From Planctomycetaceae bacterium (lineage in GTDB: Bacteria; Planctomycetota; Planctomycetia; Planctomycetales; Planctomycetaceae), in NCBI GenBank assembly GCA_021732845.1, contig JAKFUF010000049.1:1-64000 (forward strand): a stretch of DNA of 64,000 nucleotides, in the 5' to 3' direction. A program made the position numbers and the translations under genes. Positions 1 to 64,000 of the stretch are shown one piece after another (the stretch's first letter is position 1; each line of letters begins with the position of its first letter). Below the pieces are notes generated by a model, which worked only from the letters and a program-made list of their open reading frames with translations, was not told where the DNA came from and searched no databases.

Positions 1-800
1 GCAGCCTGTCTCGCGCCCCCTATCTTTGGCGGCTGGTTCGAACGCCGGCTGCGACTGCCCGCCGGTGGATCAGGGGTCGGTTCCGGGGGAGCGCCGCCTG
101 TCCGCACCCGTAGTGTGGACTTCAGTCCACAACCAAGTTGCCGGCTCGTCATGGCCGCGTCGGCTCAAGCCGACGCTACGGAAGCAGCTTGCCTCGCGCC
201 CCTGTCTGTGGCGGCTGGTTCGAACGCCGGCTGCGACTGCCCGCCGGTGGATCAGGGGTCGGTTCCGGCGAAGCGCCGCCTGTCCGCACCCGTAGTGTGG
301 ACTTCAGTCCACAACCAAGTTGCCGGCTCGTCATGGCCGTGTCGGCTCAAGCCGACGCTACGGAAGCAGCCTGTCTCGCGCCCCCTGTCTGTGGCGACTG
401 GTTCGAACGCCGGCTGCGCCTGCCTGCCGGTCGATTGGGGGGCGGTTCCGGCGAAGCGCCGCCTGTCCGCACCCGTAGTGTGGCCTTCAGTCCACAAACA
501 AGTTGCCGGCTCGTCATGGCCGCGTCGGCTCAAGCCGACGCCACGAGATCAGCCTGTCTCGCGCCCCCTATCTGCGGTGGCCAGTTCGAACATCGGCTGC
601 GCCTGCCCGCCGGTGGATTGGGAATCGGGCGGTTCCAGGGAAGCGCCGCCTCTCTGCGGGCGATGGAGCAACCTTCGATCAGCGGTCTTGCGCCCCCTGT
701 CACGAGAACGGTCGCATCGGTCCCGACCAGCGAAACCGCGCCCCCTGTCGGCTCCTCGTGTCAGCTCCTCCTGGCCGCGTCGGCTCAAGCCGACGCCACG
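1..800. repeat. Tandem array of a ~183-bp unit with REP-like palindromes
   Basis: Four copies of a unit beginning near 1, 184, 366 and 549 (spacing 183, 182 and 183 bases). The fourth copy diverges after about 640. Each unit holds a palindrome GTCGGCTCAAGCCGAC (160-175, 341-356, 524-539, 779-794). The first two units also hold GTGGACTTCAGTCCAC (115-130, 297-312); the third has a one-base variant. All frames read through, but the predicted peptides are compositional artefacts of the repeat, with no domain. The array probably continues beyond the left edge. From about 800 to 1001 there is no repeat and no convincing gene. Confidence 0.85.
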
Positions 801-1001
801 AAAGCAGCCTGTCGTCGGAGTCGTCCTCACACGAAAAGTCGCACCACGAGCCACACGATCCTCAACGAAGCATGATGGTTCCCAAATTGATTGAGTCGTG
901 CGTTTCTTTCGTGCCGGGGTAATAGCCACCCATATGCCGGTTCGAGGCGTGTTGGTCGTTCGTGAAGGTTTAAATGTGGCGTCCCAATGCTGCTGCCGGA
1001 G

Positions 1002-1730
1002 CTATAGCGCGGCGGGCAGACGCTTGCGGGCGACTTCCGCAGCGGCCGGCTCGGCCGAGCCGGTGTGCCGGCTCCCCGAAATGGCGATGGCACCCTGTTC
1101 GAGCTGCACCACTTCCAACACCGGCTGGCGCTCTTCAATGCGGATGCGTTCGATGACCAGCACGTCGAAGCCGTCCCGCTCCTGCCATTCCAATGTGCAG
1201 CCAGCCCGCTCCGCCGCCCGGTCCAGATCGGTGCCGATAAACTCGAGCACCTGATCCACGGACACGGGCATCAGTCCAATCCGGATGGCTTCGACCTGAA
1301 TGGCCACCCGGTTTGGCCCGAGTACCCAGGGTTTGAATCTGCCGCTGACCACGCCGTTGAACCGCGAACTTGAGTATTGAAATGCAACTTCAATGGCCTC
1401 GGAACTCAGTTTGAGCCGTGGCTCCTTCACGCCAGGCGGAATCCAACCGGGATACTTCACTGGGAGTTCTTGTTCCAGCCAACTATTGAGCTGGCCATCC
1501 GTGAACCGTTCCGACCACTGGTTCTCATTGCGGATTTCGTCAACAAGCTGGAGCGTCGCCTGGACGAACTCCTTTGCCTGTTGCTTGCGGACCACCGGAT
1601 TCACGGGTTTCGCCAGCTCGGCGGAATAAAACGCCGGTGCCTGCTTGAGTGACCAGAAGGCACTGCCCGCCAGCCCACCGATCCCGAACACCGCCAGCAG
1701 CAGGCTCACGCACACCATTCGTCGTGACAT
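1002..1730 (-). CDS. Hypothetical membrane-anchored protein
   Basis: A 242-residue protein of unknown function. ATG at 1730 is chosen because GGAGAAG lies six bases upstream; a longer frame reaches 1793 but lacks a ribosome-binding site. Residues 5-27 form one hydrophobic segment preceded by Arg residues (MSRRMVCVSLLLAVFGIGG), so it is a signal anchor or signal peptide. The rest should lie outside the cytoplasmic membrane. It contains no cysteine pairs or known catalytic motif that I recognise. It is divergent from the peroxidase gene that starts at 2126. The function is not inferred. Confidence 0.7.
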   Translation of the reverse strand: MSRRMVCVSLLLAVFGIGGLAGSAFWSLKQAPAFYSAELAKPVNPVVRKQQAKEFVQATLQLVDEIRNENQWSERFTDGQLNSWLEQELPVKYPGWIPPGVKEPRLKLSSEAIEVAFQYSSSRFNGVVSGRFKPWVLGPNRVAIQVEAIRIGLMPVSVDQVLEFIGTDLDRAAERAGCTLEWQERDGFDVLVIERIRIEERQPVLEVVQLEQGAIAISGSRHTGSAEPAAAEVARKRLPAAL

Positions 1731-2125
1731 GGCGACTTCTCCGAAGTTTTCAGCGTGTCGCCGGCGCGGGATGCGACTGCTCAAACGATCCACTCGAATC
1801 CTATTCCTGCTTCAAAAACGGGTCAAGATGCGTTTATCCGGACTATTCCAGTGAAATTCGTGAACAACATTTGCGGACGTGTCGTCTTATTTTTGAACAT
1901 TCTCGGCGCGGCGGTTGGCGGCAATTCGTCAAGTGACTTGAACAACCCCCCGCCACGTTTAAGATACTTAATCAAACGCTGCCTCCCGCAGACCACTGCA
2001 ATTCGCGATCCTTGACGCCTGTCAAACTCTCACGGGCTTGTTTGGGGGTGGTTCACTCTGCCGGGCGTTTTCAACTTCTCAATTCTCCGCGCTGGGCGCG
2101 GGTCACGAAATCGAAGGAGTACGCC
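1731..2125. other. Intergenic region between divergent genes
   Basis: Nearly 400 bases separating the starts of the membrane-anchored unknown and the peroxidase. It must hold both promoters, but no strong -35/-10 pair, hairpin or repeat stood out. Short open frames here are not supported. Confidence 0.5.
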
Positions 2126-3247
2126 GTGCAGTTTCGGAAGTTAATGACGCGCCAGGCCATTCCGAGCGCCAAGCTTTTCGCCGTCGTCAGCTTCAGCGTG
2201 GGCCTTTGCGGCCTGACTCTGAACGCGGATGACGCGAAGCCTGCCAGCAAGCCAGAAACGAAGGCCGAAAAGATCGAAAAGGCCAATCTGAAGAAGGAAG
2301 TCACCAAATTCCTGCTGAAAATCCCCCTCGGCATCCCCGAGATCGAGCATCCCAAGGACAACGAACTCACTCAGGAAAAGATTGACCTGGGGAAGCAGTT
2401 GTACTTTGACAAGCGGCTGTCGTCAGACAACTCGGTTTCCTGCGCTTCCTGTCATGATCCCGCCAAGGGCTGGAGCAACGGCGAAGCCGTGGCGACGGGT
2501 GTGGGTGGCCAGAAGGGGGGCCGCAGTTCCCCCACGATCATCAATTCGGCGTTCCAGAAGTTGACATTCTGGGATGGCCGCGCGGCGAACCTGGAAGAAC
2601 AGGCACTGGGTCCGATCCAGAACCCGATCGAGATGAACCTGTCGCTGGATGAAGCAGTCAAGCGGCTGAATGGGATTCCCGGGTACAAAAAGCAGTTCAG
2701 GGCGGTGTTTGGCACCGAAGTGACCAAAGAGACCCTCGCCAAGGCAATTGCCGCCTACGAGCGGACCGCGATCTCGGGAGATGCTCCGTACGACCGGTTC
2801 CAGGCTGGCGACAAGAAGGCCCTTTCGGAAGCCGCCCAGCGGGGGCTCGCCCTGTTCAATGGCAAAGCCCATTGCAGTGCCTGCCACAGCGGTCCAAATT
2901 TCACGGACCATGCGTTTCACAACCTCGGCGTCGGCATCGACAAGCCGATGCCCGATCTGGGCCGCGAAGTGATCAGCAAGCTGGAAGGGGACCGCGGGGC
3001 GTTCAAAACGCCGACCCTCCGGGAAATTGCCCGTACCGCGCCCTACATGCACGACGGCAGCGAAGCCACGCTGGAAGCGGTTGTCGCCTACTACAACAAG
3101 GGCGGAACGGCCAATCCACAGCTTGATGAAGAAATCTTCCCACTGGACCTGACCAAGGAGGAGGCGGCGGATCTAGTAACGTTCATGAAAGAGGGACTCA
3201 GCAGCGAGTCCTACCCCGATCACAAGCCACCGAAACTTCCAGAGTGA
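2126..3247 (+). CDS. Di-haem cytochrome c peroxidase / MauG family protein
   Basis: A 373-residue secreted di-haem protein of the bacterial cytochrome c peroxidase/MauG family. Such proteins reduce hydrogen peroxide, or oxidise other substrates, with electrons from small cytochromes. GTG at 2126 is chosen because GGAG sits seven bases upstream; ATG at 2144 is an alternative. A signal peptide (hydrophobic stretch ending LTLNADD) is followed by a Lys-rich linker. The first haem site CASCH is near residues 105-109 and the second, CSACH, near 250-254. The C-terminal PYMHDGSEATLEAVVAYYNKG block is typical of the family. The secreted propeller gene follows after 83 bases and is probably co-transcribed. 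Confidence 0.93.
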   Translation: MQFRKLMTRQAIPSAKLFAVVSFSVGLCGLTLNADDAKPASKPETKAEKIEKANLKKEVTKFLLKIPLGIPEIEHPKDNELTQEKIDLGKQLYFDKRLSSDNSVSCASCHDPAKGWSNGEAVATGVGGQKGGRSSPTIINSAFQKLTFWDGRAANLEEQALGPIQNPIEMNLSLDEAVKRLNGIPGYKKQFRAVFGTEVTKETLAKAIAAYERTAISGDAPYDRFQAGDKKALSEAAQRGLALFNGKAHCSACHSGPNFTDHAFHNLGVGIDKPMPDLGREVISKLEGDRGAFKTPTLREIARTAPYMHDGSEATLEAVVAYYNKGGTANPQLDEEIFPLDLTKEEAADLVTFMKEGLSSESYPDHKPPKLPE

Positions 3248-3330
3248 CCTGATTCTCCTTCCCAATCGCTCGTCCAGACGGCCCGGGAAGGCCATCCCCT
3301 GTAGAACTTTCCCCTGAAAGAGAGACTTCC

Positions 3331-4344
3331 ATGATTCGCACCTCGTTTCGACGCGCGGCCCTGACGGCTGTCGCCTGTCTGGCCGTTGTCGCCAGCGTGA
3401 CAATCGCTGCGGATGCTCCCAAGTCGTCAACCGTCACCACCGGCCTCGACAACCCCAGTGGTATTGTCGTTCATCCGGGCGGCGATCTGTTCGTGGCTTC
3501 CCACGCCGGTGTGCATCGGTTGTCAGGTGGCAAGCTCCATCCGGAAGTGGGCGAGTTCAAAACCGACATCTACGGCAAGGGGCCGATGTACAACATCTCC
3601 CCACTCGGCGTGGCTCTGCTCGGCGACGATCATCTCATCGTTGGCGATGGCAGCCTGAAGGATGCGGAAGAACTGGTGCGGATTTATAAGATCGGTCCGA
3701 AGGCTCTGGAGAAGCCCGTCAGTGCCGACTCCGCCGCCGTGAAACTTGGGCCCATCGGCGCCAGCCCGGAATCCGCCAAGGGCGAAGGCAATTTCTACGG
3801 GATCGCCGTGTCCAAGAGCGCGATCTACGTCACCTCCAATGGAGACGACACCAAGGGCTGGATCCTCCGTTCGGAACTCAAGGATGGGAAACCGGGTGAA
3901 CTGAAGCCATTCATCGCCACCAAGCCGCTGGTCAATGTGGATGCGCCGGTGGCGATCACCCTGAACCACGAGGGCCAGATCGTTGTGGGGCAGATGGGCG
4001 AGATGAACGTCGTTGGCGACAGCCTGCTCTGCACCTATGACACCAATGGCAAGCTGGTGTCCAGCCTCAAGACCGGCCTCAGCGACATTGCCGGCCTGGC
4101 CTACAGCCCCAAAACCAAGAGCCTGTATGCGGTCGATTATTCGTGGGCGGCCCCGAAGGAAGGCGGGCTGTTCAAGCTCGAAATCGCCGAGGGAGCTGTC
4201 AAGGCCACCAAAGTTGCCAGCCTCGACAAGCCAACTGCCCTGGCCTTCGACAAAATGGGCAACCTCTACGTGACCGTGTTCGGAACCGTCGTTGATGGTG
4301 GCAAGCCCACCGGATCAATCGTGAAGTTCGACGCTGGGCTGTAA
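3331..4344 (+). CDS. Secreted NHL/SMP-30-like beta-propeller protein
   Basis: A 337-residue protein with a clear signal peptide (MIRTSFRRAALTAVACLAVV, cleavage near Ala-Ala-Asp). It has repeated beta-propeller-like blocks such as GLDNPSGIVVHPGGDLFVAS, GVALLGDDHLIVGDGS, GLAYSPKTKSLYAVDYS and ALAFDKMGNLYVTVFG. These resemble NHL or SMP-30/gluconolactonase-like repeats. No complete catalytic set was identified, so it may bind or sense rather than hydrolyse. AAGAGAGAC upstream of ATG supports the start. It follows the peroxidase gene and ends just before a strong terminator, so the pair looks like a two-gene transcript. Confidence 0.8.
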   Translation: MIRTSFRRAALTAVACLAVVASVTIAADAPKSSTVTTGLDNPSGIVVHPGGDLFVASHAGVHRLSGGKLHPEVGEFKTDIYGKGPMYNISPLGVALLGDDHLIVGDGSLKDAEELVRIYKIGPKALEKPVSADSAAVKLGPIGASPESAKGEGNFYGIAVSKSAIYVTSNGDDTKGWILRSELKDGKPGELKPFIATKPLVNVDAPVAITLNHEGQIVVGQMGEMNVVGDSLLCTYDTNGKLVSSLKTGLSDIAGLAYSPKTKSLYAVDYSWAAPKEGGLFKLEIAEGAVKATKVASLDKPTALAFDKMGNLYVTVFGTVVDGGKPTGSIVKFDAGL

Positions 4345-4366
4345 CAACTGCCGGAACGAAAATGAA

Positions 4367-4395
4367 AACAACCGGAGGCCTTGCCTCCGGTTGTT
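4367..4395. terminator. Strong hairpin terminator
   Basis: A perfect 13-bp stem, AACAACCGGAGGC paired with GCCTCCGGTTGTT, with loop CTT and T-rich flank. It lies between the propeller gene (plus strand) and the convergent sugar kinase gene, so it can serve both strands. Confidence 0.8.
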
Positions 4396-4450
4396 CGTTT
4401 CTGGCCGCGACCAACTCTTTCGCTTCGGGCAAGAGCCCGTCAAAGCTGCC

Positions 4451-5437
4451 TTAAGCGAGAAACGCCCGAATCTCGTCAGTCGTGAAGCGGCGGTGCAGGC
4501 GGGCTCCGAGTTGAGCCACGATGCGCGAGGCGGCGTGTGTTGCCAGGTGACCGGCCTGCTTCCACGTCATGCCGTTGTTGATCCCATACAGAATTCCTCC
4601 GGCGAACATGTCGCCCGCACCGGTCGTGTCGATCGCTTCGACCGCCACCCCTTCAATGGGGATCGCCTGCTGTTCATGCATCAGAATGGCACCATCGGCA
4701 CCCAGCGTCAGCACCACGTTTTCGCAATGCGTGTGGATCGCCTGGGCACAATGGATGGGATCGGTTTTCTCTGTCAGGCTGCGGGCCTCTTCCAGGTTGC
4801 AGAACAGCAGGTCGACAGAACTCTCGATCAGCCCCCAAAACTGCTCACGAAACAGGTTGATCAAAAACGGATCCGAGACCGTGAACGCCACCTTGACGCC
4901 GTTTTTGTTCGCGATGTCAATCGCCTTCATCGCGGCAGCCCGCGTCGCATCCGCCGTGAACAGGTAACCTTCAATGTAGATGTATTTTGCCTGGCGAATT
5001 TCCGCTTCGTGGATGTCATCCGGCCCGAGCGTGCTGGACACACCCAGATGCGTGAGCATCGTTCGCTGGGCGTCTTCCGTGATGAGAATCACGCTGGTGC
5101 CCGTATGTCCGAGGGAAGGTGGCACTTCAATCGCCACTTTCCCGGCGCGCATGTCCCGCAGGAAGAACTCGCCCAGGTCGTCCCCCGCCACCTTCCCCGC
5201 GAACGCCGACCTGCCGCCAAAATCCGCGACCGCCATGATCGTGTTCGCCGCCGACCCGCCGGCACACCGCGTGATGGAGGCGGCTTCCAGGGCGGCCAGC
5301 ACCCGCAACTGAGCCGCCTCATCCACCAGCGTCATGATCCCCTTGGCAAACCCAGTGGCCGCCAGCGTCTCCTCGCTGACCCGCGCCTGAATGTCCACCA
5401 GCGCATGCCCCACGGCGTAGACGTCGTAATTCTTCAT
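4451..5437 (-). CDS. pfkB-family carbohydrate/adenosine kinase
   Basis: A 328-residue ribokinase/pfkB-fold kinase that phosphorylates a sugar or nucleoside hydroxyl with ATP. The N-terminal substrate-binding signature is [16 protein letters not shown]. The C-terminal signature is [12 protein letters not shown] near residues 259-270, whose Asp is the catalytic base. The start [17 protein letters not shown] is typical of the adenosine-kinase-like branch. The exact substrate (adenosine, ribose or another) cannot be fixed from sequence. It lies 108 bases downstream of mnmE on the same strand, with no obvious terminator between them, so it may be read as the last gene of that operon. Confidence 0.9.
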
Positions 5438-5545
5438 GAATTTGTAGTCTGTCTGTTGTTTGAAAGAGCCTAGTCAGGGGCACCGCCCCGGGTCGGGGCG
5501 TATCATAACAGCCGACAGATCCATGCACAGCCGGAGCGGCCGGGT

Positions 5546-6973
5546 CTACTTCCCAATGCAAAACCTTGAGAAAATCCGATCCAAGATGTCGTCGGTGTAC
5601 ACGGCGCCGACAATCTCGCCGAGGGCGTCGAGGGCAGCGCGGAGTTCAAAGGCGAGCAGCGACTGGTCGGCTTCGGCGGCGGCGATTTCAAGAGCGCTGT
5701 CGAGTGACTTCTCGGCCTGCTCCAGCGCGGTCTGGCAGCGGGCCGCGGTGCTGCCGAGCCACCGGGATTCGCCCGGCTGACTGTCGAAGTGCCGCCGGAT
5801 GGCACAACGCAGAGCATCGAGCCCACGATTGCTCACGGCACTCACGACAAGGTCGTGTTCATTCCAGTTGTCGCATTCAGGCGCATCCGGCAGGCGGTCC
5901 GACTGCGTCCAAACCTGCAGCCACGCTGAGGAATTTGCCTTGATGTTATTTGTCGCATCGCGGGCCATGGCGGGCAGGCACCACAGGGTCAAATCGGCGG
6001 ACTCCATCTGCGACTTGCGAAACGCCTGGGCCTGGGATTCGATGGCAGCCACGTCAGGACTGGCATGCTCCATCCCGGCAGTGTCTATCAGTTGAACGAC
6101 CAGTCCGTCGCAGTCGGCTGCGGCGATGAGGTAGTCGCGCGTGGTTCCCTTTTCCGGGGAGACCAGGGCCGCATCGCGGCCCGTCAGGACATTGAACAGG
6201 GTGCTTTTGCCGGCGTTGGGCGGTCCGGCCAGGACCACCCGCAACTGGGTGCTGGACCGCGACCGGGTGGCCGCCTGTTGCTGGAGCGCGCTGATCGCCC
6301 CGCGGGCTGTTTTGAGCCTCGCGACAAGTGCTTCATGGGTGACAAATTCCAGGTCTTCGTGGGCGAAGTCCAAGCCGGCCTCCAAATCGGCCAGCAGTTC
6401 CAGCAGGTCTGTCCGCAGCCGGCCGATGGCCGATGAAGTTCCTCCCGCCAGTTGATCCAGGGCACAGCGCAACTCGGCTTCACTGTGGGCGTCAATGACC
6501 CCCAGCACCGCTTCGGCCTGCGTCAAATCCAGCCGCCCCGCGAGAAATGCCCGCAGTGTGAACTCGCCCGGTTGGGCCAACCGGCCCCCCGCACGACAGA
6601 TAGTCTGCAGCAACGCCTCCAGCAGCGGTGGTGAACCGATTGTGTGGAACTCGGCCAGCGGCTCACCGGTATAGCTGCGGCGAGACGGCCAGTAATACAG
6701 GTCCACAGGCAGCGAACGTGAGAGCCCCAAATTCACCACAACCGCAGTACACCACGGCAACCGACGGCTCAGGGCAGAGCCGTCTGCAGGGAGCACGCAT
6801 CGCAGAATTTCGAGGATGCGCGGCCCGCTGAGACGGATGATTCCCCGGACAGCCGGCCCTGGCGCAGAGGCCAGGGCGGCAATCGTTTCGTCGGGGTGGA
6901 GCGCAACCGTGAATGCCAACCGACGAATTCCAAATGACAAAGATTTGCCGCCCGTGTGCGACACGGTCCACAA
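5546..6973 (-). CDS. mnmE: tRNA modification GTPase MnmE
   Basis: MnmE (TrmE), with MnmG, installs the (carboxymethyl)aminomethyl group on wobble uridine 34 of certain tRNAs. The N-terminal tetrahydrofolate-binding domain starts around DETIAALASAPGPAVRGIIR. The inserted G domain carries GPPNAGKSTLFN (P-loop), a switch GTTRDYL and DTAGM. The protein ends FCIGK, the family's conserved C-terminal CxGK. The open frame begins with TTG at 6973 (475 residues). The first ~20 residues are not family-like, so the true start may be a little further in. It follows yidC after 44 bases. The short intergenic part holds a GTCATTT triplet repeat (6986-7009). Confidence 0.96.
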   Translation of the reverse strand: MWTVSHTGGKSLSFGIRRLAFTVALHPDETIAALASAPGPAVRGIIRLSGPRILEILRCVLPADGSALSRRLPWCTAVVVNLGLSRSLPVDLYYWPSRRSYTGEPLAEFHTIGSPPLLEALLQTICRAGGRLAQPGEFTLRAFLAGRLDLTQAEAVLGVIDAHSEAELRCALDQLAGGTSSAIGRLRTDLLELLADLEAGLDFAHEDLEFVTHEALVARLKTARGAISALQQQAATRSRSSTQLRVVLAGPPNAGKSTLFNVLTGRDAALVSPEKGTTRDYLIAAADCDGLVVQLIDTAGMEHASPDVAAIESQAQAFRKSQMESADLTLWCLPAMARDATNNIKANSSAWLQVWTQSDRLPDAPECDNWNEHDLVVSAVSNRGLDALRCAIRRHFDSQPGESRWLGSTAARCQTALEQAEKSLDSALEIAAAEADQSLLAFELRAALDALGEIVGAVYTDDILDRIFSRFCIGK

Positions 6974-7017
6974 AGTGCCAATTTGTCATTTGTCATTTGT
7001 CATTTGTCTTTCCCTCT

Positions 7018-8961
7018 TTACTTCCGCTTGATCGGCGTATTCCGCATCGAATCCGGCTTCTCGGCAGCTTTCAGCAACCGGGCGAGGAAGCCATCTCCAG
7101 CGGGTGGGTCATTCCGTGGCGGCGGATTGCGGCCCTTGTTGCCGCCATCACTTTTACCGTCATTTCGCCGTTCGTCTTTGGCGGGAACAATCACAACGGG
7201 TGCCGGTTTCGCTTTAGGCAGCAGTTTGCGTTCAGCCAAACCCCACAGGCTGCTGGTGATGAAGTAAAGGCACAGTCCTGCGGGAACCTTGTAGAACATG
7301 AACCCCATGAAAATGGTCATGAAGTTCATCATCTTGTATTGCATTTCCTGCTCTTCGTTCATCGGCGGCGGCATGAACATCTTCTGCTGCACGACGAACA
7401 GGCAGACCGTGATCAAGGGCAGCAGGTTGAACTGGTTGCCGAGGAACGGAATGGCAAAGGGCAGGGTGAACAAGTGATCGGGGGCGGCCAGATTGTCGAT
7501 CCACAGGAACTGCGCCATCCGCAGTTCCACCGCGTGGCTCAAAGCCTGATACAGGCCGATGAATACCGGAATCTGAAAGAACACCGGGAGGCAGCCGGCA
7601 AACGGGTTGTACTTGTGACGGCTGAACAGCTCCATCTGCGCCCGCGCCATCTTCTCCTTGTCGTTGCCGTACTTCTCCTTCAGCGCGGCGATTTCCGGCT
7701 GCAGTTCCTGCATTTTCGCCGCCGACCGCGCCTGCTTGATCGACAGTGGAAGCACGCATGTCCGCACGAGTACGGTCAGGCAGAAGATGGCCATCGCGTA
7801 GCTGCCGGTCATCGCATGCACGGCGTGCAACACCCGCAGCAGCATCCGGCTGATGACGCTGAACCAACCGTAGTTGAGCACATCGCCGTCAACGAACTCC
7901 GGCCGCTTGGGTCCGGCGAACAGGTTGTAATGGTGAACAACCGACGCACCCTTCGCCAGCTCAAGTTCCTTGGAGGTCAGTATGACGCTGACATCACTTT
8001 TCTCCGCCCGATCGGGGCCAATCAGGTCTTGAGTGGCGGACTCGATTGTCCGGTCGACGAGTTGGTCTTCTCCGGGCGAGAGCAAGGCGGCGAAGTACTG
8101 GGCATCGACTCCGATGTACCGCATCGGTTTGAGCCACACTTCGCGAGTCTGCGGGTTGACAATCGTCTTGGCCGCCATGAACTGTGCGGCTTCAGACTTG
8201 TTCTGCTGCACGAATTTGGCGATGACATCGCGATACTTGGAGGTATTCTCGGCGTTCTCCAGCGGCAGCCCCACGGGACCCTGCAGTTGATACCGCAGGG
8301 TTTCTTCCTTGTCGCCCAGATTCTTGATGGTGAGCACCAGACCCAACTGGTAGGCGGACTTTTCGGTGTCCGGCTTGGCGGGGTCGGACTTGGTCAGTTC
8401 AAACCGCTTCAAGACTTCCACACCATCGGCGACAAAGCGATATGTGACTCCAGATTCGGAGAGCGAACCAGGCACCTGCTCCCAATGCTTGGACTTAAAC
8501 CCCGCATCTTCGGCGATGTCGTCGCCTTCGAGAGTCACTTGGAACGTGCGGGGATTCATGTCCGGCCCGCCCAAAAGCGGGATGTCGTTGCCAATCAGCC
8601 TGAGGGGCTTCTTACGATCCGTCTCGGACGGATAGCGGAGATCCGACAGGAACACCTCTGTGACAGACGCACCGCGCGACGTGATCTGCACGAGCATCCG
8701 ATAGCCGGTTTTGGGGTCGAGCGAACCCAGCTTGGCCATGGAGGGCTTCGGCGCAAACGCCACTTTCTTGGCGGGCTTCTCAGCTCCGGCTGGCGCTTCT
8801 GGCTTGGCGGGATCGACCTTGGCCGGCTTGGCTTTTTGTTTGACCGGAGCTTTGGCAACCGGCTGGGGCTTCGGTGCCAGCCGGGGCATGACGAAAATCT
8901 GCCAGCAGAGCAGAATCGCCATCGTCATGGCGATAAAGGAAATAAACCGTCGTTGTTCCAT
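7018..8961 (-). CDS. yidC: Membrane protein insertase YidC
   Basis: A 647-residue YidC/Oxa1 insertase that places proteins into the cytoplasmic membrane alone or with SecYEG. It has an N-terminal membrane anchor (RRFISFIAMTMAILLCWQ) and a linker rich in Ala, Pro and Lys. A large periplasmic beta domain follows (residues ~70-370). The C-terminal 60KD_IMP core has five membrane segments and includes FSRHKYNPFAGCLPVFFQIP. ATG at 8961 is chosen over 8976 because it lies after the upstream stop, with GAGG just before it. The tail is basic and Gly/Pro/Asn-rich, as often seen. It sits four bases after the phosphoesterase stop codon and ahead of mnmE. No rnpA gene is present beside it. Confidence 0.96.
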   Translation of the reverse strand: MEQRRFISFIAMTMAILLCWQIFVMPRLAPKPQPVAKAPVKQKAKPAKVDPAKPEAPAGAEKPAKKVAFAPKPSMAKLGSLDPKTGYRMLVQITSRGASVTEVFLSDLRYPSETDRKKPLRLIGNDIPLLGGPDMNPRTFQVTLEGDDIAEDAGFKSKHWEQVPGSLSESGVTYRFVADGVEVLKRFELTKSDPAKPDTEKSAYQLGLVLTIKNLGDKEETLRYQLQGPVGLPLENAENTSKYRDVIAKFVQQNKSEAAQFMAAKTIVNPQTREVWLKPMRYIGVDAQYFAALLSPGEDQLVDRTIESATQDLIGPDRAEKSDVSVILTSKELELAKGASVVHHYNLFAGPKRPEFVDGDVLNYGWFSVISRMLLRVLHAVHAMTGSYAMAIFCLTVLVRTCVLPLSIKQARSAAKMQELQPEIAALKEKYGNDKEKMARAQMELFSRHKYNPFAGCLPVFFQIPVFIGLYQALSHAVELRMAQFLWIDNLAAPDHLFTLPFAIPFLGNQFNLLPLITVCLFVVQQKMFMPPPMNEEQEMQYKMMNFMTIFMGFMFYKVPAGLCLYFITSSLWGLAERKLLPKAKPAPVVIVPAKDERRNDGKSDGGNKGRNPPPRNDPPAGDGFLARLLKAAEKPDSMRNTPIKRK

Positions 8962-8965
8962 AACC

Positions 8966-9766
8966 TCAACGACCATCCCGGAGACGATCGCCCAAAAAGT
9001 TGTCGAGCTCGGGGATGTCGTAGATCTTCTTGACGACGGTCTCGATGTCGTATTCTACGCGGCGAAAGACAATCTTCCAGCCGTTGGAAGGAGGTGTCGG
9101 CGTGACACCTTCGGGAACAGGCGGTGCTTCGCCTGGCCCATACAGCACGACATAGGACGAGCGCCAGTCGCCGTTGCGGGGTTGCCCGACTGAGCCGACG
9201 TTCACCAGCACTTTTTCGTCGCCATACTCATAACGAAAATCAATGTCTTCCGGACGGAAGAATTTCAGGCTGGCGGTGAACACACCGGGCACATGGGTGT
9301 GTCCCTGGAAGCAATACTGCTCCACCAGTGAAAAGATCCGCTCCATCTTGCGCTGATTGTAAATGTCTTCGGGGAAGACGTACTCGTTGAGCGGATTCCG
9401 CGCGGAGCCGTGAACGAAGAGGAACTTCCCTTCGCGATGCATGCGGGGCAGTTCACACAAGAAGTCCCACCGCCGCTGCTTGCTCTGGGCGTCGCCGCCT
9501 TTTTCCAACTGGTCGCGGGTCCAGAAGATGGCCCGCTCGGCACCCGGATTGAACCCCTCGGGGTCGAACAGGGCACCTTGGTCATGATTGCCCAGCAGGC
9601 ACAGTTTCGTGTTTGCCACGCGATCAATACATTCCCGCGGATTTGGGCCGTAGCCGATGATGTCACCCAGACAGTAGATCTCAGTGATCCCCTGCTGTTT
9701 GATGTCTGCCAAAACGGCTTCAAGGGCTTCCAAATTCCCGTGGATGTCGCTGATGATCGCTTTCAA
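8966..9766 (-). CDS. Calcineurin-like metallophosphoesterase
   Basis: A 266-residue metal-dependent phosphoesterase with the full set of family motifs: DIHGN (7-11), [17 protein letters not shown] and QGHTHVPG. These bind two metal ions for phosphoester hydrolysis. It is closest in layout to the YfcE/MJ0936-type single-domain cytosolic enzymes that act on phosphodiesters or phosphoproteins; the substrate is not predictable. Its stop codon lies four bases before the yidC start, so the two are translationally close and probably one operon with mnmE. Confidence 0.92.
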
Positions 9767-10054
9767 GGGGGCGCGCCGTTATTTGTGAGGACGTTCAGAG
9801 ACCACCAGTTCTGCCATAAGGCGAAACTGTAATGTAATTTAGCAGTCTCTCGCCGGTCAAGACCAGCCCCCGTTGCCGCTCGTTGGGCAATCGGAGGCCG
9901 ACTTCCGGCTGATTGTATTGTCTGCTGTTGTTGCCCGCCCGTTGGTTTCTGTCAATCGATTGAACTTTCCACAACCGGGCGCAAATCGGCCCGGTGGGAA
10001 GGAAACGACGACTTCATCAAACCTGCCACCACCGCGGCGCGGTGGCTCGTTGTC

Positions 10055-10378
10055 CTACCATCCGAGAGACATGTTGGTTTCAATCGCCCGCTGCGCTGCA
10101 TGCAGGTCGGAGCCGGTGTCCAGCATATACAGGCGGATGGCATGAACCTTGTCACCTGCGGCCCGGTGCAGACAGTCCCGTGCCGTATCACACGGATCCG
10201 TCGATTCCTGCAGGCCGAGCAGACGCTTCGAAATCACCCACACGTCTCTTGGCCGCCGCGTCACCCGAACGATGTCCTCCTCCGGGTAATGCTTCCGGCA
10301 CAACACCTCGGCGTCCTCTCTCGTTTCGGCCCAGCCCACCATGATGTGGGCATTCGTTTCGATTTCGAACAGCGCCAT
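10055..10378 (-). CDS. Small hypothetical protein
   Basis: A 107-residue soluble protein. ATG at 10378 is chosen because GGAGG lies five bases upstream; a longer frame starts at 10390 before the ribosome-binding site. It is rich in charged residues and ends ETNMSLGW. No signal peptide, membrane segment or recognised domain is visible. The strong ribosome-binding site and a stand-alone position argue that it is a real gene. No function is assigned. The flanking gaps (9767-10054 and 10379-10645) hold no other supported gene. Confidence 0.6.
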   Translation of the reverse strand: MALFEIETNAHIMVGWAETREDAEVLCRKHYPEEDIVRVTRRPRDVWVISKRLLGLQESTDPCDTARDCLHRAAGDKVHAIRLYMLDTGSDLHAAQRAIETNMSLGW

Positions 10379-10645
10379 GCGTTCCTCCAATCACGAAGGG
10401 AGCGGAGAGGGATGGGGATCTGGGTACTTCCACCACAAAGAACTTGAGGCACGAAGTGTCAGCCGCTGATGGAAGCCCCTTCCATTCATAGATGTACCCA
10501 AGATTCTTGGGAATTTCCAGTCGCCGGAAGACCGCAGCGGAGCAGAACCAGCACAATCCCATCAGTTTTTTGGACGATCAGGAAAAATGAGTGCCTTGTG
10601 ACGATTTTCCGTGCAGTGGTGCGACGAGCGTGTGTTGCGGGCGTC

Positions 10646-11206
10646 TCAGCGGACCGATTTCAACTCCGCGGCCCATTCATCCACCGTGCCCAGCTTGTCC
10701 GGTCCGAGATGGACATGGCGAATCCACCCAGTGCGGTCGATGACAAACACGGCTTCGCGCGGTGTGTTTGTCCGTTCGTCGAACACTCCCCACTGCCGGT
10801 GAGCCTGATAGTCCAGAATGTCCGACAGGAGAATGAACGGGACCGGCCCCTCCGCTTCCAGTGAGCGGCGGTTGGCGGCCGACTGCACCGCGCTGACGGC
10901 CAGCACCACCGGACGGCTTTCGTGGATGGCCGCAAACCCTTGAATCAACTGCTGCAACAACGCACTGCCATGCGGCCCGTGGCTGCCATCATAAAAAATC
11001 ACCAGCAGTTTGTGCCGACCGATATAGGCCGGATTGATGCGCACCAGCCGCGACCGTTGATCGTAGAGCGACAGCGGCGGTGCGATCCTGAGAACTGCCG
11101 GATTCGGGATCTCAATCGGTGGCTGCGGCGGCCGCGTGAGTTTGTAGGTGACCAGCAGCGAAATCACGACGGCCGCGATGGGAATCACCAGATAGATTTT
11201 GCGCAT
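10646..11206 (-). CDS. Membrane-anchored thioredoxin-fold (redoxin-like) protein without catalytic cysteine
   Basis: A 186-residue protein with an N-terminal membrane anchor (residues 4-22). The rest matches the AhpC/TSA-redoxin pattern: LLVIFYDGSHGPHGSALLQQ, then ILLSDILDYQAHRQWGVFDE and AVFVIDRTGWIRHVHLGP. In active peroxiredoxins the first block holds the peroxidatic cysteine. Here the whole mature protein has no cysteine, and His/Ser occupy that region. A structural or binding role is therefore more likely than peroxidase activity. Fold assignment is by pattern and not certain. Confidence 0.7.
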   Translation of the reverse strand: MRKIYLVIPIAAVVISLLVTYKLTRPPQPPIEIPNPAVLRIAPPLSLYDQRSRLVRINPAYIGRHKLLVIFYDGSHGPHGSALLQQLIQGFAAIHESRPVVLAVSAVQSAANRRSLEAEGPVPFILLSDILDYQAHRQWGVFDERTNTPREAVFVIDRTGWIRHVHLGPDKLGTVDEWAAELKSVR

Positions 11207-11283
11207 GCGGCGGGTTCAGAGTTCATGCCAGAGTGTCGAAGTTCTTGAACCAGTCTAACGGCCGGATGCGATCTGAACACTCG

Positions 11284-12120
11284 TCAAGCAGACGCAGGCT
11301 TCTTGGGCACATTCTGGCCAAGAACGATGCGGAGGGCGGTCAAGCCAATCTCCGCCACGCGGGCTGGGTCGATCTTCCAAAACAGCGGGTTCAGCAACTC
11401 AAGCGAAACGTAGCCCTCGTAACTGATGCGCCGCAGGTGTTCGATGATCGGCTGATAGCGGAAGTCTCCGTCGCCAGGCAGAATCCGGTCACTGTCGGCG
11501 GCCAGTTCGCGGGGGCGATCGGCGATGTCGCAGACCTGGACGTGAAACAGGTTTTGCGCGGACAGATATGCCAGGTCTTCAGTCTTGCTGGTACCCGTCG
11601 AAAAATGAAACATGTCGAGGCACAGACCGACTGCGGGTTCCTGCACCGATTGCACGAAATAGGCTGCGGTTTCCAGATTGTTGAGAAACGTGTTCCGCGC
11701 CTGAAACTCCAGCGCGAGTTTGACGCCCCGCGATGCCGCCAGTTGTCCGGCCTGCTTGAGGGAGACCTGTGCTCGCTCAATGTCGACCTCCTGGAACGGG
11801 CCAAGAAAGTCCGCGGTGATCACAATTGTCGGCACGCTCAGCGCCTGACACAGGTCCAGCCGCTGTTCGAACTGCTCCCACGCCGCACGCCGCGCCTCTG
11901 CCTGCGACAGCAGCAGTCCACCCTGATAGGACGCAGCGGCGAACGTCAACCCCCGGTCATCCGCCCGCGCCTTCACCTCAGCCACGCTGTGGTTTGTGAG
12001 ATACTCCTCCAGTTTGGTGAGCCACAGTTCCACGGCGGTGCCGGCAGCATCCGCCACGCCATCGAGATCGTCTTCAAAGCTGGCGGCGAGGGTGCAGACC
12101 TGGCTGATGGCGGGACGCAT
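11284..12120 (-). CDS. Sugar phosphate isomerase/epimerase-like TIM-barrel protein
   Basis: A 278-residue protein of the xylose-isomerase-like TIM-barrel family (AP_endonuc_2 fold). Members isomerise or epimerise sugars, or act on inositol and related compounds, using a metal. Diagnostic stretches are MRPAISQVCTLAA at the start, GVKLALEFQARNTFLNN, VGLCLDMFHFSTG and VSLELLNPLFW, which hold the Glu, Asp, His and Glu ligand positions. ATG at 12120 is chosen because the family signature starts there. The frame stays open to 12201, and no strong ribosome-binding site decides the start. Planctomycetes carry many such genes; the substrate is unknown. Confidence 0.85.
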   Translation of the reverse strand: MRPAISQVCTLAASFEDDLDGVADAAGTAVELWLTKLEEYLTNHSVAEVKARADDRGLTFAAASYQGGLLLSQAEARRAAWEQFEQRLDLCQALSVPTIVITADFLGPFQEVDIERAQVSLKQAGQLAASRGVKLALEFQARNTFLNNLETAAYFVQSVQEPAVGLCLDMFHFSTGTSKTEDLAYLSAQNLFHVQVCDIADRPRELAADSDRILPGDGDFRYQPIIEHLRRISYEGYVSLELLNPLFWKIDPARVAEIGLTALRIVLGQNVPKKPASA

Positions 12121-12260
12121 GCTGACTCTGACGGCAGGACGATGAGCGTTACGGCGGAGGGTCGATTGTATCGAAAACCGCCGGGTAACGCTGAGCACCA
12201 ATCCGCATTGAGACCATGTTTATCGACAGCGGGCGAATACTGCATCTTGGCAGTCGCGCC

Positions 12261-13556
12261 TCACCCCACAATCGGGTGCCCTTCTTCAATCATGAAGACT
12301 GGCCGGCCCGCCTGGTTGTTGAACTGCAGGCTCCGGTCGATTCCCAAAACGTCAAACAGGGTGGCCATGAGATCCTGGGGAGAGATCGGATTGCTCGCCG
12401 GAATTTCTGCTTTGGACGAGGACTGTCCAATCGTGACCCCCGCCGGCAGGCCGCCCCCCGACAGAGCCAGTGTGCTCAGCGGAGCCCAGTGGTCGCGGCC
12501 GCCACTGCGATTGACGCGTGGCGTGCGCCCGAACTCGCCCGTGACCACCAGCAGGATCTTGTCCGAGAGGCCACGTTGATGCACATCCTCAACGAACGTG
12601 GCGATCGCGTGGTCCAGCATTGGCGCGCGGGAATCCATCGCCCGCTTGATGCCCCCGTGCATGTCCCAGCCACCGTACTGGATGGTGACGAAGCCACAGC
12701 CGGCCTCGCACAGGCGGCGAGCCACGAGCATCTGCTGGCCAAGATCCTTGCCGTAGCTCGAAACGACCTTGGGGTCCTCGGTCTTCAAATCAAAGGCCTT
12801 GGGGGCGTTGCCAAGAATCAGGTTGAAGGCCTGGCTTTCAAACTCGTCCAACCCTTCCATCAGCCCGGAGGCGTCGCTCTCTCGGCGGAAACGGTCGAGC
12901 CCTGACAGCAGCTCGCGGCGGTCGTTGATCCGCTCGAGCTTGGCGTCGAGCTTCATGTTGCGGCTGGCCTGCCCGTTGGGGTCAAACGGCGCACAGGCGG
13001 TGCCCAGAAACGCCGGACCGTCAGAACTGATGTTTCCCAGTTTGACATAGGTAGGCATCCCGGTCTGCGGGTGGTTGGCACCGCGTGTTTTGGCGACAAT
13101 CGCGCCCATTCCCGGCCGGGTGGGCAGTCCGCCGTTGTCGATCTGCGAGTTGTTGTAACCGGTCATCACCCAGTGGGTGCCGCCCCCGTGGCCGCTGTTC
13201 TTGTGGGCGAACGACCGGACAATGGTCATTTTGTCGGCCACCTGGGCCAACTGCTTGAAATTGCCGCCGAGAGTGATGCCGGGCACATTTGTGGCGACTT
13301 CGCCTGTCACACTGCGGTAATCGACCGGGGCCGACATCTTGGGGTCGAACGTCTCGACATGCGTTGGGCCGCCGCCGAGCCACAGCCACACGACGGAGGT
13401 GTCCTTGACCGGCTTTCCCGTGGCTCCCGCCTGCGCTCGCGCGGCGAGCAAGGCCGGAAGGGTCAATGCACCACCCAGACTGCCGAACTTCAAAAAATCC
13501 CGCCGCGTCGTGCCATCACAGTCCCGAAAACGTCGATCGGCGAAAAGATTCAGCAC
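12261..13556 (-). CDS. DUF1501 family protein, Tat-exported
   Basis: A 431-residue DUF1501 protein, a sulfatase/alkaline-phosphatase-like family common in planctomycetes. The twin-arginine signal is TRRDFLKFGSLGG followed by a hydrophobic stretch. Family blocks include VVWLWLGGGPTHVETFDPK, HVETFDP, RSFAHKNSGHGGGTHWVMTG and VVTGEFGRTPRVN. The start is GTG at 13556 with GGAG seven bases upstream. It is divergent from the DUF1549/DUF1553 gene at 13819. These two families usually travel together and are thought to act on polysaccharides or other extracellular substrates, but no biochemical role is established. Confidence 0.92.
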   Translation of the reverse strand: MLNLFADRRFRDCDGTTRRDFLKFGSLGGALTLPALLAARAQAGATGKPVKDTSVVWLWLGGGPTHVETFDPKMSAPVDYRSVTGEVATNVPGITLGGNFKQLAQVADKMTIVRSFAHKNSGHGGGTHWVMTGYNNSQIDNGGLPTRPGMGAIVAKTRGANHPQTGMPTYVKLGNISSDGPAFLGTACAPFDPNGQASRNMKLDAKLERINDRRELLSGLDRFRRESDASGLMEGLDEFESQAFNLILGNAPKAFDLKTEDPKVVSSYGKDLGQQMLVARRLCEAGCGFVTIQYGGWDMHGGIKRAMDSRAPMLDHAIATFVEDVHQRGLSDKILLVVTGEFGRTPRVNRSGGRDHWAPLSTLALSGGGLPAGVTIGQSSSKAEIPASNPISPQDLMATLFDVLGIDRSLQFNNQAGRPVFMIEEGHPIVG

Positions 13557-13818
13557 AGCCCCGCTCCTGAGAAATGTTACGCGAAGGGTAGGTTGCGGCG
13601 CATTATCGTCACTATGGCCCGCGGTGTGAAGAGAGGGATCATTTTCGACTCTCGATTTGTGGTTTTCGATTATGTGCGGCGTGGCTCACATTGGCGGGGA
13701 GGCCATGGTTCAAGACGTTTGGTGAAAGGTTCTCAACGCTCTTCGCATCGCGTAAGATGGATGCGTTGCACCCAGCGGCGCGACCCCCACCTTGATGTGA
13801 CAACGGACGAGGCTAAGC

Positions 13819-16350
13819 ATGCGCGTGTGTCTCTTCGGTCTCCTGGCCACCAGTCTTTTCGGCTTCAACGCGGCCCTGAGGGCCGACGATGCGGTCGACT
13901 ATCTGCGCGAAATCAAGCCTGTTCTCACCCAGAAATGTGCCAAGTGTCACGGACCGGACAAGCCCCGTGCGGGACTGCGGCTCGACACGGCCGCCGCGGT
14001 ACTCAAGGGTGGCGACACCGGCCCGGCGATCGAGGCGGGAAAAAGTGCCGAAAGCCTGCTGATCGAGGCGATCACCGGGGTGGAAGGGGTCACCGCAATG
14101 CCCCCGAAGGGCGAACCGGCGCTGACCAACGAAGAAATTGCTTTGCTCAAACGCTGGATTGACCAGGGGGCCAAAGGACCGGCGGACGAACCGATTCCGC
14201 AGGCGACAAAGAGCACGCACTGGTCGTTCCAGCCCATCGTGCGGCCTGCACTGCCCGCCGTGAAGCAGGGCGACTGGGTTCGTAATCCGATCGATGCGTT
14301 TATTCTCGAACAGATTGAAGCGGCAGGGTTCGCTCCGAGTCCAGAGGCCGACAAAATCACGCTGCTGCGGCGGGCGAGTTTCGACCTGTTGGGTCTGCCA
14401 CCTTCCATTGATGACGGTCATGCCTTTCTGGCGGATACCGAACCTGGGGCTTACGAGCGGATGATCGACCGGCTGCTGGCGTCGCCGCATTACGGTGAAC
14501 GCTGGGGCCGGCACTGGTTGGACCTGGCACGCTATGCCGACTCCAACGGCTTCACCCGCGACTTCGGGCGGTCGATCTGGAAGTACCGCGAATGGGTGAT
14601 CGACGCAATCAACCGCGATGAGCCATTTGATCAGTTCGCCATTGATCAGCTCGCGGGGGACATGCTGCCCGGAGCCACGCGCGAGCAGCAGATTGCCACT
14701 GGCTTTCACCGCAACACGCTGACCAACGATGAAGGTGGGACCGACCCTGAACAGTTTCGGGTGGAATCTGTCGTCGACCGCGTGGGAACGACCGGCGTCG
14801 TGTTCCTGGGTTTGACGGTGGGCTGTGCCCAATGCCACGACCACAAATACGATCCCGTTTCGCAGCGAGAATTTTATCAGTTCTTTGCCTTCCTGAATAA
14901 TGCCGACGAGCCCAAGCTCGACGTGCCCACCAAGGAGCAGGAGGCCAAAGGAGAAGTCGAACGCCGCCAGGGGCTGCGGAAGCAGGTGGCCGAATTGGAG
15001 GAGCAGTTCAAATCACAGACGGCAGAATTCACGACGGCCGTGGATGCCTGGGAAAAGGCGCTGACCGAAGACGACAAGAAAAAGCTGTCGCCCCAAGTGT
15101 TGAATGTGGTGAACATGGGGTTGGTGATGCGCACGGAGGCGGACTTGAAGGAACGGGCGAACTGGTACAAGGCGCTGCCCGAAGCGCGGGCGAAGTTTCC
15201 GGTGCTCGACCAGATTGCCAAACTCAAGGCACAGGAGCCGGTGTTCGTCACCACGATGGTCATGAAGGAGCGGGCGAAGCCACGCGACACTCATATTCAC
15301 ATCCGCGGCGATTTCCTCCGCAAAGGGATCCAAGTCAAACCCGATATTCCCGCCTGCCTGCCCGCGCTACCCGCCGGGACAGAGGGAACACCCAACCGGC
15401 TGACGCTCGCGCGGTGGCTCGTCGACCCCGCGCAGCCACTGACGCCGCGGGTCACCATCAACCGCATCTGGCAGAAGTACTTTGGCCGCGGGATCGTGGA
15501 GACGGAAAACGATTTTGGATTGCAGGGAACCCGGCCCACTCATCCGGCCCTCCTGGACTGGCTGGCTGCGGAATTTGTGAACCCCACGATCGATGTCGGG
15601 TTGCCGCCGACCCCCTGGAGCCTGAAGCGGATGCACAAGCTGATTGTGTCGTCGGCAACCTACCGGCAGTCATCGCGACACCGCCACGAGCTGGACGAAG
15701 CCGACCCCGGAAACCGGCTGTATGCCCGTCAACTGCGCCTGCGGCTGGATGCCGAGATCATCCGTGACAACGCCCTGGCCGCCAGCGGACTGCTCACCCG
15801 GACCATCGGCGGACCGAGCGTCTATCCCCCACAGCCGGAGGGCGTCTTCGACTTCACGCAGGACAAAAAACCGTGGCCCACCGCCACCGGCCCCGATCGC
15901 TACCGCCGCGCTATGTACACCTACCTGTGGCGCTCCAGCCCCTATCCCGGCATGACGGTGTTCGATTTTCCCGACGCCAACGTCACCTGCACCCGCCGCG
16001 CACGCTCCAACACCCCGCTGCAGTCGTTGACGCTGGCCAACGACCAGGCATTCCTGGAGTTCGCCCAGGGCCTCGCCGCACGGGTTTTGAAGGAGGCCTC
16101 ACCCGACGACACCCAGCGGCTGAAAGTGGCGTTTCAGCTCTGTCTGAGCCGCGAACCAAGCGAACGCGAAGCGAATCGCCTGACAGCATTTTTGAATGCC
16201 CAGAAGGCGGCCTTCAACGAGGCCCCGGCCGAAGCCGCGCAGCTCGCGCCGCATTTGCTGGAAGTGAATGCCAGCGTCCCCGAGTTCGCCGCATGGACGG
16301 CAGTCGCGCGGGTGCTGATGAATCTGGATGAGTTTATTGTCAGGGAGTGA
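13819..16350 (+). CDS. Planctomycete cytochrome c / DUF1549 / DUF1553 protein
   Basis: An 843-residue exported protein with a signal peptide (LFGLLATSLFGFNAALRADD). Next comes a planctomycete cytochrome-c domain with CAKCHGPDKPRAGLRLD near residues 38-54. A DUF1549 domain follows (about 150-360), with ERWGRHWLDLARYADSNGFT and a second CxxCH, CAQCHDHKYDP. A Glu/Lys-rich coiled segment lies near 370-470. The C-terminal DUF1553 domain (about 520-800) has RVTINRIWQKYFGRGIVET. It is typical in length and order for the family. It faces the DUF1501 gene across a 262-base gap that should hold both promoters. Confidence 0.93.
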   Translation: MRVCLFGLLATSLFGFNAALRADDAVDYLREIKPVLTQKCAKCHGPDKPRAGLRLDTAAAVLKGGDTGPAIEAGKSAESLLIEAITGVEGVTAMPPKGEPALTNEEIALLKRWIDQGAKGPADEPIPQATKSTHWSFQPIVRPALPAVKQGDWVRNPIDAFILEQIEAAGFAPSPEADKITLLRRASFDLLGLPPSIDDGHAFLADTEPGAYERMIDRLLASPHYGERWGRHWLDLARYADSNGFTRDFGRSIWKYREWVIDAINRDEPFDQFAIDQLAGDMLPGATREQQIATGFHRNTLTNDEGGTDPEQFRVESVVDRVGTTGVVFLGLTVGCAQCHDHKYDPVSQREFYQFFAFLNNADEPKLDVPTKEQEAKGEVERRQGLRKQVAELEEQFKSQTAEFTTAVDAWEKALTEDDKKKLSPQVLNVVNMGLVMRTEADLKERANWYKALPEARAKFPVLDQIAKLKAQEPVFVTTMVMKERAKPRDTHIHIRGDFLRKGIQVKPDIPACLPALPAGTEGTPNRLTLARWLVDPAQPLTPRVTINRIWQKYFGRGIVETENDFGLQGTRPTHPALLDWLAAEFVNPTIDVGLPPTPWSLKRMHKLIVSSATYRQSSRHRHELDEADPGNRLYARQLRLRLDAEIIRDNALAASGLLTRTIGGPSVYPPQPEGVFDFTQDKKPWPTATGPDRYRRAMYTYLWRSSPYPGMTVFDFPDANVTCTRRARSNTPLQSLTLANDQAFLEFAQGLAARVLKEASPDDTQRLKVAFQLCLSREPSEREANRLTAFLNAQKAAFNEAPAEAAQLAPHLLEVNASVPEFAAWTAVARVLMNLDEFIVRE

Positions 16351-16390
16351 TGCCCGACATGAACAATCGTGTAGATTTGGCGGGGGGCAG

Positions 16391-17488
16391 TCACTCCCAA
16401 TCGCCGGCGTAGAGATACTCGTCGTCGCCGTCGCCACCGGTCATTTCCCACTGCTCCGTGGCTTCGAGATTCACGCCGGTCTCCTGCAGTTGCCGGATTC
16501 CAGCATCGGTCAGGCAATTGTGGGTGAGGACCAGTCGCTCGAGTCTGAAGAGTTCTGGGGACTGTGCCAGTTGAGCCGCGCCAGCGTCAGAGACCCGGCC
16601 GTGGCTCAAATCCAAGACGCGCAATCGGCCCAACAGGCCGGACTCAACCAGTTCCGCGCACCCCTGGTCGCCCATGCTGCAGGCGTGCAATTCCAGATGA
16701 CGTAGACTTTTCAGGTATGGGGAGCGGGCGATTGCCTGAACGTGCTCCAGTCGCAGGCAAGCCTCGACTTCACCCGGCTCAACCGCATGTGGGTGGAAAG
16801 CAATCCGTTCCAGTTTTGTGAGGGTCGGATTCTCCGCGAGCTGTTCCACGAAATAGTCCGTGAGATGATGAACGGTCAGTTGCCTCAAGCAGGGCATGGG
16901 CAGGTCGAAGAGTTGATGTGTGTCGACCGCATGGGCCTCAAGCACCAGTTCTTCAAGGCGCGGCAGACCCCGAATCAGTCCAACGATCCCGTCCCCATTG
17001 CAACTGGAACTGCCTTCTCCCAGCCGAAGCACTCGCAGGTTGGGGAAACCGATCGAATCGGGAATGCTGGCCTCTTCCTCGTAGGACATGTACTCAATGA
17101 CAAGCTGCCGCAAGAAACGACCCTGAGGCGAGTTGGCCAGCAGTGACAAAAAACGGCGCTCATACTCGGGGAAAAGCACGACATCCAGCATGCCGCGGGC
17201 GAATGTGCCGTGAATCCACTTATGCCGGGTTGCCCTGTCCATTTGGATCGACAGCCTGGCCGCCAGCCGCCCGGTCCACTCACGAAAGTGCTGCTTGAGC
17301 AGTTGCTCTTCGCGCTCCTTCAACGGGGCGCGCTCGGCAGGAGGCAGGTCGCCACGCTCGAGCAGCAATTGAATCTGCATGAACTCTCCGCGCGGGTCCC
17401 CCTGGTCTGTGAGCCAGTCGGCATAAACCGCGTACCGGTTGAGATCGTCGGGGTCATCCAGAATTTCGCGTTCGAACTGCTCGCGCAT
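16391..17488 (-). CDS. TIGR02996-domain leucine-rich repeat protein
   Basis: A 365-residue protein that begins with the repeat-companion signature of TIGR02996, LDDPDDLNRYAVYADWLTDQ followed by GDPRGEFMQIQ. The rest contains irregular leucine-rich repeats such as LPRLEELVLEAHAVD, LKSLRHLELHACSMGDQGC, LGRLRVLDLSHGRVSDAG and LFRLERLVLTHNCLTDAG. No signal peptide is seen, so it is probably cytoplasmic and protein-binding. This architecture is very common in Gemmata-like and related planctomycetes. It converges on the DUF1549/1553 gene with only 40 bases between stops. Confidence 0.9.
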   Translation of the reverse strand: MREQFEREILDDPDDLNRYAVYADWLTDQGDPRGEFMQIQLLLERGDLPPAERAPLKEREEQLLKQHFREWTGRLAARLSIQMDRATRHKWIHGTFARGMLDVVLFPEYERRFLSLLANSPQGRFLRQLVIEYMSYEEEASIPDSIGFPNLRVLRLGEGSSSCNGDGIVGLIRGLPRLEELVLEAHAVDTHQLFDLPMPCLRQLTVHHLTDYFVEQLAENPTLTKLERIAFHPHAVEPGEVEACLRLEHVQAIARSPYLKSLRHLELHACSMGDQGCAELVESGLLGRLRVLDLSHGRVSDAGAAQLAQSPELFRLERLVLTHNCLTDAGIRQLQETGVNLEATEQWEMTGGDGDDEYLYAGDWE

Positions 17489-17896
17489 GGCCGTGCCCGC
17501 TTGTGGAGAAATGCACCGGACTACGGCAGTCTAATCGGAACATTCCAGGATGACGAGGTTCAACGGTAGGCCTGGGACGGCACCAGGCACCAAGTTGCCC
17601 TGCACTCGGAGTGACAGTTCCTGGACACAAACTTCGTTCCCTTCGTTTCCTTCTGTTCAGAAAAACGCCATTTGACACCTGCTGTGAAATCTGAAAATTG
17701 AACTTATTCAAGCCGAAGCATCCATTAGCCATCGGCCACCTCATTGGTTTGCGAGTCCAAGACTCGCCGAGTCGTCCCACACTGACGATCCCCCATCCCA
17801 CCGCCTTGCTCCAAAACCAGTGTGGCTCCATTCCCGTCCGAACGATAATGTTGGGGCACAGAATGCAGAATTCCAGCGTCAGAAAGTCGACCGTTT
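17489..17896. other. Intergenic region with a CTTCGTTTCC repeat
   Basis: About 400 bases between divergent genes. A 30-base T/C-rich motif at 17631-17660 (CTTCGTTCCCTTCGTTTCC then TTCTGTTCA) recurs nearly unchanged at 37764-37791, with a short inverted piece at 32285-32297. No gene is supported. Confidence 0.5.
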
Positions 17897-18973
17897 ATGT
17901 CCACGGAACGGATTCCCAAAAAATCACCCATCGCTCGTTGGTTGTGGATTATCGTCAAGTGGTCGCTGTTCGCGCTGGTGCTGGCGTTCGTTGGCCGGCA
18001 GGGCTGGCATGTCTGGCAGCAGGTTCGCGGCAAGCCACTGTATTTTCAGCCGGGCTGGTTCGTGGCGGCGGTCGGAGTGTCGATTTTTGCCTGGATTCCC
18101 TCCGTCTGGTACTGGCGGCGGCTGATGGTCTCGCTGGGCGACCACGTCTCCTGGCGGCACACCGCGCGGGCTTACTATTGCGGACATCTGGGCAAATACG
18201 TCCCGGGCAAGGCGATGGTGTTCATCGTTCGCATGGCGCTTGTCCGGGGGCAGGGGGCGCGGCCAGCCATCGCGGGGTTCACAGTCGGTTACGAATCCCT
18301 GGCCTATATGGCCTCCGGCGCCGTGGCGGCGGCAATGCTCGCACCGTGGATTCTGCACGGCCCGCGCAGCCCCCACTGGGCCAAATTCCTCGACCACCCC
18401 GCGCTGCAATTCGGGGTTCCGGTCGTCGTTCTATTGGGCGCGCTCCTGGGGCTTGCGGTGCTTTCCAAAGTCTTCACGCGCCTGGTGCGGTTCACGATGC
18501 CGAAGTCAGCCACGCCTGGCACGCTCCCCCGGCTGAGCCGCCGCGATTGCCTGATCGGTGTGATCCCGCTGCTGGTCGCGTGGTGGATGCATGGGCTGAG
18601 CCTCGGGTTGACGATTCAGGCCTTGTCGCCGCAATGGGTGTCGCTGGCGGACTGGCCGTTGTGGACGGCCGCCACTTCGGTCGCCATGGTCGCCGGTTTC
18701 GCTGCCGTTTTTGCCCCCGGCGGACTGGGAGTGCGCGAGGCCCTGTTCATCGACATTCTGACACCGCACCTGGGCGAGCAGCAGGCGGTGCTGGCCGCCG
18801 TGCTGATGCGCTGTGTCTGCTTCGTGGCGGAAGTGCTGGCGTCTGGACTGCTCTTTGCGGTCGTCAAGCCCTCACCCGCCAGTGGAGATTCCACCGGCGG
18901 TCAGAATTCCACCGACCTGCCTGGAGAACCGGCAGGCATGCCTGGCGCGCGCACCGGCCAACTTCAAGCGTAG
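17897..18973 (+). CDS. Lysylphosphatidylglycerol synthase-like transmembrane protein
   Basis: A 358-residue polytopic membrane protein matching the LPG_synthase_TM/UPF0104 family, the flippase-like membrane half of MprF. About eight hydrophobic segments are visible. The family block ARAYYCGHLGKYVPGKAMVF and a later GFAAVFAPGGLGVREALF are diagnostic. No C-terminal aminoacyl-transferase domain is present, so it is not a full MprF. It may move a lipid or glycan across the membrane; the substrate is unknown. Its last ten bases overlap the convergent WYL regulator gene. Confidence 0.87.
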   Translation: MSTERIPKKSPIARWLWIIVKWSLFALVLAFVGRQGWHVWQQVRGKPLYFQPGWFVAAVGVSIFAWIPSVWYWRRLMVSLGDHVSWRHTARAYYCGHLGKYVPGKAMVFIVRMALVRGQGARPAIAGFTVGYESLAYMASGAVAAAMLAPWILHGPRSPHWAKFLDHPALQFGVPVVVLLGALLGLAVLSKVFTRLVRFTMPKSATPGTLPRLSRRDCLIGVIPLLVAWWMHGLSLGLTIQALSPQWVSLADWPLWTAATSVAMVAGFAAVFAPGGLGVREALFIDILTPHLGEQQAVLAAVLMRCVCFVAEVLASGLLFAVVKPSPASGDSTGGQNSTDLPGEPAGMPGARTGQLQA

Positions 18974-19965
18974 CGCGCCGCCAGACGGCGGGCATGTTCC
19001 GCCACACGCTGCCGCAGTTCGGGTGGGGCAAGCACTTCCGCCTGATCGCCATACCCCAGGATCCACCACACAATTTCGTCCATCCCGTCGACGGTGGCAT
19101 GAAACTCCAGCCGGCCGTCCGGCAACCGCTCGCAGCGCTGTGTTTTGTGCCACAGGACTTCAGCCACATTGCCCGCCACCAGTGGCTCAAACCTCACGCA
19201 GACATTCATCTGTGGCTTCCCGCGGATCATATGCCAGGCATTTCCCAACTTCCGGTCGAGACTGAACCGCGGGGGGATGTGGCTCACATCCTCCAAGATC
19301 TCGATGTCCTTGATCCTGCCGAGATGAAACGTGCGCAGCGCCCGGTGAGACGATGAGCGGCCAATGACGTACCACGCTCGCCTGCTGAAAAACAACCGAT
19401 AGGGGCTCAGCTTTGTTCGAAAGGGGGTCTTGTCGCTCATCCCCTGATACGAGATCCGCACGCAGCGGCCGTGCTGCAAGCTGTGGACGAGGCGTTCATA
19501 AACATGCTGTTCGGCCGACAGCCTGTGCCGCGGCGGAAGGCGGATGCCAATTGACCGGGTGATTGCCTGGGTCTGGTCCCGCAATGCCGGTGGGAGCAGG
19601 CTGGCAATTTTCGTCGCTGCCGAATGGGCGGCAATCTGGAAGGGAAAGCCGCTCTTGGCTCCCAGATTCTGGCAAAGGACCAGCAGCGCCAATGCCTCGT
19701 CCAGTGCAAAACCCGTGGGAGGCAAGAACGCCTTCCCGGGCAGCCAGTACGCTTGCTGGGCCGAATCGAAATGGGCCGGCAGTCCCGCCATTTGCAACGC
19801 CGCCAGATCCCGAAAGATCGTACGGCGGCTCACACCGCACAGCTCGGACAACTGACGCGCATTATGCCGCGTTCCCGACTGCAGGAGCCCAATCAAGTTC
19901 AACATTCGGAGCGTCTGGCCCGCCACCGACACCGTACGCACAACACCTTCCCGAAAACGACTCAA
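18964..19965 (-). CDS. HTH-WYL domain transcriptional regulator (YafY-like)
   Basis: A 333-residue regulator with an N-terminal winged-helix HTH (RMLNLIGLLQSGTRHNARQL, then SELCGVSRRTIFRDLAALQ). A WYL domain follows, with LSPYRLFFSRRAWYVIGRSS, and a C-terminal extension. WYL regulators often bind a ligand or single-stranded nucleic acid and control DNA-damage or defence genes. The frame starts with TTG at 19965, three bases after the HEPN-like gene's stop. ATG at 19905, just before the HTH, is an alternative start. The close spacing suggests translation coupled with the upstream gene. Confidence 0.9.
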   Translation of the reverse strand: MSRFREGVVRTVSVAGQTLRMLNLIGLLQSGTRHNARQLSELCGVSRRTIFRDLAALQMAGLPAHFDSAQQAYWLPGKAFLPPTGFALDEALALLVLCQNLGAKSGFPFQIAAHSAATKIASLLPPALRDQTQAITRSIGIRLPPRHRLSAEQHVYERLVHSLQHGRCVRISYQGMSDKTPFRTKLSPYRLFFSRRAWYVIGRSSSHRALRTFHLGRIKDIEILEDVSHIPPRFSLDRKLGNAWHMIRGKPQMNVCVRFEPLVAGNVAEVLWHKTQRCERLPDGRLEFHATVDGMDEIVWWILGYGDQAEVLAPPELRQRVAEHARRLAARYA

Positions 19966-19968
19966 GGA

Positions 19969-20502
19969 TCATGCCTGTACACGGTACGCTGAGGTCTGCG
20001 CAGCATTGTCAACTTGATTGTAGAACAGTTGCACCAGCGACTGGATCTCCTCGTGCAATTCCACATACTCGGTCGTGTCCATTGTGAGATACTGCCCATT
20101 GGCAATCGAATTTCTTGAGCGCAGCAGTCTTTCGTCAATCAGTTTTTCCTTGGTCTCGTACGGTGCATACTCAAGACCAATGGTGAGAATAATATCCTGG
20201 AGCACGCCAGAATTCAGGTTGCTCTGCGTACTCACGGCACTCCCGAATGCCAAATTGCTCCGGCCAGTCATCCGTTGTCGGACGAACTCAACTATGGCAA
20301 CGTGCGATTTGATTCGACGGGATTCAGTCGCATCACGGGGCAAGGAACGACTGGCAATTGCCAGGAAGTTGTCGGAAAGCTGTTCACAGGGAACTTGCAG
20401 CCGGGATACGAACTCGACGTATGCGCTGGCCGCGCCTCGAATGAAGCCTTCCCAGTGCGCATAGAGCAGGGCGACGGCACTGCGAATCGACAGGTCGTTC
20501 AA
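19969..20502 (-). CDS. MAE_28990/MAE_18760-like HEPN protein, probably truncated
   Basis: A 177-residue protein matching the MAE_28990/MAE_18760-like HEPN family. The hallmark VALLYAHWEGFIRGAASAYV occurs at residues 10-29. The C-terminal helix LLRSRNSIANGQYLTMD aligns with the usual RN-x-IAHG catalytic block. The HEPN RNase histidine is replaced by Asn. The frame begins at a TTG with no Shine-Dalgarno and an in-frame TAA six codons upstream. Family members usually have some 30 more N-terminal residues. It is therefore likely a truncated or inactive toxin-type RNase. It abuts the WYL regulator gene by three bases. Confidence 0.75.
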   Translation of the reverse strand: MNDLSIRSAVALLYAHWEGFIRGAASAYVEFVSRLQVPCEQLSDNFLAIASRSLPRDATESRRIKSHVAIVEFVRQRMTGRSNLAFGSAVSTQSNLNSGVLQDIILTIGLEYAPYETKEKLIDERLLRSRNSIANGQYLTMDTTEYVELHEEIQSLVQLFYNQVDNAAQTSAYRVQA

Positions 20503-20596
20503 GTACGTCTTTTGATTTTAAAGGACAAGCGACTTGAGGTGGTATAGTCGTCCATTGGCTCTCCGTGATCAGGTCCTTCAACACAGGAATTGCACT

Positions 20597-21754
20597 TTGC
20601 CTCAAAACCGGCGTAACTGGATGTTGCAATCGGCATCGACTTTGGCAGCGGTCGGGATCGGAGCCACGACGACGCTCGAGGCTGGCCAGCAAGTGCCCGA
20701 ATCTCCTCGGCAGCCTGCCGATGGAAAAACTTGGCGTGTGGGTGTCATTTCCGCCCGGATCAAGGGGAAGCCACAGCGGATCAATGGGCATACTTGGCAT
20801 TTTGCCCAATATCTGCATCCAACCATCGACCTGGCGGTGGCTCAAAAACATCTCGATCCCGGCAACCAAAAGTACTTCGAGACCATCGTCCGCAACCCGG
20901 CCTGCAATTTCGGGGTGCTTCCCTTTCCGGACACGCGGATCACGCACTACTACGAAGCCGACCCCGAGATCGCGCGGCTGTTCGCCGATGCGTTTCCCGG
21001 AGTCGAAGTGGCCACCTCACTGGAGCGAATGGTTAAGGAAGTCGACGCCGTCTGGCTCGGCGATGCGTCGGGGACTGGAGACGACCACTTTGATCTGGTG
21101 GCGCCCGGACTCGAACGCGGCCTGCCCACTTTTTGCGACAAACCAATCGGCGAAACGGTGGCGGGCACCCGCAAGATCCTTGAACTGGCCCAGAAGCACA
21201 AGGCCCCCCTGATGTCGGGCAGCATCTTCAGCTTTGAATGGGGGGTGGAGGAAGTGCGGCGGCTGGTGGCCGAAGGTCACCTGGGCGAGATTCAGCATGT
21301 CGTGGCCAGCATGCAGGGTGGCTACTCGCCGGAAGGATGGTTCATCTATGGCCAGCACCCGTTGTGGACCCTCGTCACGCTGCTGGGGGCCGGCGCGGAG
21401 GCGATCAGCCTGTACGCCCGGGGGAATGCCGCCCACGGTCTGGTGACCTACCCCAAGGGAGTCCCCGGCCAATTCTGGTACGGCCGTCCAGACCTGGGAG
21501 GGAAGTACAACGAAACCAGCGTGCATTTCGCCAAGGATGTCTACCGCTATTCGCCCGCCATTGAGGGCAGTTTCCGCATGGGGCACCACTACGAAATGTT
21601 CAACATGGCGCGGGCGTTCCGCGGCATGCTGCACACGGGCATTGAACCGGTGCCACACCAGGAAATTCTCGAAGTCACGGCAATGATCCATGCTGCCGCC
21701 AAATCGCACCAGGAAAAGAGCCGCCTCGTGGCTCTCGCGGAAGTTCTGGACTGA
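20597..21754 (+). CDS. Gfo/Idh/MocA family oxidoreductase, exported
   Basis: A 385-residue NAD(P)-dependent oxidoreductase-like protein. TTG at 20597 is chosen because AGGA lies upstream at good spacing and the signal region MPQNRRNWMLQSASTLAAVG, with a twin-Arg motif, starts there; the frame is open from 20534. The Rossmann part covers WRVGVISARIKGKP onward, and the family Lys-Pro is present in FCDKPIGETVAGTRK. The C-terminal half is the usual alpha/beta substrate domain. The dinucleotide-binding glycines are unusual (GVISARIKG), so cofactor binding may differ. The substrate is unknown. Confidence 0.85.
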   Translation: MPQNRRNWMLQSASTLAAVGIGATTTLEAGQQVPESPRQPADGKTWRVGVISARIKGKPQRINGHTWHFAQYLHPTIDLAVAQKHLDPGNQKYFETIVRNPACNFGVLPFPDTRITHYYEADPEIARLFADAFPGVEVATSLERMVKEVDAVWLGDASGTGDDHFDLVAPGLERGLPTFCDKPIGETVAGTRKILELAQKHKAPLMSGSIFSFEWGVEEVRRLVAEGHLGEIQHVVASMQGGYSPEGWFIYGQHPLWTLVTLLGAGAEAISLYARGNAAHGLVTYPKGVPGQFWYGRPDLGGKYNETSVHFAKDVYRYSPAIEGSFRMGHHYEMFNMARAFRGMLHTGIEPVPHQEILEVTAMIHAAAKSHQEKSRLVALAEVLD

Positions 21755-21824
21755 AGGGCTCGTCTGCTGTAGAGTTCCTCTTAAAAGGGCCACTCCATTC
21801 CGCCGCCCCCTATTTCTGAGCGTT

Positions 21825-22184
21825 TCAGAGGGCGACTCGAACACCGTGTACCAGACGCCAGTTCCACCACCACCGATGGTCGAAGTCCCCGGCTGGTCTG
21901 GTCTGACGTGGAACGAGTACTTCCAGAAGCTGTCGCAATTGCCGCCGGACCTGGGTCTCCCCGCTTTCGGCGGTGTCAAAGGCCGTTGTAGGTCCCCAGG
22001 CGGGATCCAGCGGCGGATCCATCCGCCGGAAGTTCTCCCTGTAGGCCCGGCCAAACGCCGTGAGCACCTTGCGGGCATGCGGGATGTCGAACAGGTCGAT
22101 CGCCGTCTGGTTGCGGCCTTCTTGAAGTTGAATGTCGAGCTGCTGAAAAAACCGCGTGACCGGCATGTAAAAATCGTCGCGGAT
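21825..22184 (-). pseudogene. Unidentified gene fragment fused to the IS110 remnant
   Basis: This frame reads RDDFYMPVTRFFQQLDIQLQ, then FDIPHARKVLTAFGRAYREN and a Trp-rich end. It looks like genuine protein but begins exactly where the IS110 transposase frame stops making sense, near 22184. It therefore seems to be a piece of another gene joined by deletion or insertion. I do not recognise the family. The longer frame at 21017-22465 that covers both pieces is a chance fusion. Confidence 0.5.
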
Positions 22185-22465
22185 CGCAAGGCATCCCCAT
22201 ACGTGCCCGTCGGCTCCAGCGCCACAACGATCTCCTTCCGCAACGACCGGACAGCCTTCAGCCGCTCGATCAGCACCGGCAGTTCCCGTGGCTGGGACAC
22301 CGACCAGGGACGCAAAATCGTCCCATCCTCACCCCGCAACACCACCAGCAGCTCCGTCTTCCCCACATCAATCCCCACCACCAGCCGACCTTCCGGCAGC
22401 CGCGAAACCGCCACCGCCACATCCACACCCTTGACGGGCACCGACTTGTAAGCTTTCTTTCTCAT
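22184..22465 (-). pseudogene. IS110-family transposase, N-terminal fragment
   Basis: About 94 N-terminal residues of an IS110-type (DEDD) transposase. It has GRLVVGIDVGKTELLVVL with the first catalytic Asp, and EIVVALEPTGTYGDALR with the catalytic Glu. The remaining RuvC-like part and the C-terminal transposase_20 domain with its serine are missing, because a foreign sequence begins near 22184. The element is therefore inactive. ATG at 22465 is preceded by a structured leader (22466-22539). Confidence 0.85.
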
Positions 22466-22539
22466 GGGGGATGACCTTCCACGAACAGGGTTGACGTTTC
22501 AATAAACACCAAACCCTACTTCACTCCGAGGCATCCCCC
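22466..22539 (-). other. IS110 5-prime leader with inverted repeat, possible bridge-RNA fossil
   Basis: Immediately upstream of the IS110 remnant, an 8-bp inverted repeat (GGGGGATG at 22466-22473 and CATCCCCC at 22532-22539) bounds a ~58-base loop region. In active IS110-group elements the non-coding end next to the transposase encodes the bridge RNA. This is the matching position, but no bridge-RNA fold was computed. Confidence 0.3.
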
Positions 22540-22612
22540 ACTTCCTCAAGAACCATGAGAAAGTCATGCTCAACCTATAGCCAACTACTCCCGCTTTCCT
22601 CTGGCTTGACTT

Positions 22613-22954
22613 TTGCCACAGCGGGGGATTCTGGCGAGGGGAGATGGCGCTAATGATATGGACATCATCAGGCGGTCCATCGGGGTCGTCAGCGGTCACG
22701 GCAAGGTGCTTGTCGCTGCCTGCACCTCCACGCAAATGTCCTACGAATCGTCGGCCATCGGTCACGGCCTTTTCACCCATGCACTTCTCCGGGGCTTGCA
22801 GGGCGAAGCGAAGTCGGCTCAGGGAGAAGTGACAGCCCATTCGCTCTACGAATTCATCGACCATCAAGTGGCAAACCCCAGACAACAGCCAGTATTCTTC
22901 GGGGAAACGACCGGCCGGATCGTGCTGGCCCACTATCCTGACCATGCGACTTAA
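22613..22954 (+). pseudogene. Caspase-like peptidase, C-terminal fragment
   Basis: About 105 residues that match the part of caspase-family (C14-like) proteins after the catalytic Cys: VLVAACTSTQMSYESSAIGH, GLFTHALLRGLQGEA, and a tail QQPVFFGETTGRIVLAHY. The His-containing and DxCxSG active-site blocks are absent. The frame begins at a TTG inside IS-derived sequence with no ribosome-binding site. It is a remnant truncated at its N-terminal side by the mobile-element tract. Confidence 0.7.
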
Positions 22955-23040
22955 AGTTCAATGCAAACCGCAGGCCGCCGAAGCCGACAGGGCGGGGCAG
23001 GCAACAAACCCCAGCGTTGGCGCACCGTAAGCCGACGTAA

Positions 23041-23113
23041 GGTCCGCTTCGCGGACCTGCATTGCCTCTCTGGGGAGGAACTGCGCTGTAACTCGTGGTC
23101 CGCGAAGCGGACC
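23041..23113. repeat. Pair of GGTCCGC palindromes
   Basis: Two short perfect hairpins, GGTCCGCTTCGCGGACC (23041-23057) and GGTCCGCGAAGCGGACC (23097-23113), 39 bases apart and with complementary loops TTC and GAA. They are the two orientations of one REP-like motif. Confidence 0.7.
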
Positions 23114-23154
23114 CTAAGTCTACTCACTTATGCTAACAGTCCGCAGGCCCGCGA

Positions 23155-23559
23155 TTAATCAGGTTTCTCGCTCTTCCTGCGACACGCCAGCACACAGATG
23201 TCATCACGTTGCCCCCGCGGGCCGGAAAACTCGTCCACGCTCTCAATTAATGTTGAGACAAACTTGACGGCGTCATTCTGCGGTGGTCCCAAAATCGACG
23301 CCAGCCGTGCCTTGCCGAACACCATGTCGTCACAATTCATGGCGTCAGTGATCCCGTCGGTGTAGAGCATCACCAAGTCCCCCGGATTAAACGGCGTCGC
23401 AACCGTCTCATATTGTGGATTGTCAAGAATCCCCATTGGCAAACCAATTCCCGCCTCTCCGAGGAATTCGATCGTTCCGTCCTCCCGTCGTATCACTGGT
23501 GGAAGGTGCCCGGCGTTGGCAATCGTCAATCGGTTCACTAGAGGGTCAGGCACACACAA
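23155..23559 (-). pseudogene. SpoIIE/RsbU-type PP2C phosphatase, C-terminal fragment
   Basis: About 130 residues of the C-terminal half of a SpoIIE-like serine phosphatase: NRLTIANAGHLPPVIRRED, then DLVMLYTDGITDAMN and RDDICVLACRRK. The catalytic core's N-terminal Asp-containing strands and any sensor domain are missing. Homology stops within about ten bases of the left inverted repeat of the RAYT element (23558), so insertion or associated deletion removed the 5-prime part. It is probably non-functional. Confidence 0.8.
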
Positions 23560-25217
23560 ACGGGGCCACCCATTGTTTATTGACTTTGGACCCAGTCGTC
23601 AAGTATTTTTGGCAAAATGTTCTCCGCTGCTTCGTCCTCGAAGGTGGTTTCAGCATTATGCCCCGCTTGCCGCGTGCGATGGTCGTCGATCCCGTGGATG
23701 TGGGGGTGTACCACTGCATCAGCCGGTGTGTGCGGCGGGCGTTTTTGTGCGGGGTGGACGCGGTGTCGGGCAAATCGTTCGAGCATCGCCGGCAATGGAT
23801 TCAGGACCGGATGCGGTGGCTCGCGGGGATCTTTGGGATCGACGTGCTGGCCTTCGCCGTGATGAGCAATCATCTGCACATCATTTTGCGGAACCGGCCG
23901 GACGTGATCGCCGGCTGGTCCGATGACGAAGTCGCCCAACGCTGGTGGCGTCTGTTTCCGCTACGGCGCGAGGCGGACGGTTCGCCCGCCGAACCGGAGG
24001 ACCACGAACTGCAGGTGCTCGTGGCTCGGGTCGAAACCCTGCGGGGGCGGCTGGCGGATGTCTCGTGGTTTATGCGGTGCCTGTCGGAGGGAATCGCCCG
24101 CCGGGCCAACCGCGAGGACGACTGCACCGGCCGCTTTTGGGAGGGCCGCTACAAGTGCCAGCCACTGCTGGACGAGGCGGCCATCGTCGCCTGCATGGCG
24201 TATGTCGACCTCAACCCCGTCCGCGCGGGGATCGCCGCCACACCGGAAGCCAGCACCTTCACCTCGGCGCATGAACGCATTCAAGCGGAAGCTCCGACAC
24301 CGCACTCCCAACCCGGCGTGGTTCAAGCCAATCCGGTTCAGACCCCTACCGCTCAGGCAACGAGCGCGCAAAGCACAACGAAGACTCCGACCGCCACGCC
24401 AGCCACACCCAAGACCCAAGCAACCGCCGCTGCCACTGCTCGTTCGGCAGCTCAGCCGATGCGGCGGGACGACTGGCTCGCTCCGCTGGAGCTGGCTTCG
24501 ACACATGCAGAAGAATCGGCGAAGCCCGTGCCACTGGGCCGCGCCTCGAACCGTGGCTGCCTGCCGCTGTCCCTGGCCGAATACCTGCAGCTTCTCGACT
24601 GGACTGGCCGCCAGATCCGCCGCGACAAGCGCGGAGCGATCTCCGCCGACCTTGCCCCGATCGTCCTGCGCCTGGGCATCCAACCCGACCAGTGGCTGCA
24701 CCTGGTTTCGCACTACGGCAAGCTCTTTCGCGGCGCCGCCGGACGGCCCTCCAGCCTGGAAGAGGAAGCCACGCGCCGGGAAAAACGCTGGCTCCAAGGC
24801 AGTGCCTCGGCGCGACAGGTCTTTGCCTGAAACCGCGCCGTCAGCCCAACGTGCCCGCCGCACCTCATCAGCGGGGATGCAGCGCCCACGCTCAACCAGA
24901 CTGCGCGATTCCAGGGCATTCGACGTGCGATTGAGCGGCCTGTTCACATGAACTCCGATGTGCTCAGCATTTTTCTGTGAGACGGTCGCAACAATCATAA
25001 ACAATGGATGGCCCCGTTCAGGCCGCTTCGCCGGCGCCGTCAGCACAACGTGCCCGCCGAACTCCATCAGTGGGGATGCTGCGCCCACGCTCCACCAGAC
25101 TGCACGATTTCAGGGCATTCGACGGGCGATTGAGCGGCCTGTTCACATGAACTCCGATGTGCTCAGCATTTTTCTGTGAGACGGTCGCAACAATCATAAA
25201 CAATGGATGGCCCCGTT
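23558..25217 (+). mobile_element. RAYT transposase element bounded by 22-bp inverted repeats
   Basis: The sequence ATAAACAATGGxTGGCCCCGTT occurs inverted at 23559-23580 and direct at 24997-25018 and 25196-25217, with one mismatch. These repeats flank the HUH transposase gene (23658-24830). Genes on both sides are truncated at the borders, the SpoIIE fragment on the left and the Ser-rich frame on the right. The right end is duplicated within a 199-bp direct repeat. I infer a single mobile unit (a REPtron-like arrangement). Target-site duplications were not found by eye. Confidence 0.7.
23658..24830 (+). CDS. REP-associated tyrosine transposase (RAYT, Y1 HUH family)
   Basis: A 390-residue transposase of the IS200-like Y1/HUH superfamily, the RAYT branch. 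These enzymes nick and rejoin single-stranded palindromic REP DNA. ATG at 23658 is chosen because MPRLPRAMVVDPVDVGVYHC begins the domain; the open frame from 23415 is non-coding. The HUH motif SNHLHIILRN lies near residues 69-78 and the tyrosine region CMAYVDLNPVRAG near 180-190. A Thr/Ala/Gln/Pro-rich linker (about 215-265) precedes a C-terminal region that planctomycete homologues also tend to carry. It lies inside inverted repeats and beside REP-like palindromes. Confidence 0.9.
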   Translation: MPRLPRAMVVDPVDVGVYHCISRCVRRAFLCGVDAVSGKSFEHRRQWIQDRMRWLAGIFGIDVLAFAVMSNHLHIILRNRPDVIAGWSDDEVAQRWWRLFPLRREADGSPAEPEDHELQVLVARVETLRGRLADVSWFMRCLSEGIARRANREDDCTGRFWEGRYKCQPLLDEAAIVACMAYVDLNPVRAGIAATPEASTFTSAHERIQAEAPTPHSQPGVVQANPVQTPTAQATSAQSTTKTPTATPATPKTQATAAATARSAAQPMRRDDWLAPLELASTHAEESAKPVPLGRASNRGCLPLSLAEYLQLLDWTGRQIRRDKRGAISADLAPIVLRLGIQPDQWLHLVSHYGKLFRGAAGRPSSLEEEATRREKRWLQGSASARQVFA

Positions 25218-25231
25218 CAGGCCGCTCCGTT
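24841..25231. repeat. Two 199-bp direct repeats downstream of the transposase
   Basis: A block starting TCAGCxCAACGTGCCCGCCG at 24841 recurs at 25040, a period of 199 bases, with only about a dozen differences. Each copy ends with the element's inverted-repeat sequence and CAGGCCGCT. No coding capacity is supported. The duplication probably arose by partial re-insertion or unequal recombination of the element end. Confidence 0.9.
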
Positions 25232-25605
25232 CAGGCCGCTCTTTTCGACGTCCAGCGGTTGTAGCCATCGCTGAAGCCACTGAAGGCCATCTCGAAGGTT
25301 TCGGTCTGCGTACCGCTCTGGACTGTCTCCCTCGACACCATCTGGTCGGGCGTATATTCGTAGAAAAAGTCCGCGAACTGTGAGACCAGCATGTCGCTGG
25401 CAGTCAGCGGATCGGTGACATTGGGATCGGCCGCCAGCCGCACGAAGGAGGCCGGGTTGACGACGAACTTCAGCGCATGCCGTGGCAACCCTTCGCCGCC
25501 GGATGAAGAGGAGGAACTGGAGGACGAGGAACTGGAAGAACCGCCGGAGGTGCTGTTGCTCGCGGCTCTGGAGCACGAGAGCCCTCCCGTCACGCCGATT
25601 GACAA
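25231..25605 (-). pseudogene. Ser-rich hypothetical protein, C-terminus cut by repeat
   Basis: A 124-residue frame with a run of 13 Ser encoded by a repetitive TCC/TCG tract near 25500-25540. A globular-looking part follows, ALKFVVNPASFVRLAADPNV, and ends NRWTSKRAA. The last residues and stop codon come from the mobile-element repeat at 25220-25235. The original protein was therefore probably longer. No family is recognised and expression is uncertain. Confidence 0.45.
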
Positions 25606-25634
25606 ATGGAAACAGCCGGTTTGTCCCAGCCTAA

Positions 25635-25692
25635 CACCGGACGGCTTGCGCCGTGCAGCTTAGATGGAACGGGGCGCGAGCCGGCTCGCGCC
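25635..25692. repeat. REP-like palindromic unit
   Basis: CACCGGACGGCTTGCGCC (25635-25652) is the reverse complement of the right arm of the repeats at 52 kb. It is followed by a perfect 20-bp palindrome, GGCGCGAGCCGGCTCGCGCC, at 25673-25692. This is an isolated, inverted member of the same family, 400 bases from the RAYT element. Confidence 0.7.
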
Positions 25693-25793
25693 CTTCCGCC
25701 TACTTTGGATTGCGCGCCGTCCAGAAAAGCCAAGATGCAAGTCACGGAGTGTCTCGGCGACTTTGTGTCGCTCTCGCTCCGCGAGAGGCCGTG

Positions 25794-27785
25794 TCACTCT
25801 AGGGATTTGAGCCACAGCGTGGCTTCGGCGTCGGTGGGCATGCGCCAGTCGCCGCGAGGGGAGAGGCTGACGGAGCCGACTTTGGGGCCGTCGGGAACGC
25901 AGGTCCGCTTGAACTGGTTGGAGAAGAACCGGCGGTAGAAGGTTCGCAGAACGGAGGCGATCTGCTCACGGGAGTAGGGCACGCTGAACTTCGCCGACCG
26001 GCTCAGGAACAGGATTTTTTCGGGCGAGCAGCCGCCGCGAATGAAGTGATAGAGGAAGAAGTCGTGTAGTTCGTAGGGACCCAGCGACTGTTCCGTCGAC
26101 TGGGCGATCTTGCCTTCGGCGCTTAGCGGCAAGAGTTCGGGCGAGATCGGCGTCTGGGCAATGGACAGCAGCGTGTCGCGCACAGCCCCGCTGAATTCAT
26201 GCTCGGCCACGTACTCGACGAGGAACCGGACCAGGGTTTTGGGGATCGAGCCGTTGGGGTTGTACATCGACATGTGGTCGCCGTTGTACGTGCTCCACCC
26301 CAGGGCCGATTCCGAGAGGTCGCCGGTGCCGAGCACGAAGCCACGGCTCATTAAGAGAAACGTGCGGAGACGTGCCTGGACGTTCTCGAACACCAGGTCG
26401 GTCCGCTTGTCGTCGGGAAGCTGCTGCAACTGCGACTGGAGTTGGGATACCGTCAGCTTCGTACAGTCGATCCCAAACGGCGAATGTGAAAGGGCACGAA
26501 ACGATTCCAGACACAATTCGCGGATGTCGATGGTTTCGTGCGAAATCTTGAGGTGCTGCATCAAATCGACGGCATTGCGTTGCGTTTCCGGCGTGGTGCC
26601 GAAGCCGGGCATCGTCAATCCCCGCACCGTGGTCCGGTCGCGGCCCAGGAGGTCGCAGGTTTTGACCGCCGCGAGCAGGGCCAGCGTCGAATCCAGGCCC
26701 CCGGAGACACCGATGTTGAGGGAGCCCGAAACCCGTTCCAGCCGCTTTGCCAGGGCGGATTGTTGGATCCCAAAAATCTCGGCGCAGCGGCGATGGAGTT
26801 CGGCATTGGCTTGGGGGACAAACGGGGTCGCTGGCACCGTCCGCTGCAGGCCGGTCATGGCCGTGCGGAGCGTGAACGGGATGCGACGATACGGCGCGGG
26901 AAGGTGCCGCACGCAGTCATCGAAGCTGGTGGTGAATTGCCGGTCGGACTGCAGCCGCTGCAGGTCGACATCGGCGGTGATGGCGTAGGTCTCGCGGTTC
27001 AGCGGTTGTCCGTCTCCCACCCGCGGCGATTCTTTGACGAGCGAGCCGTTCTCGGCAATCAGGCAATGGCCGCCAAACACCAGGTCTGTGGTCGACTCCG
27101 TCGGGCCGGCGCTGGAGTAGGCATAGGCGGCGATGCAGCGGCCAGACTGCCCGACGACGAGGTCCCGGCGGTAGGCCGATTTGCCGATCGTCTCATTGCT
27201 GGCGGAGACGTTGACCAGCACGTTTGCTCCGGCAATCGCCTGGAAGGAACTGGGAGGAATTGGCATCCACAGGTCTTCGCAGATTTCGATGCCCACCACC
27301 GCTTTGCCGGCTTCGAACAGCAGGTCGATGCCGAACGGCACGCGGGTGCCGCCGAAGTCGATTTCAGAGGGTTCGCCGCCACGAGCCCCGCTGAACCAGC
27401 GGCTCTCGTAGAACTCCTTGTAGTTGGGGATGAACTGCTTGGGAACGATGCCCAGCACTTTGCCCCCATGCACCGCCGCCGCGCAGTTGTACAGGCTGTT
27501 TTCGTGAGCCACGGGAAGGCCCACGACGATCAACTGGGGTCGGGCAGCCATCGCCCGCGCCAGTTCGTGGACGGCAAAGACCGTCGCTTCCTGAAGCGTT
27601 GTCTGTAGGAACAAGTCGGCGCAGGTGTAACTTGTGATACACAGTTCCGGAAAGACGACCACGTCGCTGTCGCGAACGGCCGTCAAATCCAGCGCCTGCA
27701 GAATCGCCTTCAGATTCGCCAGGGGATCGGCCACGCTCACCCGTGGCGTGACACACGACACACGGAGGAAACCGAAGGCGTTCAT
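25794..27785 (-). CDS. nadE: Glutamine-dependent NAD+ synthetase
   Basis: A 663-residue two-domain NAD+ synthetase that makes NAD+ from deamido-NAD+, ATP and glutamine. The N-terminal nitrilase-type glutaminase domain shows the Glu (VVVFPELCITSY), Lys (GIVPKQFIPNYKEFYE) and Cys (VVGIEICEDLW) triad. The C-terminal ATP-pyrophosphatase domain has the P-loop GVSGGLDSTLALL and GTGDLSESALGWSTYNGDH. The length matches the long glutamine-dependent form. ATG at 27785 begins MNAFGFLRVSCVTP, as in homologues. It stands alone; a palindromic repeat lies just upstream (27805-27880). Confidence 0.97.
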   Translation of the reverse strand: MNAFGFLRVSCVTPRVSVADPLANLKAILQALDLTAVRDSDVVVFPELCITSYTCADLFLQTTLQEATVFAVHELARAMAARPQLIVVGLPVAHENSLYNCAAAVHGGKVLGIVPKQFIPNYKEFYESRWFSGARGGEPSEIDFGGTRVPFGIDLLFEAGKAVVGIEICEDLWMPIPPSSFQAIAGANVLVNVSASNETIGKSAYRRDLVVGQSGRCIAAYAYSSAGPTESTTDLVFGGHCLIAENGSLVKESPRVGDGQPLNRETYAITADVDLQRLQSDRQFTTSFDDCVRHLPAPYRRIPFTLRTAMTGLQRTVPATPFVPQANAELHRRCAEIFGIQQSALAKRLERVSGSLNIGVSGGLDSTLALLAAVKTCDLLGRDRTTVRGLTMPGFGTTPETQRNAVDLMQHLKISHETIDIRELCLESFRALSHSPFGIDCTKLTVSQLQSQLQQLPDDKRTDLVFENVQARLRTFLLMSRGFVLGTGDLSESALGWSTYNGDHMSMYNPNGSIPKTLVRFLVEYVAEHEFSGAVRDTLLSIAQTPISPELLPLSAEGKIAQSTEQSLGPYELHDFFLYHFIRGGCSPEKILFLSRSAKFSVPYSREQIASVLRTFYRRFFSNQFKRTCVPDGPKVGSVSLSPRGDWRMPTDAEATLWLKSLE

Positions 27786-27804
27786 GGGGATCCTAAATGA
27801 TCGT

Positions 27805-27880
27805 GCGTGATTCCGGGACCGTCGCGGATGCGCTCGACAGATCTCGCACTTGATCCGCTGGCGGTGTCCTGGAATCGTGC
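27805..27880. repeat. 76-bp palindromic element, copy A
   Basis: Arms GCGTGATTCCGGGACC (27805-27820) and GGTGTCCTGGAATCGTGC (27863-27880) are inverted relatives of each other. The inner part carries GTCGCGGAT and GATCCGCTGGC. A nearly identical element lies at 42542-42620. It occupies the whole gap between nadE and the redox fusion gene. Confidence 0.8.
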
Positions 27881-27886
27881 AGGTGA

Positions 27887-29839
27887 TTACAACGACAGTT
27901 GCGCCTGGTTGGGAGCGTTTGAGCCAACCGCGGCTTGGTTCTTCAGCATGACGGAGGCCGCGGCGTACGTCAGGTACACGCCCAACGACAAGATGACCAG
28001 GCCGCTGAGCAGCTTCAGCCAGCGACCTTCGGCCTGCTGGAGACGGCGGTTGGACATCGTGTAGACGGTCACACCCAGCATGATCGAATCGTCAAACATG
28101 TAGGCCACGTTGTAGAGCCCGAGATAGGCGTAGTTTTGCCAGACGGGCAGCTTCTGCAGGTGCAGAATGTTGATGTAAGCGGTCGGCAGGCCCGCGGTGC
28201 AGGCCAATTCAACAGTGTTGATCAATGCGGCGAGGACGATGGCTCCGCAAATGGCGCCAAACAGGTTCTTGGCCGCCATGATCTGACGCACGCGGGCGTA
28301 GATTCCCGGTTTGGCGGAATCGGGGATGGAAAAGGAGAACCCCTTGCCGAACCAGAAAAAATCCTTGATGTTGACCAGACCGATGACGATCCCGAGGATC
28401 CCCAGCGCGAATTGAATCCGGGACACATACGGGATCACCTTGAGGATGCTGAGCAGCCCCGCCATGAAGGCGAAGTAGACGAGGCCGCTGACCAGAACGA
28501 AGCTGCCAGCGATCGCGACCATCCGCAGCCGGTCTTTCATGCCGGCCAGCACCGACAACAAAAACACCAGCACCCACATCGCACACGGGTTGAAGCCATC
28601 GACCAGCCCGATGATGATCGTGAACACCGGCAGTCCGAAGCGCAGCACATCGACCCGGCCGATCCCCTCGACGTCGATGCCTGTTGTCTCCTGATGTCCG
28701 AGACTCGTGTCGGTACTGCTTCCCTCGGAGACTTCTCCACCCGAGATCTCTGGAGGAAGCGGCACCGCATCGACAGGCACCGCGTTGGGTGCGTTGGCTT
28801 TCAAGAACTGCCCCTGGCCGGGGGCTGGCGGCACTTCATCCAGCCCTGGTACCGCATCGACGCCGGGGACGGCATCAACACCAGGAACGGTCTCCACTGC
28901 GGGGACCGCGTCCAGTCCGGGAACTGGGTCGGAGGGAGCGGTGGGCGGCGGAAGCCACAGCATCAGGCTGAGCGCGGCCGCACGAAAGATCGCCGCGACG
29001 GGACGCTGGTCCAGACCGCGGTGGCGCAGGGAGGTCTTCGGAGCGGCCTGGGCCGGCGCGGGGGAGGCGGACTTCTCGGCGGCCGGTTTCTCTGTTGCCG
29101 GCTTGTCGGCAGCGGGTTTTTCCGCAGCGGGTTTTTCCGCCGGTTTCTCGGCGGGTGGTTTCGGCGCTGGCGGTGCTTCCGGCGGGAGAAGTTTCACGGC
29201 GGCGTTGACGTAACGTTCGACATCGCGGCCCGTGGAACCGGCATCCTGGTAGCCGACCAGTGGCTGCCCGTAGATCATCCAGAACGGCAGGCTGGGCACC
29301 GCCACGTTGTGCTCACGAGTCAGGTTGTCCATCCGCTGGAGGGCGGCGGAATCGTTCACCACATCGTAAATCTTGACAGGCAGGCCCGGATAGCGCCGCT
29401 GCAAATCCGCCACGAACAGCTTGGCACCGTCGCAGTGAGGGCAGCCTTGGCGCGTGTAGACCTCCAACACCAGCGGAGCCTCGATCTGCTTGCCAGTGGT
29501 CTTCTCGTCGGCATATCCCACGATGAATTTGTTGCAGACGAGGACGCTGGGCACACCGGGAGACTTGATCTGGTGTTTCTTGCAGAGTTCGTGGAATCGC
29601 ACCAGATCGTCCCGGCTGGCAATCACGTCGCGAACGGTCACCCGGACGGCCGGGTTCCGCTTCGCCAACTCATCAACGAACTTTTTCGCGCGTTCACAAT
29701 GCCGCGAGTCGGGGCGGACAAAGATCTCCAGCGGAATGCACGCCTTCACGGGGCCGGCCGCAACGGGAATGACAGGAACGCCCGGCGCACCCACTCCGAG
29801 TCCCCACGTGATCAATAACAGGGCCAACATGCGCATCAT
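27887..29839 (-). CDS. Fusion of two thioredoxin/glutaredoxin domains with a DsbD/CcdA-like membrane domain
   Basis: About 650 residues. A signal peptide comes first; ATG at 29839 or 29830 is likely, the latter with GAGG eight bases upstream. A first thioredoxin-like domain has SRHC where CxxC is expected. A second has a full GCPHCDGAK. Next is a Lys/Pro/Ala-rich linker (EKPAAEKPAADKPATEK) and a PGVDAVP repeat. The C-terminal polytopic domain resembles CcdA/DsbD-type electron carriers, with VDGFNPCAMWVLVFLLSVLAG and INTVELACTAGLPTAY holding one Cys each. It probably moves electrons across the membrane to an outside partner, but this is inference. Confidence 0.82.
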   Translation of the reverse strand: MMRMLALLLITWGLGVGAPGVPVIPVAAGPVKACIPLEIFVRPDSRHCERAKKFVDELAKRNPAVRVTVRDVIASRDDLVRFHELCKKHQIKSPGVPSVLVCNKFIVGYADEKTTGKQIEAPLVLEVYTRQGCPHCDGAKLFVADLQRRYPGLPVKIYDVVNDSAALQRMDNLTREHNVAVPSLPFWMIYGQPLVGYQDAGSTGRDVERYVNAAVKLLPPEAPPAPKPPAEKPAEKPAAEKPAADKPATEKPAAEKSASPAPAQAAPKTSLRHRGLDQRPVAAIFRAAALSLMLWLPPPTAPSDPVPGLDAVPAVETVPGVDAVPGVDAVPGLDEVPPAPGQGQFLKANAPNAVPVDAVPLPPEISGGEVSEGSSTDTSLGHQETTGIDVEGIGRVDVLRFGLPVFTIIIGLVDGFNPCAMWVLVFLLSVLAGMKDRLRMVAIAGSFVLVSGLVYFAFMAGLLSILKVIPYVSRIQFALGILGIVIGLVNIKDFFWFGKGFSFSIPDSAKPGIYARVRQIMAAKNLFGAICGAIVLAALINTVELACTAGLPTAYINILHLQKLPVWQNYAYLGLYNVAYMFDDSIMLGVTVYTMSNRRLQQAEGRWLKLLSGLVILSLGVYLTYAAASVMLKNQAAVGSNAPNQAQLSL

Positions 29840-30319
29840 CCTCAGGCAGGCTGCTCGCCCACCGACCAGGGCCGCCGCCACTCACCATGCCCTGGGAGTG
29901 CGGCGATCAGTACCAAAAATGAGCACTCTGACTTCGAAAACCACGCGGAATCCGAAGCATGCGCTCAATCGCAGGCCCGCGAAATTGCCGTCCTTATTGC
30001 AGTTCGATACTGTGCGATGACGTTTTGAGCCTCGACATCGCACTTCCAATGCCCATTCAAAGCAATGATGTGAGTTAATCACTCAAGTGACTGGGTGTCA
30101 ACGCGAATACGGCGACCGGGCACCGTCCGTGGGAAGTTCCAAGCATGAAGTTCCGTTGACATCCGCGAGGCAATCTGTGCCTGAGACACATGGCAGTCTC
30201 TAAGAGTGCTTTGGGCAGTCTGAGACGCCTTCCGGTCGCGCTGCCCCGGAAGTTAGGCAGGGAGGGAGCCTCTCATCCAAGGGACACGCCCGGGTCCGGC
30301 GACTGGTGGCTCTCCGGGG
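29840..30319. other. Intergenic region without recognised features
   Basis: About 480 bases upstream of the redox fusion gene and downstream of the small membrane protein gene. No repeat, hairpin or gene could be supported. The fusion gene's promoter should be here. Confidence 0.5.
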
Positions 30320-30592
30320 TCAAATTTCGCCGGCAAACACCACTTCGACTTCCTGGAACGGACGCAGTTTCCAGCGGTAGCCACGGATGGCGGTGTCCGG
30401 CCGAGGAGCCACCGAGAAGTCGATCGTGGGCAGGGAATTGGACAGGCCGAATCCTTCAAACCGCGCCGGCGTCAGAAATGTTTCCCGCCGAATATCCTGT
30501 TCAGCCAGCAGATACAGGCCGATGCAGCCGCACATCAGCAGGCATGCGAGGCAGACGGCCACCCGCTGACATGCCCGCTTCAGTCGAATCAT
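30320..30592 (-). CDS. Small membrane-anchored hypothetical protein
   Basis: A 90-residue protein (99 if ATG at 30619 is used). One hydrophobic segment (ACQRVAVCLACLLMCGCIGL) is followed by about 55 polar residues that should lie outside the membrane. No haem or metal motif is visible. The 19-45-base gap after the DUF3365-like gene suggests it is the third gene of that transcript. The function is unknown. Neither candidate start has a strong ribosome-binding site. Confidence 0.6.
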   Translation of the reverse strand: MIRLKRACQRVAVCLACLLMCGCIGLYLLAEQDIRRETFLTPARFEGFGLSNSLPTIDFSVAPRPDTAIRGYRWKLRPFQEVEVVFAGEI

Positions 30593-30637
30593 TTCGCCGC
30601 CCTTTTGTTCCAGATGCATGGCATCAGGCAGACCTGC

Positions 30638-31228
30638 TCAATCCGGCGCACAGGGCACGGAGATCACCAAACCGGCCGCACGCGGGTCAGTGCTGGTCCG
30701 CCGCGGCAGATGGCACTTGAGACACTCCGAGGTCAGCAGGATCAGTCCGGCATGACGGTAAACGCCACCCTTTGCCAGTTCGAACTCGTGATTGCCGCTG
30801 GCCAGCGCCGCGACGGCCTCTTTCTCAAAGTCGTTCTGCGGGTTGTGGTCCACATTCATCGCCTTGGCGTTGACCACGAGCCACCGCAGCTCGACTTTCT
30901 GACGTTTCCCCAGTTCCTTAAAGACGGTCTTGAGCGTGGCGGCGGGGATGGCCAGCCCCTCGTCCTCGCGATAATACTCGTGATGCACGACCTGCAGGGT
31001 GGCGTGCATCGCCTCGTGCAGCAGCCGTGCCCGGCCACGGGCCGCCTCGACGGTGGGGACTTCCGTCACCGGTTGGTCGGTCGCTTCTTTGTCGGCGGCA
31101 TCGCGGGCGGAGTCCACCGCCGGCTGTGCCACGGCCGGTTCGCTGACGATTCCACCCGCGAATGTCCACACGAAAAGTCCTGCCGTCAGCCCGAACGCCA
31201 GCAGGCGCGGAAGCGAGTTGCGTTTCAT
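30638..31228 (-). CDS. DUF3365/Tll0287-like c-type haem protein, copy 1
   Basis: A 196-residue exported protein with signal peptide (LLAFGLTAGLFVWTFAGGIV). It matches the DUF3365/Tll0287-like haem-sensor pattern: ARLLHEAMHATLQVVHHEYY, then VELRWLVVNAKAMNVDHNPQ, FEKEAVAALASG and a c-type haem site, CLKCH. This fold is PAS-like and often serves as a redox sensor, alone or fused to kinases. It is a tandem paralogue of the gene at 31289-31861, with 60 bases between them. No partner kinase is adjacent. Confidence 0.8.
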   Translation of the reverse strand: MKRNSLPRLLAFGLTAGLFVWTFAGGIVSEPAVAQPAVDSARDAADKEATDQPVTEVPTVEAARGRARLLHEAMHATLQVVHHEYYREDEGLAIPAATLKTVFKELGKRQKVELRWLVVNAKAMNVDHNPQNDFEKEAVAALASGNHEFELAKGGVYRHAGLILLTSECLKCHLPRRTSTDPRAAGLVISVPCAPD

Positions 31229-31288
31229 TCGGACCCCCGGGTTTGGTGCGTGGAGATCATCATCTGGTTCATCGTGATTCCGGACGGA

Positions 31289-31861
31289 CTATTCCGCATG
31301 CACGGGGATGCGAATGATCAGTGCGGCAAATTTCTGTGTCTTGGTGGGCGGAAGGAACGGGGTGGTGTGGCAACTGACGCAGCCGGCCCCCAACGGGATG
31401 GCACCCGCCCGCTGAAAGAACCCGTCTTCCACCTGCTCGTAAGAATCCTTGCCGCCGACGATGGCCGAAACGGCACGCCGCTCGAACGGATCATTGGGCT
31501 CATGCTCGACGCTCATCGGCTTGGTGTTGACCGAAATCCAGCGGGCGCTGATCTTGAGATCCTGCTCGACGTCTTCAAAAACATCCTCCAGCGCGCGGGC
31601 TGGCAGCACCGCCCGATTGGTGTGGAAATAGTGCCGGTGCATCGTCTCCAGTGTCGAGGCGTAGACGTTGTGCATCACCTCCGCCCGGTCGCGCGCGGTC
31701 GCCACCGAAGTCCGCGCCTTCTCAACAGCCTCGGCCTCCGCCTTGGCTTTTGCGGCTTTTCTGTCCTCCGCTGGCGACTGTGCCTGCAAAGCCCAGGAAA
31801 CACCACAGACGAGCACCATGAACAGCATGGCGCACCCAAATCCCATCATTCGAGTTTTCAT
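31289..31861 (-). CDS. DUF3365/Tll0287-like c-type haem protein, copy 2
   Basis: A 190-residue exported paralogue of the next gene. It has a signal peptide (MMGFGCAMLFMVLVCGVSWA) and an Ala/Lys/Glu-rich helix. Core blocks are AEVMHNVYASTLETMHRHYF, ISARWISVNTKPMSVEHEPN and FERRAVSAIVGG, and the haem site is GAGCVSCHTTP. The two proteins share order and spacing of every block, so they arose by duplication. It is the first gene of a probable three-gene transcript that includes the small membrane protein. A role in periplasmic redox sensing or electron transfer is inferred from the family. Confidence 0.8.
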   Translation of the reverse strand: MKTRMMGFGCAMLFMVLVCGVSWALQAQSPAEDRKAAKAKAEAEAVEKARTSVATARDRAEVMHNVYASTLETMHRHYFHTNRAVLPARALEDVFEDVEQDLKISARWISVNTKPMSVEHEPNDPFERRAVSAIVGGKDSYEQVEDGFFQRAGAIPLGAGCVSCHTTPFLPPTKTQKFAALIIRIPVHAE

Positions 31862-32450
31862 GGCGATCTTTCCTGGATGTCACGGCGAGTTCCCAGACGC
31901 GCACGTCCTGCTGAGTCAGATCACGAATTCACGGCGACGGCCGCCGCAGCCTGTGCCCAGTCCCCGTCCGCTTGCCGTTTCCCGCTGCATGGGTTCAATC
32001 CGCGGAAAGACCACCAGTTGGGGATGTGGACAGGAGTGATTTTGAAAACAGGACATAGAGGTCGACTTTAACCCTTCCGCAGACAAGCGTCCAGACTACA
32101 TTCGTTTAAACATGCGTTATTCGGAGAATTGACCGCCGAAATCCTGGCGGATTCGGGGCGTCGAGACAGCCGCAGTCAACAGGAACCGGCGCACCTCGCG
32201 CGGTTGATGCCCCTGCGCGAACTGTTCTTCGTCACAGTCACGCGGTTGCGCGAACATCGGATAGAACAAAAGGAGTTGTGAATCGAAGGAAACGAAGTGC
32301 GTGGGTGGAGCGCTGAAAACCACGGCAGCCCTCACACTGGTGGGTTATCAGCCCCATGGGGTGGCTACGGTCCACTCACTCACCAGAATGACGGTCACGA
32401 GGCCTCGCTCTACTGACCGTACAACGGCCATCTCGGAAAGCCTCTCCGCG
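31862..32450. other. Intergenic region
   Basis: About 590 bases between the haem protein gene and the end of the first BlaR1-type gene. A 13-base GAAGGAAACGAAG piece at 32285-32297 is the inverse of the T/C-rich repeat at 17.6 and 37.8 kb. No supported gene; short frames lack ribosome-binding sites. Confidence 0.5.
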
Positions 32451-35400
32451 CTAATTGGCCACTTTCCCGCGTTCATCCTGCGTAAAGATCCCTTCGGGAA
32501 TTTGCAGTTCAAAGTCACTGTCGGTGAACTTGGGACTGATCTCCCAATCCTGGAACGTGACGTGGTACTGCCAGGAAATCGTGGGTTCCTGCTTGAGTTT
32601 GGCCTTCTCGGCACTGACGTTCCAGGACGTATAGACGCCGGTTCCCGGGAGCCACGGGCCGTCGGTGCCGGTACGGGTGAAATCAGCGGTTTCGGTGAGG
32701 GTGTATTCGTGCCACGTTTCCTGGCCCTCGAAACGGATTGCGGCCCCGCGGCTGACGGGGATCCAGTCGTGCTCGGGGTCCAGCAGCAGTTGTCCCCGGT
32801 AGCCACTGCCGTTGCGGACCACCGGTTCCGCTTCAACACGCACCAGCTCGCGATCTTCCAGTTTCTCACGGCCAACGATTTTGTAGCGGCCGGAGCCAAG
32901 TTCTTCCGAAAGCAGCGTGCTGAAGTAGTGCATGAAGTATCTGCGCGGGTCGACCTCCATCGGGATGCGACTCTTGTCGGGACCGATGTAGGCCCAGTCA
33001 AATTTGGTCTGTCCCCGGAGTACCGTGGTTTGCTTGCCGTCAAACACGGCCAGTTCCCGCTGTTGGAAGACGTCTGTAGTGCCGATCCTTCCCGGGCGGC
33101 CGCCGTCTTCCGAGGAACGAATGCGGCCTTTGTCGTCGACGGCGAAGGTGGTTGTGATACTCCGCGAAAGTTCCGGGCCTTCGTTGTCAAAGCCGGTTCT
33201 CTGCTTGATGTTGGCGGTGGATTTGACTCGAAAATTTTGGACTTTGGCCTCGGCCTTTTTCAATTCGGCGACAATCTTGGCCAGCTCAGAGTTGGCCAAC
33301 TTGGTCTCGGCGACGAGCGCGTCCTGAGCTTGAATGATCTGCTTCAAGGACAATTTTTGAGCTTCGAGTTTCTCCGCTTCGGTCTGAGTTTTGGGTGGCT
33401 CTTTCGTGGCGACTGCTTCTGCAGGGGCCGTCTTCGCCGCCTGACCATCCTCGTTCTTCTCATCCCGCGGCACCTGCACGATGAGCGTGTCGTCGTCTTC
33501 ATTCACGATGGCATAGCGTGCTTCCGTTCGCGGTCCTTTTTCCCCCAGACGAGCCGCGCGGCTGCAGAGATTGAAACCACCCTGGCGGTCCAGCCAGTCC
33601 TGGCTCAAGTCCATGGCGGCGTCGGTCAGCCCCTTGGGGACATGCAGCTCGAAAACACCTGGCTTGTCCTTGACGTCCTGAAAGTAACCGCGCCACCGCA
33701 AGTGTGGCTCAGCCGGCGACGACCCGTAAAACTCCAGATTGGCGGAGGTGTGCGGGCTTCCGTCCGCGTTCAGGACCTTCGCCGTGAGTTTGACCGAAGC
33801 CACGGGTGCAAAATTGATTTCCAGCGATTCTGGCACCGGCTCTCCCGCCTTGACCTGCGCAAAGGTCGGCAGATAGACGGTCGGCAGTTTGATCCCACGC
33901 TGCTTCCAGGCTCCCAGATCCCCGTGATCCCGCAACCGCACGTCGACGGGATTCTTCAGCGAAACGGGTGGCAACTCATACCGACCTTCCGCATCCGTCA
34001 GCACCCGCAACAACGGGCGTTCCTTGCCGCCATAGACCCCATCTTCACCGTCGCCCTGGACCGCGACTTGTGGCACACCCTTGCCCTGGGCATCCACAAC
34101 GCGCCCGCGAACGCGCGTCCCCCGCTCCAGTTTGAGCGGCTTTTGCTCGCCGTAGTCGCGGCTAACGACGCGAGCCACGCCAACGGCGTCAGCCGGCAGG
34201 AAATACAGCCGGTGTTGACGATCGGGAATGCGAACTTTGAACCGCCCAGCGGCATCCGTCACAGTGATGGGCGTGCGTCCCAAGTACTCCGGGTACTGCT
34301 CGGCAACCAGCACGGGAACGCCAGCCTTCGGCTTGCCGTCTGGCCCCAAGATCTTTCCCGTGACTTCATGACCACGCTTGATCCGCTTCGTTCCCAGGTT
34401 TGCCTGCAACCGCTCGGGGTCGTTCAGCAGCCGTTCATCCAGATCCCAATAGCCGAAGGAACGTTCCACCACAAAGTCGGGATGAGTAACGACCTGCTCC
34501 AGCACGCAATTCTGTTTTTGGCATTCGAGTGGGAGCGGCAGGGTGTAGCGGCCCTCGGCGTCGGTCTTCAGGCGACGGCTGACCAGCGGCCGCAGCGTTC
34601 CGTCAGGCTCGACAGTCGACATCCGCTTCTGCCAATTGCCGTCGTAGTAGCGCAGTTCCACCTCGGCCCCCGCAACCGGTTTGCCGCCATCGGCATCCAC
34701 CACCTGCGACACCAGCAGTGGTTTGTCCGTGGCCGCGGGGCGTTCATCCACTGGCCTGGTCGGCGCAGTGCCGCCAGGGGCAGGCTGGGCAGCCTGTGCC
34801 ATGCTCGTGCGGGAGACAGGCTGGCAGACCGCCAGCCCGGCCACCAAGACCAGCGCTCCGAACAGCGAACCGGCCGCGAGCCCAGACCGCAGCGGCGCGT
34901 GGCTCCGGGATCCGTCAAACATCGTCCGTACCCGATGCTCCAGGTTGCTGCCCTGTGCCATCGCCACCGCCAGCAACGGCACGCCAGCAGGCTGGCGGCA
35001 CATCCGAGCCACTTCCAAGAGCTGGGCGGCATAGTCGGAGGCCCGCTCGCCAGCATGCACCACCACGTCATCGCAGGCCAGTTCGCGTTCCAGACGCAGG
35101 CGGTTCAGCGCCCACCAGGCCAGGGGATGGAACCAGTAAAAGGCACACGCCAGACGACCGAGCAATTGGAAAATCACATCGCCTCGCTGAACGTGTGCCA
35201 GTTCGTGGAGCAGCACGGCCCGTTGCAGGGGTTCGCTCCAGTCCCGCGCCTGTGTCGGCAGCAGGACCACCGGCCGGAAGATTCCCGACGTCAGCGGAAC
35301 GAACGGCTGCGCATGCTCCCGCAACTCCACGGCACGCAAGAGGCCCAGTCGCTGCCGCTGTTCGTCGGCGTAGGGCTGCCATCCCGCCATCCGTTGAGAA

Positions 35401-35936
35401 CGCCACGACAACTGGCAGGTGCGATAGATTCCCATGCACAGTCCGGCGAGAAACAAGAGCGTCCCGCTCAGCCAGATCGCAGACACTGCCACAGGCACGC
35501 CCAGCCTCCAGAACGACGGTTGCTGCAGTGGAATTTGACGGTCTGGGTTGAAGGCTCGCACCAGCTCATCAATGTTGGACTTCTGAGCGGCCTTCGTCTT
35601 ACCACGCTCCGCGTCCGGGACATCCGTCATAAAGGCGGGTGACGCATTTTGGGGAAGCGCCTGGTTCGGCCCATTGGCGGCGAGTGCCTTTGGCGCAACT
35701 GGCTCAGGCAGCACCGAGACCTCTGGCAAAAGCGGCAGCCGCCAGGCAGGCAGGACCAGCGACAGCAGGGGCAAAAGCAGGAGTCCGAGCAGCGTCAGGC
35801 TCCACAGCCGGTGGAGGAGGGCCGCCGACGTGCGCTGCATGAGCCACGCCGCGAGGCAGGCCACGAACAGCAGCAGCGTGCCCTTGAGGGCAGCGTCCAG
35901 AATGATCCGGGACAGCAGATCGCACAAGGTCAGCAT
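32451..35936 (-). CDS. BlaR1-type M56 metallopeptidase with carboxypeptidase-regulatory-like domains
   Basis: A 1161-residue membrane sensor-protease. The N-terminal M56 domain has several membrane segments and the zinc motif HELAHVQRGD near residue 240, with ELACDDVVVHAG as the downstream Glu helix. A further membrane segment lies near 345-365. Four carboxypeptidase-regulatory-like beta-sandwich repeats follow, for example PLLVSQVVDADGGKPVAGAE and TRVRGRVVDAQGKGVPQVAV. A coiled coil (about 840-910) and a final beta-rich LolA-like domain end the protein. Its ATG overlaps the blaI stop codon. By analogy, ligand sensing triggers cleavage of the BlaI-type repressor. The outside domains are unlike penicillin-binding domains, so the signal is probably not a beta-lactam. 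Confidence 0.9.
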   Translation of the reverse strand: MLTLCDLLSRIILDAALKGTLLLFVACLAAWLMQRTSAALLHRLWSLTLLGLLLLPLLSLVLPAWRLPLLPEVSVLPEPVAPKALAANGPNQALPQNASPAFMTDVPDAERGKTKAAQKSNIDELVRAFNPDRQIPLQQPSFWRLGVPVAVSAIWLSGTLLFLAGLCMGIYRTCQLSWRSQRMAGWQPYADEQRQRLGLLRAVELREHAQPFVPLTSGIFRPVVLLPTQARDWSEPLQRAVLLHELAHVQRGDVIFQLLGRLACAFYWFHPLAWWALNRLRLERELACDDVVVHAGERASDYAAQLLEVARMCRQPAGVPLLAVAMAQGSNLEHRVRTMFDGSRSHAPLRSGLAAGSLFGALVLVAGLAVCQPVSRTSMAQAAQPAPGGTAPTRPVDERPAATDKPLLVSQVVDADGGKPVAGAEVELRYYDGNWQKRMSTVEPDGTLRPLVSRRLKTDAEGRYTLPLPLECQKQNCVLEQVVTHPDFVVERSFGYWDLDERLLNDPERLQANLGTKRIKRGHEVTGKILGPDGKPKAGVPVLVAEQYPEYLGRTPITVTDAAGRFKVRIPDRQHRLYFLPADAVGVARVVSRDYGEQKPLKLERGTRVRGRVVDAQGKGVPQVAVQGDGEDGVYGGKERPLLRVLTDAEGRYELPPVSLKNPVDVRLRDHGDLGAWKQRGIKLPTVYLPTFAQVKAGEPVPESLEINFAPVASVKLTAKVLNADGSPHTSANLEFYGSSPAEPHLRWRGYFQDVKDKPGVFELHVPKGLTDAAMDLSQDWLDRQGGFNLCSRAARLGEKGPRTEARYAIVNEDDDTLIVQVPRDEKNEDGQAAKTAPAEAVATKEPPKTQTEAEKLEAQKLSLKQIIQAQDALVAETKLANSELAKIVAELKKAEAKVQNFRVKSTANIKQRTGFDNEGPELSRSITTTFAVDDKGRIRSSEDGGRPGRIGTTDVFQQRELAVFDGKQTTVLRGQTKFDWAYIGPDKSRIPMEVDPRRYFMHYFSTLLSEELGSGRYKIVGREKLEDRELVRVEAEPVVRNGSGYRGQLLLDPEHDWIPVSRGAAIRFEGQETWHEYTLTETADFTRTGTDGPWLPGTGVYTSWNVSAEKAKLKQEPTISWQYHVTFQDWEISPKFTDSDFELQIPEGIFTQDERGKVAN

Positions 35937-36328
35937 TATTTCCCCTCCGCCCGCGCCTGTTGAATGAGAGCCGCCATCCGGTCCAGATCCGCCTGTTCCA
36001 ACTTTTCGGCTGAGACATCGAGAATGGCCGCCATGGCATCGGAGGCCGACCCGGCAAAAAACACATCCATCAGCTTGCGCAGCGCCGAACGGCTGGCCGC
36101 CTCGCGCGACTGCGTGGCCCGGTAGACATACCGCTTGCCATCCTGCCGGTGCTTGAGCAGCCCCTTCGCCTCCAGGTGCCGGATCATCGTCCGCACGGCC
36201 GAATAGCTCGGCGGGTCGGCAATCTGTGCCAGCACCTCGCCCACGGTTGCCTCCCCCTGCTGGTGGACGACATCCATGATCTGCCGCTCGCGGCGGGCCA
36301 GATCATTCATCGGCTGCCTCTTCGCCAT
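35936..36328 (-). CDS. BlaI/MecI/CopY family repressor 1
   Basis: A 130-residue winged-helix repressor: RRERQIMDVVHQQGEATVGE is helix 1-2 and SYSAVRTMIRHLEAKGLLKH the recognition region. The dimerisation part follows, with KRYVYRATQSREAASRSAL. Such dimers block a promoter until cleaved by the partner BlaR1 protease. The gene overlaps the M56 gene by one base (TAATG). A promoter with an overlapping dyad lies 60-100 bases upstream. Confidence 0.95.
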   Translation of the reverse strand: MAKRQPMNDLARRERQIMDVVHQQGEATVGEVLAQIADPPSYSAVRTMIRHLEAKGLLKHRQDGKRYVYRATQSREAASRSALRKLMDVFFAGSASDAMAAILDVSAEKLEQADLDRMAALIQQARAEGK

Positions 36329-36390
36329 GCTGCCCTCCGCGACTCCGGGTCAGTTCGCCGCGACCCCGCACAATGTGGCAGTGAATTGCC

Positions 36391-36426
36391 ATGTGCTAAT
36401 CTATTGCCACATGCGGGCGTTGTCAA
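36391..36426 (-). promoter_or_regulatory. Promoter and candidate operator of the first blaI-blaR1 pair
   Basis: Reading the minus strand, TTGACA (36426-36421) is an exact -35. After 17 bases comes TAGATT (36403-36398) as -10. An imperfect dyad, ATGTG-N12-CACAT (36391-36412), covers the -10, with 16 of 22 positions symmetric. A further TGTGGCA lies at 36374-36380. This is where a BlaI-type dimer would be expected to bind. Confidence 0.55.
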
Positions 36427-36537
36427 CCGGCTGTTCGGCACCAACCGGTTTTCAAGCTGGGCGGCAGCGATCCACCACGTGTCACCCGGCACGTCGGCGT
36501 GGTCGCCGCAAACCGACAGGCGGTGAAGCGCAAATGC

Positions 36538-37515
36538 TCACTTGGGCGGATTGACCCACGCTCGCAGTGGCTGGCCGGCGATGCCCGACAGCAGGTTGTC
36601 GGCCGCGATTTCTGCCATGCCATTGCGGCTTTGCACCGTGGCGCTGGCGATGTGGGGGGCGATCACGACGTTTGGAAGAGTCAGCAGCGGGTCGTCCATC
36701 AACAGTGGCTCGGGATCCGTGACATCCAGGCCGGCGGCAAAAATCTCCCCCGTCTTCAGGGCGTTGTACAGATCCGCCTGCACATGCAGCGGCCCGCGCG
36801 CACTGTTGATGAATACGGCGGTGTTCTTCATCGTCCTAAATGCCTGGGCGTTGAACATGCTCCGTGTCGTGTCGTTCAAATCGGTGTGGACGGACACGAA
36901 ATCCGCTTCCCGCAGCAGCGTTTCGAAATCAACCCGCTGTGCCGCAAACGCCTCTTCCGCCGCCGCATTCGCTGAGTGGTCCACATACAGGACGCGCATG
37001 TCCCAGCCACCGTGGCACTTTTTGGCCATCGCCATGCCGATCCGGCCCATCCCTACGATGCCCACCGTCTTGCCGCGCAGATCCAGGCCAATGAACCCCA
37101 TCGGCTCCCAAGTCTTCCACCGGCCATCCCGCACATACTTGTCACTGGGCACCACATGCCGCGCCGCGCTGATCAGCAACGCGAACGCCATGTCAGCCGT
37201 GGCTTCTGTCAGCACGCCGGGCGTGTTGCCCACCCGGACTCCGCGCCGCGTGGCTTCGGGCACGTCAATGTTGTTGAACCCCACTGCGTAATTGCTGACC
37301 ACTTTTAGCTGCGCCCCCGCCGCTTCCATGAATTCGGCGTCGACCTTCTCGGTCAACAGCGTCAGCACCCCCTCGCACCCGGCAATCTTTCGCAACAACA
37401 CGTCGCGGGCAGGCGGGAGCTGTTCGGGCCACACTTCGGCGTCACACTCGGCACAAATCCGGTCCAGTCCGGCGGCAGCAATCTGCCGCGTCACAAACAC
37501 TTTCGGCCGGGCCAT
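36538..37515 (-). CDS. D-2-hydroxyacid dehydrogenase (glyoxylate/hydroxypyruvate reductase-like)
   Basis: A 325-residue NAD(P)-dependent enzyme of the D-isomer 2-hydroxyacid dehydrogenase family. It is closest to glyoxylate/hydroxypyruvate reductase, which interconverts glyoxylate and glycolate or hydroxypyruvate and D-glycerate. The nucleotide motif is TVGIVGMGRIGMAMAKKC. The catalytic Arg, Glu and His lie in INSARGPLHV, DVTDPEPLL and VIAPHIASAT. ATG at 37515 has GGAGG nine bases upstream; the frame is open to 37740 but the extra part is not family-like. It stands alone between convergent repeats and regulators. Confidence 0.93.
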   Translation of the reverse strand: MARPKVFVTRQIAAAGLDRICAECDAEVWPEQLPPARDVLLRKIAGCEGVLTLLTEKVDAEFMEAAGAQLKVVSNYAVGFNNIDVPEATRRGVRVGNTPGVLTEATADMAFALLISAARHVVPSDKYVRDGRWKTWEPMGFIGLDLRGKTVGIVGMGRIGMAMAKKCHGGWDMRVLYVDHSANAAAEEAFAAQRVDFETLLREADFVSVHTDLNDTTRSMFNAQAFRTMKNTAVFINSARGPLHVQADLYNALKTGEIFAAGLDVTDPEPLLMDDPLLTLPNVVIAPHIASATVQSRNGMAEIAADNLLSGIAGQPLRAWVNPPK

Positions 37516-38008
37516 CGTGCAACCGCCTCCCGCTGGTCGTAATCTTCTTGATCCCGCCCACTCTGAGCGGATGAATGTCGATTTGTTGATGCGTCGACGC
37601 TGGGTGAGTGTACCGCTGAAAACCTTGGGTTGCCAACGTGTGCGAGCAAAGGCGTTCGGTGGTGTAATGTCGCATTTTTTGTACAAAAGGTTCACGGTAA
37701 ATTGACGTTGCTGGAGCATCAACGACAAGCCTTCGCTCAAAAACTATCGACATGGATCCCCATCTTCGTTTCCTTCGTTTCCTTCTGTTCAAAATTTGCA
37801 AAGCGGGTCCGAAGCGAGTGAGACGAAGCGCAACATGCAAGTCTGACTCCGCGGCAAACTCGACCCTGGGAAAAGCCTGACAGAAAAAAGCTGGCCAGCA
37901 CGACCGCCACGAGCCACAGATAGTTTTGTCATGTCCTATTTTTGTCAGGAGTTATTTCTGAGGATGGATGTTTCCGACGGAGACCGTCAACCAAACCAGT
38001 GTGACCAG
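37516..38008. other. Intergenic region with CTTCGTTTCC repeat
   Basis: Nearly 500 bases upstream of the dehydrogenase gene. CTTCGTTTCCTTCGTTTCC then TTCTGTTCA at 37764-37791 repeats the motif found at 17631-17660. No gene, hairpin terminator or other repeat was recognised in the remainder. Confidence 0.5.
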
Positions 38009-38665
38009 TCATTCCAATCCGGGGGCGGGCGGAAACTGTTGCCCAAGTACCTCCCGCAGGCGCAGGAGAACTCGTGATTTTGCCACGCGGACTGCTCCCG
38101 GGGTCATTTCAAGGTCGATGCCGACATCGCGGGCGGCGCGGCCTTCGACCACCATGCCCCAGAAGGCGAGCCACGTGCGGTCTTGAAACTCACCGCGGAT
38201 GGACTTGAGAGCCTCCTGTAGGTTTTCGGGCAAGGGACGCTGGTTGACGGATTCATCAATGGCCCGCAGGACTTCGGCGTTGGGGATCTGATTGAGGCGC
38301 TCGCCCGCCTCGGTGCCACCGGCGGCGTTCGGCTGGCGCACCTGCCGGCGACCATGGTCGCGAACTTTGTTCCGAGCAATTGTGAGCAGCCACCCCCGAA
38401 ATGTGTCGGAATGTGTCTCCTTCCGAAACCGGTCGAGGTGCGTGGCGACCGCCGTGAACACTTCCTGCAAAATGTCCGGGATGTCCTGTTCGGCCACACC
38501 CCAGCGGCGGCACCAAGTAGCGACGAGGGGCGCGTAGTCCCTGACCAGTCGCTCCCAGGCGGCGGGATCAGCGCTGCGCGCTGACGCCAGCAAGTTCCAT
38601 GATGTGGAGCCGGCGGGACCGGATCGGCCTGCTGAGTCGGCTGGGTGGGCACGGTCGACGGTCAT
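38009..38665 (-). CDS. ECF-type RNA polymerase sigma factor
   Basis: A 218-residue sigma-70-family protein of the extracytoplasmic-function type. Region 2 contains WERLVRDYAPLVATWCRRWG and DIPDILQEVFTAVATHLDRF, with FRGWLLTIARNKVRDHGRRQ as 2.3-2.4. Region 4 contains RTWLAFWGMVVEGRAARDVG and MTPGAVRVAKSRVLLRLREV. It directs polymerase to a specific promoter set. Its ATG overlaps the stop codon of the kinase gene (ATGA at 38662-38665), implying tight translational coupling. In many planctomycete pairs a sigma gene precedes a kinase; here the order is reversed. Confidence 0.94.
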   Translation of the reverse strand: MTVDRAHPADSAGRSGPAGSTSWNLLASARSADPAAWERLVRDYAPLVATWCRRWGVAEQDIPDILQEVFTAVATHLDRFRKETHSDTFRGWLLTIARNKVRDHGRRQVRQPNAAGGTEAGERLNQIPNAEVLRAIDESVNQRPLPENLQEALKSIRGEFQDRTWLAFWGMVVEGRAARDVGIDLEMTPGAVRVAKSRVLLRLREVLGQQFPPAPGLE

Positions 38666-40623
38666 TCGCCCACCGCCTTCTGCCGGCGCTGGGTGAGCAC
38701 GCTGATCACAACAGTGATCGCCAGCAGCAACAGCGAAATTGTGCCCATCAAAATGACCGCTCCCCGCAGCCCACTGCGCGTGTTGTCGATCTCCCGGTCC
38801 AGAGGCCGGACGATCTTGAGCACGCCCACCACCTCGCCAACCTTCCAGTCCTTCTTGGGACTTTGGCCGGCCGGATGGTTGTGACAGCCGATGCAGCTCT
38901 GCTCGATCAGCCGTGGCGTAAAATACAGCAGTTTGCGGCGGCCCTCCTGGGTGATGAACCGCGCGTATTCGACCGGGTCCTGAGCCACGCCGCTCCGCGG
39001 CTCCAGCAGCCGCAGGGCGTCACGCTCATGTTCATCCTGTGGCCCGCCATCGGCCCGGCCGGGCCAGGGATGGCTGCTGAAGACCCGCACCTGCATTCCC
39101 GGATTGCGGCGGCTGATCCTTTCGCCCAGGTCGATGGCGAATGTGGCGGGCAATGGCAGTGCTGGGTGAACGGTGCGGTACTTCTCGGTGATGCTGATCT
39201 TGCTCACCTGGGGATTGATGTCCTCGATTTCCTCACTATAAAACCGCCAGACTTCGTCCAGCATTTTGGTTTCCCGCCGGGCGCTCTCCAGGGCGGTCTG
39301 CTGCACAAACACTTCCGAGAGGCTGGAGAGATACCACAGCCCGCTGGCCGAACCGACGATCACCGCCGCCAGCACGCCGATCGCCAGCGGATAGCGCCGG
39401 CTCCACCGCAGTATCCGGCCCACTGGTCCCATCGGCCTGGCCAGAATCGGCTGCCCGTCGAGCCAGCGCTGCAAATCGTCCCGCAGGCTTCCGGCCGCTT
39501 GATACCGCTGCGTCGGTGCCTTGTTCATGGCCTTCAGACAAATCGTGTCGAGTTCCCGCGGTACCCGTCCCTGCAGGCTCCACGGCGGCCGTGGCTCATC
39601 TTCCAGCACCTGCAACAGCAGCAATCGACCCTGTCCCTGAAACGGGCGGACGCCGGTCAACATTTCGTACAGCACCACTCCCAAACTGTAAACATCGCTG
39701 CGGGCGTCGACCCGGTGCGAAGCCCCGCCCGCCTGTTCCGGCGACATGTAGGCCGGTGTCCCCATCACCCTGCCGTCAGAGGTCATGGTCAGGTCGCCGC
39801 TCTCCCGCTTGGCGAGCCCAAAGTCCATCAGGTGAACCTGGCCCTCACGGTCCAGCAGGATATTCGAGGGCTTGATGTCCCGATGAATCACCCCCTGTTC
39901 GTGGGCGTATTGCAAGGCGTTAGCGATCTCTCGCACGACGCGGGCCACTTCGCGCGGTGGCAGCGGGCCGGTCTTCAGGCGTTCTTCGAGCGTCGTGCCA
40001 TCGACATACTCGCAGACCAAAAACCAGACGCCGTCTTCGGTCTGACCCGTCTCGTAGAGGGCAATGATCGCCGGATGCTTGAGCTGCGCCGCACTGCGGG
40101 CCTCGCGCAGAAACCGCTCGATCTCGTCCTCGGTGGCGACGTTTCCCGCCCGCTGGACCTTCAGGGCCACGAGCCGCTGCAGACGCGGATCCCAAGCCTT
40201 GAAGACGTAGCCGAACGAACCGACGCCCAGTTCCGCCTGCAGCTCGAACCGGTCGAGCTTGACCGGCCCCGCCAACAGCCGCCGCGCCAGGTCGCGGCCC
40301 GCGTCGGCGGCGATCCGCGGCAGCCAGCCGGACTTGCCCAGCGTCGCCGCCACCAACGCCTGCAGTTCCGCCTGATCTGCGGAGGGACATTCGTCGTAGT
40401 CTCGCTCCGGCACACACGACATCGAGGACGAGATCTGCCGCAGTTGCTCCGTCAGTGGGTCCGCGGTCAGTGGGTCCCCGGCGGCGTCCATGGAATCCAA
40501 CTGCCCCATGCAGGCGGCGCAGGTTTCCACATGCGTGGCGACCGCCTGCCACTCCTCGCCAGCCATGCGGCCAACGGAGAACAACCGCAACGTCTGCAGT
40601 TCGGGACAGGATGTCTCAGGCAC
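38662..40623 (-). CDS. Ser/Thr kinase with anti-sigma-like zinc motif and extracytoplasmic DUF3365-like haem sensor
   Basis: 653 residues; GTG start with GAGGAGG six bases upstream. Residues 6-38 hold C-x24-H-x3-C-x2-C (HVETCAAC at 31-38), the zinc anti-sigma pattern. The Hanks-type kinase domain spans about 125-390: glycine loop GVGSFGYVFK, Lys155, HRDIKPSN 247-254, DFG 267-269 and APE-like SPEQ. A membrane segment at ~411-433 leads to an outside domain (434-615) of DUF3365/Tll0287-like type. That domain has a haem site CIGCH at 577-581 and is followed by a second membrane segment at 621-643. All kinase catalytic residues are present. It overlaps the ECF sigma gene, so a redox or ligand signal sensed by haem may control the sigma factor (inference). 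Confidence 0.92.
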   Translation of the reverse strand: MPETSCPELQTLRLFSVGRMAGEEWQAVATHVETCAACMGQLDSMDAAGDPLTADPLTEQLRQISSSMSCVPERDYDECPSADQAELQALVAATLGKSGWLPRIAADAGRDLARRLLAGPVKLDRFELQAELGVGSFGYVFKAWDPRLQRLVALKVQRAGNVATEDEIERFLREARSAAQLKHPAIIALYETGQTEDGVWFLVCEYVDGTTLEERLKTGPLPPREVARVVREIANALQYAHEQGVIHRDIKPSNILLDREGQVHLMDFGLAKRESGDLTMTSDGRVMGTPAYMSPEQAGGASHRVDARSDVYSLGVVLYEMLTGVRPFQGQGRLLLLQVLEDEPRPPWSLQGRVPRELDTICLKAMNKAPTQRYQAAGSLRDDLQRWLDGQPILARPMGPVGRILRWSRRYPLAIGVLAAVIVGSASGLWYLSSLSEVFVQQTALESARRETKMLDEVWRFYSEEIEDINPQVSKISITEKYRTVHPALPLPATFAIDLGERISRRNPGMQVRVFSSHPWPGRADGGPQDEHERDALRLLEPRSGVAQDPVEYARFITQEGRRKLLYFTPRLIEQSCIGCHNHPAGQSPKKDWKVGEVVGVLKIVRPLDREIDNTRSGLRGAVILMGTISLLLLAITVVISVLTQRRQKAVGE

Positions 40624-40713
40624 GCGGGCCTCCTCTGCGGACGCGGGCAGGGGATGGGCAGTTCCAGTGATGATTGCGAATAATCATCCGGCCTTTTGTC
40701 GACCTCCACCATT

Positions 40714-41226
40714 CTACAAGTCCGGCTCGTCCGCCACCTGCACCAGGGCCGCCAAAATGTCCAGCGTCGAGACGATGCCGCGGAGGCGCTGGTTGTCATC
40801 CAGCACGAGCACGCGGTGGCGGTGATGGTCGCACATGATGCGGGCCACTTCCAGCAGGGATGTCTCCTCCTGGACCACGGAGAGTTCCCGGGTCATGTAG
40901 TGCGACACCAGTTCCTCGGCGCTGCTCATCGCCGTGCGCGTGCCGAGCATCCGGCTCAACTCTTCCCACTCCGCCTGCAGCGTGGGGGAGGCTCCCCGTT
41001 CGGCAGCTTCCCGAAGGCGTGTCGTCTGCACGGGGATGATGTCCGCCAGTGACAACAAGCCCACCACGCGGCCCTCTGCCGCCACGACGGGCGCACCGGA
41101 AATCTGCTGTTCCAGAAACACGCTGGCGGCATGGGCGATCGTGTCATGCTCGTGCAGCACCAGCAGCCGCTCGGTCATCACATCCCGCGCTGTCAACGAG
41201 TCCAAGCGTCCTGGCAGTAGCCCCAT
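40714..41226 (-). CDS. CBS-domain pair protein
   Basis: A 170-residue cytosolic protein made of two CBS domains (about 12-65 and 105-165): ARDVMTERLLVLHEHDTIAH, SGAPVVAAEGRVVGLLSLAD, SHYMTRELSVVQEETSLLEV and VLVLDDNQRLRGIVSTLDIL. CBS pairs usually bind adenosine nucleotides and regulate partner proteins. No catalytic domain is attached. It lies 22 bases after the LON-domain gene and 90 bases before the haem-sensor kinase, on the same strand, so it may share their transcript. Confidence 0.9.
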   Translation of the reverse strand: MGLLPGRLDSLTARDVMTERLLVLHEHDTIAHAASVFLEQQISGAPVVAAEGRVVGLLSLADIIPVQTTRLREAAERGASPTLQAEWEELSRMLGTRTAMSSAEELVSHYMTRELSVVQEETSLLEVARIMCDHHRHRVLVLDDNQRLRGIVSTLDILAALVQVADEPDL

Positions 41227-41248
41227 CGAAACTCAACCCCTCCCCACT

Positions 41249-41947
41249 TCAGTTCAAGCTGAATTGCGCTTTCGACGCGGCCGATCCGGCAGGGACCCCG
41301 GCGGCCAGACAGGCCCGTTTGAGCTGCATCGCCATCAGCTCGCTGCGCTGGTCGACGTCGACCTCCTCCAGGATCTGCTGCTTGGTTTCGGCGTCGGTCC
41401 GCAGCAGTGCCGCCATGATATCGCACAAAATCCCCAGCGGAATCGCCGACTGCATGAGCGTGGCGACGAGCGACCGCACATCGGTTTGCTGAAACAGCCG
41501 GTGCAGCCCCAGCAGCAGTTCATGCCGCCGGGCATCGCGGTCGATCAGCCCGTCGCGCGGATAAAAGTCCTTGTAGAGTTCCAGCCGCCCGACACGGTAG
41601 GGCGTGTCTCCCGGAACCTCTTCGATCACCACTGCCCGAAACAGGCCCCGCAGGATGATGTTGTACCGGCCGTTGGGGAGCTTCTCTTCGGCGGCAATTT
41701 CACCCAGGCAGGTCATTTCGTGAATGGCGGGGCGGTCATCCGCTTCCATTTCCCCGTCGGGAAGCGGCAATGCCATGGCGATCAGCCGCTCCCCGCGCAA
41801 CGCATCCTCGGCCATCTGCCGGTAGCGTGGCTCAAACAGATGCAGCGGCAGCGACATCTGCGGGAAGAGAACGGTGTTGGGCAGCGGAAACAGCGGGGCG
41901 CACCCGGAAAACCGGGCGGGATCGAAAACCGTGGAGGGCGTCGTCAT
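41249..41947 (-). CDS. LON peptidase substrate-binding domain protein
   Basis: A 232-residue protein consisting of a Lon N-terminal (LAN/PUA-like) domain only: PLFPLPNTVLFPQMSLPLHL, FEPRYRQMAEDAL and GRYNIILRGLFRAVVIEE. No AAA or protease domain follows. Such stand-alone proteins are widespread; their role is unclear, with substrate recognition for proteolysis one suggestion. It is the first gene of a same-strand run with the CBS protein, kinase and sigma factor. Confidence 0.9.
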   Translation of the reverse strand: MTTPSTVFDPARFSGCAPLFPLPNTVLFPQMSLPLHLFEPRYRQMAEDALRGERLIAMALPLPDGEMEADDRPAIHEMTCLGEIAAEEKLPNGRYNIILRGLFRAVVIEEVPGDTPYRVGRLELYKDFYPRDGLIDRDARRHELLLGLHRLFQQTDVRSLVATLMQSAIPLGILCDIMAALLRTDAETKQQILEEVDVDQRSELMAMQLKRACLAAGVPAGSAASKAQFSLN

Positions 41948-42079
41948 GATGTGATTTCAAAGATGTGACTCTGAGTTGCGGCATTGATCACCAAGCCAAA
42001 TGACGGCAGCAAGCCATTTCGTTCCGACACCTTCCTCAACGGACGACCGGTTTGTCATTTGTCATCTGTCATTCCCATC

Positions 42080-42526
42080 CTACTCTTCCTCCGGTCCATG
42101 TTCTCCCAGTTCGATCGTCGACAAATCAATCAGCAACGAATCCTCATCGCGAACCTCCACCTTCGGAACCCGCTCGTCGCGGAGCACGATGTGGTCGGGA
42201 TAGGCCTCCGTGCTGTCGAGCAGTTCCTGGAAGCAAAACTGCATGTCCACAATCAGCTTGGCGACATCCAGCCCCTCGTAGGGGGACGGATAACCTTCCA
42301 GGTACTTGCGGGATGAGGTGTAAACCTTGCGGGCCCCGCCCAGGTTGCCGTTGCCGAAGTGCAGCAGCGACACCGCAGCCTGAATCAACCCCTGATAGAA
42401 TTTTCGCCGCTCGTCGAGGGTCTCGCCCCACAACTCCTCCAGCACCTCGTGGCTCTCAAAGAATTCCTCTTCGTTGAAAAGCCGCAAGCCTTGCAGATAC
42501 TGTGCGGGATAAGGCATGACGGACAT
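42080..42526 (-). CDS. DUF309 family protein
   Basis: A 148-residue cytosolic protein of the DUF309 family. The signature is GLRLFNEEEFFESHEVLEEL, W, then RRKFYQGLIQAAVSLLHFGN and GGARKVYTSSRKYLEG. It holds the conserved Glu, His, Glu and Gln of this helical, possibly metal-binding family. The C-terminus is acidic. The start could be ATG at 42526 or 42517; neither has a strong ribosome-binding site. The function of the family is unknown. A palindromic element lies right upstream (42542-42620). Confidence 0.9.
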   Translation of the reverse strand: MSVMPYPAQYLQGLRLFNEEEFFESHEVLEELWGETLDERRKFYQGLIQAAVSLLHFGNGNLGGARKVYTSSRKYLEGYPSPYEGLDVAKLIVDMQFCFQELLDSTEAYPDHIVLRDERVPKVEVRDEDSLLIDLSTIELGEHGPEEE

Positions 42527-42541
42527 TCACTCTAAAAAATT

Positions 42542-42620
42542 GCATGATTCCGGGACACCTGTCGCGGATCCGTTCGCTGCCGCTCACCCCAGATCCGCTG
42601 GCGGTGTCCCGGAATCATGC
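42542..42620. repeat. 79-bp palindromic element, copy B
   Basis: A perfect 18-bp inverted repeat, GCATGATTCCGGGACACC (42542-42559) and GGTGTCCCGGAATCATGC (42603-42620). Inner GCGGATC/GATCCGC extends the hairpin. It matches copy A at 27805-27880 along its whole length, so this is a dispersed small element. Confidence 0.9.
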
Positions 42621-42792
42621 TGTGTAAGTTGGCCATTTATCACGGCGCATTCGAGCTGTCTGTTCCAAAGATCATCAGCGGGGCAAAACCGTGGCTGTGA
42701 CTGGAATTCGCTTCAAGTCTTGGCCACGCTTCAATTATCCACCACTTCCCGTTCTGTGTCCATCAGCCACTGTCAACTCGCCGGAGATAGAC

Positions 42793-43473
<681 letters not shown>

Positions 43474-55117: not shown

Positions 55118-55798
55118 TCAATAGCGCGTCTGCTGCAGGGCCATGTAACTCTCGACGGCGAACATCGCCATCATGATCGCGAGCAGCAGATTCTGCGTGA
55201 GGACCCCGCACAGGCAGAGCACCGCCGCGCAGCCGAAGGAAATTCGCAGCGACCATTCAAATCCGCCCCGCGGAAACCAGTGGGTGAGCAGGAGACGTGA
55301 AATCTGACCGCCATCCAGCGGGAAAATCGGGAACAGGTTGAAGATGCCCCAGACGATGTTCAACGTTTGCAGATCGTAAACGAAATGCTGAACAAACTCA
55401 TTGGGATGGAGGCGCAGCAAGTAAGGCCACGCCATTCGAATTGCCAGATACAGCACGAACCCGGCACCAGGTCCGGCGAACAGCGTCAGGACATGCTTGC
55501 CAGTGGTGTAGGCTCGGCCCGGATGAAATGAGGCATATCCACCCATGCTGTAGAGTACGACCTGGGGGGGCCAGCCGTAGTGCCGGGCGGTCAAGGCATG
55601 CCCGAACTCGTGGACGAGGACATGGACAAAGACAGCCAGCACCCAGATGAAAAGCAGGATGGGGCCATTCTCGCCCCGGAGGTTGCCCCATCCAAGAAAA
55701 GTCGCCGCCACCCAGAACGTGGGGTGGACACGGACGGGAATCCCGAACAACTCAAACCGCAGGTCGTAATCGGTCGGCTCTGAATTTCCAAAAAACAT
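55118..55798 (-). CDS. Site-2 protease family (M50) membrane metalloprotease
   Basis: A 226-residue polytopic intramembrane zinc protease. HEFGH lies at residues 63-67 in a membrane helix, and NLFPIFPLDGGQ gives the Asp of the second motif (LDGG). It belongs to the short, PDZ-less branch that often includes Rip1-like or SpoIVFB-like enzymes, cutting membrane-bound regulators. ATG at 55798 (MFFGNSEPTDYDLRFELFG) is chosen with GAAAG upstream; a longer frame from 55864 is less likely. It precedes the transglutaminase gene on the same strand. Confidence 0.9.
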   Translation of the reverse strand: MFFGNSEPTDYDLRFELFGIPVRVHPTFWVAATFLGWGNLRGENGPILLFIWVLAVFVHVLVHEFGHALTARHYGWPPQVVLYSMGGYASFHPGRAYTTGKHVLTLFAGPGAGFVLYLAIRMAWPYLLRLHPNEFVQHFVYDLQTLNIVWGIFNLFPIFPLDGGQISRLLLTHWFPRGGFEWSLRISFGCAAVLCLCGVLTQNLLLAIMMAMFAVESYMALQQTRY

Positions 55799-55937
55799 GA
55801 CGACTTTCAAAGGTGCCCTGCGTGCTTCCGAAAACCCGCCGTGGCTTGCGTGATTGACATCCATCCAGTCGGCAGGAAGTGCCGGGCAGGAATCACGTCA
55901 TTTCACCGGACTTGAGCCACCGGGTCAACGGGGAGCT

Positions 55938-56093
55938 GATTTTCGATTTTCGAAGAAGGATTTTTGATTGTGGGGCGCGCAAAACCGCAGTGTCTGTATG
56001 ACCGTGGGTTTGTCAGGTTAAGAGTTCATTCCGATTTCAACTGCTGACGTTGGCGCGCAGCCATCGAAAATCCTTCCTCGAAAATCGAAAATC
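55938..56093. repeat. Inverted repeat of GATTTTCGATTTTCGA type
   Basis: Left arm 55938-55965 (GATTTTCGATTTTCGAAGAA then GGATTTTT) and right arm 56063-56093 (ATCGAAAATCCTTCCTCG then AAAATCGAAAATC) are inverted copies with two or three differences, about 97 bases apart. They lie in the 500-base gap between divergent genes. Similar single arms occur near 48490 and 59395. Confidence 0.8.
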
Positions 56094-56301
56094 ACCCACA
56101 CTCCCCAGCGCGCGACGATTTGGCTACAGTGAGATTCAGCGTCAAACCTGCGGAAATGCCGGTGCAAGGGGTTGCCTGGCGGAGGTGTTCGGCGGTGGCG
56201 CTGCAATCTCGTTCCAAGATCCGTCCGCTGTCCGTGTCTGGCACAAGTGCATCCTGCACAGGGAGCCCGAGCGCGGGCAGGCAACCGAAGGAGAGGCAAC
56301 T

Positions 56302-57675
56302 GTGAGTGAGACGAATGCAGGCGGAGTGACGCGTCGGGATGTGTTGAAGACCACGGGCCAGGCGGTCGCCGTCGGCGCACTGGCGGGAATCGTCATTCCG
56401 CAGCATGTCCATGCGGCCGACAACAGCACCATTCAACTTGCCCTGGTCGGCTGCGGCGGGCGTGGCACGGGGGCGGCCGTCAACGCCCTTTCCACGACGA
56501 GCGGTCCGATCAAGCTCGTGGCGATGGCCGACGTCTTCGAAGACAAGCTCCGCAACAGCTACGAAGGGATCAAGGGCGAAAAGGAATCGCAGCTCCAAGT
56601 CACCGAAGACCGCAAGTTCATCGGCTTCGATGGCTACAAGAAGGCGATGGACGTCCTGAACAAGGGTGACGTGGTGATCCTCACCACTCCCCCCGCCTTC
56701 CGCTGGGTGCAGTTCAAGTACGCCATCGAGAAGGGCCTGAACGTCTTCATGGAGAAGCCGATCGCCGTCGATGGCCCCAGCACCCGCAAGATGCTGGCCC
56801 TGGGCGAAGAAGCGGCGAAGAAGAACCTGAAGGTCGGCGTCGGCCTGATGTGCCGCCACTGCCGCGTGCGTGGTGAACTGCACGACCGCATCAAGAATGG
56901 CGAAATCGGCGATGTCGTCCTGCTGCGGGCCTACCGCCAGGCCGGCCCCACCGGCTCGGCGGCCGTCGGCAAGAAGCCCGACGGGATGAGCGAGCTGATG
57001 TATCAGATTCGCAATTTCCACGGTTTCCTGTGGGCTTCGGGCGGTGGCTTCAGCGACTTCCTGATCCACAACATCGACGAATCGTGCTGGATGAAGGACG
57101 CCTGGCCGGTGGAAGCCAAGGGTGCCGGCGGACGCCACTACCGTGGCGACAATGTCGACCAGAACTTCGACACCTACTCCGTCGAATACACCTTCGCCGA
57201 CGGCGCCAAGCTGTTCCTCGAAGGCCGGACGCAGGGTGGCTGCCACCAGGAGTTCGACAGCTTCGCCCACGGCACCAAGGGTTCGGCGGTCATCTCCACC
57301 GCCGGCCACATCCCCGCCAAGTCCCGCATTTACAAGGGGCAGCGGATGGTCAAGGAAGACATCATCTGGGCCGGTCCTGAAAAGGAACCGAACCCTTACC
57401 AGTTGGAATGGGACGATCTGATCGAGGCGATCCGCAATGACAAGCCGTACAGCGAAGTCAAGCGCGGTGCCGAAGCCAGCCTCGTGACGGCCATGGGCCG
57501 CATGGCGGCCCACACTGGCCAGGTGGTGACCTTCGACCAGATGCTTAACTGCGAACACGAGTTCGCCCCCGACCTGGAAAAGCTCACGCTCGACTCCCCC
57601 GCTCCAGTTCTGGCCGATGCCAACGGGAAATATCCCGTCCCGCAGCCGGGCATCCAGACCAAGCGCGAGTACTAG
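56302..57675 (+). CDS. Gfo/Idh/MocA family oxidoreductase, Tat-exported
   Basis: A 457-residue protein with a twin-arginine signal (TRRDVLKTTGQAVAVGALAG). The Rossmann domain follows, with IQLALVGCGGRGTGAAVNAL, and the family Lys-Pro occurs in NVFMEKPIAVDGPSTRK. The C-terminal domain includes NIDESCWMKDAWPVEAKGAG and ends with tail EFAPDLEKLTLDS. GTG at 56302 is chosen because AGGAGAGG lies six to seven bases upstream and the signal starts there. It is full length for the planctomycete-type exported member. The substrate is unknown. A strong terminator follows. Confidence 0.93.
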   Translation: MSETNAGGVTRRDVLKTTGQAVAVGALAGIVIPQHVHAADNSTIQLALVGCGGRGTGAAVNALSTTSGPIKLVAMADVFEDKLRNSYEGIKGEKESQLQVTEDRKFIGFDGYKKAMDVLNKGDVVILTTPPAFRWVQFKYAIEKGLNVFMEKPIAVDGPSTRKMLALGEEAAKKNLKVGVGLMCRHCRVRGELHDRIKNGEIGDVVLLRAYRQAGPTGSAAVGKKPDGMSELMYQIRNFHGFLWASGGGFSDFLIHNIDESCWMKDAWPVEAKGAGGRHYRGDNVDQNFDTYSVEYTFADGAKLFLEGRTQGGCHQEFDSFAHGTKGSAVISTAGHIPAKSRIYKGQRMVKEDIIWAGPEKEPNPYQLEWDDLIEAIRNDKPYSEVKRGAEASLVTAMGRMAAHTGQVVTFDQMLNCEHEFAPDLEKLTLDSPAPVLADANGKYPVPQPGIQTKREY

Positions 57676-57698
57676 GATCGATCGGTTTCGCATCCATC

Positions 57699-57731
57699 AA
57701 AACCGCCGTGGCACCAGGCCACGGCGGTTTT
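57699..57731. terminator. Strong intrinsic terminator
   Basis: AAAACCGCCGTGGC pairs with GCCACGGCGGTTTT across loop ACCAG, followed by TTTT. It lies between convergent genes, so it can end both transcripts. Confidence 0.9.
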
Positions 57732-57833
57732 TTTGATTGCACTTTCCATGCATCTGACCTGCCTTAATAAAGGCAGAGAATGACCTTAAAGATTTCACAT
57801 TTGAGGTGTCCGACAAAAGTTGTGCCGCGCCTG

Positions 57834-59216
57834 CTACGTCACCGCCCCCAGTTCGGCGATCGGCTCGCCAGTCGGCAGAATGGGAACCGGACGGCCGCCG
57901 AAATTCGGAATCGCCACGTTGGCGGCGTCGATCCCCAGGTGGCGATAAATTGTTGCCAGAAAATCGCCCGGGCCGACACGGCGTTCCACCGCTTCTTCCC
58001 CGCGACGGTCGGTCGCGCCGATCACCTGGCCGGTACGGATGCCGCCACCGGCAAACAGCATGGTGTTCGCATTTGGCCAGTGGTCACGGCCCGGTTGGAC
58101 CGTTCCCGCTGCGGCACTGGCCACGCCACCGCCACTGCTGGCGACGTGACTGATGCGCGGCGTCCGGCCGAATTCTCCCGTCACGACAACCAGCACCCGG
58201 CGGTCGAGCCCGCGGGCATACAGGTCCTCGACCAGCGCGCTGACCGCCTGGTCAAACACCGGAGCCCGAAATTGCAGGGCGTCGAAGACATGGTGATTGA
58301 CCGCGTGGTCATCCCAGTTGGCGACCCGCCCGCAGAGCGGACCATCAAATGTCGTGGTGATGATCTCAACACCCACTTCCACCAGCCGCCGGGCCATCAG
58401 GCATTGCTGGCCCCAGGCATTCCTCCCGTAACGATCGCGAACGGCATCAGGCTCTTGCCGGATGTCAAACGCCCCCCGTGCTTCGGCGTTGGTGAGCAGC
58501 CCGATGGCTTGCGCCTCGAACGCATCCACCGCACTCATCGTGCCCGTCAGATCGAGATCACGGCGAAGCGCATCCAGCCCCTGCCGCAGACCGACGCGCT
58601 CCCTCAGCCGTTCCCCCTGGCTGGCGTCCTTCAGGCCGATGTTGGGCACTTCGAACTGTGGCTGGTTGGGATCACCGCGCACGGCGAATGCCTCGTAGGC
58701 TGGACCAAGGTAGGTTGGCCCGGCGATCGTGAAGCTGTCGTAATTGACGATCGGGTTGACGCCGACGTAGTTGGGAATCTTTCGCGCGGGATCCGCCCGC
58801 AGAAAATGGGCGATCGACATGAAGTCGGGAAGTTCCGGCGTCAGTTTGTCCTGAGCCGCCGGGTCGCCAGCGAGCACCTGAAGTGAACCCGCCGGATGCC
58901 CCCCACCGGTATGATGCACCGACCGCAACAGCGAAAATCGATCAGCCGTCCGTGCCAACCGCGGCAACAACTCCGTGAGTCGCATGCCGGGAACAACGGT
59001 TTCGATCGGCCGAAATGGTCCGGCATACTCCGAACCCGATTCGGGCTTCGGGTCGAAGGTATCGAGGTGACTGCATCCGCCACGCAGCCACACGAGGATC
59101 ACGGCGGTCTTCTCACCCGTGTGCTGTGCCGGTCCGGCCAGTGCCTGGCATTGCCAAAGGGCTGGCAATGTCAGGCCGCCCAGCGACATCTGAAGAAACT
59201 TCCGCCGCGACTGCAT
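57834..59216 (-). CDS. DUF1501 family protein, second copy
   Basis: A 460-residue DUF1501 protein. The N-terminus MQSRRKFLQMSLGGLTLPAL is a twin-arginine signal. Family blocks are VILVWLRGGCSHLDTFDPKP, FSLLRSVHHTGGGHPAGSLQ, VVVTGEFGRTPRIS and NTMLFAGGGIRTGQVIGATD. ATG at 59216 has GGAAAG nine bases upstream. No DUF1549/1553 gene is next to it, unlike the pair at 12-16 kb. It converges on the Gfo/Idh/MocA gene, and its own upstream region faces the second BlaI operator. Confidence 0.92.
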   Translation of the reverse strand: MQSRRKFLQMSLGGLTLPALWQCQALAGPAQHTGEKTAVILVWLRGGCSHLDTFDPKPESGSEYAGPFRPIETVVPGMRLTELLPRLARTADRFSLLRSVHHTGGGHPAGSLQVLAGDPAAQDKLTPELPDFMSIAHFLRADPARKIPNYVGVNPIVNYDSFTIAGPTYLGPAYEAFAVRGDPNQPQFEVPNIGLKDASQGERLRERVGLRQGLDALRRDLDLTGTMSAVDAFEAQAIGLLTNAEARGAFDIRQEPDAVRDRYGRNAWGQQCLMARRLVEVGVEIITTTFDGPLCGRVANWDDHAVNHHVFDALQFRAPVFDQAVSALVEDLYARGLDRRVLVVVTGEFGRTPRISHVASSGGGVASAAAGTVQPGRDHWPNANTMLFAGGGIRTGQVIGATDRRGEEAVERRVGPGDFLATIYRHLGIDAANVAIPNFGGRPVPILPTGEPIAELGAVT

Positions 59217-59435
59217 GATCGCACACTTTCCGGATTGAGATGACCGCGTGAGTCGACGCGTCAAACTCTCTGCGACATCGCCCCTGCGACTCCAGACGCA
59301 ACCTCCCGTGTTCTTGATGAATCGTAGCAGTCCGGGGGCGGATGTGACCACAACACTTGAACATTTCGGCTGAAATGATCGGATAAAAATCAATCGAAAA
59401 TCCTAAATCGCAGATCGAAAATCCAGCCACGGCTC

Positions 59436-59463
59436 TTGCAATCTACTACTACGCTAGTACTAT
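59436..59463 (+). promoter_or_regulatory. Promoter with BlaI-type dyad operator for the second pair
   Basis: TTGCAA (59436-59441), 16 bases, then TACTAT (59458-59463) form a plausible promoter. The spacer and -10 hold a perfect dyad TACTACGCTAGTA (59447-59459). The BlaI/MecI consensus is TACTACANATGTAGTA, so the half-sites agree. A dimer here would block polymerase. The rest of the 312-base gap holds no gene. Confidence 0.75.
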
Positions 59464-59528
59464 ACAGGTCGTTGTCAGGGCGCACTTCATGGTGCTGGCT
59501 CAGATCTGGTCCCGGTGGCGAGGCTGAC

Positions 59529-59918
59529 GTGTCGACTCAGTTGCCCAGCGAACGCGAGTTGCAGCTCTTAAAAATCCTTTGGGAGCGGGAAGGCGGCACG
59601 GTTCGCGCATTGTGCGAGCAGATGGCCCAGCAGGGGCATACGCTGGCGTATACCACCGTGCTGACCGTCATGCAGACGATGGAGCAGAAGGGGCTGGTGC
59701 GGCACACGGCTGCCGGCAAGACCTACACCTACCACGCCGTCGTGCAGCGCGACACAACCTTCAAGTCGCTGGCGCGGGGGTTTCTGGAGAGCGTGTTCGA
59801 CGGCGCTGTCGATCAGTACCTGATGCACGCCCTCGATCATCGGCAACTGTCCGCGGACGAAGTGCGGCAGTTGGAAGCCACGGTTGCCAAAGCCAAGCAG
59901 CAGTCGCGCAAGTCCTAG
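59529..59918 (+). CDS. BlaI/MecI/CopY family repressor 2
   Basis: A 129-residue repressor with a winged-helix domain (RELQLLKILWEREGGTVRAL and LAYTTVLTVMQTMEQKGLVR) and a dimerisation tail with FKSLARGFLESVFDGAVDQY. GTG at 59529 is chosen with GAGG five bases upstream. The frame is open from 59436, but that overlaps the promoter dyad. The gene ends in a short repeat coding for QSRKS, and the M56 gene follows after 68 bases. Confidence 0.94.
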   Translation: MSTQLPSERELQLLKILWEREGGTVRALCEQMAQQGHTLAYTTVLTVMQTMEQKGLVRHTAAGKTYTYHAVVQRDTTFKSLARGFLESVFDGAVDQYLMHALDHRQLSADEVRQLEATVAKAKQQSRKS

Positions 59919-59944
59919 TCGCGCAAGTCGCAGTCGCGCAAGTC
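59902..59944. repeat. 15-bp tandem repeat at the blaI stop
   Basis: AGTCGCGCAAGTC occurs three times (59902-59914, 59917-59929, 59932-59944) at a 15-base period, straddling the blaI stop codon. Its position suggests replication slippage has extended the gene end. Confidence 0.8.
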
Positions 59945-59986
59945 GCAGCCTTTCGGTCCCACGCCCCATTGCGTTTCGAGGCCCGC

Positions 59987-62900
59987 ATGTCGATCTGGTC
60001 AGATTGGTTTCTTCCGCGGCTGATGGACTGTGCCGTCTTGTCGACCGTTTTCCTGGCGTTGATGCTGACACTCAGGCTCGCGGTACGGCGGCCCGGAGCA
60101 CGCGTCATGCTGGGCTGGGGCGCGATGCTGGGCCTGATCGTGCTGACCATCGCACCATGGTTTCTGCCACGCTTGTCAATTGTGCCACGGGCAGGCCTCC
60201 GCATGGATGGTCGTTCGGCCGCCGCAACGGTCGAGGCTGCCCCGCCTGCGGTCGTGACGCCTGTGCCAACAGCCAATGTCGCCGCGGTTGAACCTCCACG
60301 CGCACCGCAATCCGCCGTGAGTCCACCCTCAGCGGCGAACCGCATCGCTGCCGGAGCCGCAAGGCCGCCGCTGGTGGCCGCGACCAAGAACAAACCGACA
60401 TCAAGTTTCGTGAGTGCCACACCTCAGCCGACACCAGCCAGTTCAACGTGGCTCGGCGTCAATCTGCTGACCTATGCCGCGATCGTCTGGCTGGTGGCTG
60501 CGGGAACCACCTGTGGCTGGATCGTGGCCGGTGGCTGGCGGGTCCGCAGGATTTTGAGCCACGCGGTTCCGGCTCCCGAGTGGATGGTTGAACAACTGCG
60601 GGAGCTTGACGGAACCTCTGCCAACCGGACCCGGCGCTCGGCCGGGATCAAGCTGAGCGGGGATGTGGTGACGGCCGTGGCGATGAATGCCTGGCACCCG
60701 TGCATCTTGCTGCCAGCCGACAGCGAGCACCTGACTGACCGGCAACTTGTGGGGCTGGCGTTGGCCCATGAGGCGGCACACATCCGCCAGGGCGACCTCT
60801 GGCTGCTCGCCCTCGAACGCACGCTGTTGCCACTCTATTTCCTGCAGCCTCTGTTCTGGATCTGGCGGTGGCTGCTGCGGGGCGATCAAGAACTGCTGGC
60901 CGATGCGGCGGCCAGCGCCGATGACCCCGTGGCTTACGCCGACGCGCTGGTCGCCTGGGCCCGCTCCGCGACAGAGAAGCTGACCCGCTCCCACTCTCCC
61001 TTCAACACTCTGCACGCGTTGTCGTTGTTCGACAACCGCCCTCCCCTCACCCGGAGAATTGACATGCTGCTGGATCCCACCGCGCCGCGACCTCGTCCTG
61101 TCTCCCGCCGCGCATCCCTGGCTGCCGCCTGCGCGTTCCTGACCATCGCTGGCGGCTTGTCACTGTTCAGCCTGCAGCCGGCCGCCGCGCAGCCCACACG
61201 GGGCGCGGCCTCCGAGACAGCCGCTCCAGCCTCCGCTGCCCAGGCGGATGCCGCTGCGGCAAGAGCAGCCGCGCGCGCCGAACCGGCTGCCAAGGCTGAA
61301 GCGGCCAGGCAGGCCGAAGTGGCCGCAAGGCAGGTCGCACAAGCGGAGAAACCAGAGGGAACATCGGACTCGTCCGAAGAGGTGCGGTTGCGTGAACTGG
61401 AGCTGCGGACCGCCACGCTGGAACTGCAGCGGGCGGAAAAACGCTATCGCACTTATCAGAACGGGCGGAACGGTGACGAGGATTCCGAAACCGCCAGGAG
61501 TGCCCGCAGCGCCCGCGATAATGCCGCGCTGGCGGTGGAACGGGCGAAACTGGCCCTGGCCGTCCTCAATTCGGGCGATGAGGAGCAAATGGCCATCGAG
61601 GGGAAATTGCTGGAACTGGACCTGCGTGAGGCGAAAGTTGAACTCGATTCGCAGGTCATCCTTCAGAAGAACCAGGACTCATTGAAAACCCGGGGAGTCA
61701 TCTCCGAAGCGGAAGTGCAGCTCACTCTTGCCAAGGTGGAAAAGGCAAGAATCGCGGTGGAACGCGCCGAGCTGAAATCCACCGCTCATGTGGCTCAGCG
61801 TCGGGCTGCCGCCACAGCCGTCGCCGCCGCCAAGGCCAAGGCTGCCAGCCGGCCGCGCGCGGCAGACGGGGCGTCGGCCGATGCACGCGTGGAACAGGCT
61901 ACGGCCGTTGAAGAGCAGTCGAAAGCCGCCCAGGCGCTGCAGGGATATTGGGAGAAAAAAACGCAAAACGGCGTGCCGCTCAGCACTCGCTCACTGGTGT
62001 ATGTGGATCGATCGACATGGAGTACCGTGCCCCTGCGGCACAACGAGCGACACCCAAAGTTGCGAGTGAAGCTCAATGAAACCCGCAACCCGGTCGAGAT
62101 CGACCTGTCGACCGAAAACTCCAACATTCGAGGGTTGCTGAAGCTGGATGGCGACGAACTGACGCTGTGTCTGGGCGCACCCAATGCTCCCCGGCCAAGT
62201 GCCTTCAAATCCGGGGCGAATCTTTATCCGCAACTGGCGGTATACCGTCGAGCCAAGATGGAAGATGCACGGATCATTTCTCGCGTCGGGACGTTCAATG
62301 CCTCAGTTCTGATCCTCAATGACGGCCGCGCCATCGCGGTGACACCCGAGACAAAGTTTGTGCGGCAGACCAAGGACGGCGAACAGGCGATGTCTGCCGA
62401 AGATCTGCGCGACGACGACGTGGTGATCTTCGATTCCCATCAGCTTGCCGACCCGTTCGTCCGGCGAATCGTGGTCATGAAAGAGGCGGACCTCCCTGCC
62501 AGCTCCAACAGCGAATTCTCCGCCGATCTGATCGACGCGCTGCGTGCCAAGGGCCTCGAATGGTGTGTCAGCCTGCTTCCCCGGTCTGACTCCCGCTCGG
62601 ACCGCGCTGGAGGCGGTGCTGGGGCTTCCCGCATGAGTGGCGGCGGAGGGGTGTTCGTGGATGAACGGGGATATATCCTGGCACCGCTGGGCACGGTGGA
62701 CGGTGGATCGTCCATCACCGTGTTGACTGGAAACACCAACGGAGGAGCCAATCCGTTCAGTGGATTCGGCAGTGGCGGCGGTGGCTTCAACAACCCGGTG
62801 ACCTTTCTGGCCCGCGACCCGAAGCAAAATCTGGCCTTGTTGCAGGTCGGTTCCGGCGACCGACGCAGCGACCCTCGTCACGGCAGCGTCCGCTGGGCTG

Positions 62901-63220
62901 AGAAGCCCGCAGCCGTGGGGGAAACAGTGCTTCCGGTTACCACCAACAACGGCCGCAGCGCTGCGGCAAGCCGAATCACCCCTCTAAAAGTCGTGGCCGT
63001 CGACCGCGAGGCGCTCGTCAACGGGGTGATGCTCCGAGGGCTGATCGAGCTGGAACCCAGTGCGGCACTCAGCGGCAGCCTGCTGCTCAACGCCAACAGC
63101 GAGGCGGTGGGACTCGTGATGAACGCGACCGACGGGAATCCGGCACCGATCTTCGCCGTGCCTGCCGCGGCCGCCGGCAAGTTCGTGCAGGAGGCCGTCC
63201 AGACCGCCAAGTCTGAATAG
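59987..63220 (+). CDS. BlaR1-type M56 metallopeptidase with degenerate HtrA-like C-terminal domain
   Basis: 1077 residues; ATG at 59987 after blaI, while the frame stays open from 59579 inside blaI. The N-terminal M56 domain has membrane segments and zinc site HEAAHIRQGD near residue 260, with GDQELLADAAASADD as the Glu helix. A membrane segment near 370 precedes an Ala/Glu/Arg-rich coiled coil (about 400-650). After a beta-rich region comes a HtrA/trypsin-like domain (about 880-1075): GGGVFVDERGYILAPLGTVD, NLALLQVGSGDR and LSGSLLLNANSEAVGLVMNA. The expected catalytic His and Asp positions hold Gly and Asn, while the Ser region is partly kept. It is probably a pseudo-protease sensor. The signal is unknown. 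Confidence 0.9.
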   Translation: MSIWSDWFLPRLMDCAVLSTVFLALMLTLRLAVRRPGARVMLGWGAMLGLIVLTIAPWFLPRLSIVPRAGLRMDGRSAAATVEAAPPAVVTPVPTANVAAVEPPRAPQSAVSPPSAANRIAAGAARPPLVAATKNKPTSSFVSATPQPTPASSTWLGVNLLTYAAIVWLVAAGTTCGWIVAGGWRVRRILSHAVPAPEWMVEQLRELDGTSANRTRRSAGIKLSGDVVTAVAMNAWHPCILLPADSEHLTDRQLVGLALAHEAAHIRQGDLWLLALERTLLPLYFLQPLFWIWRWLLRGDQELLADAAASADDPVAYADALVAWARSATEKLTRSHSPFNTLHALSLFDNRPPLTRRIDMLLDPTAPRPRPVSRRASLAAACAFLTIAGGLSLFSLQPAAAQPTRGAASETAAPASAAQADAAAARAAARAEPAAKAEAARQAEVAARQVAQAEKPEGTSDSSEEVRLRELELRTATLELQRAEKRYRTYQNGRNGDEDSETARSARSARDNAALAVERAKLALAVLNSGDEEQMAIEGKLLELDLREAKVELDSQVILQKNQDSLKTRGVISEAEVQLTLAKVEKARIAVERAELKSTAHVAQRRAAATAVAAAKAKAASRPRAADGASADARVEQATAVEEQSKAAQALQGYWEKKTQNGVPLSTRSLVYVDRSTWSTVPLRHNERHPKLRVKLNETRNPVEIDLSTENSNIRGLLKLDGDELTLCLGAPNAPRPSAFKSGANLYPQLAVYRRAKMEDARIISRVGTFNASVLILNDGRAIAVTPETKFVRQTKDGEQAMSAEDLRDDDVVIFDSHQLADPFVRRIVVMKEADLPASSNSEFSADLIDALRAKGLEWCVSLLPRSDSRSDRAGGGAGASRMSGGGGVFVDERGYILAPLGTVDGGSSITVLTGNTNGGANPFSGFGSGGGGFNNPVTFLARDPKQNLALLQVGSGDRRSDPRHGSVRWAEKPAAVGETVLPVTTNNGRSAAASRITPLKVVAVDREALVNGVMLRGLIELEPSAALSGSLLLNANSEAVGLVMNATDGNPAPIFAVPAAAAGKFVQEAVQTAKSE

Positions 63221-63242
63221 TTTCAACGCGTCGTGAATGACA

Positions 63243-63274
63243 AAATCCACGCGCCGCTTGCGGCGCGTGGATTT
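63243..63274. terminator. Bidirectional hairpin terminator
   Basis: A perfect 14-bp stem, AAATCCACGCGCCG (63243-63256) with CGGCGCGTGGATTT (63261-63274), loop CTTG, and T-rich sequence (TTCCATTTTT) after. It separates the second M56 gene from the convergent partial gene. Confidence 0.85.
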
Positions 63275-63347
63275 CCATTTTTAGTGGTTCGCAGTGACAA
63301 CCGGACGGATTCCATGGCCGCTGAACCGCTGCCTCCACCCACCGCAC

Positions 63348-64000
63348 TCAGTTGTTCGCGGCCGCTTCGACCGGTTTTGGGCCAAGCCGCTTCACTTCAC
63401 GAACGGTCCGCCCGTATGTCGTGGCGGTGATTTTCTTGCCATCCTTGGAACCACTGACGACCATTTCGAAGTCGGTCGTCACTTTTTCGTGCTGGCGAGG
63501 TGAGTTGGGAGCCTCGGGGTAAAGGCCCCAGACGTTGCTCTTCATCGTGCCCTTCTCCACCACGAACCCTTCGGGCGCGGGCACGGCCAGCTTGGACGCG
63601 GAGAATTCGGCCGTGACTTCGAGGCAGTCGGCCTCCCCGTATTTCTTCAATCCGACAAATTTGGCGGTGCCTTTCACGCCATCCATCTTGATCCCCACCC
63701 CTTCCGCGAACTTTTTCGCGGCCTCGGTGTTGATCTCCCAACTGTCGCCGGCGTTCTTCCGCTTGCGGGTGCCAAAGATCTCGTCTTCGGTGATCTGTGA
63801 CTCGCGCATGTCGAACAGTTCGCTCAGGATGGAGTGGCCGGCCTCGGTCAGGGGCTGGCCCTCGCTGCGGATGTCCGGGCCGATTTCACCGGCGGCGACC
63901 ACCAGCACATGTCCCGGCTGAAGCAATTCGGTTGTCTTGCCGTCGCGAACCTGGGAACACTTCTCGATCGTGTACTCTTCGGCAATCGCCTGCCCCTTGG
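63348..64000 (-). CDS. Hypothetical protein, partial at window edge
   Basis: The reading frame runs open from 63348 to the right edge (at least 217 residues, start outside the window). Visible parts are EYTIEKCSQVRDGKTTELLQ at the edge, AGEIGPDIRSEGQPLTEAGH, GVKGTAKFVGLKKYGEADCL and GTMKSNVWGLYPEAP. It has the look of a secreted beta-rich protein, but no family is recognised. A TTG at 63926 is internal and not the likely start. Confidence 0.75.
   Translation of the reverse strand, partial: KGQAIAEEYTIEKCSQVRDGKTTELLQPGHVLVVAAGEIGPDIRSEGQPLTEAGHSILSELFDMRESQITEDEIFGTRKRKNAGDSWEINTEAAKKFAEGVGIKMDGVKGTAKFVGLKKYGEADCLEVTAEFSASKLAVPAPEGFVVEKGTMKSNVWGLYPEAPNSPRQHEKVTTDFEMVVSGSKDGKKITATTYGRTVREVKRLGPKPVEAAANN

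Follow-up and report, generated by a model that had tools for sequence, protein, structure and literature searches.

A putative heme-sensing Ser/Thr kinase with an anti-sigma-like zinc module, paired with an ECF sigma factor in Planctomycetes

Results

A transmembrane kinase gene overlaps an ECF sigma gene

The DNA analysed here, called the window throughout, is a stretch of 64,000 nucleotides on contig C5 of a 9.25-Mb planctomycete genome assembly. Two genes on its reverse strand, encoding a transmembrane Ser/Thr kinase and an extracytoplasmic function (ECF) sigma factor, share four nucleotides. Their features and the two genes preceding them are as follows.

38009..38665, reverse strand: ECF sigma factor gene, 218 aa; sigma-70 region 2 (Pfam E=4e-14), with D61-x2-D64-x2-Q67 in region 2.2
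38662..38665, reverse strand: ATGA overlap of kinase stop (TGA) and sigma start (ATG), implying translational coupling; kept in many homologues
38662..40623, reverse strand: transmembrane heme-kinase gene, 653 aa, GTG start, ribosome-binding site GGAGG at 40629-40633
40426..40623, reverse strand: zinc-anti-sigma-like N-terminal module, residues 1-66, putative ligands C6, H31, C35 and C38
39490..40245, reverse strand: PknB-like Ser/Thr protein kinase domain, residues 127-378 (Pfam Pkinase E=6e-53)
39322..39390, reverse strand: predicted transmembrane segment 1, about residues 412-434
38803..39306, reverse strand: Tll0287-like (sCache_heme) domain, predicted extracytoplasmic, residues 440-607 (Pfam E=9e-18)
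38881..38895, reverse strand: CIGCH, c-type heme attachment motif, residues 577-581
38695..38766, reverse strand: predicted transmembrane segment 2, about residues 620-643
40714..41226, reverse strand: CBS-domain protein, just upstream of the kinase and possibly in one operon with it
41249..41947, reverse strand: LON substrate-binding-domain protein, upstream of the kinase

A sequence-only reading of the window had described a single 653-residue protein that joins a zinc motif, a kinase, two membrane segments and a DUF3365-like domain with CIGCH, its stop codon overlapping the ATG of a sigma gene. The open reading frames and Pfam searches bear out every part of this description, including the ATGA at 38662-38665. 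The interval assigned to it, 38009-40665, holds these features, but it extends roughly 40 bp beyond the GTG start, which GAGGAGG precedes.

From the N-terminus, the kinase runs in the order zinc motif, Pkinase, transmembrane segment, Tll0287 domain with CIGCH, transmembrane segment. The first motif is exact (C6-x24-H31-x3-C35-x2-C38), and all motifs of a Hanks-type kinase are present: GVGSFG, K155, H247-R248-D249 and D267-F268-G269. A fold search with the full model matches the kinase domain to PknB (Z 35, 44% identity). The sCache_heme profile PF11845 scores 65.6 bits against a cut-off of 24.1. Arginines and lysines flank the inner, cytoplasmic side of both membrane stretches, which span about residues 411-434 and 617-643, so the heme domain should lie outside; in the sequence of this extracytoplasmic part we found no cysteine beyond CIGCH. 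The CxxCH motif and the family to which the domain belongs suggest that it carries a covalent c-type heme.

At least 23 of 24 orthologues of the sigma factor retain D61, D64 and Q67, the residues of the DxxDxxQ motif. Because it keeps this motif, the sigma factor would be expected to bind polymerase unaided and hence to need inhibition, for which the zinc module is a candidate. Four residues, T21-S22, T88 and T164, are invariant among the orthologues and could be phosphorylation sites. The window sigma falls below the cut-offs of TIGR02989 and TIGR02984.

The CBS and LON genes hold no conserved place beside homologues of the kinase pair in the neighbourhoods compared. Farther along the reverse strand of the window, at 30638-31228 and 31289-31861, two adjacent genes encode small secreted CxxCH proteins; at least one of these scores above the Tll0287-like cut-off, making it a stand-alone heme-Cache protein about 7 kb from the heme-kinase. 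Between them and the pair, 32451-36328 on the same strand encodes a 1161-residue membrane protein that, read by eye, contains a peptidase-like HExxH-type stretch. A small BlaI/MecI-like regulator adjoins it; together, again by eye, they look like BlaR1 and BlaI enlarged by additional domains.

The pair is conserved across Planctomycetes

Homologues were sought in 170 genomes from the order and in 392 from the phylum. Full-length relatives of the kinase occur in about 25 of the order's genomes, and several other families have them as well. Scanning contigs with the whole kinase returned generic kinases and one true homologue, since such a scan keys on HRDxKPSN and DFG. Ten residues are invariant in 21 aligned homologues: C6, H31, C35, C38, K155, D249, D267, C577, C580 and H581. 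The N-terminal module is otherwise variable among these proteins despite its fixed ligands, and in one additional homologue His replaces C6.

An ECF gene adjoins the kinase in 30 of 31 homologous loci, so both the linkage proposed in the sequence-only reading and, with the invariant cysteines and histidine above, its CxxCH extend to the family. The 31 include one locus (L014) cut by a contig end, whose kinase lacks its N-terminus. The sigma gene lies downstream on the same strand in 27 loci, upstream in two and divergently in one; many of the loci with a downstream gene preserve the 4-bp ATGA. In the non-adjacent case, genome G022, an ECF homologue with 48% identity lies on another contig. Linkage that persists while gene order is reshuffled points to a functional pair and not to a merely inherited neighbourhood. 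In the stretches examined around two heme-kinases without the zinc motif (L147; G067, L394), no ECF gene adjoins. The first of these (G271:C1:526500-536500) encodes a kinase-TM-heme protein with neither zinc module nor neighbouring ECF gene. The kinase-sigma signalling pair is real and conserved, and its members are probably dedicated to each other.

The zinc module resembles ECF anti-sigma factors

Does the N-terminus resemble known inhibitors of sigma factors? Alone, the N-terminus of the window kinase gave no match to zf-HC2 in a profile search; 14 of the 21 homologues match it, the best at 5e-7. When a profile of the N-terminal family was run against all PDB sequences, ECF anti-sigma factors came out on top (DdvA 4.7e-5, ChrR 5e-3), followed more weakly by RslA at 0.14 (PDB entry 3hug, which we take to be RslA) and RsiW at 0.3. 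AlphaFold places helices at residues 9-16, 22-34, 36-47 and 56-69, with moderate confidence over residues 1-50 (pLDDT 62-81) and low confidence beyond (below 50). Foldseek and VIA-align searches with the full kinase model matched only kinases and gave no match for the N-terminal fold, because the kinase domain filled the search. The earlier proposal of a zinc-anti-sigma N-terminus is thus supported by the family profile, which finds solved ECF anti-sigma factors, and by the expected short helices, predicted with moderate confidence; structure searching did not confirm the fold.

The genome offers a second view of the module. It yields 143 matches to kinases and 87 to sigma factors, and we read 109 of the kinases, deliberately including those that neighbour an ECF gene and taking the rest by score, so that they are not a random sample. 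H-x3-C-x2-C precedes the kinase domain in seven of these 109, all seven within 800 bp of an ECF gene, and in none of the 84 kinases without ECF linkage (Fisher p=1.6e-5); 18 further ECF-linked kinases lack it. The sigma gene is downstream in the window pair and upstream of the other six motif-bearing kinases. In other genomes, five paralogues of the ECF factor are followed by kinases that have the zinc motif but lack the heme domain. Across the motif-bearing kinases here and these paralogous pairs elsewhere, the module thus recurs in Planctomycetes as a partner of ECF sigma factors, and the window version adds a c-heme input to it.

The N-termini of ECF-linked kinases in this genome have a median length of 137 residues, against 75 for the others. 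They are of several different-looking types, and perhaps represent several kinds of sigma-binding module.

A rare upstream element is shared by relatives' operons and the gene of a Tat-exported protein

In 10 related loci the pair adjoins a gene for a Tat-signal protein of about 520 residues, divergent from the kinase in seven. The family is predicted to be all-helical, has invariant histidines and occurs in 93 of the 170 genomes of the order (for example, L153:7318-8874); the window's own genome has a member as well (L401, G000:C152:6996-8570). Searches of Pfam and NCBIfam gave no family for the protein, and comparison with PDB folds gave no match either (best E 0.19); its predicted structure is all-alpha (pLDDT 84).

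An element, TGTAACG-N6-CGTT, lies 57-119 bp ahead of the kinase start in 12 of the loci read and 200-304 bp ahead in three others. It was first spotted by eye and then tested, simple dyad counting having missed it. It also stands about 75-195 bp ahead of the Tat gene, and in three genomes (G027, G026 and G036) kinase and Tat genes diverge and each is faced by its own copy. The longer form TGTAACGN6CGTTMT occurs once in the whole 9.25-Mb genome, on contig C152, where it lies 105 bp ahead of the Tat gene; eleven relatives have one to three copies each, mostly at kinase-operon or Tat genes. Among genomes with a readable Tat upstream region, 21 of 22 with the kinase-ECF system have the element at the Tat gene, versus 3 of 27 without it (Fisher p=1e-9, relatedness ignored); the contrast holds within the genera g10 and g51. 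The three exceptions could reflect assembly gaps, or could favour a separate regulator.

A secreted CxxCH protein is preceded by the element in G050, G027 and G026, and in G048 with one mismatch; the element was not found at this gene in G036, and four out of four genomes that lack the system have none there either. In G078 it accompanies a distant paralogue. Secreted squalene-cyclase-like proteins with CxxCH (L397:4-972, L399:1242-2273) have the element upstream in several system-bearing genomes.

Several kinase loci, the window's own included, lack the element upstream. We found none upstream of 40623 or anywhere in the 64-kb window. Autoregulation, for which the sequence-only reading pointed to the regions upstream of 41947 and 40623, is therefore not supported here; in relatives the element is a candidate for it. 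The Tat gene is a probable target of the system, to judge from the sequence upstream of it.

Discussion

The DUF3365/Tll0287 domain has recently been renamed sCache_heme. In the study that did so, a signalling-type member without an axial Cys binds NO and releases it slowly, and a stand-alone member looked redox-like (PMC12889525). The heme domain of the window kinase likewise lacks the axial Cys of redox-type members, which makes NO the leading ligand candidate.

We propose the following model, to which we give an even chance: the protein is a trans-envelope heme-kinase that holds, and then releases, its cognate ECF sigma factor for a very small regulon. Outside the membrane, a heme domain with covalent c-type heme would sense a small ligand or redox state, NO being the first candidate. 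In the cytoplasm, the N-terminal zinc-binding helices would hold the sigma factor encoded by the overlapping cistron inactive at the membrane; motif, homology and linkage all point to such binding. A signal crossing the two membrane segments would bring about kinase dimerisation and autophosphorylation, as in PknB-like receptors, and release would follow once either the sigma factor or the N-terminal region of the kinase itself is phosphorylated. The freed sigma factor, with its intact polymerase-contact motif, would then switch on very few genes. Those predicted from their common, rare upstream element are the Tat-exported protein, the secreted CxxCH protein of some genomes and, for many relatives, their own kinase-sigma operon, the sigma factor being the putative reader of that element.

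Is the element a promoter for this sigma factor? AAC and CGT are hallmark boxes of ECF promoters (PMC8103513). In the element they lie 7 nt apart within a partly palindromic sequence whose centres are 11 bp apart. Ordinary ECF promoters space the two by about 16 nt, and by this measure the boxes are too close for ordinary polymerase geometry. The partial palindrome makes a separate dimeric regulator a serious alternative: the element would be its operator, controlling the kinase-sigma operon and the Tat gene, and the sigma factor would have its targets elsewhere. This alternative rivals only the regulon part of the model, and we consider it nearly an even bet. The inverted-repeat character and short gap speak for it, as do the genomes that have the element without the system and a sigma-A-like TAnnAT that overlaps the element at kinase operons. 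Set against these are the neighbourhoods, where no regulator gene is conserved, and the close tracking of the kinase-ECF system by the Tat-gene element, even within genera.

A second alternative concerns the step of inhibition. The zinc module may merely bring the sigma factor to the kinase, phosphorylation then being the on/off switch and sequestration playing no part. EcfP/PknT and EcfK/PknS are demonstrated cases of direct ECF sigma phosphorylation, every homologue aligned has an intact kinase, and the invariant Thr and Ser residues of the sigma factor are possible sites. Yet the N-terminal module resembles inhibitors by profile, and the sigma factor already has, in DxxDxxQ, the charge that ECF43 sigmas gain by phosphorylation. 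For the latter reason EcfP-type activation was set aside; holding and release by the kinase would fit this sigma factor better, and we regard the docking alternative as unlikely. Least probable is a heme domain that serves electron transfer or redox buffering while the kinase answers something else: stand-alone Tll0287-like proteins are thought to be redox-related, and the window has two such genes 7 kb from the pair, but here the domain is fused between the two membrane segments of a kinase and, with no Cys besides CIGCH, is like the signalling class (PMC12889525).

How does the heme-kinase, so understood, compare with known systems? The planctomycete groups ECF59, ECF61, ECF62 and ECF217 place an ECF sigma gene beside a Ser/Thr kinase gene, usually with no separate anti-sigma gene, and outside ECF43 the groups carry a DAED-like charged motif in region 2.2 (PMC8999054). 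By description, the window pair shares this pairing; the literature we found on these groups mentions neither a c-heme sensor nor a zinc-anti-sigma N-terminus, both of which the window kinase has. ECF43 (EcfP/PknT, EcfK/PknS) also combines a Hanks kinase with an ECF sigma factor. Its sigmas, however, lack DxxD and are activated by phosphorylation, whereas the window sigma keeps DxxDxxQ, its partner has an inhibitor-like N-terminus, and it does not show the uncharged region 2.2 with phospho-Thr by which ECF43 is defined.

With the zf-HC2 proteins ChrR, RslA, RsiW and DdvA the kinase has in common the N-terminal HxxxCxxC module, predicted to be helical here, as well as ECF linkage and profile similarity. 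Those proteins are not kinases, whereas here a kinase and a heme domain are coupled to the output. The sCache_heme sensors have the same extracytoplasmic Cache-like CxxCH domain between membrane segments. The fusions surveyed were to histidine kinases, methyl-accepting chemotaxis proteins, GGDEF/EAL proteins, cyclases and phosphatases, with no Ser/Thr kinase and no sigma factor system among them (PMC12889525); the window protein is a Ser/Thr kinase. PknB-type receptor kinases share its kinase fold and sequence, but their sensor is PASTA, and the window kinase differs in its c-heme Cache sensor, second membrane segment and anti-sigma-like N-terminus.

ECF-kinase pairing in Planctomycetes is thus already known, and what is new is a variant, the c-heme anti-sigma-kinase version. 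We found no description of a zinc anti-sigma module or a c-heme sensor on planctomycete ECF-linked kinases, although an earlier report is possible in Jogler 2012 or the 2021 ECF reclassification. Taken to its full extent, the idea becomes a tentative and rather doubtful one: a single receptor would join an outer c-heme sensor of NO or redox state to two cytoplasmic parts, a zinc anti-sigma domain and a Ser/Thr kinase, would exemplify a third mode of ECF gating (phospho-gated sequestration), and would serve a very small regulon through an element whose boxes are about one helical turn closer than in known ECF promoters.

For the planctomycete ECF-kinase pairs, most of which still await a mechanism, one question is how a sigma factor with an intact polymerase motif is kept off without an anti-sigma gene. 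An inhibitor-like zinc module within the kinase, here found in ECF-linked kinases only, is a direct and testable answer, and one that may extend to many paralogous pairs. The c-heme sensor feeding a Ser/Thr kinase and a sigma factor would be an input-output pairing new to the surveyed sCache_heme family, and the Tat gene and its DNA element supply a candidate target for assays.
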